This document shows, one piece after another, positions 1-64,000 of a stretch of 64,000 bases of DNA; the stretch's first letter is position 1, and every line of letters begins with the position of its first letter. The notes under the pieces were generated by a model, which saw only the letters and a list, made by a program, of their open reading frames with translations, made no database searches and was not told where the DNA came from. A program made the position numbers and the translations under genes. Origin of the DNA: Streptomyces indicus (GTDB taxonomy: Bacteria; Actinomycetota; Actinomycetes; Streptomycetales; Streptomycetaceae); assembly GCF_900100315.1 (NCBI RefSeq), contig NZ_FNFF01000011.1, positions 1 to 64,000 of the forward strand, in the 5' to 3' direction.

Positions 1-505
1 CCGATTCGAGCTGCTCCACCGAGACCCGGTAGCCGGTGGTCTCGTCCGCCGTCACGAACACCGGGACACCGCCCGCGAGCTGGATCGACTCGGGGTACGT
101 CGTCCAGTACGGGGTCGGCACGATGACCTCGTCGCCCGGGTCGAGGATCGTCGCGAAGGCCTCGTAGATGGCCTGCTTGCCACCGTTGGTGACCAGCACG
201 TTGGCCGCCTCGACCTCGTAACCCGAGTCCCGCAGCGTCTTCGCGGCGATCGCGGCCTTGAGCTCGGGAAGCCCGCCGGCCGGGGTGTACCGGTGGTACT
301 TCGGGTTCTTGCAGGCCTCGATGGCGGCTTCGACGATGTAGTCGGGCGTCGGGAAGTCCGGCTCACCCGCGCCGAAGCCGATCACCGGCCGGCCGGCGGC
401 CTTGAGGGCCTTGGCCTTGGCGTCGACGGCGAGGGTCGCGGACTCGGAGATCGCTCCGATCCGGCGGGAGATACGACGTTCGGTGGGTGAGGTTGCAGCG
501 CTCAT
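1..505 (-). CDS. aspC: Pyridoxal-phosphate aspartate aminotransferase, 5' part (gene runs off the window)
   Basis: About 168 codons of the amino-terminal half are present; the carboxy-terminal half, with the PLP-binding lysine, lies outside the window. The protein begins [20 protein letters not shown] and shows the class I aminotransferase signatures [12 protein letters not shown], the [13 protein letters not shown] segment and [10 protein letters not shown]. Enzymes of this family move the amino group between aspartate and 2-oxoglutarate in the cytosol. The ATG start fits the usual start of actinomycete AspC. It is divergent from the tRNA-Trp/secE group. Family assignment is firm; exact substrate is inferred. 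Confidence 0.9.
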
Positions 506-629
506 GCGCCCCATCGTTCCAGACCCGCGGAGCGCCGGGCACATGAGTTCCGAAGAGCGGACGAAGAGCGGACAAGGCCCCGCGCACCGCCCTGCGACAG
601 GTGTCCGAAGGGCTCTCAGCAGGTATCTG

Positions 630-659
630 TTCGACGCCGGGGCCCGGACCACGTACACT
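630..659 (+). promoter_or_regulatory. Candidate promoter of tRNA-Trp/secE
   Basis: A TTCGAC -35-like hexamer (630-635) is followed after 18 bases by TACACT (654-659), a good match to the vegetative (HrdB-type) -10. It lies 84 bases before the tRNA, in the space between divergent genes. Inferred by eye only. Confidence 0.5.
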
Positions 660-742
660 CTTCCCTCGTTGGCCTTCACCGGCCGCTCCCACCTCGCACA
701 CCACGTGCTTCCGTGTGGATGCGGTACGTTGGGGGAACCCAA

Positions 743-815
743 AGGGTCGTAGCTCAATTGGTAGAGCACCGGTCTCCAAAACCGGCGGTTGGGGGTTCAA
801 GTCCCTCCGGCCCTG
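743..815 (+). tRNA. tRNA-Trp (anticodon CCA)
   Basis: A 73-base cloverleaf can be drawn: acceptor stem AGGGTCG with CGGCCCT (one G-U pair), anticodon stem CCGGT/ACCGG around loop CTCCAAA with anticodon CCA at 776-778, and T arm GGGGG-TTCAAGT-CCCTC. The terminal CCA is not encoded (the sequence continues CTA after the discriminator G). It sits just upstream of secE, the usual place in actinomycetes. Confidence 0.97.
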
Positions 816-925
816 CTACACACTTCCATCGCCAGGACGTGTGACGCATGTACGTACTGCAAAGCACCGCCGTGCGGCTCCAACCGGGCGCGGCACGGCC
901 ACGACCCGGAACCAGGTGAGATTGA

Positions 926-1213
926 GTGACGGACGCCGTGGGCTCCATCGACACGCCTGATGCCCCGGACGAGGCGACCGAGTCCAAGAAGAAGGCCCGC
1001 AAGGGCGGCAAGCGAGGCAAGAAGGGCCCCCTGGGCCGGCTCGCTCTCTTCTACCGCCAGATCGTCGCGGAACTCCGCAAGGTTGTCTGGCCGACTCGCA
1101 GTCAGCTGACGACATACACCACAGTGGTGATTGTCTTCGTTGTCATCATGATCGCTTTGGTGACCGTGATTGACTATGGCTTCTCCGAAGCCGTCAAGTA
1201 CATCTTCGGTTAG
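926..1213 (+). CDS. secE: Preprotein translocase subunit SecE
   Basis: SecE is the small membrane subunit that clamps the SecY channel. The 95-residue protein has a charged, Lys-rich amino-terminal cytosolic part, the conserved FYRQIVAELRKVVWPTRSQL amphipathic segment, and one carboxy-terminal transmembrane helix rich in Val and Ile (about residues 66-90). A GTG start is chosen because an AGGTGAG ribosome site precedes it by 5 bases. The order tRNA-Trp, secE, nusG, rplK is the standard bacterial arrangement. Length matches the single-helix type SecE of actinomycetes. Confidence 0.97.
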   Translation: MTDAVGSIDTPDAPDEATESKKKARKGGKRGKKGPLGRLALFYRQIVAELRKVVWPTRSQLTTYTTVVIVFVVIMIALVTVIDYGFSEAVKYIFG

Positions 1214-1297
1214 AAGCAGCAGCGACAAGGACGCCGTTACCCCGGCGTCCCTTTCGCGCGTTCCACCCCCATATGTAGCCAGGAAGAAGCAGCCACC

Positions 1298-2152
1298 GTG
1301 TCTGACCCGAACCTGAACGACGCCAGCGAGTCGATCGAGTCCGTAGAGGACCAGCTCGACATCGTCGAGGCGGCGGACTCCGTGGACCCGGACCAGGCCG
1401 AGGCTGCCGACGCCGCTGCCGGTGAGCCGGCCGAAGAAGCCGCGATGAACGTCGAGGACGAGGCCGAGGCCGTCGCCGAGACGGAGGCCGACGAGGCCGC
1501 CGCGGAAGAGGCCGAGGTCGAGGAGGCCGAGCCGGTCGACCCGATCGCCGCCCTGCGCGAGGAGCTCCGCACTCTGCCCGGCGAGTGGTACGTCATCCAC
1601 ACGTACGCCGGTTACGAGAACCGTGTGAAGACCAACCTCGAGCAGCGCGCCGTCTCGCTCAACGTCGAGGACTTCATCTTCCAGGCCGAGGTGCCGCAGG
1701 AAGAGGTCGCGCAGATCAAGAACGGCGAGCGCAAGACGATCAAGCAGAACAAGCTGCCTGGTTACGTGCTCGTCCGCATGGACCTGACGAACGAGTCCTG
1801 GGGCGTCGTCCGCAACACCCCGGGCGTCACCGGCTTCGTGGGCAACGCCTACGACCCGTACCCGCTGACCCTGGACGAGATCGTCAAGATGCTCGCCCCG
1901 GAGGCCGAGGAGAAGGCCGCCCGCGAGGCCGCCGAGGCCGAGGGCAAGCCGGCTCCCGCCCGCAAGGTCGAGGTCCAGGTCCTCGACTTCGAGGTCGGCG
2001 ACTCGGTCACCGTCACCGACGGCCCGTTCGCGACGCTGCAGGCGACCATCAACGAGATCAACGCCGACTCGAAGAAGGTCAAGGGCCTCGTCGAGATCTT
2101 CGGCCGCGAGACCCCGGTCGAGCTGAGCTTCGACCAGATCCAGAAGAACTAG
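1298..2152 (+). CDS. nusG: Transcription termination/antitermination protein NusG
   Basis: NusG binds RNA polymerase and couples it to Rho or to the ribosome. The 284-residue protein has an acidic, Ala/Glu-rich extension of about 90 residues that the E. coli protein (181 residues) lacks, then the NGN domain starting near [16 protein letters not shown] (about residue 95), and a KOW domain in the last 55 residues ([15 protein letters not shown]). The GTG start has an AGGAAG site 11 bases upstream. It is 84 bases after secE and ends in a clear terminator. The long acidic extension is common in Streptomyces NusG; its role is not known to me. Confidence 0.97.
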
Positions 2153-2206
2153 CTCTTCCTGAGCTTCCCGGGCGTCCCGGGGCTTTCTGGACAGCACGCT
2201 TCCGAA

Positions 2207-2251
2207 CAGGTCAGACGGGCTCTCAAAGCCGGTCTGACCTGCTCGGTTTTT
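2207..2251 (+). terminator. Rho-independent terminator after nusG
   Basis: CAGGTCAGAC (2207-2216) pairs with GTCTGACCTG (2232-2241), with extra pairing in the loop, and is followed by CTCGGTTTTT. It separates secE-nusG from rplK-rplA. Confidence 0.8.
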
Positions 2252-2346
2252 AGCCGCGCATGGATACCCGTTATCGTTGTGCGGTATGCCTCCATCCGGA
2301 TGATCGGGTGAAGGCAGTTCACTCTCACTAGGACCCGGAGAGAGCA

Positions 2347-2781
2347 ATGCCTCCCAAGAAGAAGAAGGTCACGGGGCTGATCAAGCTCCAGATCCAGGCC
2401 GGTGCCGCCAACCCGGCTCCGCCGGTCGGCCCCGCGCTGGGTCAGCACGGCGTCAACATCATGGAGTTCTGCAAGGCCTACAACGCCGCGACCGAGTCGC
2501 AGCGTGGCTGGGTGATCCCGGTGGAGATCACGGTCTACGAGGACCGTTCCTTCACCTTCATCACCAAGACTCCGCCGGCCGCGAAGATGATCCTCAAGGC
2601 CGCTGGTGTCGAGAAGGGCTCGGGCGAGCCGCACAAGACCAAGGTCGCCAAGATCACCCAGGCGCAGGTCCGCGAGATCGCCGAGACCAAGATGCCCGAC
2701 CTGAACGCCAACGACCTGGACGCCGCGTCCAAGATCATCGCTGGCACCGCCCGTTCCATGGGCATCACGGTCGAGGGCTGA
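2347..2781 (+). CDS. rplK: 50S ribosomal protein L11
   Basis: L11 binds the GTPase-associated region of 23S rRNA and is part of the thiostrepton binding site. The 144-residue protein shows the conserved [20 protein letters not shown] amino-terminal segment with the proline-rich helix that contacts thiostrepton, and the GTARSMGI carboxy-terminal segment of the RNA-binding domain. ATG start with GGAGAG 4 bases before. First gene of the rplK-rplA unit; rplA follows after 105 bases. Confidence 0.98.
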
Positions 2782-2886
2782 ACCTCACCCTGCGTGGACG
2801 TCGTCACTGACGCCCCGTGACCTCAAGTGGTAGGGCCAGGCGCTGGTCCGCACCACGAACTCCAAACCTGAACCTCAGGAGTAGAT

Positions 2887-3615
2887 GTGAAGCGCAGCAA
2901 GACTCTCCGCGCTGCGGACGCCAAGGTCGACCGGGACAAGCTGTACGCCCCGCTCGAGGCCGTCCGTCTCGCCAAGGAGACCTCCGCGACGAAGTTCGAC
3001 GGCACCGTCGAGGTCGCCTTCCGCCTGGGTGTCGACCCGCGCAAGGCCGACCAGATGGTCCGCGGCACCGTGAACCTCCCGCACGGCACCGGTAAGACCG
3101 CCCGGGTCCTGGTCTTCGCGACCGGTGACCGTGCCGAGGCCGCGCGTGCCGCCGGCGCCGACATCGTCGGCTCCGACGAGCTCATCGACGAGATCTCGAA
3201 GGGCAACCGCCTCAACGAGTTCGACGCCGTCGTCGCCACCCCGGACCTCATGGGCAAGGTCGGCCGCCTCGGCCGCGTCCTCGGCCCGCGTGGTCTCATG
3301 CCCAACCCGAAGACCGGCACCGTGACGCCCGACGTCGCCAAGGCGGTCAACGAGATCAAGGGCGGCAAGATCGAGTTCCGCGTCGACAAGCACTCGAACC
3401 TGCACTTCATCATCGGCAAGGTGTCCTTCGACGACACCAAGCTGGTGGAGAACTACGGCGCGGCCCTGGAGGAGATCCTCCGTCTGAAGCCGTCCGCCGC
3501 GAAGGGTCGCTACATCAAGAAGGCCGCCATCACCACCACGATGGGCCCCGGCATTCCGGTCGACCCGAACCGCACCCGCAACCTCCTCGTCGAGGAGGAC
3601 CCGGCCGCGGTCTGA
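2887..3615 (+). CDS. rplA: 50S ribosomal protein L1
   Basis: L1 binds the mobile L1 stalk of 23S rRNA and helps release deacylated tRNA. The 242-residue protein carries the [20 protein letters not shown] signature of the family near its middle and the [12 protein letters not shown] segment before it. GTG start preceded by AGGAG at 2877-2881. It ends with a strong terminator 25 bases later. In other bacteria L1 represses its own operon by binding a leader that mimics the rRNA site; I did not find a clear mimic here. Confidence 0.98.
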
Positions 3616-3640
3616 GCCCCAGGCTCATAGCTGGTCATTG

Positions 3641-3683
3641 CCCGGCACCGGCAGCTCTTCGGAGCTGTTGGTGCCGGGTTTTT
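3641..3683 (+). terminator. Strong terminator after rplA
   Basis: CCCGGCACC plus CAGCTC (3641-3657) pair with GAGCTG and GGTGCCGGG (3662-3678) around a TTCG tetraloop, giving a stem of about 17 pairs with two G-U pairs, followed by TTTTTG. Confidence 0.93.
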
Positions 3684-3754
3684 GCGTTTCTCGCTGTCGT
3701 ACGCCTCGGCTACGTTGGCTGTCTACTCACAAGCACCACTGGGGGGTTGCACCG

Positions 3755-4666
3755 ATGAACGCGTACAAGCGCATAGGCATGGCCGCCGTATCGGCCGCCG
3801 CACTGGTCGCCGTGGCCGGCTGTCAGGGCTCGGAGACGGACGGCAAGGCCGCCGACAAGGCACCGAAGCTCCAGTCCCGGGCGTCGGCCGTCGAGGCGCT
3901 GACGGTGGCGTACGAGAAGACGGCCGAGGCGAAGTCGGCCAGGGTCGAGATGACGATGTCGATCCCGGGCGCTCCCGGGGAGACGAAGATGTCGGGTGTC
4001 ATGGGCTGGGACCCGACCGTGATGGACATGACGATGTCCGGCGCGGCATTCAGCGAGACGCCTGGTGCGCCTGAGCGCATACGCATGGTCTGGCGCGACA
4101 ACGTGATGTACATGGACATGGGGGCAGAAGCGCCTGCCGAGATGGACGGAAAGCGCTGGATGAAGATGGACCTCGCTGCCATCGCGAAGAAGTCCGGCGC
4201 TCCGGGCCTGGAGCAGAAGCTCACCGGCGGCATCGACAACATGAACCAGGACCCGGCCAAGCAGATGGCCATGCTCCTGGAGTCGCCCAGCCTCAAGCAC
4301 CTTGGCTCCGCGACGGTCTCCGGTGAGAAGACCCAGCACTACAAGGGCACGCTCACCGTCGCCGAGATGCTCAAGACGAACGAGTCCGCATACGACTTCC
4401 TCGACGAGAAGGACCGCAAGGAGCTCCTGAAGAACGCGGAGACGGCCGGCATCGAGGGCTACGACACCGAGGTGTGGGTCAACGAGGACGGCTACCCGGT
4501 CAAGCTGAACCTCGGCATCGACAGCCCTGAAGGCACCATCGAGATGACGCAGACGTACTCGGACTACGGCGCCAAGGCCCAGGTCGAGGTCCCGCCGGCG
4601 TCCCAGACCTTCGACCTGATGCAGATGCTGGAGGAGCTGGAGCAGGCGGGCGGCCTCGAAGGCTGA
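3755..4666 (+). CDS. Secreted lipoprotein of unknown function between rplA and rplJ
   Basis: The 303-residue protein has a lipoprotein signal: positive residues (MNAYKR), a hydrophobic stretch and the lipobox VAVAGC at about residue 25, so it should be exported and lipid-anchored. The mature part is Lys/Glu/Met-rich and contains a repeated MTMSIPG / MTMSGAA pattern, a KHLGSATVSGEK segment and a TVAEML motif. The layout resembles LppX/LprG- or LolA-like lipid-carrier folds, but this is inference. It stands alone between a strong terminator and the L10 leader, so it has its own promoter (TACGTT at 3711-3716 is a possible -10). Streptomyces commonly carry a lipoprotein gene at this place. No catalytic motif seen. 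Confidence 0.85.
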   Translation: MNAYKRIGMAAVSAAALVAVAGCQGSETDGKAADKAPKLQSRASAVEALTVAYEKTAEAKSARVEMTMSIPGAPGETKMSGVMGWDPTVMDMTMSGAAFSETPGAPERIRMVWRDNVMYMDMGAEAPAEMDGKRWMKMDLAAIAKKSGAPGLEQKLTGGIDNMNQDPAKQMAMLLESPSLKHLGSATVSGEKTQHYKGTLTVAEMLKTNESAYDFLDEKDRKELLKNAETAGIEGYDTEVWVNEDGYPVKLNLGIDSPEGTIEMTQTYSDYGAKAQVEVPPASQTFDLMQMLEELEQAGGLEG

Positions 4667-4701
4667 CCGCCCGGCACCTCCCGCCACCTCCCAGTAGCGC
4701 G

Positions 4702-4742
4702 ATCGGGCCGGGCGCATCCTAGGTGCTCCCGGCCCGATTTGC
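4702..4742 (+). terminator. Terminator after the lipoprotein gene
   Basis: ATCGGGCCGGG (4702-4712) pairs perfectly with CCCGGCCCGAT (4728-4738), with further pairing inside, followed by TTGCTC. The tail is poor in T but this is common in high-GC genomes. Confidence 0.75.
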
Positions 4743-4768
4743 TCGGCAAGCATCCGTTCGCGTACTCT
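4739..4768 (+). promoter_or_regulatory. Candidate promoter of rplJ-rplL
   Basis: TTGCTC (4739-4744), 18 bases, TACTCT (4763-4768). It directly follows the preceding terminator and leaves a leader of about 280 bases before rplJ. Confidence 0.5.
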
Positions 4769-4774
4769 TCCTGA

Positions 4775-4945
4775 GAAGCCAAAGACCGCTGGTCGTTGCT
4801 GTGCGCCCGCAAGGGGGTGCGGCGGCCGAAGGATCCGCTTACCGCGGACGACCCGCGCAGGTGACTGTGGAATGTGCTCCTGGACGGTTCCGTCCGGTTG
4901 AGTTCACGCCCCGTGCGCCTGCGCCGGGGCGTTTCGTTTTGTACA
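4775..4945 (+). ncRNA. L10 leader RNA with attenuator hairpin
   Basis: The long leader before rplJ contains AAGACCGCTGGTCG at its start and GCAGGTGACTG further on, of the kind bound by the L10(L12)4 complex in other bacteria. It ends in a hairpin ACGCCCCG (4906-4913) with CGGGGCGT (4925-4932) followed by TTCGTTTT, which looks like a terminator inside the leader. The known model is that excess L10-L12 complex binds the leader and lowers rplJL expression. The hairpin is seen; the regulation is inferred. Confidence 0.7.
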
Positions 4946-5058
4946 GACCCGTTTGTGCAGAGCCCCTTCTCCACGTGCCTGATTCAGGCGGTCCGGCGAC
5001 GTACGGCTGATCGCGAGGTCAGTCGAGGATTCATCACCCCGGAAGGAGGCCGAGGCAC

Positions 5059-5589
5059 ATGGCGACGACCGAGAAGGTCACAGCTGTCGAGGAGATCACG
5101 CGCGATCTGCGCAACTCCAACGCCGCTGTTGTCACCTCGTACACCGGACTCAGCGTGGCGCAGCTCAAGCAGCTGCGCCGTTCTCTCGGCGAGAACGCTC
5201 AGTACCGAGTGGTGAAGAACACGCTGACCAAGATCGCGGCCCAGGAGGCCGGGATCTCTGCGCTGGACGAGCACCTCAAGGGCTCGACGGCCGTTGCCTT
5301 CGTTACCGGTGACCCGGTCGAGGCGGCGAAGGGTCTTCGTGACTTCGCCAAGGACAACCCCGCTCTCGTCATCAAGGGCGGTGTCCTTGATGGCAAGGCG
5401 CTGTCCGCCGACGAGATCAAGAAGCTTGCGGACCTCGAGTCCCGCGAGGTTCTGCTCAGCAAGCTGGCCGGTGCCTTCAAGGGCAAGCAGTCCCAGGCTG
5501 CTTCGCTCTTCCAGGCGCTGCCGTCGAAGCTCGTCCGCACCGTGGACGCGCTGCGCGCCAAGCAGGCCGAGCAGGGCGGTGCCGAGTAA
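5059..5589 (+). CDS. rplJ: 50S ribosomal protein L10
   Basis: L10 anchors the L7/L12 stalk dimers to L11 and 23S rRNA. The 176-residue protein has the RNA-binding amino-terminal domain ([19 protein letters not shown], then [13 protein letters not shown]) and the carboxy-terminal helix that carries L12 ([19 protein letters not shown]). ATG start with a perfect AAGGAGG about 10 bases upstream. Followed by rplL after 115 bases and preceded by an attenuated leader. Confidence 0.98.
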
Positions 5590-5704
5590 TTCGGCTCGCG
5601 TCATGATCTGCGCCGCTTGAGGCGCGGGTCGCAGCGGGCCCGAAAGTACGCCCGCCACTCATAGAAACTCCGGCACCAGCCGAATTAGTGGAAGGACCGC
5701 CATC

Positions 5705-6094
5705 ATGGCGAAGCTCAGCCAGGAAGACCTGCTCGCGCAGTTCGAGGAGATGACCCTCATCGAGCTCTCCGAGTTCGTGAAGGCCTTCGAGGAGAAGTTC
5801 GACGTCACCGCCGCCGCTGCCGCGCCGGTCATGGTTGCCGGTGGCGCTGCCGCCGGTGGCGACGCCGCTGCTGCCGAGGAGAAGGACGAGTTCGACGTCA
5901 TCCTCACCGGCGCCGGCGACAAGAAGATCCAGGTCATCAAGGTCGTGCGTGAGCTGACCTCCCTGGGTCTGAAGGAGGCCAAGGACCTCGTCGACGGCAC
6001 CCCGAAGCCGGTCCTCGAGAAGGTCGCCAAGGACGCCGCGGACAAGGCCAAGGAGGCCCTCGAGGGCGCCGGCGCCTCCGTCGAGGTCAAGTGA
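5705..6094 (+). CDS. rplL: 50S ribosomal protein L7/L12
   Basis: This is the stalk protein that recruits EF-G, EF-Tu and other GTPases. The 129-residue protein has the amino-terminal dimer domain ([20 protein letters not shown]), an Ala/Gly-rich hinge at about residues 36-60, and the carboxy-terminal factor-binding domain with [23 protein letters not shown] start with GGAAGGA 8 bases upstream. A strong terminator follows 63 bases downstream. Confidence 0.98.
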
Positions 6095-6156
6095 CCTTGC
6101 GAGTCTGCTGACTCTTCTGCGTGAACCGGCCCTCGGGCTGTAACGCGCACACACTG

Positions 6157-6189
6157 AAGGGCGATCACCCATATGGGTGGTCGCCCTTT
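6157..6189 (+). terminator. Strong terminator after rplL
   Basis: AAGGGCGATCACCC (6157-6170) and GGGTGGTCGCCCTT (6175-6188) form a 14-pair stem with one T-G pair and loop ATAT, followed by TGGTCTTG. Confidence 0.9.
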
Positions 6190-6697
6190 GGTCTTGTCGA
6201 GGGGTCCGTGCGGCGACTGCCTTGCGCTGACAGTGCGGTTGAGTATGGTGATCTTCGTTGTGCTCAGCCAGGCTCCCCAAGGCTCCCGGGTGACGATCTC
6301 CACGGGACAGGGGGCCTTGACGAACCGCACGCAGCGCGCAATTCTCAGGACGCGTCGTCACATCGATCCGGATCCGAGGCATGGATCGAAGACGAACTGG
6401 GCAGTGTGGATATGCGCCCACCGGCGAGGGGTCTGCCGGAGGCGCCACAACAGCAGCATGACGAGGTGTTCGTGGGTCGGTCGAAAACCCGCACTGGACA
6501 TCAGTGGGCCTTGTGGCTACACTGACCCTTTGCGCTGCCTGTTAGCTGCCTCCTGCCCGTCACCAGGGGCATGCCCATGCTTGAGCTTCGTTGACCGACT
6601 TTCCCTGGCGCCTCTCTGACCAGGGCTTTTCTGTCGACGCGTTCAGTTTGGGACCGGTACGCGCGTAGTGAGTCCGAGCCCTCGGAAGGACCCCCTC
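6190..6697 (+). promoter_or_regulatory. Long rpoB upstream region with promoter
   Basis: No gene is seen in these 508 bases. The best promoter is TGGACA (6495-6500), 17 bases, TACACT (6518-6523), giving an RNA leader of about 170 bases. A weaker candidate is TTGACG (6317-6322), 17 bases, AATTCT (6340-6345). Short inverted repeats occur in the leader, for example GTGGGT with ACCCGCAC at about 6471-6494 just before the -35. A ribosome site GGAAGGA lies at 6684-6690. Confidence 0.6.
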
Positions 6698-9600
6698 TTG
6701 GCCGCCTCGCGCACTGCCTCGACCGCGATTACGAACAACGGCGCAAGCACCGCCCCGCTGCGCATCTCCTTTGCAAAGATCAAGGAGCCCCTCGAGGTTC
6801 CGAACCTGCTCGCGCTGCAGACCGAGAGCTTTGACTGGCTGCTCGGCAACACCGCTTGGCAGAGTCGGGTCGAGGAGGCTCTGGAGTCCGGTCAGGACGT
6901 CCCCACCAAGTCCGGTCTGGAGGAGATCTTCGAGGAGATCTCCCCGATCGAGGACTTCTCCGGGTCGATGTCGCTGACCTTCCGCGACCACCGTTTCGAG
7001 CCCCCGAAGAACTCGATCGACGAGTGCAAGGAGCGCGACTTCACGTACGCGGCCCCGCTCTTCGTCACCGCCGAGTTCACCAACAACGAGACCGGCGAGA
7101 TCAAGTCCCAGACCGTCTTCATGGGCGACTTCCCGCTCATGACGAACAAGGGCACGTTCGTGATCAACGGCACCGAGCGTGTCGTGGTCTCGCAGCTGGT
7201 CCGTTCGCCGGGTGTCTACTTCGACTCCTCGATCGACAAGACGTCCGACAAGGACATCTTCTCCGCCAAGATCATCCCGTCCCGGGGTGCCTGGCTGGAG
7301 ATGGAGATCGACAAGCGCGACATGGTCGGTGTCCGTATCGACCGCAAGCGCAAGCAGTCGGTGACCGTTCTGCTCAAGGCTCTCGGTTGGACGACCGAGC
7401 AGATCCTCGAGGAGTTCGGCGAGTACGAGTCGATGCGCGCCACCCTGGAGAAGGACCACACCCAGGGTCAGGACGACGCGCTCCTCGACATCTACCGCAA
7501 GCTGCGTCCGGGCGAGCCGCCCACGCGCGAGGCCGCTCAGACGCTGCTCGAGAACCTCTACTTCAACTCGAAGCGCTACGACCTGGCGAAGGTCGGCCGC
7601 TACAAGGTGAACAAGAAGCTCGGCGCGGACGAGCCGCTGGACGCCGGCGTGCTCACCACCGACGACATCATCGCCACCATCAAGTACCTGGTGAAGCTGC
7701 ACGCCGGTGAGACCGAGACGGTCGGCGCCTCGGGCCGCGAGATCGTCGTCGAGACCGACGACATCGACCACTTCGGCAACCGCCGTATCCGTAACGTCGG
7801 CGAGCTCATCCAGAACCAGGTCCGTACGGGTCTCGCCCGTATGGAGCGCGTCGTGCGCGAGCGCATGACCACGCAGGACGTCGAGGCGATCACGCCGCAG
7901 ACCCTGATCAACATCCGCCCCGTGGTGGCGTCGATCAAGGAGTTCTTCGGTACGTCGCAGCTGTCGCAGTTCATGGACCAGAACAACCCGCTGTCGGGGC
8001 TGACGCACAAGCGTCGTCTGAACGCCCTCGGCCCGGGTGGTCTGTCCCGTGAGCGGGCCGGCTTCGAGGTCCGTGACGTGCACCCCTCGCACTACGGCCG
8101 CATGTGCCCGATCGAGACGCCCGAAGGCCCGAACATCGGTCTGATCGGTTCGCTCGCCTCGTACGGCCGGATCAACCCGTTCGGTTTCATCGAGACGCCG
8201 TACCGCAAGGTCGTCGACGGTGTCGTCACCGACGAGGTCGACTACCTCACGGCTGACGAGGAAGACCGTTTCGTCATCGCGCAGGCCAACGCGACGCTGT
8301 CCGAGGACATGCGCTTCACCGAGGCCCGCGTCCTGGTCCGCCGCCGTGGCGGCGAGATCGACTACATCCCCGGTGACGACGTCGACTACATGGACGTCTC
8401 GCCGCGCCAGATGGTGTCGGTCGCGACCGCGATGATCCCGTTCCTCGAGCACGACGACGCCAACCGTGCCCTCATGGGCGCGAACATGATGCGCCAGGCC
8501 GTGCCGCTCATCAAGGCCGAGGCCCCGCTGGTCGGCACCGGCATGGAGTACCGCTGCGCGGTCGACGCCGGTGACGTCATCAAGGCCGAGAAGGACGGTG
8601 TCGTCCAGGAGGTCTCCGCCGACTACGTCACGGTGGCCAACGACGACGGCACGTACACCACGTACCGCGTCGCGAAGTTCTCGCGCTCGAACCAGGGCAC
8701 CTCGGTCAACCAGAAGGTTGTCGTCGACGAGGGCGCCCGGATCATCGAGGGCCAGGTCCTCGCCGACGGTCCCGCCACCGAGAACGGCGAGATGGCGCTC
8801 GGCAAGAACCTGCTCGTGGCGTTCATGCCGTGGGAGGGTCACAACTACGAGGACGCGATCATCCTGTCGCAGCGCCTCGTGCAGGACGACGTCCTCTCCT
8901 CGATCCACATCGAGGAGCACGAGGTCGACGCCCGTGACACCAAGCTCGGCCCCGAGGAGATCACCCGGGACATCCCGAACGTTTCCGAGGAGGTCCTCGC
9001 CGACCTCGACGAGCGCGGCATCATCCGTATCGGTGCCGAGGTCGTCGCCGGCGACATCCTCGTCGGCAAGGTCACGCCCAAGGGTGAGACCGAGCTGACG
9101 CCGGAGGAGCGCCTGCTGCGCGCCATCTTCGGTGAGAAGGCCCGTGAGGTCCGTGACACCTCGCTGAAGGTGCCGCACGGCGAGACCGGCAAGGTCATCG
9201 GCGTCCGCGTCTTCGACCGCGAGGAGGGCGACGAGCTTCCCCCGGGCGTGAACCAGCTGGTTCGCGTGTACGTGGCGCAGAAGCGCAAGATCACCGACGG
9301 TGACAAGCTCGCCGGCCGCCACGGCAACAAGGGTGTTATCTCGAAGATCCTGCCCATCGAGGACATGCCGTTCCTCGAGGACGGAACTCCGGTCGACATC
9401 ATCCTCAACCCGCTCGGTGTCCCGTCCCGAATGAACCCGGGCCAGGTCCTCGAGATCCACCTCGGCTGGCTCGCCAGCCAGGGCTGGGACGTCTCCGGTC
9501 TCGCCGACGAGTGGGCCCAGCGCCTGCAGACCATCGGCGCCGACGAGGTCCAGCCGCGGACCAACGTCGCGACCCCGGTCTTCGACGGTGCGCGTGAGGA

Positions 9601-10183
9601 CGAGCTGGCCGGCCTGTTCGAGCACACCATCCCGAACCGCGACGGCGAGCGCATGGTGCTCCCGTCCGGCAAGGCGCGGCTGTTCGACGGTCGTTCCGGC
9701 GAGCCGTTCCCGGACCCGATCTCGGTCGGCTACATGTACATCCTGAAGCTGCACCACCTGGTCGACGACAAGCTGCACGCCCGTTCGACCGGTCCGTACT
9801 CGATGATCACCCAGCAGCCGCTGGGTGGTAAGGCGCAGTTCGGTGGTCAGCGCTTCGGTGAGATGGAGGTGTGGGCGCTGGAGGCATACGGCGCCGCGTA
9901 CGCCCTCCAGGAGCTTCTGACGATCAAGTCCGACGACGTCACCGGCCGTGTGAAGGTCTACGAGGCCATCGTCAAGGGCGAGAACATCCCCGAGCCGGGC
10001 ATTCCCGAGTCCTTCAAGGTGCTCATCAAGGAAATGCAGTCGCTCTGCCTCAACGTGGAGGTGCTGTCCTCGGACGGCATGTCCATCGAGATGCGTGACA
10101 CCGACGAGGACGTCTTCCGCGCTGCGGAAGAGCTCGGTATCGACCTGTCCCGGCGCGAGCCGAGCAGCGTCGAAGAGGTCTGA
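6698..10183 (+). CDS. rpoB: DNA-directed RNA polymerase subunit beta
   Basis: RpoB forms one half of the RNA polymerase catalytic cleft. The TTG start gives 1161 residues and is chosen because GGAAGGA ends 7 bases upstream; an in-frame GTG 30 bases earlier lacks a good ribosome site. The rifampicin pocket lies at residues about 424-445 ([20 protein letters not shown]). Residue 437 is His and 440 is Arg as in sensitive bacteria, but residue 442, which aligns with E. coli Ser531, is Asn. Other signatures are [17 protein letters not shown] and [20 protein letters not shown]. rpoC follows 98 bases downstream and is probably cotranscribed. Confidence 0.98.
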
Positions 10184-10281
10184 CGGGTTCCCCGCCACCC
10201 GGCCCAGCCGGCCGGGTGGCGGGACCCCGGACCCCGTACAGACCATTGATGAGACACAACCCTGAGAGGGATTGACGCATA

Positions 10282-14181
<3,900 letters not shown>

Positions 14182-14208
14182 GAGCGCCTAGGCGCCGGCA
14201 GTACGTCC

Positions 14209-14243
14209 ACAGGGCGGTCACCCCTCGCGGGTGGCCGCCCTGT
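14209..14243 (+). terminator. Strong terminator after rpoC
   Basis: ACAGGGCGGTCACCC (14209-14223) pairs with GGGTGGCCGCCCTGT (14229-14243) over 15 positions (one T-G pair), loop CTCGC, followed by GTCGTAT. Confidence 0.88.
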
Positions 14244-14287
14244 GTCGTATGGTGCCGAGCGGGTGTGCCTGTGCGCGTGCAGTTGTT

Positions 14288-14316
14288 TTGACCGGAGCCG
14301 ATGCGATAGGTACGCT
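14288..14316 (+). promoter_or_regulatory. Promoter of the str operon
   Basis: TTGACC (14288-14293), 17 bases, TACGCT (14311-14316). The -10 hexamer is the same as in the promoter before rpsJ. It would give an RNA leader of about 190 bases before rpsL. Confidence 0.75.
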
Positions 14317-14437
14317 CAGACCTTGTGCCTGGGGTGTGCCCTGGCTCGTGCGCGTGCCTACGTCCGCGCGATGAGCCTCTCTAAGGGCCACGCCGCAATC
14401 TGTGCCCTCCTCGCCGTATGGCGGGAGCCTGCAGTGC

Positions 14438-14467
14438 GCGACACACCCGACCGCGTGGGTCGGAGAA
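14438..14467 (+). promoter_or_regulatory. Leader element shared with the S10 operon (copy 1)
   Basis: A 30-base segment that reappears with one change at 19325-19354. It starts GCGACAC and contains a hairpin CCGACC-GCGTG-GGTCGG followed by AGAA. It lies 45 bases before rpsL, after another hairpin near 14407-14428 (CGCC-GTAT-GGCG core). Function unknown; position in two ribosomal-protein leaders suggests a shared regulator or RNA processing. Confidence 0.7.
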
Positions 14468-14511
14468 GTTCCAGGTTAGCTTTATGACGGCACACAGAAA
14501 CCGGAGAAGTA

Positions 14512-14883
14512 GTGCCTACGATCCAGCAGCTGGTCCGCAAGGGCCGGCAGGACAAGGTCGAGAAGAACAAGACGCCCGCACTCGAGGGTTCGCCCCAGCG
14601 TCGCGGCGTCTGCACGCGTGTCTTCACCACCACCCCCAAGAAGCCGAACTCGGCGCTGCGGAAGGTCGCGCGTGTTCGCCTGACCTCTGGCATCGAGGTC
14701 ACCGCTTACATCCCGGGTGAGGGCCACAACCTGCAGGAGCACTCCATCGTGCTCGTGCGCGGTGGCCGTGTGAAGGACCTGCCGGGTGTTCGCTACAAGA
14801 TCATCCGCGGTTCCCTGGACACGCAGGGCGTCAAGAACCGTAAGCAGGCTCGTTCCCGCTACGGCGCCAAGAAGGAGAAGTAA
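14512..14883 (+). CDS. rpsL: 30S ribosomal protein S12
   Basis: S12 lies at the decoding centre. The 123-residue protein has the streptomycin loop [13 protein letters not shown] with Lys43 and Lys44, and [10 protein letters not shown] with Lys88; these are wild type, so no classical streptomycin-resistance change is seen. GTG start with GGAGAAG 3-5 bases upstream. First gene of the str operon; rpsG follows after 2 bases. Confidence 0.98.
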
Positions 14884-14885
14884 GA

Positions 14886-15356
14886 ATGCCTCGTAAGGGC
14901 CCCGCCCCGAAGCGCCCGGTCATCATCGACCCGGTCTACGGTTCTCCTCTGGTGACCTCCCTCATCAACAAGGTTCTGCTGAACGGCAAGCGCTCCACCG
15001 CCGAGCGCATCGTCTACGGCGCCATGGAGGGTCTGCGTGAGAAGACGGGCAACGACCCGGTCATCACGCTGAAGCGCGCGCTCGAGAACATCAAGCCGAC
15101 CCTCGAGGTCAAGTCCCGCCGTGTCGGTGGCGCGACCTACCAGGTGCCGATTGAGGTCAAGCCCGGCCGTGCCAACACCCTGGCGCTGCGCTGGCTGGTC
15201 GGTTACTCCCGCGCCCGTCGCGAGAAGACCATGACCGAGCGTCTCCTCAACGAGCTCCTCGACGCCTCCAACGGCCTCGGTGCCGCTGTGAAGAAGCGCG
15301 AGGACACGCACAAGATGGCCGAGTCCAACAAGGCCTTCGCGCACTACCGCTGGTAG
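14886..15356 (+). CDS. rpsG: 30S ribosomal protein S7
   Basis: S7 starts assembly of the 30S head and touches the E-site tRNA. The 156-residue protein has [10 protein letters not shown] at the amino end, the [20 protein letters not shown] segment, [14 protein letters not shown] and the carboxy-terminal [15 protein letters not shown] start, with the AAGGAGAAG site inside the end of rpsL, so translation is probably coupled. In E. coli S7 represses the str operon; whether it does here cannot be told. Confidence 0.98.
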
Positions 15357-15395
15357 TCGCAGCCCACATCGAGACCGAGAGAAGACTGAAGCCTT

Positions 15396-17519
15396 ATGGC
15401 TACCACTTCGCTTGACCTGGCCAAGGTGCGCAACATCGGCATCATGGCCCACATCGACGCGGGTAAGACGACCACCACCGAGCGGATCCTGTTCTACACC
15501 GGCGTCTCTTACAAGATCGGTGAGGTCCACGACGGCGCTGCCACGATGGACTGGATGGAGCAGGAGCAGGAGCGTGGCATCACGATCACGTCTGCTGCCA
15601 CCACCTGCCACTGGCCGCTCGAGAACGTCGACCACACGATCAACATCATCGACACCCCGGGTCACGTCGACTTCACCGTTGAGGTGGAGCGCTCCCTGCG
15701 TGTGCTCGACGGTGCTGTGACCGTGTTCGACGGCGTGGCCGGCGTCGAGCCCCAGTCCGAGACTGTCTGGCGTCAGGCGGACCGCTACGGCGTTCCGCGT
15801 ATCTGCTTCGTCAACAAGCTGGACCGTACGGGCGCCGAGTTCCACCGCTGCGTCGACATGATCGTGGACCGCCTCGGCGCCACCCCGATCGTCATGCAGC
15901 TCCCCATCGGTGCCGAGGCCGACTTCCAGGGTGTCGTCGACCTCGTCACGATGAAGGCGTACGTCTGGTCGGCCGAGGCCGCCAAGGGCGAGGCCTACGA
16001 CACCGTCGACATCCCGGCCACGCACACCGAGGCCGCCGACGAGTGGCGCGGCAAGCTCCTCGAGACGGTCGCCGAGAACGACGAAGAGATCATGGAGCTG
16101 TACCTCGAGGGCCAGGAGCCCTCGGTGGAGCAGCTGTACGCCGCGATCCGTCGTATCACCATCGCCTCGGGCAAGGGCGGCGAGACCACGGTCACCCCCG
16201 TGTTCTGCGGTACCGCGTTCAAGAACAAGGGTGTTCAGCCCCTGCTCGACGCGGTCGTGCGCTACCTGCCCTCCCCCCTGGACGTCGAGGCCATCGAGGG
16301 CCACGACGTCAAGGACGCCGAGGTCGTCGTGAAGCGCAAGCCGAGCGACGAGGAGCCGCTCGCGGCCCTCGCGTTCAAGATCGCTTCCGACCCGCACCTG
16401 GGCAAGCTCACCTTCATCCGGGTCTACTCGGGTCGCCTGGACGCCGGCACCTCGGTGCTGAACTCCGTCAAGGGCAAGAAGGAGCGCATCGGCAAGATCT
16501 ACCGTATGCACGCGAACAAGCGTGAGGAGATCGACTCGGTGGGCGCCGGCGACATCGTCGCCGTCATGGGCCTGAAGCAGACCACCACCGGTGAGACGCT
16601 GTGCGACGAGAAGGCCCCGGTCATCCTGGAGTCCATGGACTTCCCGGCCCCGGTCATCCAGGTCGCCATCGAGCCCAAGTCCAAGGGTGACCAGGAGAAG
16701 CTGGGTGTCGCCATCCAGCGTCTCGCGGAGGAGGACCCCTCCTTCCAGGTGCACTCGGACGAGGAGACCGGCCAGACCATCATCGGTGGTATGGGCGAGC
16801 TCCACCTCGACGTCCTCGTCGACCGTATGCGTCGCGAGTTCAAGGTCGAGGCGAACGTCGGCAAGCCGCAGGTCGCGTACCGCGAGACGATCCGCAAGGC
16901 CGTCGAGCGCGTGGACTACACCCACAAGAAGCAGACCGGTGGTACCGGTCAGTTCGCCAAGGTGCAGATCGCGATCGAGCCCATCGAGGGCGGCGACAGC
17001 TACGAGTTCGTGAACAAGGTCACCGGTGGCCGCATCCCCCGGGAGTACATCCCGTCGGTGGACGCGGGTGCGCAGGAGGCCATGCAGTTCGGCATCCTGG
17101 CCGGCTACGAGATGACGGGCGTCCGCGTCATTCTTCTCGACGGTGCCTTCCACGAGGTCGACTCCTCCGAGCTCGCGTTCAAGATCGCCGGTTCGCAGGC
17201 CTTCAAGGAGGCCGCGCGCAAGGCCAGCCCTGTGCTGCTCGAGCCGATGATGGCCGTCGAGGTCGTCACGCCCGAGGACTACATGGGTGAAGTCATCGGT
17301 GACATCAACTCCCGCCGTGGCCAGATCCAGGCCATGGAGGAGCGCAGCGGCGCCCGCGTCGTGAAGGGCCTCGTGCCGCTTTCGGAGATGTTCGGCTACG
17401 TCGGAGACCTCCGCAGCAAGACCTCGGGTCGCGCAAGCTACTCGATGCAGTTCGACTCCTACGCCGAGGTTCCGCGGAACGTCGCCGAGGAGATCATCGC
17501 GAAGGCCAAGGGCGAATAA
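15396..17519 (+). CDS. fusA: Elongation factor G
   Basis: EF-G drives translocation with GTP. The 707-residue protein has the P-loop [12 protein letters not shown] (near residue 20), the switch [10 protein letters not shown], the guanine motif [10 protein letters not shown], and domains III-V ending in the [12 protein letters not shown] and [20 protein letters not shown] segments of the translocation domain. ATG start with GAGAGAAG about 13 bases upstream. Third gene of the str operon, 39 bases after rpsG and 147 before tuf. Confidence 0.98.
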
Positions 17520-17666
17520 ACCACTAGGTTTCACGCTTTAGGCTTGACACCATCCGCCGGGGGTTTCGACCCCGTCCAGGGGCGAACCCCGGCGGCTGGC
17601 ATCCCAGCAAAGATCACCTGGCGCCGATGAGTAAGGCGTACCAGAACCACTCCACAGGAGGACCCA
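17520..17666 (+). promoter_or_regulatory. fusA-tuf spacer with hairpin and possible internal promoter
   Basis: The spacer has TAGGCT at 17539-17544, a fair -10, and a hairpin in which CCGCCGGGG (17554-17562) pairs with CCCCGGCGG (17587-17595). Streptomyces tuf genes are often also read from their own promoter; this would fit but is not proven here. Confidence 0.45.
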
Positions 17667-18860
<1,194 letters not shown>

Positions 18861-18897
18861 TTGTCGATCGCGGTACCTGAGCTTCCAGCTCGAAACC

Positions 18898-18934
18898 GGA
18901 GCCCCCGTACACCTTCCGGGTGTACGGGGGCTCC
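18898..18934 (+). terminator. Strong terminator after tuf
   Basis: A perfect stem of about 16 pairs: GGAGCCCCCGTACACC (18898-18913) with GGTGTACGGGGGCTCC (18919-18934), loop TTCCG, then GGCCTTTTCC. Confidence 0.93.
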
Positions 18935-19414
18935 GGCCTTTTCCGGCCCGGTTTCTCAGGGGCCGGGGGAGACCTTGGTCATACGGGAATCGTGATCCGG
19001 GTTTGACAAGCGGGCCCGCGGGGGTACGCTTCTCGGCCCGATTGGCGTCCGATGCAACCCGTATGGCACACTATCCAGGTTGCTCGGTTGAGTGCCGATG
19101 CTGCGCGCCTCCCGCCGGGAGGACCGGAAGCGAGTCCCACAGTACTCGTCGCCTTAACTGCCATCCGTGGCAGCGCTGGGGCGGACGTACGGGAATCTTC
19201 CGGGAAGTGCAGTGCTGTTGCTCGGCCAGGCGCCCGGTGGGTGTTCTTTCCCCGCCACTGCGGTCCTCGGCGGCCGTGACCCCCTAGCAGGGAAATCCTT
19301 CGGGAGATCTGTGTCAGTGCGGTTGCGACACGCCCGACCGCGTGGGTCGGAGAAAGAGTCCACAGAGCCCCCGGGTTCCAGAGCGTTTACTAGAGACAGG
19401 ACTACTGAGTAGCC
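18935..19414 (+). promoter_or_regulatory. S10 operon promoter and long leader
   Basis: No gene is seen in these 480 bases. The promoter is TTGACA (19003-19008), 16 bases, TACGCT (19025-19030), an excellent vegetative match. The leader of about 380 bases folds locally: CCTCCC-GCC-GGGAGG (19108-19122), CTGCCA-TCCG-TGGCAG (19158-19173), and the shared element at 19325-19354. In E. coli L4 controls the S10 leader; no similar target could be recognised. Confidence 0.75.
19325..19354 (+). promoter_or_regulatory. Leader element shared with the str operon (copy 2)
   Basis: Identical in 29 of 30 bases to 14438-14467; the single change (A to G) is in the base after GCGACAC, outside the CCGACC/GGTCGG hairpin. 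It lies 60 bases before rpsJ. The short CAGTGC motif shortly upstream is also shared between the two leaders. Confidence 0.7.
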
Positions 19415-19723
19415 ATGGCGGGACAGAAGATCCGCATCCGGCTCAAGGCCTACGACCACGAGGTCATCGACTCCTCGGCGAAGAAGATCGTCGAGACGGT
19501 GACCCGTACTGGTGCGTCGGTCGCGGGCCCGGTGCCGCTCCCCACCGAGAAGAACGTGTACTGCGTCATCAAGTCGCCGCACAAGTACAAGGACTCGCGC
19601 GAGCACTTCGAGATGCGCACGCACAAGCGCCTGATCGACATTCTCGACCCGACCCCCAAGACCGTTGACTCTCTGATGCGACTCGACCTCCCGGCCGGTG
19701 TCGACATCGAGATCAAGCTCTAA
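19415..19723 (+). CDS. rpsJ: 30S ribosomal protein S10
   Basis: S10 is part of the 30S head and is also NusE, the NusB partner in antitermination. The 102-residue protein has [20 protein letters not shown], the long loop [20 protein letters not shown] and the carboxy-terminal [14 protein letters not shown] start; no strong ribosome site (GACAGG is about 15 bases upstream). First gene of an 11-gene S10 operon reaching rpsQ. Confidence 0.98.
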
Positions 19724-19740
19724 GGGCTGGTGATCTGAGA

Positions 19741-20385
19741 ATGGCTAAGCAGATCAAGGGCATCCTGGGCGAGAAGCTCGGCATGACGCAGGTCTGGGAC
19801 GAGAACAACCGCATCGTCCCCGTGACCGTCGTCAAGGCCGGCCCCTGCGTCGTGACCCAGGTCCGTACGAACGACAGCGACGGCTACGAGTCGGTCCAGA
19901 TCGCCTTCGGCGAGATCGACCCGCGCAAGGTGAACAAGCCCCTCAAGGGCCACTTCGCCAAGGCCGACGTGACCCCCCGCCGCCACCTCGTCGAGATCCG
20001 TACCTCGGACGCTTCCGAGTACACCCTCGGCCAGGAGCTCACCGCTGAGACCTTCGAGTCCGGCGTCAAGGTCGACGTGACCGGTAAGAGCAAGGGCAAG
20101 GGCTTCGCCGGTGTCATGAAGCGCCACAACTTCAAGGGTGGCAAGGCTTCCCACGGTGCCAAGCGCATCCACCGCAAGCCCGGTTCCATCGGTGGCTGTG
20201 CCACCCCCGGCCGTGTCTTCAAGGGCATGCGCATGGCGGGCCGCATGGGCAACGAGCGGGTCACCACCCAGAACCTGACCGTCCACGCCGTTGACGCCGA
20301 GAAGGGTCTGCTGCTCATCAAGGGCGCCGTCCCCGGCCCCAACGGTGGCCTCGTCCTGGTCCGCACCGCGGCCAAGGGGGTTTGA
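19741..20385 (+). CDS. rplC: 50S ribosomal protein L3
   Basis: L3 reaches into the peptidyl transferase centre and starts 50S assembly. The 214-residue protein has [20 protein letters not shown] at the amino end, the [16 protein letters not shown] signature and the central extension [20 protein letters not shown], where linezolid and pleuromutilin resistance changes fall in other bacteria. ATG start, 17 bases after rpsJ. Second gene of the S10 operon. Confidence 0.98.
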
Positions 20386-20392
20386 GGAACCG

Positions 20393-21040
20393 ATGAGCAC
20401 CATTGACATCCTTTCGCCGGCAGGCGACAAGGCCGGGACCGTCGAGCTCCCTTCGGAGATCTTCGACGCGAAGGTCAGCGTTCCGCTGATCCACCAGGTC
20501 GTCGTCGCGCAGCTGGCCGCTGCCCGCCAGGGCACGCACAAGACCAAGACCCGCGGCGAAGTCCGTGGTGGCGGCAAGAAGCCGTACCGCCAGAAGGGCA
20601 CCGGCCGCGCCCGTCAGGGTTCGACCCGTGCGCCGCAGTTCGCCGGTGGTGGCGTCGTCCACGGCCCCGTGCCGCGTGACTACTCGCAGCGGACCCCGAA
20701 GAAGATGAAGGCCGCCGCCCTGCGCGGTGCCCTCACCGACCGGGCCCGCCACAACCGCATCCACGTCGTGTCCGGCGTGGTTGAGGGCGACATCAGCACC
20801 AAGGCCGCCAAGACCCTCCTGGGCAAGGTCAGCGAGCGCAAGAACGTGCTCCTGGTCATCACCCGCGAGGACGAGGCCGCTCTGCTGTCCGCTCGCAACC
20901 TGCCCCAGGTCCACATCCTGGAGCCGGGCCAGCTGAACACGTACGACGTGCTCGTTTCGGACGACGTGGTCTTCACCAAGGCCGCCTTCGACTCCTTCGT
21001 CGCCGGCCCCAAGGCTGACACCGAAGGGAGCGAGGCCTGA
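20393..21040 (+). CDS. rplD: 50S ribosomal protein L4
   Basis: L4 lines the peptide exit tunnel, where macrolides bind. The 215-residue protein begins [15 protein letters not shown] and has the tunnel loop [20 protein letters not shown] with [14 protein letters not shown] just after. The ATG at 20393 is chosen over an upstream in-frame ATG because GAGGAA is directly before it and because it fits the family. It is 7 bases after rplC and overlaps rplW by one base. Confidence 0.97.
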
Positions 21041-21360
21041 TGTCCGAGGCCACGATCACCAGCAAGACCTTCTCCGACCCGCGCGACATCCTCGTCAAGC
21101 CGGTCGTCTCGGAGAAGAGCTACGCGCTGCTCGACGAGAACAAGTACACGTTCATCGTCGCGCCCACCGCCAACAAGACCCAGATCAAGCAGGCCGTCGA
21201 GGCGGTCTTCTCGGTCAAGGTCACCGGCGTGAACACGATCAACCGCCAGGGCAAGCGCAAGCGCACCCGCACGGGTTTCGGCAAGCGTGCCAACACCAAG
21301 CGCGCGATCGTGACCCTCGCTGAGGGCGACCGTATCGACATCTTCGGCCAGGCCTCCTAA
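21040..21360 (+). CDS. rplW: 50S ribosomal protein L23
   Basis: L23 sits at the tunnel exit and is the dock for SRP and, in many bacteria, trigger factor. The 106-residue protein has the [20 protein letters not shown] signature, an exposed loop and the basic stretch [18 protein letters not shown]. Its ATG overlaps the rplD stop (ATGA type, one shared base), so translation is coupled. Ribosome site AAGGGAG lies inside rplD. Confidence 0.98.
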
Positions 21361-21398
21361 CGGAGACCCTGGTCCGAATATCGGACGAGGACTGAGAA

Positions 21399-22235
21399 AT
21401 GGGAATCCGCAAGTACAAGCCGACTACGCCGGGCCGTCGTGGCTCCAGCGTCGCCGACTTCGTCGAGATCACGCGGTCCACGCCGGAGAAGTCGCTGGTC
21501 CGCCCGCTGCACAGCAAGGGCGGCCGTAACAACACCGGTCGTGTGACCGTCCGCCACCAGGGTGGTGGCCACAAGCGCGCCTACCGCGTGATCGACTTCC
21601 GTCGTCACGACAAGGACGGCGTGCCGGCGAAGGTCGCGCACATCGAGTACGACCCCAACCGCACCGCGCGTATCGCGCTGCTGCACTACGCCGACGGCGA
21701 GAAGCGCTACATCATCGCGCCGCGCGGTCTGCAGCAGGGCGACCGGGTTGAGAACGGCCCGACGGCCGACATCAAGCCGGGCAACAACCTCGCGCTGCGC
21801 AACATCCCCGTGGGTACGACGATCCACGCCATCGAGCTCCGTCCCGGTGGCGGCGCCAAGTTCGCCCGCTCCGCGGGTGCCTCGGTGCAGCTCCTCGCGA
21901 AGGAGGGCACCATGGCCCACCTCCGCATGCCCTCCGGCGAGATCCGCCTGGTCGACGCGCGCTGCCGCGCGACGGTCGGCGAGGTCGGCAACGCCGAGCA
22001 GAGCAACATCAACTGGGGCAAGGCCGGCCGTATGCGCTGGAAGGGCGTCCGCCCGACCGTGCGCGGTGTCGTCATGAACCCGGTTGACCACCCCCACGGT
22101 GGTGGTGAAGGCAAGACCTCCGGTGGTCGCCACCCGGTCTCGCCCTGGGGTCAGAAGGAAGGCCGTACTCGTTCGCCCAAGAAGGCGTCGAACAAGTACA
22201 TCGTCCGCCGCCGCAAGACGAACAAGAAGCGCTAA
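21399..22235 (+). CDS. rplB: 50S ribosomal protein L2
   Basis: L2 is needed for subunit joining and peptidyl transferase activity. The 278-residue protein has [17 protein letters not shown], the RNA-binding core with [19 protein letters not shown] and the carboxy-terminal [20 protein letters not shown] signature, including the universally conserved His of the HPHGGGEG motif. ATG start, 38 bases after rplW. Fifth gene of the S10 operon. Confidence 0.98.
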
Positions 22236-22247
22236 GGACGGGTTGAG

Positions 22248-22529
22248 ATGCCTCGTAGCCTGAAGAAGGGGCCCTTCGTCGACGACCACCTGATGAAGAA
22301 GGTGGACGCCCAGAACGAAGCCGGCACCAAGAACGTCATCAAGACCTGGTCCCGTCGCTCCATGATCGTGCCGGCCATGCTCGGCCACACGCTTGCGGTG
22401 CACAACGGCAAGACCCACATCCCGGTGTTCGTCACCGAGTCGATGGTCGGCCACAAGCTCGGCGAGTTCTCGCCGACGCGTACCTTCCGGGGTCACGTCA
22501 AGGACGACCGGAAGTCGAAGCGCCGCTAG
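22248..22529 (+). CDS. rpsS: 30S ribosomal protein S19
   Basis: S19 is part of the 30S head and contacts the A-site finger bridge. The 93-residue protein has [20 protein letters not shown], the [20 protein letters not shown] signature, and the [15 protein letters not shown] carboxy-terminal part. ATG start, 12 bases after rplB, with GGTTGAG as a weak site. Confidence 0.98.
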
Positions 22530-22572
22530 TAGCGGATCGCATTCAGACACGTAAGAAACTGAAGGGACAACC

Positions 22573-22920
22573 ATGGAAGCCAGGGCCCAGGCGCGGTACA
22601 TCCGCGTCACGCCCATGAAGGCCCGCCGCGTGGTGGACCTCATCCGTGGCATGGACGCCACGGAGGCCCAGGCCGTCCTGCGATTCGCTCCGCAGGCAGC
22701 CTCGGTTCCCGTTGGCAAGGTGCTCGACAGCGCCATCGCCAACGCCGCGCACAACTACGACCACTCCGACGCCTCTTCGCTGTACATCAGCGAGGCGTTT
22801 GTGGACGAGGGTCCGACCCTGAAGCGGTTCCGTCCGCGTGCTCAGGGCCGTGCCTACCGGATCCGCAAGCGGACCAGCCACATCACCGTGGTCGTCAGCA
22901 GCAAGGAAGGAACCCGGTAA
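22573..22920 (+). CDS. rplV: 50S ribosomal protein L22
   Basis: L22 reaches with a beta hairpin into the exit tunnel and forms its narrow point with L4. The 115-residue protein has [20 protein letters not shown], the [20 protein letters not shown] hairpin and RTSHITVVV at the end. ATG start with GAAGGGA about 7 bases upstream. Its stop overlaps the rpsC start (TAATG). Confidence 0.98.
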
Positions 22921-23756
22921 TGGGCCAGAAGGTAAACCCGCACGGGTTCCGGCTCGGTGTCACGACCGACTTCAAGTCGCGTTGGTACGCCGACAAGCTG
23001 TACAAGGACTACGTCAAGGAAGACGTCGCCATCCGTCGGATGATGACGTCCGGCATGGAGCGCGCCGGTATCTCGAAGGTTGAGATCGAGCGCACCCGTG
23101 ACCGTGTCCGCGTGGACATCCACACCGCCCGCCCGGGCATCGTCATCGGCCGCCGTGGCGCCGAGGCCGACCGCATCCGCGGTGACCTCGAGAAGCTCAC
23201 CGGCAAGCAGGTCCAGCTGAACATCCTCGAGGTCAAGAACCCCGAGACCGACGCTCAGCTGGTTGCCCAGGCCGTTGCCGAGCAGCTGTCCTCCCGCGTC
23301 TCCTTCCGTCGGGCCATGCGCAAGAGCATGCAGTCCGCCATGAAGGCCGGCGCCAAGGGCATCAAGATCCAGTGTGGTGGCCGTCTCGGCGGCGCCGAGA
23401 TGAGCCGTTCGGAGTTCTACCGCGAGGGTCGTGTGCCGCTGCACACGCTGCGCGCGAACGTCGACTACGGCTTCTTCGAGGCCAAGACCACCTTCGGCCG
23501 TATCGGCGTGAAGGTCTGGATCTACAAGGGCGACGTCAAGAACATCGCTGAGGTTCGCGCCGAGAACGCTGCGGCCCGTGCGGGTAACCGCCCGGCCCGT
23601 GGTGCTGGCGACCGCCCCGCTGGCCGTGGTGGCCGCGGTGGCGAGCGCGGCGGCCGCGGCCGCAAGCCCGCACAGCAGACGGCTCCGGCCGCCGAAGCCC
23701 CCAAGGCTGACGCTGCCGCTGCTCCGGCTGCTGAGAGCACCGGAACGGAGGCCTGA
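22920..23756 (+). CDS. rpsC: 30S ribosomal protein S3
   Basis: S3 lines the mRNA entry of the 30S subunit and has helicase activity with S4. The 278-residue protein has the KH domain with [17 protein letters not shown], the carboxy-terminal domain with [20 protein letters not shown], and an added tail of about 60 residues rich in Arg, Gly, Pro and Ala that E. coli S3 (233 residues) lacks. ATG overlaps the rplV stop. The tail resembles RGG repeats and may bind RNA; that is inference. Confidence 0.98.
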
Positions 23757-23761
23757 CCACC

Positions 23762-24181
23762 ATGCTGATCCCCCGTCGGGTCAAGCACCGCAAGCAGCAC
23801 CACCCCAAGCGCTCGGGCATGAGCAAGGGTGGCACGCAGGTTGCGTTCGGTGAGTACGGCATCCAGGCGCTCACGCCGGCGTACGTCACCAACCGTCAGA
23901 TCGAGGCCGCGCGTATCGCGATGACCCGTCACATCAAGCGTGGCGGCAAGGTCTGGATCAACATCTACCCGGACCGCCCCCTCACCAAGAAGCCTGCCGA
24001 GACCCGCATGGGTTCCGGTAAGGGTTCGCCGGAGTGGTGGGTGGCCAACGTCAAGCCCGGACGCGTGATGTTCGAGCTGTCGTACCCCAACGAGAAGATC
24101 GCCCGTGAGGCCCTGACTCGCGCAGCCCACAAGCTGCCGATGAAGTGCCGGATCGTCAAGCGCGAGGCAGGTGAAGCGTGA
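23762..24181 (+). CDS. rplP: 50S ribosomal protein L16
   Basis: L16 helps place the A-site tRNA and is a late-assembly protein near the avilamycin/evernimicin site. The 139-residue protein has [39 protein letters not shown], the signature [23 protein letters not shown] start 5 bases after rpsC with GGAGG inside rpsC. The stop shares its last base with the rpmC start. Confidence 0.98.
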
Positions 24182-24405
24182 TGTCGGCCGGTACCAAGGC
24201 GTCCGAGCTGCGCGAGCTGGGCAACGAGGAGCTTGTCGCCAAGCTCCGCGAGGCCAAGGAAGAGCTGTTCAACCTCCGCTTCCAGGCGGCGACCGGGCAG
24301 CTTGAAAACCATGGCCGTCTGAAGGCGGTCCGCAAGGACATCGCGCGGATCTACACCCTGATGCGCGAGCGTGAGCTGGGCATCGAGACGGTGGAGAACG
24401 CCTGA
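24181..24405 (+). CDS. rpmC: 50S ribosomal protein L29
   Basis: L29 lies near the tunnel exit next to L23. The 74-residue protein has [20 protein letters not shown] and the signature [20 protein letters not shown]. The ATG that overlaps the rplP stop (TGATG) is chosen; a GTG three bases earlier is possible but less usual. The stop overlaps the rpsQ start by one base. Confidence 0.97.
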
Positions 24406-24689
24406 TGAGCGAGAAGAACGTGACTGAGAACGCTGAGGCCCGTGGCTTCCGCAAGACCCGTGAGGGTCTCGTCGTCAGCGACAAGATGGACAAGACCGTC
24501 GTCGTCGCCGTCGAGGACCGCGTGAAGCACGCGCTGTACGGCAAGGTCATCCGCCGTACGAACAAGCTCAAGGCACACGACGAGCAGAACGCCGCGGGTG
24601 TCGGCGACCGCGTCCTCCTCATGGAGACCCGGCCGCTGTCCGCGACGAAGCGCTGGCGCGTCGTCGAGATCCTCGAGAAGGCCAAGTAG
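24405..24689 (+). CDS. rpsQ: 30S ribosomal protein S17
   Basis: S17 is a primary 16S rRNA binder. The 94-residue OB-fold protein has [20 protein letters not shown], the [18 protein letters not shown] loop and [14 protein letters not shown]-type segment (here [13 protein letters not shown]). Short acidic amino-terminal extension as usual in Streptomyces. ATG overlaps the rpmC stop. Last gene before a spacer with two hairpins; the spc genes start with rplN. Confidence 0.98.
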
Positions 24690-24691
24690 GC

Positions 24692-24789
24692 AATTCCCGT
24701 AAGGGAATTCCGGCAAGTACTGCCTAGAGGGGTCTCCCTCTGGGTTCGTTCCGCCAGGCTCCCGGGGCAGTTCCGTGAACTGCCCCGGG
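24692..24789 (+). terminator. Hairpins between rpsQ and rplN
   Basis: Two inverted repeats lie in this spacer: AATTCCC-GTAA-GGGAATT (24692-24709), and a perfect 13-pair stem CCCGGGGCAGTTC (24761-24773) with GAACTGCCCCGGG (24777-24789), loop CGT. There is no T-run, so either a T-less terminator, an RNA processing site or a stability element between the S10 and spc groups. Confidence 0.55.
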
Positions 24790-24817
24790 GGAACCGGCAG
24801 ACAAACAGGAGATAGAC

Positions 24818-25186
24818 GTGATCCAGCAGGAGTCGCGACTCAAGGTCGCCGACAACACTGGTGCGAAGGAAATCCTTTGCATCCGTGTGCTCGGTGGCTC
24901 GGGTCGCCGCTACGCGGGCATCGGCGACGTCATCGTCGCCACCGTCAAGGACGCGATCCCCGGCGGCAATGTGAAGAAGGGTGACGTCGTCAAGGCGGTC
25001 ATCGTTCGCACCGTCAAGGAGCGCCGCCGTCCGGACGGCTCGTACATCCGCTTCGACGAGAACGCCGCCGTCATTCTGAAGAACGACGGCGACCCTCGTG
25101 GCACCCGTATCTTCGGCCCGGTCGGCCGTGAGCTGCGCGAGAAGAAGTTCATGAAGATCATCTCGCTCGCGCCGGAGGTGCTGTAA
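24818..25186 (+). CDS. rplN: 50S ribosomal protein L14
   Basis: L14 forms an intersubunit bridge and is the target of the silencing factor RsfS. The 122-residue protein has [20 protein letters not shown], the [20 protein letters not shown] segment, [20 protein letters not shown] and [12 protein letters not shown] at the end. GTG start with AGGAGAT 8 bases upstream. First gene of the spc group, running to rplO. Confidence 0.98.
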
Positions 25187-25188
25187 GC

Positions 25189-25512
25189 ATGAAGATCAAG
25201 AAGGGCGACCTGGTCCAGGTCATCACCGGTAAGGACAAGGGCAAGCAGGGCAAGGTCATTGCCGCTTACCCGCGCGAGGAGCGCGTCCTGGTCGAGGGTG
25301 TCAACCGGGTCAAGAAGCACACCAAGGCCGGTCCGACCGCCAGCGGTTCGCAGGCCGGCGGCATCATCACCACCGAGGCGCCGATCCACGTCTCCAACGT
25401 CCAGCTGGTCGTTGAGAAGGACGGCAGCAAGGTCGTGACCCGCGTCGGTTACCGCTTCGACGACGAGGGCAACAAGATCCGCGTTGCCAAGCGGACGGGT
25501 GAGGACATCTGA
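25189..25512 (+). CDS. rplX: 50S ribosomal protein L24
   Basis: L24 starts 50S assembly. The 107-residue KOW protein has [20 protein letters not shown] with the KOW motif, [14 protein letters not shown] and the [20 protein letters not shown] tail. ATG start 2 bases after rplN, with GGAGGTG inside rplN. Its TGA shares the last base with the rplE ATG. Confidence 0.98.
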
Positions 25513-26069
25513 TGACGACCACCACCACTCCGCGTCTCAAGACGAAGTACCGCGAGGAGATCAAGGGCAAGCTGCTTGAGGAGTTCTCGTACGAGAACGT
25601 CATGCAGGTTCCCGGCCTCGTCAAGATCGTGGTCAACATGGGTGTGGGCGACGCCGCCCGCGACTCCAAGCTGATCGAGGGCGCCATCCGCGACCTCACC
25701 ACGATCACCGGTCAGAAGCCGGCCGTCACCAAGGCCCGCAAGTCCATCGCGCAGTTCAAGCTGCGTGAGGGTCAGCCGATCGGTGCCCACGTCACGCTCC
25801 GTGGCGACCGCATGTGGGAGTTCCTGGACCGCACCCTGTCGCTCGCGCTGCCGCGCATCCGCGACTTCCGTGGTCTGTCCCCCAAGCAGTTCGACGGCCG
25901 TGGCAACTACACCTTCGGTCTCACCGAGCAGGTCATGTTCCACGAGATCGACCAGGACAAGATCGACCGTACCCGGGGTATGGACATCACCGTGGTCACC
26001 ACGGCGACCAACGACGACGAGGGCCGTGCCCTTCTGCGTCACCTCGGCTTCCCGTTCAAGGAGGCGTGA
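25512..26069 (+). CDS. rplE: 50S ribosomal protein L5
   Basis: L5 binds 5S rRNA with L18 and contacts the P-site tRNA. The 185-residue protein has [20 protein letters not shown], the [19 protein letters not shown] signature, the [19 protein letters not shown]-type segment and [22 protein letters not shown] overlaps the rplX stop by one base. Confidence 0.98.
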
Positions 26070-26074
26070 GCGAG

Positions 26075-26260
26075 ATGGCGAAGAAGGCTCTGATTGCCAA
26101 GGCTGCTCGCAAGCCCAAGTTCGGTGTGCGTGCCTACACCCGCTGCCAGCGCTGTGGCCGCCCGCACTCCGTGTACCGCAAGTTCGGCCTCTGCCGCGTG
26201 TGCCTTCGTGAGATGGCTCACCGTGGCGAGCTGCCGGGCGTGACCAAGAGCTCCTGGTAA
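26075..26260 (+). CDS. rpsZ: 30S ribosomal protein S14, zinc type
   Basis: S14 shapes the 30S head. This 61-residue form has a full zinc ribbon: Cys24, Cys27, Cys40 and Cys43. It is therefore the short, zinc-dependent type that many bacteria replace under zinc starvation by a longer, zinc-free S14 encoded elsewhere under Zur control. ATG start 5 bases after rplE, with GGAGG just inside rplE. The zinc-free copy is not in this window. Confidence 0.97.
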
Positions 26261-26308
26261 TCCCCGAATTCTCGGGAATTCCAGGCGCTCTCGGTAAGCA
26301 CTCTGGAC

Positions 26309-26358
26309 GGCAGACCCCTCCTCCGCATGCCGTAGGCTTGTGGGGTTGGGCGTCTGCC
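26309..26358 (+). promoter_or_regulatory. Stem-loop in the rpsZ-rpsH spacer
   Basis: GGCAGAC (26309-26315) and GTCTGCC (26352-26358) enclose a long loop in a 213-base spacer within the spc group. TAGGCT at about 26334-26339 could be a -10 for an internal promoter. In E. coli S8 binds the rplX-rplE leader region; no relation is claimed. Confidence 0.4.
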
Positions 26359-26473
26359 GCCCTGAAACGACTTACTACGCCGTAGGTCCCCGCGCCGCAC
26401 CCGTCCCGCCCCAGTGTGGGGAGAGGGATGGCGCATACAGGAAACCCCGGCGAGAGAGGCCGAAGGCCAATTC

Positions 26474-26872
26474 ATGACCATGACTGATCCGATCGCAGAC
26501 ATGCTGACGCGTCTGCGGAACGCGAACTCGGCGTACCACGACTCGGTGTCGATGCCGCACAGCAAGATCAAGTCCCACATCGCGGAGATCCTCCAGCAGG
26601 AGGGCTACATCACCGGCTGGAAGACCGAGGACGCCGAGGTCGGCAAGAACCTCGTCCTCGAGCTGAAGTTCGGCCCGAACCGTGAGCGCTCCATCGCGGG
26701 CATCAAGCGGATCTCCAAGCCCGGTCTCCGGGTTTACGCGAAGTCCACCAACCTGCCCAAGGTCCTCGGTGGCCTCGGCGTGGCGATCATCTCCACGTCG
26801 CACGGTCTCCTGACCGACAAGCAGGCCGGCAAGAAGGGCGTAGGCGGAGAAGTCCTCGCCTACGTCTGGTAA
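26474..26872 (+). CDS. rpsH: 30S ribosomal protein S8
   Basis: S8 binds the central domain of 16S rRNA. The 132-residue protein has [34 protein letters not shown], the [13 protein letters not shown] segment and the carboxy-terminal [20 protein letters not shown] signature. The ATG at 26474 gives the usual actinomycete length; a second ATG two codons later is possible. The site GAGAGAGG lies 14 bases upstream. Confidence 0.97.
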
Positions 26873-26896
26873 CGGAAGGGAACGGAGGAAACAGCT

Positions 26897-27436
26897 ATGT
26901 CGCGTATTGGCAAGCTCCCCATCACGGTTCCCGCCGGCGTGGACGTCACCATCGACGGCCAGACGGTCACGGTGAAGGGTTCCAAGGGCACCCTGAGCCA
27001 CACCGTCGCGGCTCCGATCGCGATCGCGAAGGGCGAGGAGGGCGTTCTGAACGTCACCCGTCCCAACGACGAGCGTCAGAACAAGGCCCTGCACGGCCTG
27101 TCCCGCACGCTGGTGGCGAACATGATCACCGGCGTGACCCAGGGTTACGTGAAGAAGCTCGAGATCAGCGGTGTCGGTTACCGCGTTGTCGCGAAGGGCT
27201 CCAACCTGGAGTTCTCGCTCGGCTACAGCCACCCGATCCTGATCGAGGCGCCCGAGGGCATCTCCTTCAAGGTCGAGTCGCCGACCAAGTTCTCGGTCGA
27301 GGGCATCGACAAGCAGAAGGTCGGCGAGGTTGCGGCCAACATCCGCAAGCTGCGCAAGCCCGACCCGTACAAGGCCAAGGGTGTCAAGTACGAGGGCGAA
27401 GTCATCCGCCGCAAGGTCGGAAAGGCGGGTAAGTAA
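26897..27436 (+). CDS. rplF: 50S ribosomal protein L6
   Basis: L6 sits near the sarcin-ricin loop. The 179-residue protein has [20 protein letters not shown], two repeated beta domains, and the family signature [20 protein letters not shown] at the carboxy end. ATG start with AACGGAGGAA 10 bases upstream; 24 bases after rpsH. rplR follows after 3 bases. Confidence 0.98.
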
Positions 27437-27439
27437 GCC

Positions 27440-27823
27440 ATGGCATACGGCACGAAGATCGCTAAGGGCGACGCTTACAAGCGTGCTGCCATCAAGCGCC
27501 GTCACATCCGTATCCGTAAGCACATCTCGGGTACGGCTGAGCGTCCGCGCCTGGTCGTGACGCGTTCGAACCGCCACATCGTGGCCCAGGTCATCGACGA
27601 CATCAAGGGTCACACCCTGGCGTCGGCGTCGACCCTGGACACGACGATCCGCGGCGGCGAGGGCGACAAGTCCTCGCAGGCCAAGCAGGTCGGTGCCCTG
27701 GTCGCCGAGCGCGCCAAGGCCGCCGGTGTCGAGGCTGTCGTATTCGACCGTGGTGGTAACCAGTACGCCGGGCGCATCGCCGCCCTGGCGGACGCCGCCC
27801 GCGAAGCCGGACTCAAGTTCTGA
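27440..27823 (+). CDS. rplR: 50S ribosomal protein L18
   Basis: L18 brings 5S rRNA to the 50S subunit together with L5. The 127-residue protein has a basic amino-terminal part ([20 protein letters not shown]), [12 protein letters not shown], and the [20 protein letters not shown] signature at the end. ATG start directly after rplF, translation probably coupled. Confidence 0.98.
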
Positions 27824-27864
27824 GTCGGTTCCGTAGCTAGCGGAAACAGAGAGAGGTAATTCCA

Positions 27865-28470
27865 ATGGCTGGACCCCAGCGCCGCAGTGGCGGTGCCGGT
27901 GGCGGCGAGCGGCGGGACCGGAAGGGTCGCGACGGTGGCGCTGCTGCCGCCGAGAAGACCGCGTACGTTGAGCGCGTTGTCGCGATCAACCGCGTCGCCA
28001 AGGTTGTGAAGGGTGGTCGTCGCTTCAGCTTCACCGCGCTGGTCGTGGTGGGCGACGGTGACGGCACCGTGGGTGTCGGTTACGGCAAGGCCAAGGAGGT
28101 GCCGGCCGCCATCGCCAAGGGTGTGGAGGAGGCCAAGAAGCACTTCTTCAAGGTCCCCCGTATCCAGGGCACCATCCCGCACCCGATCCAGGGTGAGAAG
28201 GCTGCCGGCGTCGTGCTGCTCAAGCCCGCGTCCCCGGGTACCGGTGTTATCGCCGGTGGTCCGGTGCGTGCCGTGCTCGAGTGCGCCGGTATCCACGACA
28301 TCCTGTCGAAGTCGCTCGGCTCCGACAACGCGATCAACATCGTGCACGCCACGGTGGCGGCCCTCAAGGGCCTGCAGCGTCCCGAGGAGGTCGCGGCCCG
28401 CCGCGGTCTGCCGCTCGAGGACGTCGCTCCCGCCGCCCTGCTGCGTGCGCGTGCCGGGGCGGGTGCGTAA
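27865..28470 (+). CDS. rpsE: 30S ribosomal protein S5
   Basis: S5 is near the mRNA entry and the site of spectinomycin-resistance changes. The 201-residue protein has a Gly/Arg-rich amino end of about 30 residues, the dsRNA-binding domain with [20 protein letters not shown], the spectinomycin loop region inside it, and [22 protein letters not shown] start with GAGAGGT 9 bases upstream. The stop overlaps the rpmD start by one base. Confidence 0.98.
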
Positions 28471-28652
28471 TGGCTCGCCTCAAGATCACGCAGACGAAGT
28501 CGTACATCGGCAGCAAGCAGAACCACCGCGACACCCTGCGCTCCCTTGGTCTCAAGGGCATCAACACGCAGGTCGTCAAGGAGGACCGCCCCGAGTTCCG
28601 CGGCATGGTGCACACCGTCCGCCACCTCGTGACGGTCGAGGAGGTCGACTGA
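28470..28652 (+). CDS. rpmD: 50S ribosomal protein L30
   Basis: L30 is a small 23S rRNA-binding protein. The 60-residue protein has [20 protein letters not shown], the [16 protein letters not shown] signature and [16 protein letters not shown] at the end. ATG overlaps the rpsE stop (TAATG); rplO starts 2 bases after it. Confidence 0.97.
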
Positions 28653-28654
28653 TC

Positions 28655-29110
28655 ATGGCGGAGAACAACCCGCTCAAGATCCACAACCTCCGTCCGGCCC
28701 CCGGCGCCAAGACCGCCAAGACCCGTGTCGGTCGTGGTGAGGCGTCGAAGGGTAAGACGGCCGGTCGTGGTACCAAGGGCACCAAGGCCCGTTACCAGGT
28801 TCCGGAGCGCTTCGAGGGTGGGCAGATGCCCCTCCACATGCGCCTCCCGAAGCTGAAGGGCTTCAAGAACCCGTTCAAGACCGAGTTCCAGGTCGTGAAC
28901 CTGGACAAGCTGGCTTCGCTCTACCCCGAGGGTGGCGAGGTCACGGTCGAGGACCTGGTCGCCAAGGGTGCCGTGCGCAAGAACAGCCTCGTCAAGGTCC
29001 TGGGCCAGGGCGAGATCTCCGTGGCGCTGCAGGTGACGGTCGACGCCGTCTCCGGCTCCGCCAAGGAGAAGATCGCCGCCGCCGGCGGCACCGTCACCGA
29101 GCTCGTCTGA
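28655..29110 (+). CDS. rplO: 50S ribosomal protein L15
   Basis: L15 is a late-stage 50S assembly protein. The 151-residue protein has a long basic extended amino end ([20 protein letters not shown]), the [19 protein letters not shown] segment and a globular carboxy-terminal half. ATG start after rpmD with GAGGAGG inside rpmD. Last gene of the spc group; a long hairpin follows before secY. Confidence 0.98.
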
Positions 29111-29133
29111 TCCACTGGACGTCTCGTTGACTT

Positions 29134-29185
29134 GAACGATCCCACCGGGGATGCCCATAAAAGGGGCATCCCCGGTTGGTCGTTC
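29134..29185 (+). terminator. Long hairpin between rplO and secY
   Basis: ACCGGGGATGCCC (29144-29156) pairs perfectly with GGGCATCCCCGGT (29164-29176), and the outer GAACGA (29134-29139) with TCGTTC (29180-29185), giving an almost continuous stem of over 20 pairs. There is no T-run after it. It likely ends the spc transcript or separates it from secY. Confidence 0.75.
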
Positions 29186-29206
29186 CTAGGGGGGCATGGT
29201 CGCCGG

Positions 29207-29212
29207 TAAGGT
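29207..29212 (+). promoter_or_regulatory. Possible -10 hexamer for secY
   Basis: TAAGGT after the hairpin is a fair vegetative -10, with TTCCTA 17 bases upstream as a poor -35. Offered as a weak candidate since the hairpin suggests separate transcription of secY-adk-map. Confidence 0.3.
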
Positions 29213-29351
29213 GGCGTGCGTTAATGCTTCCGCGCGGTCTGCCACTGGGCTGGGAACCGTGCGGCTCTTGCCTCAGTTGTACTTTTCGTTATTCGTCGAA
29301 CCTCAAGACCGTCACCTCTGACGCACGCGCGCGGGGGTCGCAGGAGGCACC

Positions 29352-30665
29352 GTGCTCACCGCGTTCGCCCGGGCGTTCAAGACGCCCGACCTGCGCAAGA
29401 AGCTGCTGTTCACGCTCGGCATCATCGTCATCTACCGGCTCGGTGCGCACATCCCGATCCCCGGTGTCTCGTACGAGAACGTGCAGATCTGTCTCGACCA
29501 GGGCAACAAGACCGGTGGCCTGTTCGGGCTGGTCAACATGTTCAGCGGTGGTGCGCTGCTGCAGATCACGATCTTCGCGCTGGGCATCATGCCGTACATC
29601 ACGGCGAGCATCATCCTGCAGCTGCTGACCGTGGTCATCCCGCGGCTCGAGGCCCTCAAGAAGGAGGGCCAGTCGGGTACCGCGAAGATCACGCAGTACA
29701 CGCGTTATCTGACGGTCGCGCTCGCAGTGCTCCAGGGCACCGGCCTCGTCGCCACCGCGCGCAGCGGTGCGCTGTTCAGCACCTGCCCCGTCGGCAGCGA
29801 GATCGTGCCCGACCAGTCCATCTTCACGACCGTGGTCATGGTCATCACCATGACCGCCGGTACGGCCGTCGTGATGTGGCTCGGCGAGCTCATCACGGAC
29901 CGCGGCATCGGCAACGGCATGTCCATCCTGATGTTCATCTCCATCGCCGCCGGCTTCATCGGCGCGCTGTGGGCCATCAAGGAGCAGGGCAAGCTGGCCG
30001 ACGGCTGGATCGAGTTCGCGATCGTCATCGCGGTGGGCCTGGCGATGGTCGGCCTCGTGGTCTTCGTCGAGCAGGCGCAGCGCCGGATCCCGGTGCAGTA
30101 CGCGAAGCGCATGATCGGCCGCCGGTCCTACGGCGGCACGTCGACGTACATCCCGCTGAAGGTCAACCAGGCGGGCATCATCCCTGTGATCTTCGCCTCG
30201 TCGCTGCTCTACATTCCGGCCCTCATCGCGCAGTTCGCCGGCGGCGACTCGGGGTGGAAGCGGTGGATCGAAGCCCACTTCGTCAAGGGTGACCACCCGT
30301 ATTACATCGCCACGTACTTCGTGCTGATCGTGTTCTTCGCCTTCTTCTACGTGGCCATCTCGTTCAACCCCGAAGAAGTCGCCGACAACATGAAGAAGTA
30401 TGGTGGCTTCATCCCGGGCATCCGGGCAGGCCGTCCCACCGCCGAGTATCTGAGCTACGTGCTCAACCGCATCACTTGGCCGGGGTCGCTGTATCTGGGT
30501 CTGATCGCTCTTGTGCCGACGATGGCGTTGGCACCTCTCGGTGCAAACCAGAACTTCCCGTTCGGCGGGACGAGCATCCTCATCATCGTGGGTGTGGGTC
30601 TGGAGACCGTGAAGCAGATCGAGAGCCAGCTCCAGCAGCGTAATTACGAAGGGTTCCTCCGCTGA
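29352..30665 (+). CDS. secY: Preprotein translocase subunit SecY
   Basis: SecY is the protein-conducting channel of the Sec system. The 437-residue protein has ten expected transmembrane segments, the amino-terminal signature [11 protein letters not shown], the [11 protein letters not shown]-type plug region (here [20 protein letters not shown]), [15 protein letters not shown] and the cytosolic loops with [23 protein letters not shown] start with CAGGAGG 4 bases upstream. Its stop overlaps adk by one base (TGATG), so the two are coupled. Confidence 0.98.
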
Positions 30666-31324
30666 TGCGTATCGTCCTCGTCGGACCGCCCGGTGCGGGC
30701 AAGGGAACGCAGGCTGCGTTCCTGGCCCAGAACCTCGCGATCCCGCACATCTCCACGGGCGACCTTTTCCGGGCCAACATCAGCCAGGGCACGGAGCTCG
30801 GCCTCAAGGCCAAGTCCTACATGGACGCGGGCAACCTGGTGCCGGACGAGGTCACCATCGGGATGGCCAAGGACCGCATGGCGCAGGCCGACGCGGCGAA
30901 CGGCTTCCTGCTCGACGGCTTCCCGCGCAACGTGTCGCAGGCCGAGGCCCTCGACGACGCGCTGAAGCTGGACGGCCAGGAGCTGGACGCGGTGCTCGAC
31001 CTGGAGGTCCCCGAGGACGAGGTCGTCAAGCGCATCGCGGGCCGCCGCATCTGCCGCAACGACTCGTCGCACGTGTTCCACGTCGCGTACAAGCAGCCGC
31101 AGACCGAGGGTGTCTGCGACATCTGCGGCGGCGAGCTGTACCAGCGCGGTGACGACACCGAGGAGACGGTCCGCCGGCGCCTGGAGGTCTACCACAGTGA
31201 GACCGAGCCGATCATCGACCACTACCGGGCCCAGGGCCTGGTCGTGACGATCTCGGCGCTCGGCAGCGTCTCCGAGGTGACGGAGCGCGCGATGGCGGCG
31301 CTGCGCAAGGACGACGCCGCCTGA
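30665..31324 (+). CDS. adk: Adenylate kinase
   Basis: Adenylate kinase turns ATP and AMP into two ADP. The 219-residue protein has the P-loop [10 protein letters not shown], the AMP lid and [10 protein letters not shown] signature, and a long LID domain with a putative zinc site (Cys in [10 protein letters not shown], and CDICGG). ATG overlaps the secY stop. The order secY-adk-map is common in bacteria. Confidence 0.98.
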
Positions 31325-31339
31325 GGTGTGTGAGCTGTA

Positions 31340-31377
31340 GTACGGCCGCGGTGCCCTGACGGGTGCCGCGGCCGTAG
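31340..31377 (+). terminator. Hairpin between adk and map
   Basis: TACGGCCGCGG (31341-31351) pairs with CCGCGGCCGTA (31366-31376), with GGGT/GCCC pairing inside, followed by GTGTTGTG. Possible terminator or attenuator. Confidence 0.55.
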
Positions 31378-31424
31378 TGTTGTGTCTGTACCTGTTTTTA
31401 CGTAGATACGGAGCGTCCCCGGCC

Positions 31425-32261
31425 ATGGTGGAGATCAAGACCCCCGAGCAGCTCGCCAAGATGCGTGAGGCGGGCCTGGTCGTCGCCGCGATCCACAAGG
31501 CCACCCGTGAGGCGGCCGTGCCGGGCGCGACCACGAAGGACCTCGACGACGTCGCGCGCAAGGTGCTCGACGAGCACGGCGCGAAGTCGAACTTCCTCGG
31601 GTACGGCGGCTTCCCCGCGACGATCTGCACGTCCAAGAACGAGGTCGTGGTCCACGGCATCCCGTCCGAGGACGTGGTCCTCGAGGACGGCGACATCATC
31701 TCCATCGACTGCGGCGCGATCGTCGACGGCTGGCACGGCGACGCCGCGTACACCGCGTTCGTGGGCTCCGGTCACGCGCCCGAGCTGATCGAGCTCTCGC
31801 GGGTCACCGAGGAGTCGATGTGGGCCGGCATCGCGGCCATGAAGCAGGGCAACCGCCTGGTCGACGTCTCCAAGGCCATCGAGTCGTACATCCGCCGCCA
31901 GCCGCGTCCGGCCACGGGCAAGTACGGGATCATCGAGGATTACGGCGGCCACGGCATCGGCACCCAGATGCACATGGAGCCCCACCTCCTGAACTACGTG
32001 GAGCGCCGCCGCGGCCGCGGCCCGAAGCTGGTGCCCGGCTTCTGCCTCGCGATCGAGCCGATGGTCTCGCTGGGCACTCCGCGCACGGAGGTCCTGGAGG
32101 ACGACTGGACGGTCATCACGACCGACGGCACGTGGTCCTCGCACTGGGAGCACTCGGTGGCGGTGACGGAGGCGGGGCCGCTGGTGCTGACGGCGCCGGA
32201 CGGCGGCAAGGCGAAGCTGGCTGAGATGGGGATCACGGCGGCGCCGGATCCGTTGGGCTGA
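31425..32261 (+). CDS. map: Methionine aminopeptidase type I
   Basis: It removes the initiator methionine from new proteins in the cytosol. The 278-residue protein begins MVEIKTPEQLAKMREAGLVV and has the two metal Asp residues in SIDCGAIVDGWHGDAAYTA, the metal His in YGGHGIGTQMHMEPHLLN and the metal Glu in CLAIEPMVSLG. The ATG is chosen by homology; no strong ribosome site precedes it. A second, isolated copy of its last 160 bases lies 113 bases downstream. Confidence 0.97.
   Translation: MVEIKTPEQLAKMREAGLVVAAIHKATREAAVPGATTKDLDDVARKVLDEHGAKSNFLGYGGFPATICTSKNEVVVHGIPSEDVVLEDGDIISIDCGAIVDGWHGDAAYTAFVGSGHAPELIELSRVTEESMWAGIAAMKQGNRLVDVSKAIESYIRRQPRPATGKYGIIEDYGGHGIGTQMHMEPHLLNYVERRRGRGPKLVPGFCLAIEPMVSLGTPRTEVLEDDWTVITTDGTWSSHWEHSVAVTEAGPLVLTAPDGGKAKLAEMGITAAPDPLG
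32102..32261 (+). repeat. Direct repeat, copy 1: 3' end of map
   Basis: 160 bases covering the last 53 codons of map including its TGA. It is repeated at 32375-32534 with a single base change (32215 against 32488, A to C, Lys to Thr). Confidence 0.97.
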
Positions 32262-32374
32262 TCGGTCTTTCCTCCGGGCGGTCATCAGGTCGGCGGACGG
32301 AGTCCGGCGCAGCCGCTCGAAGCTTGTGAGGCGCCCTCGGCGCCGAGCCCGCGAGAGGGGCGTCGAAAATAGGT

Positions 32375-32534
32375 CGACTGGACGGTCATCACGACCGACG
32401 GCACGTGGTCCTCGCACTGGGAGCACTCGGTGGCGGTGACGGAGGCGGGGCCGCTGGTGCTGACGGCGCCGGACGGCGGCAAGGCGACGCTGGCTGAGAT
32501 GGGGATCACGGCGGCGCCGGATCCGTTGGGCTGA
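32375..32534 (+). pseudogene. Direct repeat, copy 2: detached 3' fragment of map
   Basis: 159 of 160 bases match 32102-32261. In the reading frame of map the fragment is directly preceded by a TAG, so it is not a gene. The 113 bases between the copies (32262-32374) have no recognised content. The pattern copy-spacer-copy, without repeat of the spacer, fits the scar of an element that once integrated at the map 3' end and was deleted, or an illegitimate recombination event. Confidence 0.93.
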
Positions 32535-32584
32535 GGTCGTCTGGCGGGTGCCGGTGTGTGGGTGCCTGCGGTGGGCTTTTCTCC

Positions 32585-32675
32585 CCGCCCCGCCCCTTCC
32601 CGAAACCGGGGCTCCGCCCCGGGCCCCGCATCCGGCCTGCGGCCGGATCGCCTCACACGCCGGCGGGGCTGATTG
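32585..32675 (+). repeat. Dispersed GC-rich intergenic repeat
   Basis: A run of short palindromes: CCCGAAACCGGGGC followed by TCCGCCCCGGGCC, CATCCGGCCTGCGGCCGGAT, and CGCCGGCGGGGC. This is the sort of sequence that occurs in many copies between genes in Streptomyces genomes. Its extent is approximate and its copy number cannot be tested in this window. Confidence 0.5.
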
Positions 32676-32710
32676 CTTAACGATCTTCTACGCTGGGCAA
32701 ACATTCCGGA

Positions 32711-32740
32711 TTCGTCTTTCCGGGGGCTCTGACGTAGACT
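32711..32740 (+). promoter_or_regulatory. Candidate promoter of infA
   Basis: TTCGTC (32711-32716), 18 bases, TAGACT (32735-32740), 90 bases before infA. The -10 is a good vegetative match. Confidence 0.5.
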
Positions 32741-32829
32741 GACTCGTCGGCTCTCGTGCACCCGTATGCCTGCATTCCGCAGGAGGCGGCAGCGAGACCG
32801 ATCAAGGTAGTCGATTCGAAGGGCGAAGC

Positions 32830-33051
32830 GTGGCCAAGAAGCAAGGTGCCATCGAGATCGAAGGCACTGTCGTCGAGTCTCTTCCGAACGCCATGTTCAA
32901 GGTGGAGCTCCAGAACGGCCACCAGGTCCTGGCACACATCAGCGGCAAGATGCGTATGCACTACATCCGCATCCTCCCTGACGACCGGGTCGTGGTGGAG
33001 CTGTCTCCGTACGACCTGACGCGTGGCCGGATCGTCTACCGGTACAAGTAG
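32830..33051 (+). CDS. infA: Translation initiation factor IF-1
   Basis: IF-1 covers the A site of the 30S subunit during initiation. The 73-residue OB-fold protein has [60 protein letters not shown] and the RGRIVYRYK end. GTG start with GAAGGGCGAAG upstream. It heads the group infA-rpmJ-rpsM-rpsK-rpoA-rplQ. Confidence 0.98.
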
Positions 33052-33110
33052 ATCTTGCCCTCAGTCCCGCATTCCGCGGGCGGTGGCACTGACCCGGAGA
33101 ACCTCATCAC

Positions 33111-33224
33111 ATGAAGGTCAAGCCGAGCGTCAAGAAGATCTGCGACAAGTGCAGGGTGATTCGCCGTCACGGCCGAGTCATGATCATCTGCGACAACCCG
33201 CGCCACAAGCAGCGCCAGGGCTGA
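33111..33224 (+). CDS. rpmJ: 50S ribosomal protein L36, zinc type
   Basis: A 37-residue protein starting [20 protein letters not shown]. The zinc ligands Cys11, Cys14, Cys27 and His32 are all present, so this is the zinc-binding form. ATG start with CCGGAGAA about 9 bases upstream, 59 bases after infA. It is too short for many gene callers but conserved in place and sequence. Confidence 0.97.
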
Positions 33225-33408
33225 CGCAGGTCTGCACCCGCAGATCATCGCGCGACGCATAGCTGAACAGTAATTACGCAGGACCCGTCCCTCTTCAGCG
33301 ATGGAGGGCGACACCCCCGGTTCGGAGGCCGGGGACCCAGCATGTACCTCATACGGCAGCTGGGAGTGGTCCTGCGGCAGACCTCCGAAGATCAACTGGA
33401 GCCATTCA

Positions 33409-33789
33409 ATGGCACGCGTTTCCGGTGTTGACATCCCGCGCGACAAGCGCGTGGAGGTCGCTCTCACCTACGTGTTCGGCATCGGCCGGACCCTTTCGCA
33501 GAAGACGCTGGCCGAGACCGGCGTCAACCCGAACACCCGCGTTCGTGACCTCTCCGAGGAGGAGCTGGTCAAGATCCGCGAGTACGTGGACAACAACATC
33601 AAGACCGAGGGTGACCTCCGTCGTGAGGTTCAGGCCGACATCCGCCGCAAGGTCGAGATCGGTTGCTACCAGGGTCTGCGTCACCGTCGCGGCCTGCCCG
33701 TCCACGGTCAGCGCACGAGCACGAACGCCCGTACCCGCAAGGGCCCGCGTCGCGCCATCGCCGGCAAGAAGAAGCCGGGCAAGAAGTAG
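33409..33789 (+). CDS. rpsM: 30S ribosomal protein S13
   Basis: S13 contacts the P-site tRNA and L5 in the head bridge. The 126-residue protein has [20 protein letters not shown], the helix-turn-helix-like part with [34 protein letters not shown] and a Lys-rich tail (GKKKPGKK). The ATG at 33409 is chosen by homology although the frame is open much further upstream; GGAGC lies 6 bases before it. A 184-base leader with a CCCCGG/CCGGGG hairpin separates it from rpmJ. Confidence 0.97.
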
Positions 33790-33850
33790 TCCGCAGCCAG
33801 CGGTCCCACCAGCTGCTGTAGGACCGACCACCTCCCCGTAGGAGTTATAG

Positions 33851-34255
33851 ATGCCCCCCAAGGGTCGTCAGGGCGCTGCCAAGAAGGTGCGCCGCAAGGA
33901 AAAGAAGAACGTCGCTCACGGGCACGCCCACATCAAGAGCACGTTCAACAACACGATCGTGTCCATCACGGACCCGACCGGCAACGTGATCTCGTGGGCC
34001 TCCGCCGGCCACGTCGGCTTCAAGGGCTCGCGTAAGTCCACGCCGTTCGCCGCGCAGATGGCCGCCGAGTCGGCTGCCCGTCGCGCGCAGGAGCACGGCA
34101 TGCGCAAGGTCGACGTCTTCGTGAAGGGCCCGGGCTCGGGTCGCGAGACCGCCATCCGTTCGCTGCAGGCGACCGGTCTTGAGGTCGGTTCGATCCAGGA
34201 CGTCACGCCGACCCCGCACAACGGCTGCCGTCCGCCCAAGCGCCGCCGCGTCTGA
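33851..34255 (+). CDS. rpsK: 30S ribosomal protein S11
   Basis: S11 shapes the platform of the 30S subunit. The 134-residue protein has a basic start ([20 protein letters not shown]), [40 protein letters not shown] and [19 protein letters not shown] start with TAGGAG 7-9 bases upstream. Unlike in E. coli no rpsD follows; rpoA is next. Confidence 0.98.
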
Positions 34256-34281
34256 CGCACGGCTGCTTGGTCTGAGGTTTT

Positions 34282-34315
34282 CGGGCGGTACGGCTCTTCG
34301 GGGCCGTATCGCCCG
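34282..34315 (+). terminator. Stable hairpin between rpsK and rpoA
   Basis: CGGGCGGTACGGCTC (34282-34296) pairs over 15 positions with GGGCCGTATCGCCCG (34301-34315), two G-T pairs, around a TTCG loop, followed by TACCCTTGC. It may be a partial terminator or a processing site inside the operon. Confidence 0.65.
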
Positions 34316-34399
34316 TACCCTTGCAAGACCCCGTGTTTTACGGCACGGGTTTCCGTCGGACATCAAATAGTGGGTGTCCACGACTGAAGGATTCACTTC

Positions 34400-35422
34400 A
34401 TGCTGATCGCTCAGCGTCCCTCGCTGACCGAAGAGGTCGTCGACGAGTTCCGCTCCCGGTTCGTGATCGAGCCGCTGGAGCCGGGCTTCGGCTACACCCT
34501 CGGCAACTCCCTGCGTCGTACGCTCCTCTCCTCGATCCCGGGTGCGGCGGTCACGTCCATCCGTATCGACGGTGTCCTGCACGAGTTCACCACCGTGCCG
34601 GGCGTCAAGGAGGACGTCACCGACCTCATCCTGAACATCAAGCAGCTGGTCGTCTCCTCGGAGCACGACGAGCCGGTCGTGATGTATCTGCGCAAGCAGG
34701 GTCCCGGCCTGGTCACCGCTGCTGACATCGCCCCGCCGGCCGGTGTCGAGGTGCACAACCCCGACCTGGTGCTCGCCACGCTGAACGGCAAGGGCAAGCT
34801 GGAGATGGAGCTGACCGTCGAGCGCGGTCGCGGCTACGTCTCCGCCGTGCAGAACAAGCAGGTGGGCCAGGAGATCGGCCGTATCCCGGTCGACTCCATC
34901 TACTCGCCGGTCCTCAAGGTCACCTACAAGGTCGAGGCGACCCGAGTCGAGCAGCGCACCGACTTCGACAAGCTCATCGTCGACGTCGAGACCAAGCAGG
35001 CCATGCGCCCGCGCGACGCCATGGCGTCCGCCGGCAAGACCCTGGTCGAGCTGTTCGGTCTGGCCCGCGAGCTCAACATCGACGCCGAGGGCATCGACAT
35101 GGGCCCGTCCCCGACGGACGCCGCCCTCGCCGCCGACCTGGCGCTGCCGATCGAGGAGCTCGAGCTCACCGTTCGTTCGTACAACTGCCTCAAGCGTGAG
35201 GGCATCCACTCCGTGGGTGAGCTCGTGGCGCGCTCCGAGGCGGACCTCCTGGACATCCGCAACTTCGGTGCGAAGTCCATCGACGAGGTCAAGGCGAAGC
35301 TCGCGGGCATGGGTCTTGCGCTGAAGGACTCGCCCCCCGGGTTCGACCCGACCGCCGCCGCTGACGCCTTCGGCGCCGACGACGACGCGGATGCCGGGTT
35401 CGTCGAGACCGAGCAGTACTAA
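34400..35422 (+). CDS. rpoA: DNA-directed RNA polymerase subunit alpha
   Basis: RpoA dimerises to start RNA polymerase assembly and binds upstream promoter DNA and activators. The 340-residue protein has the amino-terminal domain with [20 protein letters not shown], then a linker, and the carboxy-terminal domain with [20 protein letters not shown] and [19 protein letters not shown], followed by an acidic tail of about 30 residues ending in FVETEQY. ATG start with GAAGGA 9 bases upstream. Confidence 0.98.
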
Positions 35423-35464
35423 GAGCTCGGGACCGACGGGTTCGATTCTTGCTGCGGGCCCGCT

Positions 35465-35507
35465 GTGGCTGGTCGCGCAGTTCCCCGCGCCCCTTACGGG
35501 GCGCGGG
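35465..35507 (+). repeat. Dispersed repeat in the rpoA-rplQ spacer
   Basis: The segment starting TGGCTGGTCGCGCAGTTCC and ending in a hairpin CCCGCGCCCC-TTAC-GGGGCGCGGG (35484-35507) is a sequence I recognise as common between genes in Streptomyces. Here it lies inside a 163-base spacer of an essential operon. Copy number elsewhere cannot be tested here. Confidence 0.6.
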
Positions 35508-35585
35508 TCTCCGACAGACATCCGTCTGCTCGGATACTGACTCCGGTACCTGACACGGCCGGGGCAGCACACAAGGAGAAACATC

Positions 35586-36074
35586 ATGCCGAAGCCCGCC
35601 AAGGGTGCCCGTCTGGGCGGCAGCGCTGCGCACGAGCGGCACATGCTGGCGAACCTCGCCAAGTCGCTGTTCGAGCACGGCCGTATCACGACGACCGAGG
35701 CCAAGGCCCGCCGCCTGCGTCCGGTCGCCGAGCGCCTGATCACCAAGGCGAAGAAGGGCGACATCCACAACCGTCGCCAGGTGCTGCAGACGATCACCGA
35801 CAAGGGCATCGTCCACACCCTCTTCACCGAGATCGCGCCGCGGTACGCCGAGCGTCCGGGTGGCTACACCCGTATCACCAAGATCGGTAACCGCCGTGGC
35901 GACAACGCGCCCATGGCCGTGATCGAGCTGGTCGAGGGCGAGATCGCCAAGAAGGCGACCGTCGCCGAGGCCGAGGCCGCCACCAAGCGTGCGGTCAAGG
36001 AAGACGCTCTCAAGAAGGACGCGCCCGCCGAGGACGCTCCGGCTGAGGCCGCTGAGGAGTCGAAGGACGCCTGA
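35586..36074 (+). CDS. rplQ: 50S ribosomal protein L17
   Basis: L17 lies near the tunnel exit. The 162-residue protein has [20 protein letters not shown], the [20 protein letters not shown] signature, and [21 protein letters not shown] tail of about 45 residues, rich in Ala, Glu and Lys, is added compared with E. coli L17 (127 residues). ATG start with CAAGGAGAA 6-8 bases upstream. Last gene of the operon, followed by a terminator. Confidence 0.98.
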
Positions 36075-36113
36075 GCGTTCTGAGATTGCTCCCGGGTTCT
36101 TCGTGAACCTGGC

Positions 36114-36152
36114 GGACGGGCCCGCACCCTGCTGAGGGGTGCGGGCCCGTCC
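36114..36152 (+). terminator. Strong terminator after rplQ
   Basis: GGACGGGCCCGCACCC (36114-36129) pairs perfectly over 16 positions with GGGTGCGGGCCCGTCC (36137-36152), loop TGCTGAG. No long T-run follows. Confidence 0.88.
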
Positions 36153-36173
36153 GTGTGCGTGGCTGGGTGGGGC

Positions 36174-36205
36174 GAGGGGCGACCGGGATGAGGGGCGACC
36201 GGGAT
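36174..36205 (+). repeat. Tandem repeat, 2 x 16 bp
   Basis: Two perfect copies of GAGGGGCGACCGGGAT (36174-36189, 36190-36205) just before the stop of the next, convergent gene. Confidence 0.9.
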
Positions 36206-36210
36206 GTGGC

Positions 36211-36705
36211 TCAGTCGGGGATGCGGCTCTTGCACTCGTCGAGCCAGGTCGCGTAGCGCTTGAAGGCGGCGGGGTTGTCGAGGTTCTCCCTCTTGCCCTT
36301 CTCCATCAGGAGCTCCATCCGCGCACCCGTCTTCGCACCGACGATCCCGTCCTTGGACAGCCCGTTGTTGTCCTGGAAGAGCTTCACGGCCTTCTCCGTG
36401 CCGGTGCCGAAGACACCGTCGGCGACGATCTGCGGCCGGTTGAAGGCGTTCACGGCTCGCTGGACGCACTTGACCTTGGTGCCGGTGTCGCCCTTGCGGA
36501 TGGGCTTGGGCTGACCGGAACCGGCGGCCCCGCCGGAGGAACCGGAACCCGCCCCGGCCTTGTTGCTGAGACCCTTCTTGCCCGCTGAGGTCTTGCTCTT
36601 GTCCGCCGTTTTCGTCCCGGCGTCACCGCCGCCGCAGGCCGTGAGCCCCAGAGCGAGCATGCCGGTGGCGAGCAGGGTGGCGGCAGGCGTGGTCCACTTG
36701 GTCAT
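36211..36705 (-). CDS. Peptidoglycan-binding lipoprotein
   Basis: The 164-residue protein has a lipoprotein signal (MTKWTTPAATLLATGMLALG, lipobox LTAC), then a Gly/Ser/Lys-rich linker of about 50 residues, and a PG_binding_1 type domain with VQRAVNAFNRPQIVADGVFG followed by TEKAVKLFQDNNGLSKDGIV. It should sit outside the membrane and hold on to the cell wall. The internal ATG is chosen over the longest frame because it has GGGGGAA just upstream and starts the signal peptide. It is divergent from truA. No catalytic domain is present. Confidence 0.85.
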   Translation of the reverse strand: MTKWTTPAATLLATGMLALGLTACGGGDAGTKTADKSKTSAGKKGLSNKAGAGSGSSGGAAGSGQPKPIRKGDTGTKVKCVQRAVNAFNRPQIVADGVFGTGTEKAVKLFQDNNGLSKDGIVGAKTGARMELLMEKGKRENLDNPAAFKRYATWLDECKSRIPD

Positions 36706-36819
36706 CGTTCCCCCGATGTATGCGATCCCGTCGCGGACGTACGCGGCGGAAGACGCCGGCTCACGGCGTGGTAGTTGCGTGATGAACATCACCTGAGTTC
36801 AGCAGGGAGGCAGGTTTCG

Positions 36820-37677
36820 GTGGCCGACGAGGTGGAGCCCGGTTTCGTACGGGTGCGGCTTGATCTTTCGTACGACGGCAAGGAGTTCTCGGGCTGGGCC
36901 AAGCAGCTCCGCCAGGAGACCCGGACCGTGCAGGGGGAGATCGAGGACGCGCTGCGCACCGTGACGCGTTCGGGCGTGACCTTTCCGCTGACGGTCGCCG
37001 GGCGCACCGATGCCGGGGTGCACGCGCGCGGGCAGGTGGCGCATGTGGACCTGCCGGCCGAACTGTGGGCCGAGCACCGGGAGAAGCTGCTGCGCCGACT
37101 GGCCGGGCGGCTGCCGCACGACGTACGGGTGTGGAAGGCCGAGGAGGCGCCGAGCGGGTTCAACGCGCGGTTCTCGGCGATCTGGCGCCGGTACGCCTAC
37201 CGCGTGACCGACAACCCCGGCGGGGTCGACCCGCTCCTTCGCGGTCATGTCCTGTGGCACGACTGGGAGTTGGACGTCGACGCGATGAACGAGGCCGCGG
37301 CCGGACTGGTCGGCGAGCACGACTTCGCCGCGTACTGCAAGAAGCGCGAGGGCGCCACGACCATCCGTACGCTCCAGGAGCTGAGCCTGGTGCGCGGGGA
37401 CGACGGGATCATCACGGCGACCGTGCGCGCGGATGCCTTCTGCCACAACATGGTGCGCTCGCTGATCGGCGCGCTGCTGTTCGTGGGGGACGGGCACCGG
37501 GGGCCGGGGTGGCCGGCGAAGGTGCTCGCGGCCGGGGTGCGCGATTCGGCGGTGCATGTGGTGCGGCCGCACGGGCTGACGCTGGAGGAAGTGGGTTATC
37601 CGGCGGACGAGTTGCTTGCGGCGCGGAATCTGGAGGCTCGGAACAAGCGGACGCTGCCGGGTGCGGGGTGCTGCTGA
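36820..37677 (+). CDS. truA: tRNA pseudouridine synthase A
   Basis: TruA makes pseudouridine at positions 38-40 of the tRNA anticodon arm. The 285-residue protein has [17 protein letters not shown], the catalytic Asp in [16 protein letters not shown], and the carboxy-terminal [16 protein letters not shown] signature. The GTG start is chosen because GGGAGG lies 9 bases upstream and the product begins like other streptomycete TruA; an in-frame ATG 45 bases earlier has no site. Often follows rplQ in actinomycetes; here a divergent lipoprotein gene lies between. Confidence 0.95.
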
Positions 37678-37815
37678 AGCGAGGCCGGAGTTCGCAGTCG
37701 GGCGTGGTGCGGTCGGCACCGCCACGGCGAGTCCGTTCCCGGCTGCAGCGTACGGAGAGGGCAGGCACTCCGCTTCCCGCCTTCACGGAGTGCCGACTGC
37801 TTCCCTCCCGCCGCC

Positions 37816-38763
37816 TCAGGGATTCTGCACAGCCGCCGAAGCCTGAGCCTCGCCCCTGCGGTGGATCTGCTGGAAGGCCAGGCCGGCGATGTCGTCGCCG
37901 GCTGTGAAGACCTTGCGGTCCTTGGTCGTGACGTCCTTGCCGCTGGTGAAGCCGCCGACCGTGAAGTAGGCGTAGCGGCCGTAGGAGTTGGTGGTCGAGC
38001 GGCAGACCGTGGTGTTGCAGAAGGCCGCGACGCCCTTGCCCGACAGGGACTTGATCGTGCCCTTCTTGTAGGCGTCCTTGACCTTCTCGGCCTGCTTCTC
38101 CGTGTCGAAGACCGCGACGCCGACCGTGATCGCCACGCCGTCCTTCTCGTACGTGGCGCGCAGCACCCTGGTGCAGTCGTGGGATTCCAGGAGGGCGCCG
38201 AGCGGGCCGTTGGTGACCGAGCCGCAGTCCTTCGTCTCTGCGGTGGCGCCCTTCTTGTACGTGGTGCCGCCCTTCGTGTACTTCGTGCCGGGGAACAGGC
38301 CTGCCGCGCTCAGCGGTGCCTTGTCCTTGTCCGCGCTGGAGATGTAGTCCTTCGGGTCCGGCGGCGGGGGCGGCTTCGTCTCGGCGAAGGTGGGCTGCTG
38401 CGAGGCGGTGGAGCCGGGGATCGAGGCGGAGGGCGGGAGTTCGCCCGCGGGCTTGCCGTCGCTCCCGCTGTTGGCGTTCACCACGGCGACCGCGACGACC
38501 GCGGCCACCGCCACGGTGGCCAGCGCGCCGCCGCCCACCATCAGGAGCCTGCGCTTCCTGGCGCGCGACTCGGAGGCCTCGGCCAGCGCGGCCCAGTCGG
38601 GGGTCTGCGTCCCGGGTGCGCCGGCGCCCCAGTCCTGAGCCCCGGGCGCACCGGCCGGCGGCATGCCCGGCTGTCCGCCCCACTGCGGCTGCTGCTGGTA
38701 CGGCTGCTGAGGCTGCTGCTGACCACCGGAACCCCACTGGGGTCCCCCCTGCCCAAAGCTCAT
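37816..38763 (-). CDS. Single-pass membrane protein with secreted cysteine-containing domain, unknown function
   Basis: The 315-residue protein starts with about 75 residues rich in Gln, Pro and Gly, then one transmembrane segment (LLMVGGGALATVAVAAVVAV), a Pro/Ser-rich linker and an outer domain of about 190 residues. The outer domain has four cysteines (in ETKDCGSV, SHDCTRV and AFCNTTVC), which could form two disulfides. The start at 38763 is chosen because TAAGAT (38771-38776, minus strand) lies 7 bases upstream, as in leaderless Streptomyces transcripts. Streptomyces carry many proteins of this plan; the function is not known to me. Confidence 0.75.
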   Translation of the reverse strand: MSFGQGGPQWGSGGQQQPQQPYQQQPQWGGQPGMPPAGAPGAQDWGAGAPGTQTPDWAALAEASESRARKRRLLMVGGGALATVAVAAVVAVAVVNANSGSDGKPAGELPPSASIPGSTASQQPTFAETKPPPPPDPKDYISSADKDKAPLSAAGLFPGTKYTKGGTTYKKGATAETKDCGSVTNGPLGALLESHDCTRVLRATYEKDGVAITVGVAVFDTEKQAEKVKDAYKKGTIKSLSGKGVAAFCNTTVCRSTTNSYGRYAYFTVGGFTSGKDVTTKDRKVFTAGDDIAGLAFQQIHRRGEAQASAAVQNP

Positions 38764-38868
38764 GCGCCGCATCTTAGGCCGTCCCGGTGACGGCGGGTGC
38801 GGGCGTCGGCAGGGCGTTATCGGCGGGTGGGCAGCGCGTTATGCGGGGGTGACCCGGGGGCACCGGCC

Positions 38869-38874
38869 TAGGTT
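38869..38874 (+). promoter_or_regulatory. -10 hexamer for a leaderless transcript of the GT87 gene
   Basis: TAGGTT lies 7 bases before the ATG at 38882, and no ribosome site is seen. The RNA would begin at or next to the start codon. Confidence 0.55.
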
Positions 38875-38881
38875 GAATTGC

Positions 38882-40156
38882 ATGGATTCCGCACGATTCT
38901 CGGCAGTCGCCTGGTTACGGGAGCCCGCCTCGCGCACGCTCCGGTCCGTCCTCGCCGTGGTGCTCGCCGCCGGTGTCGTACGCGCCGGACTGCAGTCCGC
39001 CGACGGCGGGATGGACAACGCCATCGTCATCAAGGCCGCGCGGACCTGGCTCGACGGCGGCTCCCCGTACGACGACCCGCACTTCCTCTATCTGCCGAGC
39101 GCCGTGCTCGCCGCCGTCCCGCAGGCCCTGCTGCCGGACCGGCTGCTGCGCTTCGCCGCGCCCGCCTTCGTGACCGGCGCGCTGACGGTGGGCTGGCTCT
39201 GTGCGCTGCGGCTGTACGGGGTGGCGCTGCGCAGCCGGTACGCGGCGGCCGGACTGCTCGCGCTCGCGCTCGGCTTCGCGCCCTTCGGGCACCTGGTCGT
39301 GCTCGCCAACTGGACGGTGGTCGCGGCCGCCGTCCTGCCGGCCGCCCTGCTGCTCGCGCACCGGGGGCGCTGGACGGCGGCGGGTGCCCTGATCGGGGCG
39401 GCCGTCGCGTTCAAGCCGCTGCTCGTGCCCGTGCTCGTCCTCTTCGTCTTCGCGCGGCGGTGGCGGGCGCTGGCCGCGGCGGTCGTGGTGCCCGCCGGTG
39501 CGTCGGGGCTCGCCGCGCTCGCGATGCCCGACCCCGCGGGGTTCTTCACGCGCACGCTCCCGTTCCTGCTGAAGGGCGAGGACAGCTTCGTACGCCTCTA
39601 CGAGGCTTCGCCCGCGGCCGTCCTTCCGCGGCTCGGGGTGCCGCAGGGCGCCGCCTCGCTGCTGGCCCTGTGCTGTGCCGCGGCCGGGCTGTGGTGTGCG
39701 TGGCGGCGCTGGGGGAGAGGGGACGCCGGCTTCACGGCGGGGGGCGACTTCACGGCGGGCTCCGCCCCCGTGGCGGGTGCCGGCTCCGTGGCGGGTGCCG
39801 GCTCCGCGGCGCGGCTCGGCGAGTGCGCCGCGATGGTGATGCTCGCCGCATTTCTCGTCTCGCGGCCCTCGTACGACCACTACCTGCTCGTCGTCCTGCC
39901 GCTGCTGCTCGCCGGGGCCCTGGAGCCGGGGGCGCCCGCGCGCACGGCCGGATTCTGGGTGGCCCTGGTGCCGCAGGTGCCCGGATTCGTATGGCCGTGG
40001 CTGGAGCCCGGGACGCGGCGGGCGTTCAAGGACGCCTTCACGCTGTGTGTGCTTGCGGTGACCGTGGGGCTGTGCTGCCTGCGACGGGGGCGGGTGCTGC
40101 TGCCGCGAGCCCGTACCCTGGAGGTGGCAGAGCCTGCGGGCGAGCGCGCGTTTTGA
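38882..40156 (+). CDS. GT87-type (DUF2029) membrane glycosyltransferase
   Basis: The 424-residue protein has about nine or ten hydrophobic segments and the layout of DUF2029/GT87 proteins, which use polyprenyl-phosphate mannose to transfer mannose outside the membrane (PimE and related enzymes). The early loop GGMDNAIVIKAARTWLDGGS with SPYDDPHFLYLPSAVL is the catalytic-loop region of the family, and VAFKPLLVPVLVLF and SRPSYDHYLLVVLPLLLAG are typical later parts. A Gly/Ala-rich repeat (FTAGGDFTAGS, VAGAGSVAGAGS) interrupts the middle. Substrate not known. The rplM promoter overlaps its stop codon. Confidence 0.8.
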   Translation: MDSARFSAVAWLREPASRTLRSVLAVVLAAGVVRAGLQSADGGMDNAIVIKAARTWLDGGSPYDDPHFLYLPSAVLAAVPQALLPDRLLRFAAPAFVTGALTVGWLCALRLYGVALRSRYAAAGLLALALGFAPFGHLVVLANWTVVAAAVLPAALLLAHRGRWTAAGALIGAAVAFKPLLVPVLVLFVFARRWRALAAAVVVPAGASGLAALAMPDPAGFFTRTLPFLLKGEDSFVRLYEASPAAVLPRLGVPQGAASLLALCCAAAGLWCAWRRWGRGDAGFTAGGDFTAGSAPVAGAGSVAGAGSAARLGECAAMVMLAAFLVSRPSYDHYLLVVLPLLLAGALEPGAPARTAGFWVALVPQVPGFVWPWLEPGTRRAFKDAFTLCVLAVTVGLCCLRRGRVLLPRARTLEVAEPAGERAF

Positions 40157-40182
40157 CCCGAACGGGTAAGCGCGGGTATTCT
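40152..40182 (+). promoter_or_regulatory. Candidate promoter of rplM-rpsI
   Basis: TTGACC (40152-40157), 19 bases, TATTCT (40177-40182). The -35 overlaps the end of the upstream gene. Leaves a leader of about 185 bases before rplM. Spacing is long, so confidence is moderate. Confidence 0.4.
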
Positions 40183-40372
40183 GCCAGTTCGTTATGCGTA
40201 TCGGCTTGGTCGTTCTCACGCGATGGGCCCATACGTAAGTTCCCTGGAGCAGTTACCAGTGGCTCGCATACCGGGCGTTCCGCCTGGGCCTTTGTGAGCC
40301 CCAGCTGCATGATCGCTTCAGCGGATCCGTGTGTCTGGAATCCCATCCACTGAAGAAGCGAAGGCTACCGAA

Positions 40373-40816
40373 GTGCGTACGTACAGCCCCAAGCCCGGCG
40401 ATATCACGCGCCAGTGGCACGTGATCGACGCCCAGGACATCGTCCTCGGCCGTCTCGCCAGCACCGCCGCCACCCTGCTGCGCGGCAAGCACAAGCCGAT
40501 CTACGCGCCGCACGTTGACGCTGGTGACTTCGTCATCATCATCAACGCCGACAAGGTGCACCTGTCCGGCAACAAGAAGACCCAGAAGATGGCCTACCGC
40601 CACTCCGGCTACCCGGGCGGTCTGCGCTCTGTCCGTTACGACGAGCTGCTGGACAAGAACCCCGAGAAGGCCATCGAGAAGGCCGTCAAGGGCATGCTCC
40701 CCAAGAACACCCTGGGCCGTCAGATGCTCTCGAAGCTGAAGGTCTACTCGGGCGAGAACCACCCGCACGCTGCGCAGCAGCCGGTTCCGTTCGAGATCAC
40801 CCAGGTCGCGCAGTAA
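40373..40816 (+). CDS. rplM: 50S ribosomal protein L13
   Basis: L13 is an early 50S assembly protein. The 147-residue protein has [38 protein letters not shown], the [18 protein letters not shown] segment and the [19 protein letters not shown] signature. The GTG at 40373 is chosen by homology over an earlier in-frame GTG; GAAGCGAAGG lies about 9 bases upstream. rpsI follows after 41 bases. Confidence 0.97.
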
Positions 40817-40857
40817 GTCCGGCCACCCCCTAAGACGAAAAGAATCTGAGGAGCATC

Positions 40858-41373
40858 GTGGCCGAGACCACCGCAGAGCAGCCGCTCGAGGACATCGAGA
40901 CCCCCGAGCAGTACACGACCGAGTCCGAGGCGCCCATCGAGGGCGAGTACACCTCGGAGTCGAACGCCGCGCGCTTCGGCGACCCGCAGCCGGCCGCCGG
41001 CCTGGGTCGTCGCAAGAACGCCATCGCCCGCGTCCGGATCGTCCCCGGCACCGGCAAGTGGAAGGTCAACGGGCGCACGCTCGAGGACTACTTCCCGAAC
41101 AAGGTCCACCAGCAGGAAGTCAACGAGCCCTTCAAGGTGCTCGAGCTGGAAGGCCGTTACGACGTCATCGCCCGCATCTCGGGTGGCGGCGTCTCGGGTC
41201 AGGCCGGCGCCCTGCGCCTCGGCGTGGCCCGCGCCCTGAACGAGGCCGACGTGGACAACAACCGCGGCGCGCTGAAGAAGGCCGGCTACCTCCGCCGCGA
41301 CGACCGTGCGGTCGAGCGCAAGAAGGCCGGTCTCAAGAAGGCCCGCAAGGCTCCGCAGTACAGCAAGCGTTAA
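40858..41373 (+). CDS. rpsI: 30S ribosomal protein S9
   Basis: S9 reaches with its carboxy-terminal tail to the P-site tRNA anticodon. The 171-residue protein has an acidic, Glu/Thr-rich amino-terminal extension of about 40 residues not in E. coli S9, then [36 protein letters not shown] and the basic end [11 protein letters not shown] with the conserved final Lys-Arg. GTG start with CTGAGGAG 5-7 bases upstream. Followed by a terminator. Confidence 0.97.
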
Positions 41374-41416
41374 TCTCGCTCGCTGCACTGCTTGGCAGAC
41401 GCTTCTGCCACACGTT

Positions 41417-41459
41417 CGCCCCGGCGGCACGCTGAGTGCTGCCGGGGCGTTCGTTTTAT
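41417..41459 (+). terminator. Terminator after rpsI
   Basis: CGCCCCGGCGGCAC (41417-41430) pairs with GTGCTGCCGGGGCG (41436-41449), one G-T pair, loop GCTGA, followed by TTCGTTTTATT. Confidence 0.9.
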
Positions 41460-41559
41460 TGAAGGCCTTAGGCGTATAACGACACTAACGACATAAAGCG
41501 CTCAGCAGTTGTCAGATCAGATCTTGGCTGCTTGGCATTTTTCGTTCGGAGGACATCTA

Positions 41560-42918
41560 GTGGGACGACTCTTCGGCACCGACGGCGTGCGCGGCGTCGC
41601 CAACGCGGACCTGACGGCCGAGCTCGCGCTCGGACTGTCCGTCGCGGCGGCCCATGTCCTGGGGGAGGCGGGCTCGTTCGAAGGGCACCGTCCGGTGGCG
41701 GTCGTCGGCCGTGATCCGCGCGCCTCGGGCGAGTTCCTCGAAGCGGCGGTCGTGGCCGGCCTCGCGAGCGCGGGCGTGGACGTCCTGCGCGTCGGTGTGC
41801 TGCCGACCCCCGCGGTCGCCTACCTCACCGGCGCCCTCGGCGCCGACCTCGGTGTGATGCTCTCCGCCAGCCACAACGCCATGCCGGACAACGGCATCAA
41901 GTTCTTCGCGCGCGGCGGCCACAAGCTCGCCGACGAGCTCGAGGACCGGATCGAGTCCGTCTACGAGGAGCACCGCACCGGCGACCCGTGGGACCGCCCG
42001 ACCGGCGCGGGCGTCGGCCGCATCAAGTCGTACGACGAGGGCTTCGACCAGTACGTCGCGCACCTCATCGGTGTGCTGCCGAACCGGCTCGACGGACTGA
42101 AGATCGTCCTCGACGAGGCGCACGGCGCGGCCGCCCGGGTCTCGCCCGAGGCCTTCGCGCGCGCGGGTGCCGAGATCGTCACGATCGGCGCGGACCCCAA
42201 CGGTCTGAACATCAACGAGGGCTGCGGCTCCACCCACCTCGAGCTCCTCAAGGCCGCCGTGGTCGAGCACGGCGCCGCGCTCGGCATCGCGCACGACGGC
42301 GACGCGGACCGCTGCCTCGCGGTGGACCACGAGGGCAACGAGGTCGACGGCGACCAGATCCTCGCCGTCCTCGCGCTCGCCCTGCGCGAGCGCGGGCAGC
42401 TGCGCGAGAACACCGTGGTCGCGACCGTGATGTCCAACCTCGGCTTCAAGCTGGCGATGGAGCGCGAGGGCGTCGAGCTGATCCAGACGGCGGTCGGCGA
42501 CCGCTATGTCCTGGAGTCGATGAAGGAGCACGGATACGCCCTCGGCGGCGAGCAGTCCGGCCACGTCATCGTGCTCGACCACGCCACGACCGGCGACGGC
42601 ACGCTCACCGGCCTGCTGCTCGCGGCGCGCGTCGCGCAGACCGGCAAGTCGCTCGCCGAGCTCGCGGGTGTGATGGAGCGGCTGCCGCAGATCCTGATCA
42701 ATGTGCCGGACGTCGACAAGTCCCGCGTCTCCACCTCGGCCGAGCTGGCCGCGGCGGTTGCGGACGCCGAGCGTGAACTGGGCTCCACCGGACGGGTGTT
42801 GCTGCGTCCCTCGGGCACCGAGCCGCTCGTCCGCGTGATGGTCGAGGCCGCCGACATCGACCAGGCGCGGTCGGTGGCGGGCCGGCTCGCGGACGCGGTG
42901 AAGTCCGCGCTCGGCTAG
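41560..42918 (+). CDS. glmM: Phosphoglucosamine mutase
   Basis: GlmM converts glucosamine-6-phosphate to glucosamine-1-phosphate on the way to UDP-GlcNAc and peptidoglycan. The 452-residue protein begins [20 protein letters not shown], has the active serine Ser104 in [15 protein letters not shown], the metal loop [12 protein letters not shown], the GEQSGHVI sugar-binding part and [14 protein letters not shown] phosphate-binding part. GTG start with CGGAGGAC 6-8 bases upstream. Its TAG stop is the first part of the inverted-repeat element that follows. Confidence 0.97.
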
Positions 42919-43093
42919 GGCCTGTCGTCAATCTCCCGTCGTTCGCCCCGAAGGGGCGGCCGGGCGGCGTCTGGTGCGTGCGATCGCAAGGCGGAGGAGG
43001 GAGTCGACGCGGAGCGTCGGCGACCGACGACAACGCAGCGAGCGTGCGTGCCAGGCGTCGCCCGGCAGGCGGGAGATTGACGACAGGCCCTAG
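42915..43093. mobile_element. MITE-like element with 24-bp perfect terminal inverted repeats
   Basis: CTAGGGCCTGTCGTCAATCT plus CCCG (42915-42938) is the exact reverse complement of 43070-43093. The inner parts also pair imperfectly (GGGCGGCGTCTGGTGCGTGC against a segment ending at about 43063), so the whole 179 bases can fold back. CTAG at both ends suggests a TA or CTAG target as used by IS630- or IS5-like transposases. It has no gene. The left end provides the glmM stop and the right end the stop of the DUF389 gene on the other strand. Confidence 0.85.
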
Positions 43094-44040
43094 ACCCGTC
43101 CGGAGCGCGCACCGATACGGTCACGCTGCCTGGCCCAGAAGAACTTCTGGGCCAGCAGCGTGAGGGTGCCCGCGACCGCGATGCCGAGCAGGTTGAGCAG
43201 CAGCTGCTCGGTGGACCCCTTCGCCTGGTTGTACTGCCCGTAGCTGAAGGCCACGGCCGCGTTGGCGGCGGCCGGCACCGTGGTCACCGAGATCGCCACC
43301 CCCACCAGGGCCCCCGACTTCGCCGAGGTCAGCGACAGGGTGCCGGCGGCGCCCGCGAGCAGCGCCACGATGAACGAGAACCAGTCCGGGGCGTAGATGA
43401 ACCCGGTGTTCGGCCGGTCCTGCCGCAGCAGTTTGTCCGTGAACAGGCCGACGGCCTCCATGAAGTAGCTGAAGCCGAGCGTCACCACCATCGCCACCGC
43501 GAAGCCCATGAGCAGCGCCGTCAACGACCGCAGGGCGAGCCGCGGCTGACGGTGCACCAGCGCCGTGCAGAACCCGGCCAGCGGCCCGAACTCCGGGCCC
43601 ACCGCCATCGCGCCCACGATCAGGATCGCGTTGTCGAGCACCACACCGCAGGCCGCGATCATCGTGGCCAGCGTGATGAAGGCGAGATACGTGACGGAGA
43701 GCGTCGACTCCTCGTGCGTCGCGTCCGCAAGCTGCTCCCACAGCACCGCGTCCGCGGCCTCGCCGGGCGCCTCCTTCTCGGCCTTGTCGGCGCGCTTGGA
43801 CAGCGACAGGTCGATGTTCTCGACGGCGATCGAACCGCATTCGTCGATGCCCAACTGCCGCAGTCCGGCGAGCAGTTCGTCGCCCGCCTCGCGCGCCACG
43901 TCGCACAGGACCACGTCGCCGCGCGGATTGCGCGCGGCGCCGCCGAGCACCGCGAGATGCGTGGTGCCCACGGTCTTCTCGATCAGCTGGACCACTTCGT
44001 CCGTACGGTCGGACGGGGTGATCAGGCGCAGGTGCAGCAT
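43090..44040 (-). CDS. DUF389 family membrane protein
   Basis: The 316-residue protein has a cytosolic amino-terminal part of about 100 residues (MLHLRLITPSDRTDEVVQLI) and about six hydrophobic segments, with the DUF389 signature ILIVGAMAVGPEFGPLAGFC and TSAKSGALVGVAISVTTVPA. The family is widespread but has no proven role; transport is a guess. TAGGGT (44047-44052, minus strand) stands 6 bases before the ATG and there is no ribosome site, so the transcript is probably leaderless. Its TAG stop lies in the right repeat of the MITE-like element. Confidence 0.88.
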   Translation of the reverse strand: MLHLRLITPSDRTDEVVQLIEKTVGTTHLAVLGGAARNPRGDVVLCDVAREAGDELLAGLRQLGIDECGSIAVENIDLSLSKRADKAEKEAPGEAADAVLWEQLADATHEESTLSVTYLAFITLATMIAACGVVLDNAILIVGAMAVGPEFGPLAGFCTALVHRQPRLALRSLTALLMGFAVAMVVTLGFSYFMEAVGLFTDKLLRQDRPNTGFIYAPDWFSFIVALLAGAAGTLSLTSAKSGALVGVAISVTTVPAAANAAVAFSYGQYNQAKGSTEQLLLNLLGIAVAGTLTLLAQKFFWARQRDRIGARSGRV

Positions 44041-44073
44041 GTCGGCACCCTAACGCGGGAGGTGAGGGCTTGG

Positions 44074-45060
44074 TCAGAGCTTCCGCAGCCGCAGACGCTG
44101 CACCTTGTGGTCCGGGCCCTTGCGCAGGACCAGGGTCGCGCGGGCGCGGGTCGGGGCCACGTTCTGGGTGAGGTTGGGGAGGTTGATGGTCTGCCACATG
44201 CGGCGCGCGTACGCCATGGCCTCCTCCTCGGAGACCAGCGTGTGGCGGTGGAAGTACGAGTCGGGGTTCTGGAAGGCCGTCTCGCGCAGCTTGCGGAAGC
44301 GGCTCAGGTACCAGCTCTCGATGTCCTCGGGCTTGGCGTCCACGTACACACTGAAGTCGAAGTAGTCCGCGAGACCGACGCGGGTGCGGCCGTCCTTGCC
44401 GGGCAGGGCGGGCTGCAGGACGTTGAGGCCCTCGACGATGAGGATGTCGGGGCGGCGCACGGTGAGGCGCTCGCCCGGCACGATGTCGTACTTCAGGTGC
44501 GAGTAGACGGGCGCGGTGACCTCGTCCTTGCCCGCCTTGATGTCCGCGACGAAGCGCGTCAGGGCCCTGCGGTCGTACGACTCGGGGAAGCCCTTGCGCG
44601 CCATCAGGCCGCGGGCCTCCATCTCCTTCATCGGCCACAGGAAGCCGTCGGTGGTGACGAGTTCGACCCGCGGGTGCTCCGGCCAGCGCGCCAGCAGCGC
44701 CTGGAGGAGGCGCGCGACCGTGGACTTGCCGACGGCGACCGAGCCGGCGACTCCTATGACGAACGGGGTGCCGTGCTGCGTGCCGTGGCCGTCGCCCGTG
44801 TCCAGGAAGGTGTTGAGCGCGCCGCGCAGCCGGTCGGTGGCCTCGACGTACAGGTTGAGCAGCCGCGACAGCGGCAGATAGACGTCCCGCACCTCGTCCA
44901 GGTCGATCACGTCGCCGAGGCCGCGCAGCTTCTCGACCTCCGCGGCCGTCAGCGGCAGCGGGGTCTTGTCGCGCAGCGCGCTCCACTCCGACCTGGTGAG
45001 GTCCACGTACGGGGTGGGCTCCTGGCGGCGGGGCGTGCCCGGCAGCGGCGAGGTGATCAC
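44074..45060 (-). CDS. coaA: Type I pantothenate kinase
   Basis: CoaA phosphorylates pantothenate in the first step of coenzyme A synthesis. The 328-residue protein has the P-loop [17 protein letters not shown], the [24 protein letters not shown] and [12 protein letters not shown] segments and a carboxy-terminal [20 protein letters not shown] start; AACAAT (45067-45072, minus strand) is 6 bases upstream with no ribosome site, fitting a leaderless RNA. CoA made here feeds the phosphopantetheine transferase gene acpS next to it. Confidence 0.96.
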
Positions 45061-45134
45061 CCCGTCATTGTTGCGGCTTCATGAACGCGGTGTGGCGTGG
45101 GGTGTGTCACGTGGGTGGGCCCGGCGGTCCCGGT

Positions 45135-45255
45135 GCGCCGCTGCTTCGGTCCCGTCCACGACCTGTGCGCCGCCGCTTCGGTCCGGTGCACGCCCTGCGC
45201 GCCGCCGCTTCGTCCCCGGCCGCGACCTGTGCGCCCCTGCTCCGCCCCGTAGGCT
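45135..45255 (+). repeat. Tandem repeat, 32-bp period, about 3.8 copies
   Basis: Units start with GCGCCGCTGC / GCGCCGCCGC / GCGCCGCCGC / GCGCCCCTGC at 45135, 45167, 45199 and 45231, each followed by TTCGGTCC-like and CACGACCTG-like parts. It fills the space between the divergent coaA and acpS genes and ends at the acpS -10 hexamer. Confidence 0.85.
45250..45255 (+). promoter_or_regulatory. -10 hexamer before the acpS leader peptide
   Basis: TAGGCT stands 6 bases before the ATG at 45262, the spacing seen at leaderless Streptomyces genes. The acpS ATG itself is 35 bases further on. Confidence 0.5.
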
Positions 45256-45261
45256 GCCGCC

Positions 45262-45294
45262 ATGCGCGCATCACAGCCGGGGCGGGCCGGATGA
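45262..45294 (+). CDS. Possible 10-codon leader peptide coupled to acpS
   Basis: An ATG exactly 6 bases after TAGGCT opens the frame [10 protein letters not shown], whose TGA overlaps the acpS ATG (ATGA). acpS has no clear ribosome site of its own apart from GGGGCGGGCC, so ribosomes ending this frame could restart on acpS. This is an inference from spacing only; the peptide has no known relative. Confidence 0.35.
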
Positions 45295-45659
45295 TCATCG
45301 GAGTCGGGATCGACGTGGCCGAGATCGAGCGCTTCCGGGCCTCCCTGGAACGCACACCGTCGCTCGCCCGGAGGCTCTTCGTCGACAGCGAGCTGTATCT
45401 GCCGAGCGGTGAACGCCGCGGCCACGCCTCACTCGCCGCCCGGTTCGCCGCCAAGGAGGCGCTCGCCAAGGCGCTCGGGGCGCCGGCGGGGCTGCACTGG
45501 ACGGACGCCGAGGTGTACGTGGAGGAGAGCGGGCAACCGCGCCTTCGCGTGACCGGCACCGTCGAAGCGCGCGCCGTCGCCCTCGGGGTGCGCGGCTGGC
45601 ATGTGTCCCTGAGCCACGACGCGGGCATCGCGTCCGCCGTGGTGATCGCGGAGGGGTGA
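45291..45659 (+). CDS. acpS: Holo-[acyl-carrier-protein] synthase
   Basis: AcpS moves the phosphopantetheine arm from CoA to the acyl carrier protein, using magnesium. The 122-residue protein has the metal Asp in [14 protein letters not shown], the metal Glu in [14 protein letters not shown] and the [17 protein letters not shown] end. ATG start chosen by homology. The nnr gene starts 8 bases later. In this neighbourhood coaA, the CoA source, is divergent. Confidence 0.97.
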
Positions 45660-45667
45660 GGTCCGAC

Positions 45668-47110
45668 GTGCGTACCGCTCACAGTGCCGAGACCGTGCGC
45701 GCCGCCGAGCGCGCGCTGATGGCCGAGCTGCCGGAGGGCGCGCTGATGCAGCGGGCCGCGGCCGGGCTCGCGGCCGCCTGCGCCGATCTGCTCGGCCGGG
45801 TCTACGGCTCGCGGATCGTGCTGCTCGTGGGCAGCGGCGACAACGGGGGCGACGCGCTGTACGCCGGCGCCCGGCTCGCTCGCCGCGGCGCCGGGGCCAC
45901 GGCGGTGCTGCTCGCACCGGAACGCACCCACGAGGGCGGGCTCGCGGCGCTGCGCGGAGCGGGCGGCCAGGTCACCACACCGGCCGATGCCGGGCCCGCG
46001 CTCGCCCGCGCCGACCTCGTCCTGGACGGCATCGTGGGCATCGGAGGCAAGGGCGGCCTGCGCCCTGAGGCGGCCGAACTCGCTGCTGCCGTACGGGAGT
46101 CGGACGCCGTGGTCGTCGCCGTGGACCTGCCCAGCGGCATCGAGGCCGACACCGGGGAAGTGCTCGGGGAGGCCGTACGGGCCGACGCGACGGTGACCTT
46201 CGGGACGTACAAGCCGGGGCTGCTCATCGATCCGGCGCGCTCGTACGCGGGGGCCGTACGGCTCGTGGACATCGGACTCGACCTGCCCGCCGTGCCCGAG
46301 CTCGAGGCGTTGCAGTACGCGGACGTGGCGGCGCTGCTGCCCGAGCCGGGGGCGGAGAGCGACAAGTACCGGCGGGGTGTGGTCGGGATCGCGGCCGGCT
46401 CGGCCACGTATCCGGGAGCGGCGGTCCTCGCCGTCGCGGGCGCGCTGCGGGGCGGGGCCGGGGCGGTGCGCTACTCCGGGCCCGCCGGCGACGAGGTGCT
46501 CGCGCGCTTCCCCGAGACGCTGGTGCACGCCGGACCGCCCTCGGCCGCGGGCCGGGTGCAGGCGTGGGTGGTCGGTCCCGGCATCGGGGAGGACGCGGCG
46601 CGGGTCGCCGACGTCCTGGCCCAGGACGTGCCGGTGCTCGTGGACGCGGACGGGCTGCGGCTCGCGGACCCGCAGGTGCTGCGCTCCCGTACGGCGCCGA
46701 CCGTCCTGACCCCGCACGCGGGGGAGGCGGCGGCGCTGCTCGGGGTCCCGCGCGAGGAGGTGGAGTCGGCCCGGCTCGCCTCCGTACGGCGCCTGGCGGC
46801 GGAGTTCTCCGCGACCGTCCTGCTCAAGGGGTCGACCACGCTGGTCGCGCCGGCGGACGGCGGGCCGGTGCGGGCCAACCCGACGGGCACCTCGTGGCTG
46901 GCCACGGCCGGGAGCGGGGATGTGCTCTCGGGCCTGTCCGGGGCGCTGCTCGCGGCGGGGCTCTCCGGCGTGGACGCGGCCTCGGTGGGCGCTTATCTGC
47001 ACGGGCTCGCGGGGCGCCGGGCGGCTTCGGGGGCGCCGGCGTCGGCGCAGGACGTGGCGGCCGCGATCCCGGAGGTCTGGCGGGATGTACGGGGTGAGGC
47101 GCCGGCGTAG
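45668..47110 (+). CDS. nnr: Bifunctional NAD(P)H-hydrate epimerase/ADP-dependent dehydratase
   Basis: This enzyme repairs damaged NADH and NADPH hydrates. The 480-residue protein joins an amino-terminal YjeF_N epimerase domain (LVGSGDNGGDALYAGARLA, VVAVDLPSGIEADTG) and a carboxy-terminal ribokinase-like dehydratase domain (TPHAGEAAALLG, TVLLKGSTTLV, and the nucleotide motif TAGSGDVLSGLSGALLAAGL with the catalytic Asp). The GTG at 45668 is used because GAGGT lies just upstream; a GTG at 45656, overlapping the acpS stop, is possible. It is cotranscribed with acpS, a common pair. Confidence 0.95.
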   Translation: MRTAHSAETVRAAERALMAELPEGALMQRAAAGLAAACADLLGRVYGSRIVLLVGSGDNGGDALYAGARLARRGAGATAVLLAPERTHEGGLAALRGAGGQVTTPADAGPALARADLVLDGIVGIGGKGGLRPEAAELAAAVRESDAVVVAVDLPSGIEADTGEVLGEAVRADATVTFGTYKPGLLIDPARSYAGAVRLVDIGLDLPAVPELEALQYADVAALLPEPGAESDKYRRGVVGIAAGSATYPGAAVLAVAGALRGGAGAVRYSGPAGDEVLARFPETLVHAGPPSAAGRVQAWVVGPGIGEDAARVADVLAQDVPVLVDADGLRLADPQVLRSRTAPTVLTPHAGEAAALLGVPREEVESARLASVRRLAAEFSATVLLKGSTTLVAPADGGPVRANPTGTSWLATAGSGDVLSGLSGALLAAGLSGVDAASVGAYLHGLAGRRAASGAPASAQDVAAAIPEVWRDVRGEAPA

Positions 47111-47116
47111 GGCCGG

Positions 47117-47182
47117 GTGCGGGTCGGTGTACGGGGGCGTGCGGGTCGGCGTACGGGTGCGTGCGGGTCGGCGTACGGGCGC
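47117..47182 (+). repeat. Tandem repeat, 3 x 22 bp
   Basis: Three copies of GTGCGGGTCGGCGTACGG plus 4 bases at 47117-47138, 47139-47160 and 47161-47182, differing at single positions. It lies just after the nnr stop. Confidence 0.9.
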
Positions 47183-47317
47183 GGCCCTGCGTCCCCGCGT
47201 CACTGCGTCCCCGTGTCCCCGTTTCGCGCTGAACGCGCTCCTCCCTGGCCGCCGTACGGGCTGACATGTGCCGCGCGCCTTCAGGGATTTGCCCCGGTTC
47301 ACCCGTTTCCTGAAGGG

Positions 47318-48211
47318 ATGATGCAGCGCTTCACACGCCTCACCCTCGCCGCGGCCCTCGCGCTCGCGACCCTCGCCACCCTGCCGCCCGCGGCCACCGC
47401 CGAGCCCGGCCCCCCGCCCGTCCCCGCACCCCAGCAGGAGCTGGTGCCGGGCGTGCCGCTCACCCCGTACCACCGCTGGCAGCTCGACACCCCCGACCAG
47501 GGCATGCCGCCGCTCGTGTACACGCCGAGCGCCGAGGAGGACGCGGTCGAGCCGATGGAGCCGCCCGCCGAGCTCGACGCGCTCATCGAGTACGTGCCGC
47601 CGGGCGAGGTCGTACGCGGCCTCGCGGCCCCGCGGTGCAGCAAGCGGACCGGTCCCCACCAGCGCCAGGTCGAGAAGTGGCTGCGGCTCAAGGCGGACGG
47701 CAGGCAGTCGGCGCGGGACTGCGCGGCGATCCGGAAGTTCCAGCGAGCGCAGGGGATCCGGCCGGCCATCGGGTTCGCCGGGCCGGTGACCTGGGCCCGG
47801 ATGCGCCGGCTCACCGCCGTACGCGATCCGAAGGTGCTGAGGCAGTGCCCGCCGCGTCCGTACCGCATCGCCTGTGTGGACCTCGGTCGGCAGCTGATGT
47901 GGGTGCAGAAGGGCGGCAAGGCGATCTTCGGGCCGGTCCCCGTGCGCAGCGGCAAGCGGTCCACACCGACCCGGACGGGCTGGCACAAGGTCTACTGGAA
48001 GCACAAGAACCACTTCTCGACGCTCTTCCGCACGCCCATGCCGTACAGCCAGTTCTTCAGCGGCGGCCAGGCCTTCCACGCGATCTACGGCAGCGTGTAC
48101 AACCCGCCGGGCTCCCCGGGCTGCGTGAACCTCTCCTACCGGGACGCCAAGCGGCTGTGGACCAAGCTCTACAAGGGCGACCGGGTGTACGTGTGGGGGC
48201 GCAGGCCGTGA
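47318..48211 (+). CDS. Secreted L,D-transpeptidase with peptidoglycan-binding domain
   Basis: The 297-residue protein has a signal peptide (MMQRFTRLTLAAALALATLA, cut near ATAEP), a Pro-rich linker, a peptidoglycan-binding domain (CAAIRKFQRAQGIRPAIGFA, with Cys nearby) and a YkuD L,D-transpeptidase domain with His254 (QAFHAIYGS) and catalytic Cys269 (SPGCVNLSYRDAKRLW). Such enzymes make 3-3 cross-links in peptidoglycan, abundant in Streptomyces, or attach lipoproteins. The start has two ATG codons in a row; the second (47321) is better spaced from GAAGGG. Confidence 0.93.
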   Translation: MMQRFTRLTLAAALALATLATLPPAATAEPGPPPVPAPQQELVPGVPLTPYHRWQLDTPDQGMPPLVYTPSAEEDAVEPMEPPAELDALIEYVPPGEVVRGLAAPRCSKRTGPHQRQVEKWLRLKADGRQSARDCAAIRKFQRAQGIRPAIGFAGPVTWARMRRLTAVRDPKVLRQCPPRPYRIACVDLGRQLMWVQKGGKAIFGPVPVRSGKRSTPTRTGWHKVYWKHKNHFSTLFRTPMPYSQFFSGGQAFHAIYGSVYNPPGSPGCVNLSYRDAKRLWTKLYKGDRVYVWGRRP

Positions 48212-48270
48212 CGCTCCCGGCCTGCGCGGGTTCCGAGCCACGACGACGCCGACGCCGCGCACGGCTCTGA

Positions 48271-48276
48271 GACACT
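48271..48276 (+). promoter_or_regulatory. -10 hexamer for alr (leaderless type)
   Basis: GACACT is 8 bases before the alr ATG and no ribosome site is seen. Confidence 0.4.
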
Positions 48277-48284
48277 GGGGCGCG

Positions 48285-49430
48285 ATGACTGAGACACCTG
48301 TGCGCGTCCGCGCCGAGATCGATCTGGCCGCCCTGCGGGCCAACGTGCGGGCGCTGCGTGCCCGCGCGCCGCGGTCCGCGTTCATGGCCGTGGTGAAGGC
48401 GGACGCGTACGGGCACGGGATGGTGCCCTGCGCCCGGGCCGCCCTCCAGGCCGGCGCCACCTGGCTCGGCACCGCGACGCCCGAGGAGGCGCTCGCCCTG
48501 CGCGCCGCCGGCATCGGCCCCGACGACGCCCGCGTCATGTGCTGGCTGTGGACCCCCGGCGGCCCCTGGCGCGCGGCGATCGAGGCGGACATCGACCTCG
48601 GCGTGAGCGGCATGTGGGCGCTGCGCGAGCTGACCGCGGCGGCCCGCGCGGCCGGCCGTACGGCCAAGGTGCAGCTGAAGATCGACACCGGTCTCGGGCG
48701 CAACGGCTGCATGCCCGCCGACTGGCCCGAGCTGGTCGAGGCCTGCCTGAAGGCCGAGGCCGAGGGCACCGTCAAGGTCACCGGCATCTGGTCGCACTAC
48801 GCGTGCGCCGACGAGCCCGACCACCCGTCGATCGCGCTCCAGTCCGCCGAGTTCGCCGACGCGGTGCGCTTCGCCGAGCAGGCCGGCCTCACCCCCGAGG
48901 TCCGCCACATCGCCAACTCCCCGGGCACGCTCACGCTCCCCGAGTCGCACTACGACCTCGTGCGCCCCGGGATCGCGATGTACGGCCTGTCGCCCAGCCC
49001 CGAGCTCGGCACCCCCGCCGACTTCGGGCTGCGCCCGGTGATGACGCTCAGCGCCTCGCTCGCGCTGGTCAAGCGCGTCCCGGCGGGTCTCGGCGTCAGC
49101 TACGGGCACCACTACGTCACCCCGGAGCCCACCACCCTCGGCCTCGTCCCCGCCGGCTACGGCGACGGGCTGCCCCGGCACGCATCCGGCACCGGAAAGG
49201 TCCTGGTCGGCGGCCGCGTGCGGACGGTCGCGGGCCGGGTCGCCATGGACCAGTTCGTGGTCGACCTCGAAGGCGACGAGCCCGCGGTGGGCGACGAGGC
49301 GGTCCTCTTCGGCCCCGGCGACCGGGGCGAGCCCACCGCCGAGGACTGGGCGCAGGCGGCGGGCACCATCGGATACGAGATCGTCACCCGCATCGGATCG
49401 CGCGTTCCCCGCGTCTATGTGAACGAGTGA
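48285..49430 (+). CDS. alr: Alanine racemase
   Basis: Alr turns L-alanine into D-alanine for peptidoglycan. The 381-residue PLP enzyme has the PLP Lys38 in AVVKADAYGHGMV, the KIDTGLGRNGC segment, RPGIAMYGLSPS with the PLP contacts, and the catalytic Tyr in GLGVSYGHHYVTPE. ATG start 74 bases after the transpeptidase gene, a cell-wall neighbour. The 3' end, including the stop, is part of a 26-bp tandem duplication. Confidence 0.97.
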   Translation: MTETPVRVRAEIDLAALRANVRALRARAPRSAFMAVVKADAYGHGMVPCARAALQAGATWLGTATPEEALALRAAGIGPDDARVMCWLWTPGGPWRAAIEADIDLGVSGMWALRELTAAARAAGRTAKVQLKIDTGLGRNGCMPADWPELVEACLKAEAEGTVKVTGIWSHYACADEPDHPSIALQSAEFADAVRFAEQAGLTPEVRHIANSPGTLTLPESHYDLVRPGIAMYGLSPSPELGTPADFGLRPVMTLSASLALVKRVPAGLGVSYGHHYVTPEPTTLGLVPAGYGDGLPRHASGTGKVLVGGRVRTVAGRVAMDQFVVDLEGDEPAVGDEAVLFGPGDRGEPTAEDWAQAAGTIGYEIVTRIGSRVPRVYVNE

Positions 49431-49467
49431 CGTCGCCCGCGTATGTGAACGAGTGACGTTGCCCTCG
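49416..49467 (+). repeat. Tandem duplication, 2 x 26 bp over the alr stop
   Basis: TATGTGAACGAGTGACGTCG plus 6 bases (49416-49441) is followed directly by a copy with two changes (49442-49467). The first copy holds the last four codons and stop of alr, so the second is a non-coding copy of the gene end. Confidence 0.92.
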
Positions 49468-49611
49468 CCCAGGGGAACGTGTGAGCGGGCGGAACGGGTA
49501 AGAGGTCAAACTGTGAACGAGTGCCCGGACCGGTGGACGTGACCGGACGGCCACCGTGCGGCAGACGCTGCCGGGCTGGTGACCTCGTAACGCAGGAGGC
49601 AGGAGCGGCAC

Positions 49612-50847
49612 GTGAGTGACACAGGCACCCAGATCGCGCAGGCCGCCCAGGCCGCCGAGACCGCAGCGGGCGGCTGGCGCAGGGCGGGCCTCGCGGGCGC
49701 CGCGATAGGCGTGATCGCCGCGGGCGCGGCGGCCGGTGTCGCGGTCGAGCGGCTCACGGTCGGACGCGGCATGCGCAAGAAGGCCCGCCTCGCACTCGAC
49801 TCCGCCGGACCTTACGGCTCGCTGCGCGGCCAGCCCGGCAAGGCCGTCGCGGAGGACGGCACGGCCCTCTATTACGAGGTGGACGAGCCCGAACCGGACA
49901 GCTCCCAGGCCCGCCGCAGGCGCCGCCTCTTCGGCCGCAAGGCCCCCGCGCCCGTCACCGTGGTCTTCTCGCACGGCTACTGCCTCGGCCAGGACTCCTG
50001 GCACTTCCAGCGTGCGGCCCTGCGCGGCGTGGTGCGCACCGTCTACTGGGACCAGCGCAGCCACGGCCGCTCGGAGCGGGGCAAGGCGCAGACGGAGCGC
50101 CAGGAGCCGGTCACCATCGACCAGTTGGGCCGCGACCTGAAGGCCGTCATCGACGCGGCCGCGCCCGAGGGCCCGGTCGTCCTCGTCGGCCACTCCATGG
50201 GCGGCATGACCGTCATGGCGCTGGCCGACCAGTTCCCCGAGCTCGTCCGCGAGCGCGTCGTGGGCGCCGCCTTCGTCGGCACATCCTCGGGCCGGCTCGG
50301 CGAGGTCAACTACGGGCTCCCGGTCGCGGGCATGAACGCCGTGCGCCGGGTCCTGCCCGGCGTCCTCAAGGCGCTCGGCTCGCGCGTCGAGCTGGTCGAG
50401 CGGGCCCGGGGCGCCACCGCCGACCTGTTCGCGGGCATCATCAAGCGCTACTCGTTCGCCTCCCGCGAGGTGGACCCCGCGGTCGCCCGCTTCGCCGAGC
50501 GGCTGATCGAGTCCACCCCGATCGACGTGGTCGCGGAGTTCTACCCGGCCTTCGGCGACCACGACAAGCAGGCGGCGCTGCGGCACTTCGCGGACGTACC
50601 CGTCCTCGTGCTCGCCGGCGACAAGGACCTGGTGACGCCCAGCGAGCACAGCGAGGCCATCGCGGACGAGCTGCCCGAGGCGGAGCTGGTGATCGTGCCC
50701 GACGCCGGCCACCTCGTGATGCTGGAGCACCCCGAGCTGGTCACCGACCGTCTCGCCGACCTTCTGGCGCGTGCGGGCGTGGCCGCGCCGGCCGCTACCG
50801 TGGTTGCCCATGGAAGCACCGCGCCCCACGTCGACTCCCGCAAGTAG
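49612..50847 (+). CDS. Alpha/beta hydrolase, probably membrane anchored
   Basis: The 411-residue protein has an amino-terminal hydrophobic segment (AGLAGAAIGVIAAGAAAGVA), then an alpha/beta hydrolase domain with the oxyanion HGYCLGQDSWHFQ, the nucleophile elbow VVLVGHSMGGMTV, the acid in LAGDKDLVTPSEHSEAI and the His in PDAGHLVMLEHPE. The triad Ser-Asp-His is complete. It may act on lipid or aromatic esters near the membrane; substrate unknown. GTG start with CGCAGGAGGC nearby. The end overlaps tsaE by 38 bases. The alr-hydrolase-tsaE order is common in actinomycetes. Confidence 0.9.
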   Translation: MSDTGTQIAQAAQAAETAAGGWRRAGLAGAAIGVIAAGAAAGVAVERLTVGRGMRKKARLALDSAGPYGSLRGQPGKAVAEDGTALYYEVDEPEPDSSQARRRRRLFGRKAPAPVTVVFSHGYCLGQDSWHFQRAALRGVVRTVYWDQRSHGRSERGKAQTERQEPVTIDQLGRDLKAVIDAAAPEGPVVLVGHSMGGMTVMALADQFPELVRERVVGAAFVGTSSGRLGEVNYGLPVAGMNAVRRVLPGVLKALGSRVELVERARGATADLFAGIIKRYSFASREVDPAVARFAERLIESTPIDVVAEFYPAFGDHDKQAALRHFADVPVLVLAGDKDLVTPSEHSEAIADELPEAELVIVPDAGHLVMLEHPELVTDRLADLLARAGVAAPAATVVAHGSTAPHVDSRK

Positions 50848-51325
50848 CGTCCGGTTCACCGTCAGCTCGCCCGCCGAGATGGGTGAGCTGGGCCGCCGCC
50901 TGGCCAAGCTCCTGCGCGCCGGCGACCTCGTCATGCTCAACGGCGAGCTGGGGGCCGGCAAGACGACCCTGACCCGGGGCCTGGGCGAGGGTCTCGGCGT
51001 GCGTGGAGCCGTCACCTCGCCGACCTTCGTCATCGCCCGCGTCCATCCCTCGCTCGGCGACGGGCCGCCCCTGGTCCACGTGGACGCGTACCGCCTCGGC
51101 GGCGGGCTCGACGAGATGGAGGACCTCGACCTCGACGTCTCGCTGCCCGAGTCCGTGATCGTCGTGGAGTGGGGCGAGGGCAAGGTCGAAGAGCTCACCG
51201 ACGACCGGCTGCACGTGGTGATCCACCGCGAAGAAGGCGACGCCGCCTCGGACGTACGGACGATCACGCTGACCGGGCTCGGGGAGCGCTGGGCGGGCGT
51301 GGACCTGGAGGCCCTGGCCGCCTGA
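50810..51325 (+). CDS. tsaE: tRNA t6A biosynthesis ATPase TsaE
   Basis: TsaE is the ATPase that turns over the TsaBD complex for the tRNA modification N6-threonylcarbamoyladenosine at position 37. The 171-residue protein has the P-loop GELGAGKTTLTRGLGEGL, the switch TSPTFVIARVH, the HVDAYRLGG segment and the VEWGEGKVEELTDDRL end. The ATG at 50810 lies inside the hydrolase gene; TACCGT is 8 bases before it, so it may also be leaderless. tsaB and tsaD, its partners, are about 1 kb downstream. Confidence 0.95.
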   Translation: MEAPRPTSTPASSVRFTVSSPAEMGELGRRLAKLLRAGDLVMLNGELGAGKTTLTRGLGEGLGVRGAVTSPTFVIARVHPSLGDGPPLVHVDAYRLGGGLDEMEDLDLDVSLPESVIVVEWGEGKVEELTDDRLHVVIHREEGDAASDVRTITLTGLGERWAGVDLEALAA

Positions 51326-51428
51326 GCCGGCCGCGGGCTCGCTCATGGTTTCCGACAACGTTCCGACAAGCCGTCGGCAAGATATTGCGCGGCCCCTGCC
51401 TGCCGTGTTCACATGGATACCGAGCCAC

Positions 51429-51446
51429 GGTTAGGTCTGCCTAACC
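51429..51446. promoter_or_regulatory. Palindrome upstream of a small gene
   Basis: GGTTAGG-TCTG-CCTAACC is a perfect 7-bp inverted repeat 31 bases before the next ATG. The half-sites resemble those of DtxR/DmdR iron boxes, but the spacing differs from that consensus, so a different repressor is as likely. Confidence 0.55.
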
Positions 51447-51476
51447 ACGCCCGCCTCGGGAGCCTCGGGAGGCACC

Positions 51477-51644
51477 ATGTCGGCCCCGGACCATGAGACG
51501 ACCCGCCCGCCGCAGCCGTCGATGAGCGACCTGCTCGCGTCCTGCGCCGCGGCCACCGCGGTCTCCACGCCGCCGAGCCTCGCCGAGCGCGTACGGGGCG
51601 AGGACGGGCACAAGGAAGCGGCGCCGCACCGCGACGCCGCCTGA
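51477..51644 (+). CDS. Small protein of unknown function (55 aa)
   Basis: The frame begins MSAPDHETTRPPQPSMSDLL and ends PHRDAA. It has a strong ribosome site GGGAGG 5-6 bases before the ATG, codon use like its neighbours, and a hairpin terminator just after the stop. One Cys, acidic and His residues at the end, no membrane segment. Small proteins with the same LLASCAAATAVSTPP core seem to be present in streptomycetes, but I cannot name the family. The palindrome upstream suggests that it is regulated. Confidence 0.65.
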   Translation: MSAPDHETTRPPQPSMSDLLASCAAATAVSTPPSLAERVRGEDGHKEAAPHRDAA

Positions 51645-51653
51645 CCACACTTC

Positions 51654-51682
51654 CGGCACCTCGTCCACGCGACGAGGTGCCG
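51654..51682. terminator. Hairpin between the small gene and its convergent neighbour
   Basis: CGGCACCTCGTC (51654-51665) and GACGAGGTGCCG (51671-51682), perfect 12-pair stem, loop CACGC; could serve both strands. No T-run. Confidence 0.7.
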
Positions 51683-51693
51683 CGCCTGAACGA

Positions 51694-51737
51694 GGTGTCG
51701 CACCTACTCGCCTGAACCGCGGTGTCGCGCCTACTCG
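51694..51737 (+). repeat. Short repeat copied from a gene end
   Basis: GGTGTCGCACCTACTCG (51694-51710) and GGTGTCGCGCCTACTCG (51721-51737) match in 16 of 17 positions. The second holds the last codons and stop of the minus-strand gene at 51731. Confidence 0.75.
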
Positions 51738-52279
51738 ACGACGACGACCTTCGTCCCCACCGTTGCGAACTCCCACATCGCGCGCCCGTCCTCGCGCGTC
51801 TCGCGGATACCGCCGGTCTTGCGGGAGGTGTCCGGCTCGGGCGTCGAGCCGTCCTGCGCCGCGCTGAACCCGATCGTCACGCCCTCGTTCGAGGCGAAGC
51901 GCACGACGTGCTCGATCGGCACCCCGTCCGAGCCCGTGATCGCCCCCGAGCGGGTGGACACCGCGTACTCGCCGGGCAGCGGGTCCACCGTGCTCGGCAT
52001 GACCTTGAAGGTGCGCTGGACCTTGTCGCCCTGGCCGACCAGCCACACGCGGTCGGTGCCCAGCTGGTACACGACCCGCTCGCCCTGGCCGGACAGCGCC
52101 GGCAGCGCACCGGGCTTGGTCTTGCCGCCGGGCTTCTTCGAGGCGCTCGACGAGGAGGGCGTCGTGGGCTTGCCGAGGGTCTCCGGCGCGGATCCTGAGG
52201 CCTGGACGGCGAGGAAGCCGACGACCGCGAGGGCCGCCGCGGTGAGCCCGGCCACGTATCCGGCGCTGCTGCGTGCCAC
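51731..52279 (-). CDS. Membrane-anchored L,D-transpeptidase-like protein without the catalytic cysteine
   Basis: The 182-residue protein starts VARSSAGYVAGLTAAALAVV (GTG) with a signal-anchor helix, then a Ser/Lys/Pro linker and a domain that follows the YkuD pattern: VYQLGTDRVWLVGQGDKVQR, PIEHVVRFAS with His124, and TGGIRETREDGRAMWEFATV at residues 155-174. In active enzymes this last motif is S-H-G-C-I-R; here the Cys place is Gly157. It should therefore not catalyse transpeptidation. The GTG start is preceded by GGAGGT, a strong site. Family relation is inferred from the motif order. Confidence 0.75.
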   Translation of the reverse strand: MARSSAGYVAGLTAAALAVVGFLAVQASGSAPETLGKPTTPSSSSASKKPGGKTKPGALPALSGQGERVVYQLGTDRVWLVGQGDKVQRTFKVMPSTVDPLPGEYAVSTRSGAITGSDGVPIEHVVRFASNEGVTIGFSAAQDGSTPEPDTSRKTGGIRETREDGRAMWEFATVGTKVVVVE

Positions 52280-52395
52280 CGAGCTACCTCCACACCCTTC
52301 GTACACACGACTGGGTCCGTCAAATACGTCCGGAGAGCGACGTTAGCAGCCGGGCCCTGTACGGCCGGGGCGCCGTGCCTTGCCCCTGCACGCCG

Positions 52396-52401
52396 TAGGC
52401 T
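52396..52401 (+). promoter_or_regulatory. -10 hexamer for leaderless tsaB
   Basis: TAGGCT is 6 bases before the tsaB GTG; no ribosome site is present. Confidence 0.55.
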
Positions 52402-52407
52402 GTTCGC

Positions 52408-53061
52408 GTGCTCTTGCTCGCTCTGGATACCGCCACCCCCGCCGTCACGGCCGCCCTGCACGACGGCCGGACCGTCCTGGCCGAGTCATCGAGCGTCGAC
52501 GCGCGCAGACACGGTGAGCTGCTGCTCCCGGCCGTCGACCGGGTGCTCGCCGACGCGGGCGTGAAGCTGGACGCCGTCACCGCGATCGTGGTGGGCACCG
52601 GCCCCGGCCCGTACACCGGACTGCGCGTCGGCCTGATGACGGCCATGACCTTCGGCTCGGCCCTCGGCGTGCCCGTGCACGGCCTGTGCACGCTCGACGG
52701 ACTCGCGTACGCCTCCGGCCTCGAAGGGGACTTCGTCGTCGCGACGGACGCCCGCCGCAAGGAGGTCTACTGGGCCCGCTACAGCGGCAGCCGTACGCGC
52801 GTCACCGACCCGGCCGTGGACCGCCCCGCCGAGATCGCCGAGCAGGTCGCGGGTCTGCCCGCGGTCGGCGCCGGCGCGGGTCTGTACCCGGAGACGTTCC
52901 CCGACGCGCACGGGCCCGAGCACGTCAGCGCCGGTGCGCTGGCCTCGCTCGCGGCCGAGAAGCTCGCGGCCGGCGAGGAGCTGACCGAGCCGCGGCCGCT
53001 GTACCTGCGCCGCCCGGACGCCCAGGTGCCCAAGAACTACAAGGTGGTCACCCCGAAGTGA
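52408..53061 (+). CDS. tsaB: tRNA t6A biosynthesis protein TsaB
   Basis: TsaB is the scaffold partner of TsaD in making N6-threonylcarbamoyladenosine on tRNA. The 217-residue ASKHA-fold protein has MLLLALDTATPAVTAALHDG, RRHGELLLPAVDRVL, VGTGPGPYTGLRVGL and the TDARRKEVYWARY segment. The GTG start comes right after TAGGCT and 6 bases, so the RNA is probably leaderless. Its stop overlaps the start of rimI (GTGA), and tsaD follows: a t6A operon. Confidence 0.96.
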   Translation: MLLLALDTATPAVTAALHDGRTVLAESSSVDARRHGELLLPAVDRVLADAGVKLDAVTAIVVGTGPGPYTGLRVGLMTAMTFGSALGVPVHGLCTLDGLAYASGLEGDFVVATDARRKEVYWARYSGSRTRVTDPAVDRPAEIAEQVAGLPAVGAGAGLYPETFPDAHGPEHVSAGALASLAAEKLAAGEELTEPRPLYLRRPDAQVPKNYKVVTPK

Positions 53062-53603
53062 CCAGCGAGACCCCTGTCCTGCGCGAGATGCGCTGGTGGG
53101 ACATCGAACCGGTGCTGGAGCTCGAGAAGGAGCTGTTCCCCGACGACGCCTGGTCGCGGGGGATGTTCTGGTCCGAGCTCGCGCACGCCCGTGGCCCCGG
53201 CGCGTCCCGCCGCTATGTGGCGGCGGTGGACGGCGAGCGGATCGTCGGCTACGCGGGCCTGGCGGCCGTCGGCGGGCTCGGCGACATCCAGACCATCGCC
53301 GTGGCGCGCGAGCAGTGGGGCACGGGCCTCGGCTCGGCCCTGCTCACCGACCTGCTGCGGCACGCCACCGCCTTCGAGTGCACCGAGGTGCTGCTCGAAG
53401 TGCGCGTGGACAACGAGCGGGCCCAGAAGCTCTACGAGCGCTTCGGCTTCGAGCCCATCGGCTTCCGGCGCGGCTACTACCAGCCGGGCAACGTGGACGC
53501 GCTGGTGATGCGCCTGACCGACCCCGCGTCGGCGCCCGCGACGCCCTCCGCCTCCGCCTCCGTAGAAGAAACCCCTGTACAAGGAACCGAGACCCATGGC
53601 TGA
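53058..53603 (+). CDS. rimI: Ribosomal-protein S18 alanine N-acetyltransferase RimI
   Basis: A GNAT acetyltransferase that in E. coli acetylates the amino end of S18. The 181-residue protein has [20 protein letters not shown], the acetyl-CoA loop [17 protein letters not shown] and the [18 protein letters not shown] end of the fold, followed by a 25-residue Ala/Ser/Thr tail. The GTG start overlaps the tsaB stop. Linkage of rimI with tsaB and tsaD is common and the two activities share a neighbourhood, not a reaction. Overlaps tsaD by 8 bases. Confidence 0.93.
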
Positions 53604-54717
53604 CGAACCGCTCGTTCTGGGCATCGAGACCAGCTGCGACGAGACCGGAGTCGGCATCGTCCGCGGCACCACGTTGCTCGCCGACGCGGTGGCCTCCAGC
53701 GTCGACGAGCACGCCCGCTTCGGCGGCGTGGTGCCCGAGGTCGCCTCGCGCGCGCACCTGGAGGCGATGGTGCCGACCATCGAGCGCGCCCTGAAGGAGG
53801 CGGGCGTCAGCGCGAAGGACCTCGACGGCATCTCCGTGACGGCCGGGCCCGGTCTCGCGGGCGCGCTGCTCGTCGGCGTCTCGGCCGCGAAGGCGTACGC
53901 GTACGCGCTCGGCAAGCCGCTGTACGGCGTGAACCACCTCGCCTCGCACATCTGCGTGGACCAGCTGGAGCACGGCCCGCTGCCCGAGCCGACGATGGCG
54001 CTGCTCGTCTCCGGCGGCCACTCCTCGCTGCTGCTCTCGGCCGACATCACCTCGGACGTGCGCCCCCTCGGCGCCACCATCGACGACGCGGCCGGCGAGG
54101 CCTTCGACAAGATCGCGCGGGTGCTCAACCTCGGCTTCCCCGGCGGCCCGGTCATCGACCGGTACGCGAAGGAGGGCGACCCGAACGCGATCTCCTTCCC
54201 GCGTGGCCTGACCGGCCCGCGCGACCCCGCGTACGACTTCTCCTTCTCGGGCCTGAAGACCGCGGTCGCGCGCTGGATCGAGGCGAAGCGCAATGCGGGC
54301 GAGGACGTGCCCGTACGCGATGTCTCGGCCTCCTTCCAGGAGGCGGTGGTCGACGTCCTGACCCGCAAGGCCGTACGGGCCTGCAAGGACGAGGGCGTGG
54401 AGCACCTGATGATCGGCGGCGGCGTGGCGGCCAACTCCCGGCTGCGGGCGCTGGCCCAGGAGCGCTGCGACAAGGCGGGCATCCAACTGCGCGTCCCGCG
54501 CCCGAAGTTGTGCACGGACAACGGCGCGATGGTCGCGGCCCTCGGCGCCGAGATGGTGGCCCGGGGCCGGTCGGCCTCGGACTGGGACCTGTCGGCGGAC
54601 TCCTCGCTGCCGGTGACGGAGCCGCATGTGCCGGGGCACGGGACCGGGCACGGACATGGGCACGGGCACTCCCACGACCACGTGCACGAGGTGGCGAAGG
54701 ACAACCTGTACGGGTGA
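53596..54717 (+). CDS. tsaD: tRNA N6-threonylcarbamoyladenosine transferase TsaD
   Basis: TsaD moves the threonylcarbamoyl group to adenosine 37 of tRNAs that read ANN codons. The 373-residue ASKHA protein has [15 protein letters not shown], the metal histidines His114 and His118 in NHLASHI, the [12 protein letters not shown] nucleotide loop, and the [15 protein letters not shown] signature. The last about 25 residues form a His/Gly-rich tail ([17 protein letters not shown]) absent from E. coli TsaD. ATG start inside the end of rimI. Confidence 0.96.
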
Positions 54718-54744
54718 GGGGCCTTCCGGGGTACTCGGGCGGGC

Positions 54745-55251
54745 ATGACGACTTCTCCGGAACTCTCCGTGCAGCAAGTGCAGTCGGCCCGCGGCAAGTT
54801 CGTCGACTTCACCGATGTCCTGTGGATGGACATCGTTCTGAACCTTGCCTGGATCATGATGCTCGTCGGCCTGTTCTCGTGGATCGGCTGGGGCTACCTG
54901 GAGCGGCGGCACGGCGTCCGCGGCGCCGTCCGCCGGCACGACGAGAAGAGCGGGAGCCTGCCGGGGCGCCGGCTGCGCGTCCGCAAGGTGCTCGTCGGGC
55001 TCTCGGTCGCGAGCGCCCTGGTGCTCGTCGGCTTCGGTCTCGGCCTGAACGGCCGGCCCGGCCAGGAGGGCGAGGACGCCGGACTGCTGCTCTGGACGGG
55101 CGTCGGCGCGCTCGTCGTATGGCTGCTCGGCGTCGTGTTCCTGCGCCCGCGCGCCTGGTCGGGACCGGAAGCCGACGACCCCCGGAAAAATTCTCCGGAA
55201 AAATCTGCGGAGCATGTCGATCCGGGCGGAGCCCGTTCGACGCATGGGTGA
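54745..55251 (+). CDS. Membrane protein of unknown function
   Basis: The 168-residue protein has a hydrophobic segment at about residues 31-47 (LNLAWIMMLVGLFSWIGWGY) and two more in the second half (VLVGLSVASALVLVGFGLGL, LLWTGVGALVVWLLGVVFL). Basic residues lie between them. The ATG start has no clear ribosome site; TACTCG is 7 bases upstream. It follows tsaD by 27 bases and may be read with it. No family recognised. Confidence 0.7.
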   Translation: MTTSPELSVQQVQSARGKFVDFTDVLWMDIVLNLAWIMMLVGLFSWIGWGYLERRHGVRGAVRRHDEKSGSLPGRRLRVRKVLVGLSVASALVLVGFGLGLNGRPGQEGEDAGLLLWTGVGALVVWLLGVVFLRPRAWSGPEADDPRKNSPEKSAEHVDPGGARSTHG

Positions 55252-55297
55252 GAGGCAGGGAAACGGTCCCTCCTCCGCACCGACCAGAGGAGTCACC

Positions 55298-55651
55298 ATG
55301 CCCCGCTACATCTCGCTGATCCGCATCGACGAGAACAACAACCCCGGCGGCCCGAGCGAGGAGCTCATGGAGCGCATGGGCAAGCTCATGGAGGAGATGA
55401 CCAAGGCGGGCGTGCTGCTCGACACCGCCGGTCTGCACCCCACCTCCGAGGGCAAGCGCGTGCTCTACAGCGGCGGTGAACTGTCCGTCACCGACGGCCC
55501 GTTCACCGAGACCAAGGAGGTCATCGGCGGGTACGCGGTCTTCCAGACCAAGGACGAGGCCGAGGCCCTGGAGTGGACCAAGCGCTTCCTCAAGATCCAC
55601 GAGGAGCAGTGGACCATCACCTGTGAGCTGCGTCAGCTCGCCGAGGGCTGA
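55298..55651 (+). CDS. YCII-related (DGPF) protein
   Basis: The 117-residue protein begins MPRYISLIRIDENNNPGGPS and has the family mark TDGPFTETKEVIGGYAVFQT. Proteins of this dimeric ferredoxin-like fold often stand near ECF sigma factor genes; none is present here, and the biochemical role is unknown. ATG start with AGAGGAG 5-7 bases upstream. Its 3' end overlaps the convergent methyltransferase gene by 19 bases. Confidence 0.85.
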   Translation: MPRYISLIRIDENNNPGGPSEELMERMGKLMEEMTKAGVLLDTAGLHPTSEGKRVLYSGGELSVTDGPFTETKEVIGGYAVFQTKDEAEALEWTKRFLKIHEEQWTITCELRQLAEG

Positions 55652-56838
55652 TCGTCCGGCGCCGGTGCGGGGTGGCCGACGAGCATCGTCGGCGCCCCCG
55701 CCACCCGCGTCAGGAACACCGTCGCGGAGTTGCGCCCCTGGAGCTTCATCTTCTTGCGCAGCTCCTCCGGCTCGACCGCGGAGCCGCGCTTCTTGACGGT
55801 CAGGATCCCGACCTCGCGCTCCCGCAGTAGCGCCTTCAACTTCTTGATGTTGAACGGCAGTTGGTCGGTGATCTCGTACGCGGTGGCGTACGGCGTCGCG
55901 TGCCGCGCGTCCGAGGTCACGTACGCGATCATCGGGTCGATCAGAGCGCCGCCGACCTGCTGCGCCACCTCGGCCACGAGATGCGCGCGGATCACGGCGC
56001 CGTCGGGCTCGTAGAGGAAACGGCCCACCGGGCGCGGCTCGGGGTCGGGCAGCATCGTGGCGCGCGCGGAGCGCAGCGAGACGCCGGACGGGAGCAGGGT
56101 GGCGCCGAAGGTGCCGGGCCGGGTGCCGAACCAGAGCACGGCCTCCTTCACATCGCCGGAGTCCGAGATCCACTCCGCGTACGCGTCGTCGGGAACCGCC
56201 TCGTGCGGCACGCCCGGCGCGATCTTCAGGGCGGCGTGCGGGGCCTTGCGGGCCGCCTCGACGGCCCAGGACAGCGGCGGCGAGTAGGCCTCGGGGTCGA
56301 AGATGCGGCCGCGTCCGCCGCGCCGGGCCGGGTCGACGAACACCGCGTCATACGCGGACGTGTCGACCTCCGTGACATCCGCCTCGCGCACCTCGATCAG
56401 CTCCGCGAGCCCCAGCGCCTCCGCGTTGGCGCGGGCGACCTCGCAGGTCAGCGGGTCGCGGTCGACGGCGAGCACCGAGATGCCCGCGCGGGCCAGCGCG
56501 ATCGCGTCCCCGCCGATGCCGCAGCACAGATCGGCCAGCGTGCGGACGCCGAGGGCCTTGAACTCCTGTGCGCGGTACGCCGCGACGCTCGTCCTGGTCG
56601 CCTGCTCGACGCCGTTCGGCGTGAAGAACATCCGTGCCGCGTCCGCCCCGAACTTGGCCGCCGCGCGCTGCCGCAGCCGGGCCTGGGCCAGGGCGGCGGA
56701 GACGAGGCCGGGCGCGTATGTACGGCGCAGGCGGGTCGCGAGGGCGAGCTCCTGGGCCGGGTCGTGGTCCTGCAGTTCGGCGAGCAGGTCGTGGCCCTCG
56801 GCGGAGAGCAGGGCGCGGAAAGCGGCGGGGTCGTTCAC
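55633..56838 (-). CDS. Class I SAM-dependent methyltransferase with THUMP-like carboxy domain
   Basis: The 401-residue protein has a helical amino-terminal part, the SAM-binding motif LADLCCGIGGDAIALARA, the acidic loop VLAVDRDPLTCEVARAN, motif IV VFVDPARRGGRGRI, and a carboxy-terminal domain (INIKKLKALL-like part, here LPFNIKKLKALLREREVGIL) of the THUMP-like type. It is likely an RNA methyltransferase; the target is unknown. The GTG start is chosen because GACAAT (minus strand, 56845-56850) lies 6 bases upstream and no ribosome site is present; an in-frame GTG 18 bases earlier is possible. Confidence 0.88.
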   Translation of the reverse strand: MNDPAAFRALLSAEGHDLLAELQDHDPAQELALATRLRRTYAPGLVSAALAQARLRQRAAAKFGADAARMFFTPNGVEQATRTSVAAYRAQEFKALGVRTLADLCCGIGGDAIALARAGISVLAVDRDPLTCEVARANAEALGLAELIEVREADVTEVDTSAYDAVFVDPARRGGRGRIFDPEAYSPPLSWAVEAARKAPHAALKIAPGVPHEAVPDDAYAEWISDSGDVKEAVLWFGTRPGTFGATLLPSGVSLRSARATMLPDPEPRPVGRFLYEPDGAVIRAHLVAEVAQQVGGALIDPMIAYVTSDARHATPYATAYEITDQLPFNIKKLKALLREREVGILTVKKRGSAVEPEELRKKMKLQGRNSATVFLTRVAGAPTMLVGHPAPAPDDQPSAS

Positions 56839-56929
56839 CTCGCCATTGTCGGCCACTCGGTGGATCGTGCGGGCCCCGGCGGCGTTGTCGCCCGGTCCGG
56901 AGGGGCAGCCGCTGACAGGATCCGACCCC

Positions 56930-57823
56930 ATGCAACTAGTACGACAAAATCACAAAAACCGGGTGCGGCTGGCCGCCTCCGGAGTGGCCGTACTCACCGC
57001 CACCGCCCTCGTCGCCACCGCCTGCTCCGGCGGCGGTTCCGGCGAGGCCGTCAAGCCCGCCCCCGGCCAGCAGGCCGCCGACCTCGCCAAGCAGCGGGCC
57101 GCCGCACACGCCGCGAAGGTGGCGGCGGTCAAGCGCTGGGGCCTGGCCAAGATGCCGCTCACCGCGCCCGAGCCGCCGGCGAAGAAGACGGAGCCCGTGA
57201 CCCGCAAGGGCTTCGAGGTGTCCGGCCAGAAGGACCTGCCGCACGTCTTCACCACGATCCCGACCAGGGACAAGGTCGTCTTCCTGACGATCGACGACGG
57301 GGCCGAGAAGGACCCGCAGTTCCTGAAGATGATGAGCGACCTGAAGATCCCGTACACCGCGTTCCTCAGCGACTACCTGGTCAAGGAGGACTACGGCTAC
57401 TTCAAGAAGATGCAGGACCGCGGCGTGGTCCTGAACAACCACACGCTCAACCACCGCTACATGCCGGGCCTCAGCTTCGACCAGCAGAAGCGGGAGATCT
57501 GCGGCATGCAGGACGTGATCGAGAAGCGCTACGGCAAGCGCCCCGAGCTCTTCCGGCCGCCGTACGGCAACTACAACCGCGACACCCTCAAGGCCGCCAA
57601 GCAGTGCGGCATCAAGGCCGTGCCGCTGTGGAACGCCGAGGTCTTCGTGGACCGCATGGACTACCGCGAGTGGGACCGCGACATCCACCCCGGCGACATC
57701 ATCCTCACGCACTTCCGCGGCAAGGGTGACTGGAAGGGCTCGATGCCCGACATGATCCGGAAGTTCATGAAGGTCGTCACCGACAAGGGGTACGCGGTGG
57801 CACGCCTGGAGGACTACCTGTGA
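56930..57823 (+). CDS. Secreted polysaccharide deacetylase (CE4), first of a pair
   Basis: The 297-residue protein has a signal peptide with a weak lipobox (LVATAC), a Lys/Ala-rich spacer and a NodB domain: motif 1 VVFLTIDDGAEKD, motif 2 NNHTLNHRYMPG, motif 3 FRPPYGNYNRDTLKAA and motif 5 ILTHFRGKGDW. The Asp-His-His metal set looks complete, so it may remove acetyl groups from peptidoglycan or another N-acetyl sugar polymer. The TGA overlaps the GTG of the second deacetylase gene, so the two form an operon. Confidence 0.9.
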   Translation: MQLVRQNHKNRVRLAASGVAVLTATALVATACSGGGSGEAVKPAPGQQAADLAKQRAAAHAAKVAAVKRWGLAKMPLTAPEPPAKKTEPVTRKGFEVSGQKDLPHVFTTIPTRDKVVFLTIDDGAEKDPQFLKMMSDLKIPYTAFLSDYLVKEDYGYFKKMQDRGVVLNNHTLNHRYMPGLSFDQQKREICGMQDVIEKRYGKRPELFRPPYGNYNRDTLKAAKQCGIKAVPLWNAEVFVDRMDYREWDRDIHPGDIILTHFRGKGDWKGSMPDMIRKFMKVVTDKGYAVARLEDYL

Positions 57824-58644
57824 GGGCCGCGCACCGGCTGCTGGCCGGCGTGCTCGCGGCCGGTGCGCTCGCTCTCGGGGCGAGCGGCTGCGCGCAGTCC
57901 GTGGACCCGATCGAACGGCTGGGGCGCAAGGCCGCGCAGAAGGTCGAGGAGCGCCGCGTCAGCCACGCCACGGCCCGCCGCTGGGGCCTGGACAAGCCGC
58001 TCGCGCCGGCACCGGAGCCGCCGCCGCGTACCGCGGTCAAGGGCGCGGGACCGGGGCTTCCGCCGGTGCTCGACCGCGTACCGACCAAGGACAAGGTCGT
58101 CTTCCTGACCTTCGACGACGGGGCCGAGCGCGACCCGCGCTTCGTGCGGATGGTGCGCGAACTGCGGCTGCCGGTCTCGATGTTCCTCACCGACAGCGTG
58201 GCCGGACCGGGCTACGCCCACTTCGGCGAGCTGGCCTCGGTGGGCGCCACCATCCAGAACCACACCCTCGACCACCCGTATCTGCCGGGGCTTCCGTACG
58301 CCGGGCAGCGCTGGGAGATCTGCGGCCAGCAGGACAAGCTCAAGGACCGCTTCGGCCAGCGCCCACGCCTCTTCCGTCCGCCGTACGGCGAGTACAACGC
58401 GGACACCCTGCGGGCCGCGGCGGACTGCGGGATCTCGGCGGTGGTGCTGTGGCGGGCGTCGATGCAGATCAACGATCTGCGGTACGCCGAGGGCGCGAAG
58501 CTGCGGCCCGGCGACATCGTGCTCGCCCACTTCCGCGGGCCCGACGAGCTGCACGGGGCGTCCCTGACGGAGATGACCACGCGGATGCTGCGGAAGATCC
58601 AGGAGCAGGGGTTCACGGTGGCGCGGTTGGAGGACTACATCTGA
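57820..58644 (+). CDS. Secreted polysaccharide deacetylase (CE4), second of a pair
   Basis: The 274-residue protein is a close paralogue of the upstream one. It starts MRAAHRLLAGVLAAGALALG with lipobox ASGC at about residue 24, so it should be a lipoprotein. The NodB motifs are VVFLTFDDGAERD, IQNHTLDHPYLPG, LFRPPYGEYNADTLRAA and IVLAHFRGPDEL. GTG start overlaps the first gene by 4 bases (GTGA). The shared ALARLEDYI-type end (VARLEDYI here, VARLEDYL upstream) shows that a tandem duplication made the pair. Confidence 0.92.
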   Translation: MRAAHRLLAGVLAAGALALGASGCAQSVDPIERLGRKAAQKVEERRVSHATARRWGLDKPLAPAPEPPPRTAVKGAGPGLPPVLDRVPTKDKVVFLTFDDGAERDPRFVRMVRELRLPVSMFLTDSVAGPGYAHFGELASVGATIQNHTLDHPYLPGLPYAGQRWEICGQQDKLKDRFGQRPRLFRPPYGEYNADTLRAAADCGISAVVLWRASMQINDLRYAEGAKLRPGDIVLAHFRGPDELHGASLTEMTTRMLRKIQEQGFTVARLEDYI

Positions 58645-58671
58645 CGGCCCCACCGGCACGCGGCGGGAGCG

Positions 58672-58938
58672 CGCAAGGTGCCTCCGCGGCTGCCGGGACT
58701 GTTCGGCGAGGCAGTCCCGGACGGGAAGCGTGATGTGCTCGAGGGGCGCATGCTCTGGCTCGCCCTGGAGGCGCTCAAGCTCGGCACCAACGTATGACCG
58801 AGGCCGAGATTCTGCACTGGCAGACGCACTTCGAGGTGCCCGAGCCGGCAGAGCTGAGCGGCAACGCAGCCAGCAGCCCACCCGCCGGCTGGACGGGTTG
58901 GCGGGTGGGCCGCCGACCGGTGGCCATCGTTCGACTGA
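58672..58938 (+). pseudogene. Decayed P-loop NTPase gene (AAA family, zeta-like kinase)
   Basis: Two pieces resemble one family of small P-loop NTPases as I remember it. Piece 1 (58672-58797) reads VPDGKRDVLEGRMLWLALEA, then LKLGTNV and a stop. Piece 2 (from 58794) reads TEAEILHWQTHFEVPEPAEL and WTGWRVG; a shift of frame then gives ADRWPSFD and a TGA at 58936-58938. The P-loop start, the segment between the pieces and one reading frame are missing. So it is a deletion remnant with a frameshift. Family name is inference from memory of its members. Confidence 0.6.
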
Positions 58939-59025
58939 CGGCTTCCACCCACCCGCCGCGACAAGACTCCGCTCAAGGTCCACAGTCCGGGGCGATGAGA
59001 GAGCGCAAGATCCGCCGGACAGGGC

Positions 59026-60438
59026 CTAGGCCGACTCCGCCGCCCGATGCCGCCCCGCGTTGTCGCTGATCCGCAGCAGGATCGCGATCATCGCCCAGTT
59101 CGCCACGAGCGAGGAGCCGCCCTTCGCGAGGAAGGGCAGCGCCTTGCCGGTCAGCGGGATCAGCCCGGTGACCCCGCCCGCGACCACGAACACCTGGAGC
59201 ATGAGCGCCGCCGACAGGCCGGCCGCGAGCAGCTTGCCGAAGGGGTCGCGGGCGAGCAGGGCGGTGCGCAGACCGCGCTGCACGAGCAGGGCGTACAGGA
59301 GCAGCACGGCGGTCAGGCCGGCCAGGCCCAGCTCCTCGCCCACCGTCGTGAGGATGAAGTCGCTGCGCCCGGCGAACGCGATCAGCTCGGGGTGGCCCTG
59401 CCCGAGCCCGGTGCCGGTCAGGCCCCCGCTGCCGAAACTGAACAGCGCCTGGGCGAGCTGGTCGGATCCGCCGCTGTCCTTCGCGTATACGGCGAACGGG
59501 TCGAGCCAGGCCTCGACGCGCCCGTGCACATGCGGTTCGAGCGAGCCGACGACGAAGGCGCCGAGCGCGGCCATCAGGAGACCGGTCACGATCCAGCTGG
59601 TGCGCTGCGTGGCCACGTACAGCATCACGACGAAGAGCCCGAAGAAGATCAGCGATGTTCCCAGGTCGCGCTCGAAGATGAGCACCAGCAGGCTGACCGC
59701 CCAGATCGCGAGGATGGGCCCGAACTGCCGTCCGGGCGGCAGCCGTACGCCGAGCATCTTGCGGCCGGTGAGGGCGAGGGCGTTGCGGTTGACCGTGAGA
59801 TAGCCGGCGAAGAACACCGCGATCATGATCTTCACGAACTCGCCGGGCTGGAAGGAGAGCCCGCCGAGGTAGATCCAGCGCTTGGCGCCGTAGGTGTCGC
59901 CGGGGAAGAAGGCCGGGGCGAGCAGCAGCACGAGCGCGACGGCCATCGTCACGTAGATGTACCGCTGCAGGCGCCGGTGGTCGCGCAGCGCCACGAGCAG
60001 CCCGATGCAGCCGGCGACCCCGATCACGGACCACATGAGCTGCCCGCCGGCGGTGGGATCCGAGCCGAACCGCTCGGCGTACGCGGGGTCGAGCCGGTGC
60101 AGGAGTACGAGGCCGAGCCCGGTGATCAGCATCGCGAGCGGCAGGATCAGCGGATCGGCGTACGGCGCGAACCGGCGTACGGCGAGATGGGCCGCGAAGG
60201 ACAGCAGCGCCATGCTGAGCGCGAACTGGGCGAGATTGCCCGGCAGTTGGCCGTGCACGGCGAGGCCCGCCGTGGCCTGGCCGAAGGTGGTGACGGCGAC
60301 GGAGAGCAGCAGGAGCAGGGCCTCGGTGCGCCGGTGCGAGACGGCGAGTCCGCGCCCGGCGTCCTGCGTTTCGTGCGCCGCCCGGTCGTCACCGGCGGGC
60401 TGCGCGCCCTGCCCTGCGTAGGGAGCCTGTACGGCCAT
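59026..60438 (-). CDS. SEDS family protein (FtsW/RodA/SpoVE)
   Basis: SEDS proteins are glycosyltransferases that polymerise lipid II. The 470-residue protein has about 10-12 hydrophobic segments and family motifs: WIYLGGLSFQPGEFVKIMI, FERDLGTSLIFFGLFVVM, the GTGLGQGHPELIAFAGRSDF loop, TTVGEELGLAGL with the key Glu region, and TGKALPFLAKGGSSLVANW. The amino-terminal 40 residues are cytosolic and Gly/Ala-rich. ATG start, weak site GGTGGAC. It stands alone, without a transpeptidase partner gene in the window, so it is a paralogue of the divisome or elongasome SEDS protein. Confidence 0.9.
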   Translation of the reverse strand: MAVQAPYAGQGAQPAGDDRAAHETQDAGRGLAVSHRRTEALLLLLSVAVTTFGQATAGLAVHGQLPGNLAQFALSMALLSFAAHLAVRRFAPYADPLILPLAMLITGLGLVLLHRLDPAYAERFGSDPTAGGQLMWSVIGVAGCIGLLVALRDHRRLQRYIYVTMAVALVLLLAPAFFPGDTYGAKRWIYLGGLSFQPGEFVKIMIAVFFAGYLTVNRNALALTGRKMLGVRLPPGRQFGPILAIWAVSLLVLIFERDLGTSLIFFGLFVVMLYVATQRTSWIVTGLLMAALGAFVVGSLEPHVHGRVEAWLDPFAVYAKDSGGSDQLAQALFSFGSGGLTGTGLGQGHPELIAFAGRSDFILTTVGEELGLAGLTAVLLLYALLVQRGLRTALLARDPFGKLLAAGLSAALMLQVFVVAGGVTGLIPLTGKALPFLAKGGSSLVANWAMIAILLRISDNAGRHRAAESA

Positions 60439-60848
60439 CCGTCCACCCACCCGTTCTGCCGGTCGTACTCGCTTTGCACCCTTTGTCTGGCTGCGTCAGG
60501 GGAGACGCGGTGGGGGGACCCGGGGTTCGCGCAGGTGAGACGCCTCACGTGGGGTGGGTGGTTCCGGGGCGTGTGCTCGGCCGGCCACCGGCGCCCAGTC
60601 CGTCGGGGGGCCCGGCCACGGGCTGCGACGGCTCACCGGGGAGCATCCGGGCCGTCCGCTCGCGGTCCATGGGGCGCGGTCATCCCCGTACGGTGCCGCC
60701 GGAACCCCCGCCTCCCCCCGTACGTTCGCCGATCGAGACCGACCGGTGCCCGAGGCGTGCCCGGCACGTGACGACCCGCGCGTGGTGCACCCCGTTCACC
60801 CCGGAGTCCGGGCGCCCCGGTCACCCGAGAGCGAAACCGCCCCCTGGA
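60439..60848. other. Intergenic region without recognised features
   Basis: The 410 bases between the SEDS gene and the groES promoter hold no convincing gene in any frame. I see only short GC-rich palindromes and no strong promoter besides the groES one that follows. Confidence 0.6.
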
Positions 60849-60875
60849 TTGGCACTCCGCTTGACCGAGTGCTAA
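60849..60875 (+). promoter_or_regulatory. CIRCE operator 1 at the groES promoter
   Basis: TTGGCACTC-N9-GAGTGCTAA, the HrcA operator with one change in the left arm. TTGACC (60861-60866) inside it is the -35, and TAGTCT (60885-60890) the -10, 18 bases later, so HrcA binding would cover the promoter. Confidence 0.93.
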
Positions 60876-60895
60876 TCGCGGTCATAGTCTCGGGC

Positions 60896-60922
60896 CTGGC
60901 ACTCCCCACCGGAGAGTGCCAA
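60896..60922 (+). promoter_or_regulatory. CIRCE operator 2 in the groES leader
   Basis: CTGGCACTC-N9-GAGTGCCAA, downstream of the -10. With operator 1 it gives HrcA two sites 47 bases apart. Heat or unfolded protein should release repression. Confidence 0.93.
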
Positions 60923-61020
60923 CACAGCGACGGGCAGGTCCGGCACCCGCGACGACGGATCCACCTGGTCGCCACCTCAGACAGTTCATCCCCGAGATCT
61001 CCGAAGGGGGAGGTCGGATC

Positions 61021-61329
61021 GTGACGACCGCCAGCTCCAAGGTTGCCATCAAGCCGCTCGAGGACCGCATCGTGGTCCAGCCGCTCGACGCCGAGCAGAC
61101 CACGGCCTCTGGCCTGGTCATCCCGGACACCGCGAAGGAGAAGCCCCAGGAGGGCGTCGTCCTCGCCGTCGGTCCGGGCCGCTTCGAGAACGGCGAGCGT
61201 CTGCCGCTCGACGTGAAGACCGGCGACATCGTGCTGTACAGCAAGTACGGCGGCACCGAGGTGAAGTACAACGGCGAGGAGTACCTCGTCCTCTCGGCTC
61301 GCGACGTCCTCGCGATCGTCGAGAAGTAA
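61021..61329 (+). CDS. groS: Co-chaperonin GroES
   Basis: GroES is the lid of the GroEL folding chamber. The 102-residue protein begins [20 protein letters not shown], has the mobile loop around [19 protein letters not shown], the [20 protein letters not shown] roof and [16 protein letters not shown] start with GGGGGAGG 8-10 bases upstream. It is followed 113 bases later by groEL and preceded by two CIRCE sites. Confidence 0.98.
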
Positions 61330-61424
61330 TTCACCGGAATCACCGGGTTCCCCGGATTTGCTTCCGACCGCGCCCCTGGCCCCCTGCGAAAGCCGGTCGG
61401 CCAGGGGCGCGGTTCATTTTTTGA

Positions 61425-63071
<1,647 letters not shown>

Positions 63072-63076
63072 GGTCA

Positions 63077-63180
63077 GACCTCGTAGGTCCGGCCTGCGTG
63101 CAGGTCCGAACGCGTAGGCCCGACCTCGTAGGTCCGGCCTCCGGGTAGGTCCGAACTCGTAGGCCCGACCCTCTCGCAGG
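63077..63180 (+). repeat. Tandem repeat, 45-bp period
   Basis: GACCTCGTAGGTCCGGCCT starts at 63077 and again at 63122, with the rest of the unit (GGTCCGAA..CGTAGGCCC) conserved at single-base changes; a third start (GACC) follows at 63167. It fills the space between groEL and its terminator. Confidence 0.88.
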
Positions 63181-63186
63181 TCGTAC

Positions 63187-63220
63187 GAAGGCCCGGCACC
63201 CCTCGGGGTGCCGGGCCTTC
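63187..63220. terminator. Terminator after groEL1
   Basis: GAAGGCCCGGCACCCC (63187-63202) pairs perfectly with GGGGTGCCGGGCCTTC (63205-63220); the inner pairs cannot all close over TC, so the loop is about CCCTCGGG. It may serve the convergent gene too. Confidence 0.9.
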
Positions 63221-63243
63221 GGCTTGCGTGACGGAGTTGCGGG

Positions 63244-63603
63244 TCAGTGGTCGGAGTAGCTGAAGTCGCCCATCGTCCAGGCGCTCACGTCCTCGATCGC
63301 GACCCGGTACATCCCGCCCGTCTCGGGGATGCCCACCATGCCCTGGAGGATCCGCGCGACATGGAAGTGCAGGTGGGTGGGCGGGCCCTCCTTCGCCGCG
63401 GGCGCGTTGAACGCGGCGGCGAACGCGTGCAGACGGTCCGAGTCCGTCAGCACGTCCGACACCCGCTGCCGCCATACGGCTTCGGGCGCCAGCCGACCGG
63501 TGATGACAGCTCCACCGGCCACCACGGTCAGAGACATCTGGTTGCTCTGCTCGGATTCCACCAGCGCGGCGATGTTCACGAGCAGCTCGTCAGGCTTCGA
63601 CAT
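63244..63603 (-). CDS. Conserved small protein of unknown function (119 aa)
   Basis: The protein begins MSKPDELLVNIAALVESEQS and has a beta-rich part (NQMSLTVVAGGAVITGRLAP), and PTHLHFHVARILQGMVGIPE with two His. It ends WTMGDFSYSDH. No membrane segment or signal. It shows distant likeness to small proteins annotated as gas-vesicle accessory GvpU, but no gas-vesicle genes are near and I do not claim the function. ATG start, site not clear. Downstream of the SDR gene on the same strand. Confidence 0.75.
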   Translation of the reverse strand: MSKPDELLVNIAALVESEQSNQMSLTVVAGGAVITGRLAPEAVWRQRVSDVLTDSDRLHAFAAAFNAPAAKEGPPTHLHFHVARILQGMVGIPETGGMYRVAIEDVSAWTMGDFSYSDH

Positions 63604-63684
63604 GGCCCCATCGTATGGACGGCCGGGCCCGCCGCTCCAGTGGTGCCCCCGGACACATCGCCCTGCCGCGGCCCGCGGTCCCGC

Positions 63685-64000
63685 TCACTGAGGCCCGTAC
63701 TTCCGTCCCGTCTTCGAGGTGATCCCGCCGAGCAGCCCCCGCGGGACCAGCTTCGCCGCGCCCAATAGCGTCTTGTAGCGCGCGTCCGGGATCGACACCT
63801 GCTTGCCGCGGGCCAGGTCGGCGAGCGCCGCGGCGACCACCTTGTCCGCGTCGAGCCACATCCACGACGGGATGTTGTCGGTGCCCATGCCGGCCCGCTG
63901 GTGGAACTCCGTACGGACGAAGCCGGGGCACAGGGCCATCAGGCGTACGCCCGAGCCCGTCAGGTCCTTCGCGGCGCCCTGCGTGAACTGCACGACCCAC
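63685..64000 (-). CDS. Short-chain dehydrogenase/reductase, 3' part (gene runs off the window)
   Basis: About 104 carboxy-terminal residues are present, continuing past the window edge. The part begins WVVQFTQGAAKDLTGSGVRL, just after the expected YxxxK active site, and has the typical LMALCPGFVRTEFHQRAGMG segment, then a substrate lid with IPSWMWLDADKVVAAAL. It belongs to the classical SDR type of oxidoreductases using NAD(P). Substrate unknown. Confidence 0.88.
   Translation of the reverse strand, partial: WVVQFTQGAAKDLTGSGVRLMALCPGFVRTEFHQRAGMGTDNIPSWMWLDADKVVAAALADLARGKQVSIPDARYKTLLGAAKLVPRGLLGGITSKTGRKYGPQ

Follow-up and report, generated by a model that had tools for sequence, protein, structure and literature searches.

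The two leader copies

The window, by which we mean the whole 64,000-nt stretch of Streptomyces indicus DNA that was analysed, includes rpsL at the head of the str operon and rpsJ at the head of the S10 operon, each preceded by a copy of the same 30-base element. The copy before rpsL, GCGACACACCCGACCGCGTGGGTCGGAGAA (14438–14467), and the copy before rpsJ, GCGACACGCCCGACCGCGTGGGTCGGAGAA (19325–19354), differ at one base (29 of 30 the same), and they end 44 nt 5′ of the rpsL start (GTG, 14512) and 60 nt 5′ of the rpsJ start (ATG, 19415), in agreement with an earlier note on this DNA that described near-identical elements 45–60 bases before the first gene of two ribosomal operons. The features referred to below are as follows.

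14288–14316, + strand: predicted rpsL promoter, TTGACC-17-TACGCT, called from consensus and conservation only
14438–14467, + strand: candidate extended WhiA-type site before rpsL (uniqueness, class-wide model matches, core fitting GAYACRCY; PMC11701221)
14439–14463: conserved unit of the rpsL copy, CGACACACCCGACCGCGTGGGTCGG
14440–14447: core of the rpsL copy, GACACACC
14512–14883, + strand: rpsL (ribosomal protein S12), str operon gene 1
19003–19030, + strand: predicted rpsJ promoter, TTGACA-16-TACGCT, conserved in part of the Streptomyces-type loci
19311–19315, + strand: GTGTC opposite the rpsJ GACAC, an inverted second WhiA box with 11 bp between
19325–19354, + strand: candidate extended WhiA-type site before rpsJ (uniqueness, class-wide model matches, S. 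venezuelae ChIP peak; PMC3781837)
19326–19350: conserved unit of the rpsJ copy, CGACACGCCCGACCGCGTGGGTCGG
19327–19334: core of the rpsJ copy, GACACGCC
19415–19723, + strand: rpsJ (ribosomal protein S10), S10 operon gene 1

When the whole 8.2-Mb genome was searched with the 30-base pattern, allowing up to 3 mismatches, only these two stretches matched, and the reversed pattern, used as a control, gave 0 matches. Within the window, GACACRCCCGA occurs in the two leader elements only, and bare GACAC 110 times. Alignment of the host loci defines a conserved unit of 25 bp, CGACAC-R-CCCGASC-N-CG-K-GGGTCGG, in which the core GACACRCC is near-invariant (46 distinct sites; columns 3–6 and 8–11 fixed, column 7 A or G). 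The AGAA tail, which had been taken as part of the element, is conserved neither among relatives nor in the class-wide loci. The inverted GTGTC at 11-bp spacing from GACAC is found in 15 of 137 rpsJ loci. A second stretch common to both leaders, GTTCCAGGTTAGCTTTA before rpsL (14468–14490) and GTTCCAGAGCGTTTA before rpsJ (19375–19392), was seen in several Streptomyces-type loci only.

Distribution among actinomycetes

Of 56 good-quality relatives, 48 have the pattern, in most cases twice and with several kb between the copies, and a 29-nt sequence model built without structure matches 268 of the 297 Actinomycetes genomes (about 90 % of those sampled), at one or both operons, reduced genomes of 1.2–1.5 Mb among them. 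Some families retain both copies and others only one. Host loci identified by either the pattern or the model number 236, and 233 of these are found 5′ of rpsL or rpsJ in sense orientation, the remainder being two loci cut by contig ends and one weak false match. Beyond the class, about 30 rpsL regions of other members of the phylum were essentially free of it. With no third match in the genome and with the copies kept in relatives and across the class, the common control of the two operons that the earlier note had proposed is well supported.

In the small genomes of one family (f64), judged to be acI-type from base composition and size, there is an additional short copy, CGACACGCC, 5′ of the rpsL promoter and facing either way. 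Here (L094, L120, L135–L137, L452, L461, L462 and L470) the rpsL promoter lies between two WhiA-like copies, the upstream one in either orientation and the downstream one in sense. In part of the family, the downstream rpsL core reads CAACAC, not CGACAC (AACAC for GACAC).

The Tsukamurella sequence NZ_LR134464.1, labelled a plasmid, includes an S10 operon with the element before rpsJ, and is either a plasmid with an essential operon or a mislabelled piece of chromosome.

Promoters and transcription of the element

Transcripts from the two predicted promoters would start near 14323, about 115 nt 5′ of the rpsL element, and near 19037, about 290 nt 5′ of the rpsJ element, the evidence for the rpsJ promoter being the weaker. 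The −10 sequence TACGCT is indeed shared by the two. The CAGTGC motif, also listed in the earlier note, is present in both promoters but is not retained in relatives. The best −35/−10 pair exceeds the set score in 94 of 102 rpsL loci, at about 50–225 nt 5′ of the element, compared with 11 of 102 shuffled control sequences; for rpsJ, 39 of 137 loci pass (14 when shuffled), at about 250–350 nt. With a promoter predicted upstream at so many rpsL loci, transcription probably runs through the element, at any rate before rpsL. The element was also considered as the −35 of a proximal promoter and this was rejected, there being no −10 at a constant distance downstream; the exception is a Streptomyces-type TANNNT at offset 13 downstream in 15 of 102 rpsL loci.

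Long inverted repeats with 16- and 18-bp arms follow rpoC (14208–14244) and tuf (18896–18936), and are probably terminators between operons.

Identification of WhiA as the candidate regulator

In Mycoplasma gallisepticum, the rpsJ operon promoter contains GAYACRCY, to which WhiA binds; the protein represses this promoter and is responsive to ATP. The same study reports the core ahead of rpsJ in a number of phyla, Actinobacteria among them, followed by motifs specific to each clade (PMC11701221). In Streptomyces venezuelae, where the WhiA motif is GACAC and the targets share nothing beyond it, ChIP-seq identified rpsJ as a target, 75 bp from the start codon, and rpsJ expression is down in a whiA mutant; the region upstream of whiA is a further target, with an autoregulated promoter inside the preceding gene (PMC3781837). 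WhiA sites are published as having no orientation or strand preference. Hence, the remark in the earlier note that no regulator had been described was wrong, as the core of the element matches the WhiA box and binding of WhiA at rpsJ has been reported (PMC3781837, PMC11701221).

In both copies (14440–14447 and 19327–19334) the GACACRCC core fits GAYACRCY, with the R position free here too. Most Streptomyces-type rpsJ loci have the element beginning 78–84 bp before the start codon, a position similar to that of the S. venezuelae peak at 75 bp, the comparison being across species and with another strain; the S. indicus rpsJ copy likewise sits at about this distance. The genome encodes one WhiA, with WhiA_N, LAGLIDADG_WhiA and HTH_WhiA domains (Pfam), that hardly differs from its S. 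venezuelae counterpart of PDB 8dy7/8dy9, and the region upstream of its gene, inside the preceding gene, includes CGACACGCCC at −208. All 30 genomes tested (30/30) encode WhiA. The short copies in f64 and in phages (see below) run both ways and the long element before rpsL and rpsJ is invariably in sense; a short copy in either orientation upstream of the rpsL promoter is as expected of a DNA site.

Some observations count against WhiA. It is encoded even in genomes that lack the element, no WhiA residue was found to co-vary with the G-to-A change (CAACAC) in the f64 rpsL sites, and the main texts of the ChIP papers do not list rpsL among the WhiA targets. None of the papers searched links WhiA, in its main text, to phage sites or to rpsL.

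The element is real, strongly conserved and regulatory and, judged by comparison of sequences, each copy is very likely to be a double-stranded DNA operator for WhiA, through which transcription of both operons, str and S10, would follow the state of the cell. What was computed here is the match to the published core, the uniqueness, the class-wide conservation, the location, the presence of WhiA and the absence of RNA covariation (below); the papers supply binding at rpsJ in S. venezuelae, and both binding and repression at rpsJ in Mycoplasma. Binding at rpsL we infer, and likewise the role of the 3′ half of the site and the sign of regulation, on which the published cases disagree: rpsJ expression falls in the S. 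venezuelae whiA mutant, whereas rpsJ is repressed by WhiA in Mycoplasma. The two copies are best explained as a kind of element already known at rpsJ, its equivalent at rpsL and an extended form found across the Actinomycetes. A further point against WhiA is that its boxes elsewhere consist only of GACAC, so that the extra conservation over 25 bp needs a reason of its own.

Copies in phages and plasmids

The 19-nt core occurs in at least 120 stretches of viral contigs. Among the matches listed, many are in AT-rich contigs with up to three copies each, and copies lying between resolved genes are mostly on the strand opposite to those genes. In 108 AT-rich viral contigs selected for the motif, CGACACGCC was found 499 times (2.2 expected), and in the same contigs CGACACGCCG, a different extension that was not a criterion in their choice, was found 258 times (0.4 expected). 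Many of the viral contigs L314–L425 and L267–L280 are AT-rich and actinophage-like, with one to three copies of CGACACGCCCGASCNCGKG plus copies of the shorter CGACACGCCG, all intergenic, and some intergenic phage copies adjoin TGTGAN6TCACA (CRP/GlxR-like) sites and terminator-like hairpins.

In 21 phage contigs picked by a WhiB gene, there are 12 copies of CGACACGCC, in 8 contigs, where about 1.5 were expected, though this is a weak test: the WhiB query had come from a contig with the motif, and close relatives of that query account for 9 of the 12 copies, leaving 3 in the 14 contigs further removed, with about 1 expected. WhiB-like proteins were picked out by regular expression in 7 of 126 motif-bearing loci, and Pfam confirmed two of the 7.

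Short-query BLAST of phage and plasmid collections gave mostly chance matches, and only those in actinobacterial plasmids were taken further. In Rhodococcus plasmids, the core lies about 80–110 bp 5′ of non-ribosomal genes; the 19-bp core is in sense orientation before an FtsK-like gene, a divergent hypothetical gene and cutinase-family genes (L282, about 1590–1620 and 2503; L283, 2501; L284, 2501).

WhiB is the partner of WhiA. It is a tentative and somewhat doubtful proposal that actinophages, especially AT-rich ones resembling phages of freshwater acI-type bacteria, carry several host WhiA operators in their intergenic regulatory regions, some together with a WhiB gene, and would thereby capture the host WhiA/WhiB system for ribosome supply and cell division, whose signal the phage genes would then follow or titrate.

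Alternatives to a WhiA operator

The CCGACC/GGTCGG hairpin emphasized in the earlier note can be drawn in both copies, but neither folding nor covariation bears it out. The 46 distinct sites include 0 compensatory changes, the stem is paired in 84.8 % of cells compared with 84.9 % in shuffles, and each of the two inner pairs is broken in 12 of the 46; folding energies are no better than those of shuffles (z=0.24, −0.17 and −1.17) and Rfam has no match at the element at the gathering threshold. The Rfam model RF03132 (L17 Actino-Proteobacteria ribosomal protein leader) matches elsewhere in the window, at 35511–35567. The alternative pairings CACGC/GCGTG and CCCG/CGGG, found by eye, are broken by A7 or T18 in many hosts. 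No boxA-like stretch was seen in the leader on inspection by eye. This assembly yielded no 16S gene with which rRNA mimicry or pairing might be compared. Judging from the aligned sites, the selective constraint is on the linear sequence, and the element is probably not an RNA hairpin with a partner yet to be named. A hairpin present in the two transcripts, recognized by a ribosomal protein or other RNA-binding factor and controlling translation or transcript stability, would agree with the predicted promoters upstream and with the invariable sense orientation before rpsL and rpsJ. It is nevertheless improbable: besides the results above, the core has been published as a DNA motif, and the small related genomes and the phages have copies running either way, as would suit a site on DNA. 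The binding site for a ribosomal protein, the NusE antitermination site and the RNase site put forward in the earlier note are unsupported for the same reasons.

Leaders of long operons and positions near plasmid and phage genes would suit a transcription-elongation signal (a pause, or an antitermination site of the ops or put kind) recognized by RNA polymerase or a NusG-type factor. We give this hardly any credence, given that f64 has short copies facing either way ahead of the rpsL promoter and that most phage copies run antisense to the genes beside them. A 25-bp conserved unit far exceeds the GACAC box, and published WhiA targets have no further sequence in common (PMC3781837), as might be expected if the site belonged to a different, undescribed class-wide transcription factor and contained GACAC by chance. 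However, the fit covers the 8 bp of GAYACRCY, before the same gene in several phyla, and the WhiA ChIP signal is at the same place, making an unrelated factor an unlikely owner of the site.

Two halves of the extended site

If each copy is a WhiA operator, the C-terminal HTH domain of WhiA would read the 5′ half, (C)GACACRCC, and its LAGLIDADG (homing-endonuclease-like) domain would probably contact the conserved 3′ half, CGASCNCGKGGGTCGG. Three genomes of family f72 retain CGACACGCCCG before rpsJ but lack the 3′ half, and no other WhiA compared is as diverged as that of f72 (61–65 % identity to S. indicus WhiA vs 72–83 % for others). The correlation is imperfect as another f72 genome, G240, retains the 3′ half despite an equally diverged WhiA. 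In the phage and plasmid copies the 5′ part is kept and the sequence after it varies. The loss in f72 and the variable 3′ part together suggest such a division between the two domains. The state to which WhiA, when bound at both sites, would couple the two operons may be energy or growth, for which there is the mycoplasma precedent, or development together with WhiB, as in Streptomyces.

WhiA has been studied mainly as a regulator of sporulation and division in Streptomyces. If the element is its operator, WhiA would regulate two large translation operons, elongation factor genes included, in nearly all actinomycetes. GACAC, at 5 bp, cannot by itself account for the choice of sites by WhiA, and an extended 25-bp site with two separable halves is a concrete answer open to testing; the copies in phages direct attention to a point of host control. 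The rpsL site matching that at rpsJ, the class-wide 25-bp form, the position downstream of the predicted rpsL promoter and the repeated copies in actinophage intergenic regions are all apparently new to the literature.

Comparison with known systems

Like the Rfam ribosomal protein leaders (e.g. RF03132), the element is a conserved noncoding sequence 5′ of a ribosomal protein gene, but unlike them it has neither an Rfam match nor covariation. With the Mycoplasma rpsJ site (GAYACRCY plus an auxiliary GTTGT; PMC11701221) it shares the core, the gene and a conserved half downstream. However, here the element is additionally found before rpsL, the second half is CGASCNCGKGGGTCGG rather than the −35-like GTTGT, and, counting against WhiA, the site is downstream of the predicted start whereas in Mycoplasma it is at the promoter (PMC11701221). 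The S. venezuelae system has a WhiA nearly identical to the one here, and has in common the GACAC core and rpsJ as a ChIP-seq target, 75 bp from the start (PMC3781837, PMC4850268). It differs in that rpsL is absent from the targets in the main text of those papers, and while the published S. venezuelae sites share only the 5-bp GACAC, the two sites described here share 25 bp that are conserved class-wide.

Follow-up and report, generated by a model that had tools for sequence, protein, structure and literature searches.

The window analysed here, a 64,000-nucleotide stretch of Streptomyces indicus DNA, contains a gene whose product follows the motif order of a YkuD-type L,D-transpeptidase (LDT), yet an earlier note placed a glycine, Gly157, at the position of the catalytic cysteine. 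Does the gene encode an enzyme that uses another residue, a protein in decay, or a member of the fold kept for a purpose other than catalysis and, in the last case, what does the protein do?

Predicted fold and active-site region

The open reading frame is a real gene. Its GTG start at 52279, common to many relatives, opens 182 codons and has a GGAGGT six bases to its 5' side (complement of 52286-52291), and the GC content at codon positions 1, 2 and 3 is 0.665, 0.566 and 0.962 (GC3 0.962). The N-terminus of the protein reaches a Kyte-Doolittle maximum of 2.03 (19-residue window; hydropathy alone), and values of at least 1.6 were obtained for 53 of 55 family members. The features of the locus are collected in Table 1.

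Table 1. Features of the locus and second copies elsewhere; positions are those of the window unless preceded by a locus handle.
Feature	Position	Strand	Basis or remark
Separate Cys-bearing L,D-transpeptidase	47318..48211	+	YkuD domain E 1.2e-14; 3.5 kb from putative pseudoenzyme gene
tsaE, conserved neighbour	50771..51325	+	Pfam PF02367 E 3.2e-33; synteny
55-aa ORF, convergent with putative pseudoenzyme gene, between it and tsaE	51477..51644	+	tblastn matches in several relatives' loci
Perfect hairpin, 12-bp stem, 5-nt loop, between convergent genes	51654..51682	.	putative terminator
Coding sequence of putative YkuD-fold pseudoenzyme	51731..52279	-	182 aa, GTG start
Predicted YkuD-fold domain, residues 60-182	51734..52102	-	AlphaFold2 model; Foldseek and VIA matches to LDTs
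T155-G156-G157-I158-R159, degenerate x-G-C-I-R motif	51803..51817	-	Gly157 codon 51809-51811; Arg159 retained
Ser139 codon, position of catalytic His	51863..51865	-	alignment with Cys-bearing relatives
N-terminal hydrophobic segment, residues 9-27	52199..52255	-	putative signal anchor or signal peptide
Divergent intergenic region, 128 bp, common to putative pseudoenzyme and tsaB-like genes	52280..52407	.	
tsaB-like gene, divergent conserved neighbour	52408..53061	+	Pfam PF00814 E 2.3e-30; synteny
Second Gly-type copy	L012:4983-5549	+	beside radical-SAM gene
Second Gly-type copy	L050:1983-2534	+	beside radical-SAM gene
Second Gly-type copy	L054:1998-2579	-	beside radical-SAM gene

Neither Pfam nor NCBIfam gives a match to the window protein at E values up to 10, which makes a pseudoenzyme of this kind easily missed. 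The protein falls below the curated PF03734 (YkuD) cut-off, and its gene is not among the 14 PF03734 matches above cut-off in its own genome; with E values up to 1 allowed, a YkuD match appears for nine of the 55 family members, the strongest at 1.7e-7. In sequence searches of the PDB, no YkuD entry was matched by the window protein or by profile A2, built from the 55 Gly-type family sequences of the order (Streptomycetales). YkuD chains were retrieved with profile A3, built from 26 of the 34 aligned Cys-bearing sequences from outside the order, all 26 of which match PF03734.

An AlphaFold2 model of the window protein has pLDDT block means of 88-98 from residue 61 on and values below 50 for residues 1-46. 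Among the 50 Foldseek matches listed for this model, 48 are titled LDT or YkuD (best E 2.9e-6), the remaining two being 1zat, a 'peptidoglycan binding protein' of E. faecium, and 4xxt, a fused cell-wall protein. VIA-align matched the model to 5bmq with Z 13.6 (rmsd 3.3 over 124 residues) and to 4lpq with Z 13.5 (rmsd 2.2 over 112 residues); for comparison, a modelled Cys-bearing relative (L086, mean pLDDT 91.7) scored Z 16.2 against 4xvo. As modelled, the window protein shares the YkuD fold and is somewhat more divergent than the Cys-bearing relative, since its Z is 13.6 against 16.2. The YkuD-type domain claimed in the earlier note is thus predicted with confidence by all three methods, and the model matches LDTs rather than the unrelated fold against which the note had set its claim. 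Next to known YkuD LDTs (PF03734; 5bmq, 4lpq, LdtMt1 and LdtMt2), the window protein is alike in predicted fold (VIA Z 11.2-13.6), in the G-x-[IV]-R segment and in the C-terminal helix and strand, but differs in lacking the catalytic Cys and His and any Pfam match.

Residues 154-159 of the window protein read K-T-G-G-I-R. In an hhalign comparison of A2 with the Cys-bearing set A3 (probability 99.9, E 5e-34), G156-G157-I158-R159 falls on G-C-I-R, and Gly157 therefore occupies the position of the catalytic Cys, as had been claimed. Two further changes go beyond the earlier note: the catalytic His is also missing, IGFH having become IGFS with Ser139 in its place, and the loop between both sites is shortened. 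In the aligned sequences, His and Cys are each found in 0/55 members inside the order versus 34/34 outside it. The spacing between the His and Cys positions has a median of 18 (range 17-22) in the 55 inside sequences versus 26 (24-28) in the 34 outside ones, a loop about eight residues shorter in the order's copies than in close Cys-bearing relatives.

Within the order the reading was extended to 103 distinct domain sequences, drawn from 111 loci and each covering about the last 126 residues of the match. The Cys position is Gly in 102 of them and Asp in one, which answers the question of whether the Gly is conserved in orthologues; the His position is Ser in 89, Asp in nine, Glu in four and Ala in one, and the Thr155 position is Thr in 88, Leu in eight, Ser in three (including the SRD motif), Ala in two, and Val and Arg in one each. 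A Cys elsewhere in the domain, the other outcome that the earlier note had set against its reading, occurs in 0/103, so an active enzyme with an alternative domain Cys is ruled out. The sole Cys in the 55-sequence set lies inside the N-terminal hydrophobic segment of one member (L025).

The Arg two residues past the Cys position has been retained throughout, in 55/55 aligned sequences and 103/103 distinct sequences inside the order, and in 33/34 outside; it may be the Arg that lies in the active-site groove of many LDTs (PMC10653827). Nine columns are at least 85% fixed inside the order and less than 30% outside (R77, P95, V98, G116, D118, G119, P149, T155 and G157). Five positions fixed in active relatives are altered inside it (T at 121, G at 131, P at 142, G at 150 and A at 165), and the cleft may therefore no longer accommodate a stem peptide. 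DpaA (LdtF), the YkuD-type amidase of E. coli, is comparable as a YkuD protein with a role beyond transpeptidation; it retains the YkuD catalytic Cys, a feature absent from the window protein, which has Gly157. DpaA is a working hydrolase without the Arg present in many LDTs (PMC10653827, PMC12729407), whereas the window protein has lost the nucleophile and kept an Arg after its position. In LDTBcn, replacement of the Cys by Ala abolished activity (PMC10864386).

Distribution, selection and ancestry

Homologues of the window protein were found in 39 of 41 genomes, its own genome counted, and each of the five relatives that carry a name belongs to Streptomyces. Within the order, profile A2 detected the family in 244 of the 245 genomes sampled, and in 242/242 of those with completeness of at least 90% and contamination of at most 5%; the sole missing genome is 81% complete. 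Internal stop codons were absent among the matches listed. The possibility that the order also has an active sister copy was rejected as far as the matches were read: profile A3 matched 244/245 genomes, and the matches read (32 loci among the matches listed, two pairs being the same place) were of the Gly type throughout, bar the SRDVR of genome G025.

Pfam bears out the t6A neighbourhood described earlier, with TsaE, a TsaD-family protein in the TsaB position, a GNAT acetyltransferase and TsaD, and likewise the YkuD domain of the LDT gene 3.5 kb away. The arrangement is widely kept: tsaB adjoins the first copy in 63 of 65 loci of the order, G025 included and some being the same place counted twice, and tsaE is seen in the other two.

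Eleven of the 25 genomes compared within the genus carry a second Gly-type copy. The second-copy rows (n = 13) form a clade of their own with support of 100/95 and are 44-53% identical to the window protein. The second copy adjoins a long radical-SAM gene, which we take to be fbiC, in three of four loci examined (L012, L050 and L054; not L045), and no tsa gene was detected in its 14 loci.

Domain dN/dS ranged from 0.13 to 0.52 in 15 close pairs (simple Nei-Gojobori counts at high GC), the N-terminal part being looser (0 to 0.85), and 13 positions are invariant among the 55 family sequences. As far as sequence comparison can tell, the family is a conserved pseudoenzyme of the YkuD/LDT fold and not a gene in decay, because the loop is shorter, the Arg retained, new residues fixed and domain dN/dS low at the values given. 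Homology to an actinobacterial LDT subfamily, loss in every copy read and purifying selection jointly make 'conserved pseudoenzyme' almost certainly the right description.

Outside the order, both His and Cys are kept in 54/54 domains read (L080-L093, L097-L116, L174, L175, L178-L194 and L199), of which 34 are covered by the alignment counts and 20 were read by eye. A class-wide sample contributed matches in 53 of 197 genomes. Of these genomes 37 lie outside the order, and they gave 38 matches; 36 of the matches are YkuD domains (34 aligned), and L176 and L177 match in the N-terminal part only. In a phylum-wide sample 25 of 246 genomes matched, and all 18 matches read among the 22 outside the order have His and Cys. 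In two of the 54 (L193, L194) the His belongs to a GYH or ALH motif. These relatives, from other families of the phylum, are homologous to the order's copies by profile and have the His and G-C motif that the latter lack; the simplest reading of this homology is that the order's copies descend from an LDT subfamily that keeps Cys and His.

A maximum-likelihood tree calculated with the catalytic block left out (101 columns, rooted on three hand-picked rows, with modest support and a program warning of meeting long branches) has a single branch (87/70) that separates the 55 Gly-type rows from the others, and it requires one change. The deepest row on the Gly side, L062 of genome G025, has a long branch and the motif SRDVR instead of TGG, and two separate losses are therefore conceivable. 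L062 (1995-2558, minus strand; motif SRDVRQ) alone represents its family in the sample of the order, and elsewhere in its sequence it still resembles the Cys-bearing set (VSG, FAPVGT). It is possibly an intermediate or a separate loss.

Gene order bears on where the change took place. In two outside regions (L126, L127) the Cys-bearing copy sits in a block of the form alr - hydrolase - ... - LDT - rimI, with tsaB, tsaD and tsaE undetected within 12 kb. An LDT was probably disarmed in place, since these copies occupy a similar gene block, an order that supports descent in place. Counting against this picture, the other 14 of 16 outside copies do not lie in such a block: alr, rimI and tsa genes went undetected in those regions, including L125 of the same outside family.

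Possible role and rival explanations

Taken as a whole, the locus is best explained, and we hold this with good confidence, by a conserved YkuD-fold pseudoenzyme that is very probably exported and may serve as a non-catalytic binding module. The protein probably acts by binding rather than catalysis, because the gene lost both catalytic residues yet was kept, mostly in the same genomic place, across relatives; a binding module is favoured since the fold, the Arg and the newly fixed residues were kept while the chemistry is gone. On the simplest reading an LDT ancestor lost both catalytic residues, acquired a shorter loop and fixed new residues; the gene is retained under purifying selection, nearly always beside tsaB. 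The N-terminal segment, judged by its sequence, would very probably export, and perhaps tether, the domain outside the membrane. There, the old cleft with its retained Arg might bind a peptidoglycan stem or a cell-wall protein without reacting, and this binding might influence cross-linking by Cys-bearing LDTs or PBPs, a tentative proposal modelled on inactive LytM proteins controlling hydrolases. LytM proteins have a metallopeptidase fold unrelated to YkuD, and the likeness to the EnvC type concerns mode of action, namely a non-catalytic cell-wall enzyme fold kept as a regulator. Catalytically inactive LytM factors regulate cell-wall hydrolases (PMC8416486). A wider scenario, conceivable though rather doubtful, has the ancestral LDT disarmed at its original locus at the root of the order; it would have become a non-catalytic cell-wall sensor or scaffold, present throughout the lineage, and been duplicated later.

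The rival that survives best makes the protein the dedicated partner of one LDT or PBP, acting on it as activator, inhibitor or chaperone and not itself binding peptidoglycan. Potential clients exist among the 14 YkuD matches of its own genome, the newly fixed residues could make a protein interface, and inactive relatives of cell-wall enzymes can act in this way (PMC8416486, in the part available); yet there is no conserved adjacent candidate, and we regard this as a real possibility that falls short of probable. The earlier note had proposed regulation of the LDT 3.5 kb away, an idea now weakened: hhalign places that LDT as distant kin (probability 0.6), and of the relatives' loci three have sufficient flank, where it was found in L009 and undetected in L010 and L013, with the tsa genes kept. 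Neither kinship nor gene order in these three loci supports this LDT as a conserved partner, and it was rejected as one.

An enzyme with an alternative nucleophile (e.g. Ser139 or Thr155) that hydrolyses peptidoglycan stems is improbable. The predicted fold is intact, Ser occupies the His position in 89/103 sequences and Thr stands two before the Cys position in 88/103, but Ser139 is replaced by D, E or A in 14/103 and Thr155 in 15/103, in a site that has no His and a shortened loop. A role in t6A synthesis or for TsaB, suggested by the place between tsaE and tsaB and by the near-constant tsaB neighbour, is more improbable still: the gene is divergent from tsaB, hydropathy gives it an N-terminus of the exported type, the two outside Cys-bearing copies lie beside rimI with tsaB, tsaD and tsaE undetected in 12 kb, and a tsa gene was detected in none of the 14 second-copy loci. 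Position is all that ties the gene to t6A synthesis. Least probable of all is a decaying gene whose catalysis was lost under relaxed selection and whose protein is functionless, a reading to which the altered positions of the active-site region besides Cys and His and the low identity (36-44%) between the window protein and homologues from other families of the order could be fitted, but which sits badly with a family present in every near-complete genome of the order, stop-free among the matches listed, with the domain dN/dS, invariant positions and newly fixed residues described above, and of the Gly type in its duplicated copy as well.

The preferred reading, a binding pseudoenzyme, would have a bearing on cell-wall control. 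Cell-wall hydrolases are known to be steered by inactive relatives; searches of open-licence literature brought up no example with the LDT fold, nor any YkuD pseudoenzyme or earlier account of such a family with a traceable ancestor and locus. In the available parts of these sources, a 2025 LDT review (PMC12729407) does not mention Streptomyces or an inactive family, and PMC10864386 and PMC6107284 do not describe a YkuD pseudoenzyme. If the protein is functional, the Streptomyces order would keep an inactive sibling beside its Cys-bearing LDTs in nearly every sampled genome, and a major group of antibiotic producers would offer a concrete, testable candidate for the control of 3-3 cross-linking.

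The S. coelicolor counterpart and minor features of the locus

In S. coelicolor, SCO4747, SCO4750 and SCO4752 are given as TsaE, TsaB and TsaD (PMC4932002, in the part available); because of this gene order, and from gene order alone, the orthologue is probably SCO4749. PMC3765725 places SCO4749 in a convergent-transcript pair affected when RNase III is lost. This agrees with the 55-aa ORF that converges on the gene in the window and for which no Pfam family was found. Three YkuD LDTs of S. coelicolor (sco0736, sco3194 and sco4934) are under sigma-E, and SCO474 or SCO475 tags are absent from the main text of that source, as available (PMC6767563).

Two minor observations concern the surrounding DNA. 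Three imperfect 20-nt direct repeats at 51673-51737 extend into the 3' end of the putative pseudoenzyme ORF. Further along, a polysaccharide deacetylase gene lies at 57820-58644 on the plus strand (PF01522, E 4.9e-29), and the ORF just 5' of it has a similar-looking C-terminal part in translation, so that the two may form a tandem pair.
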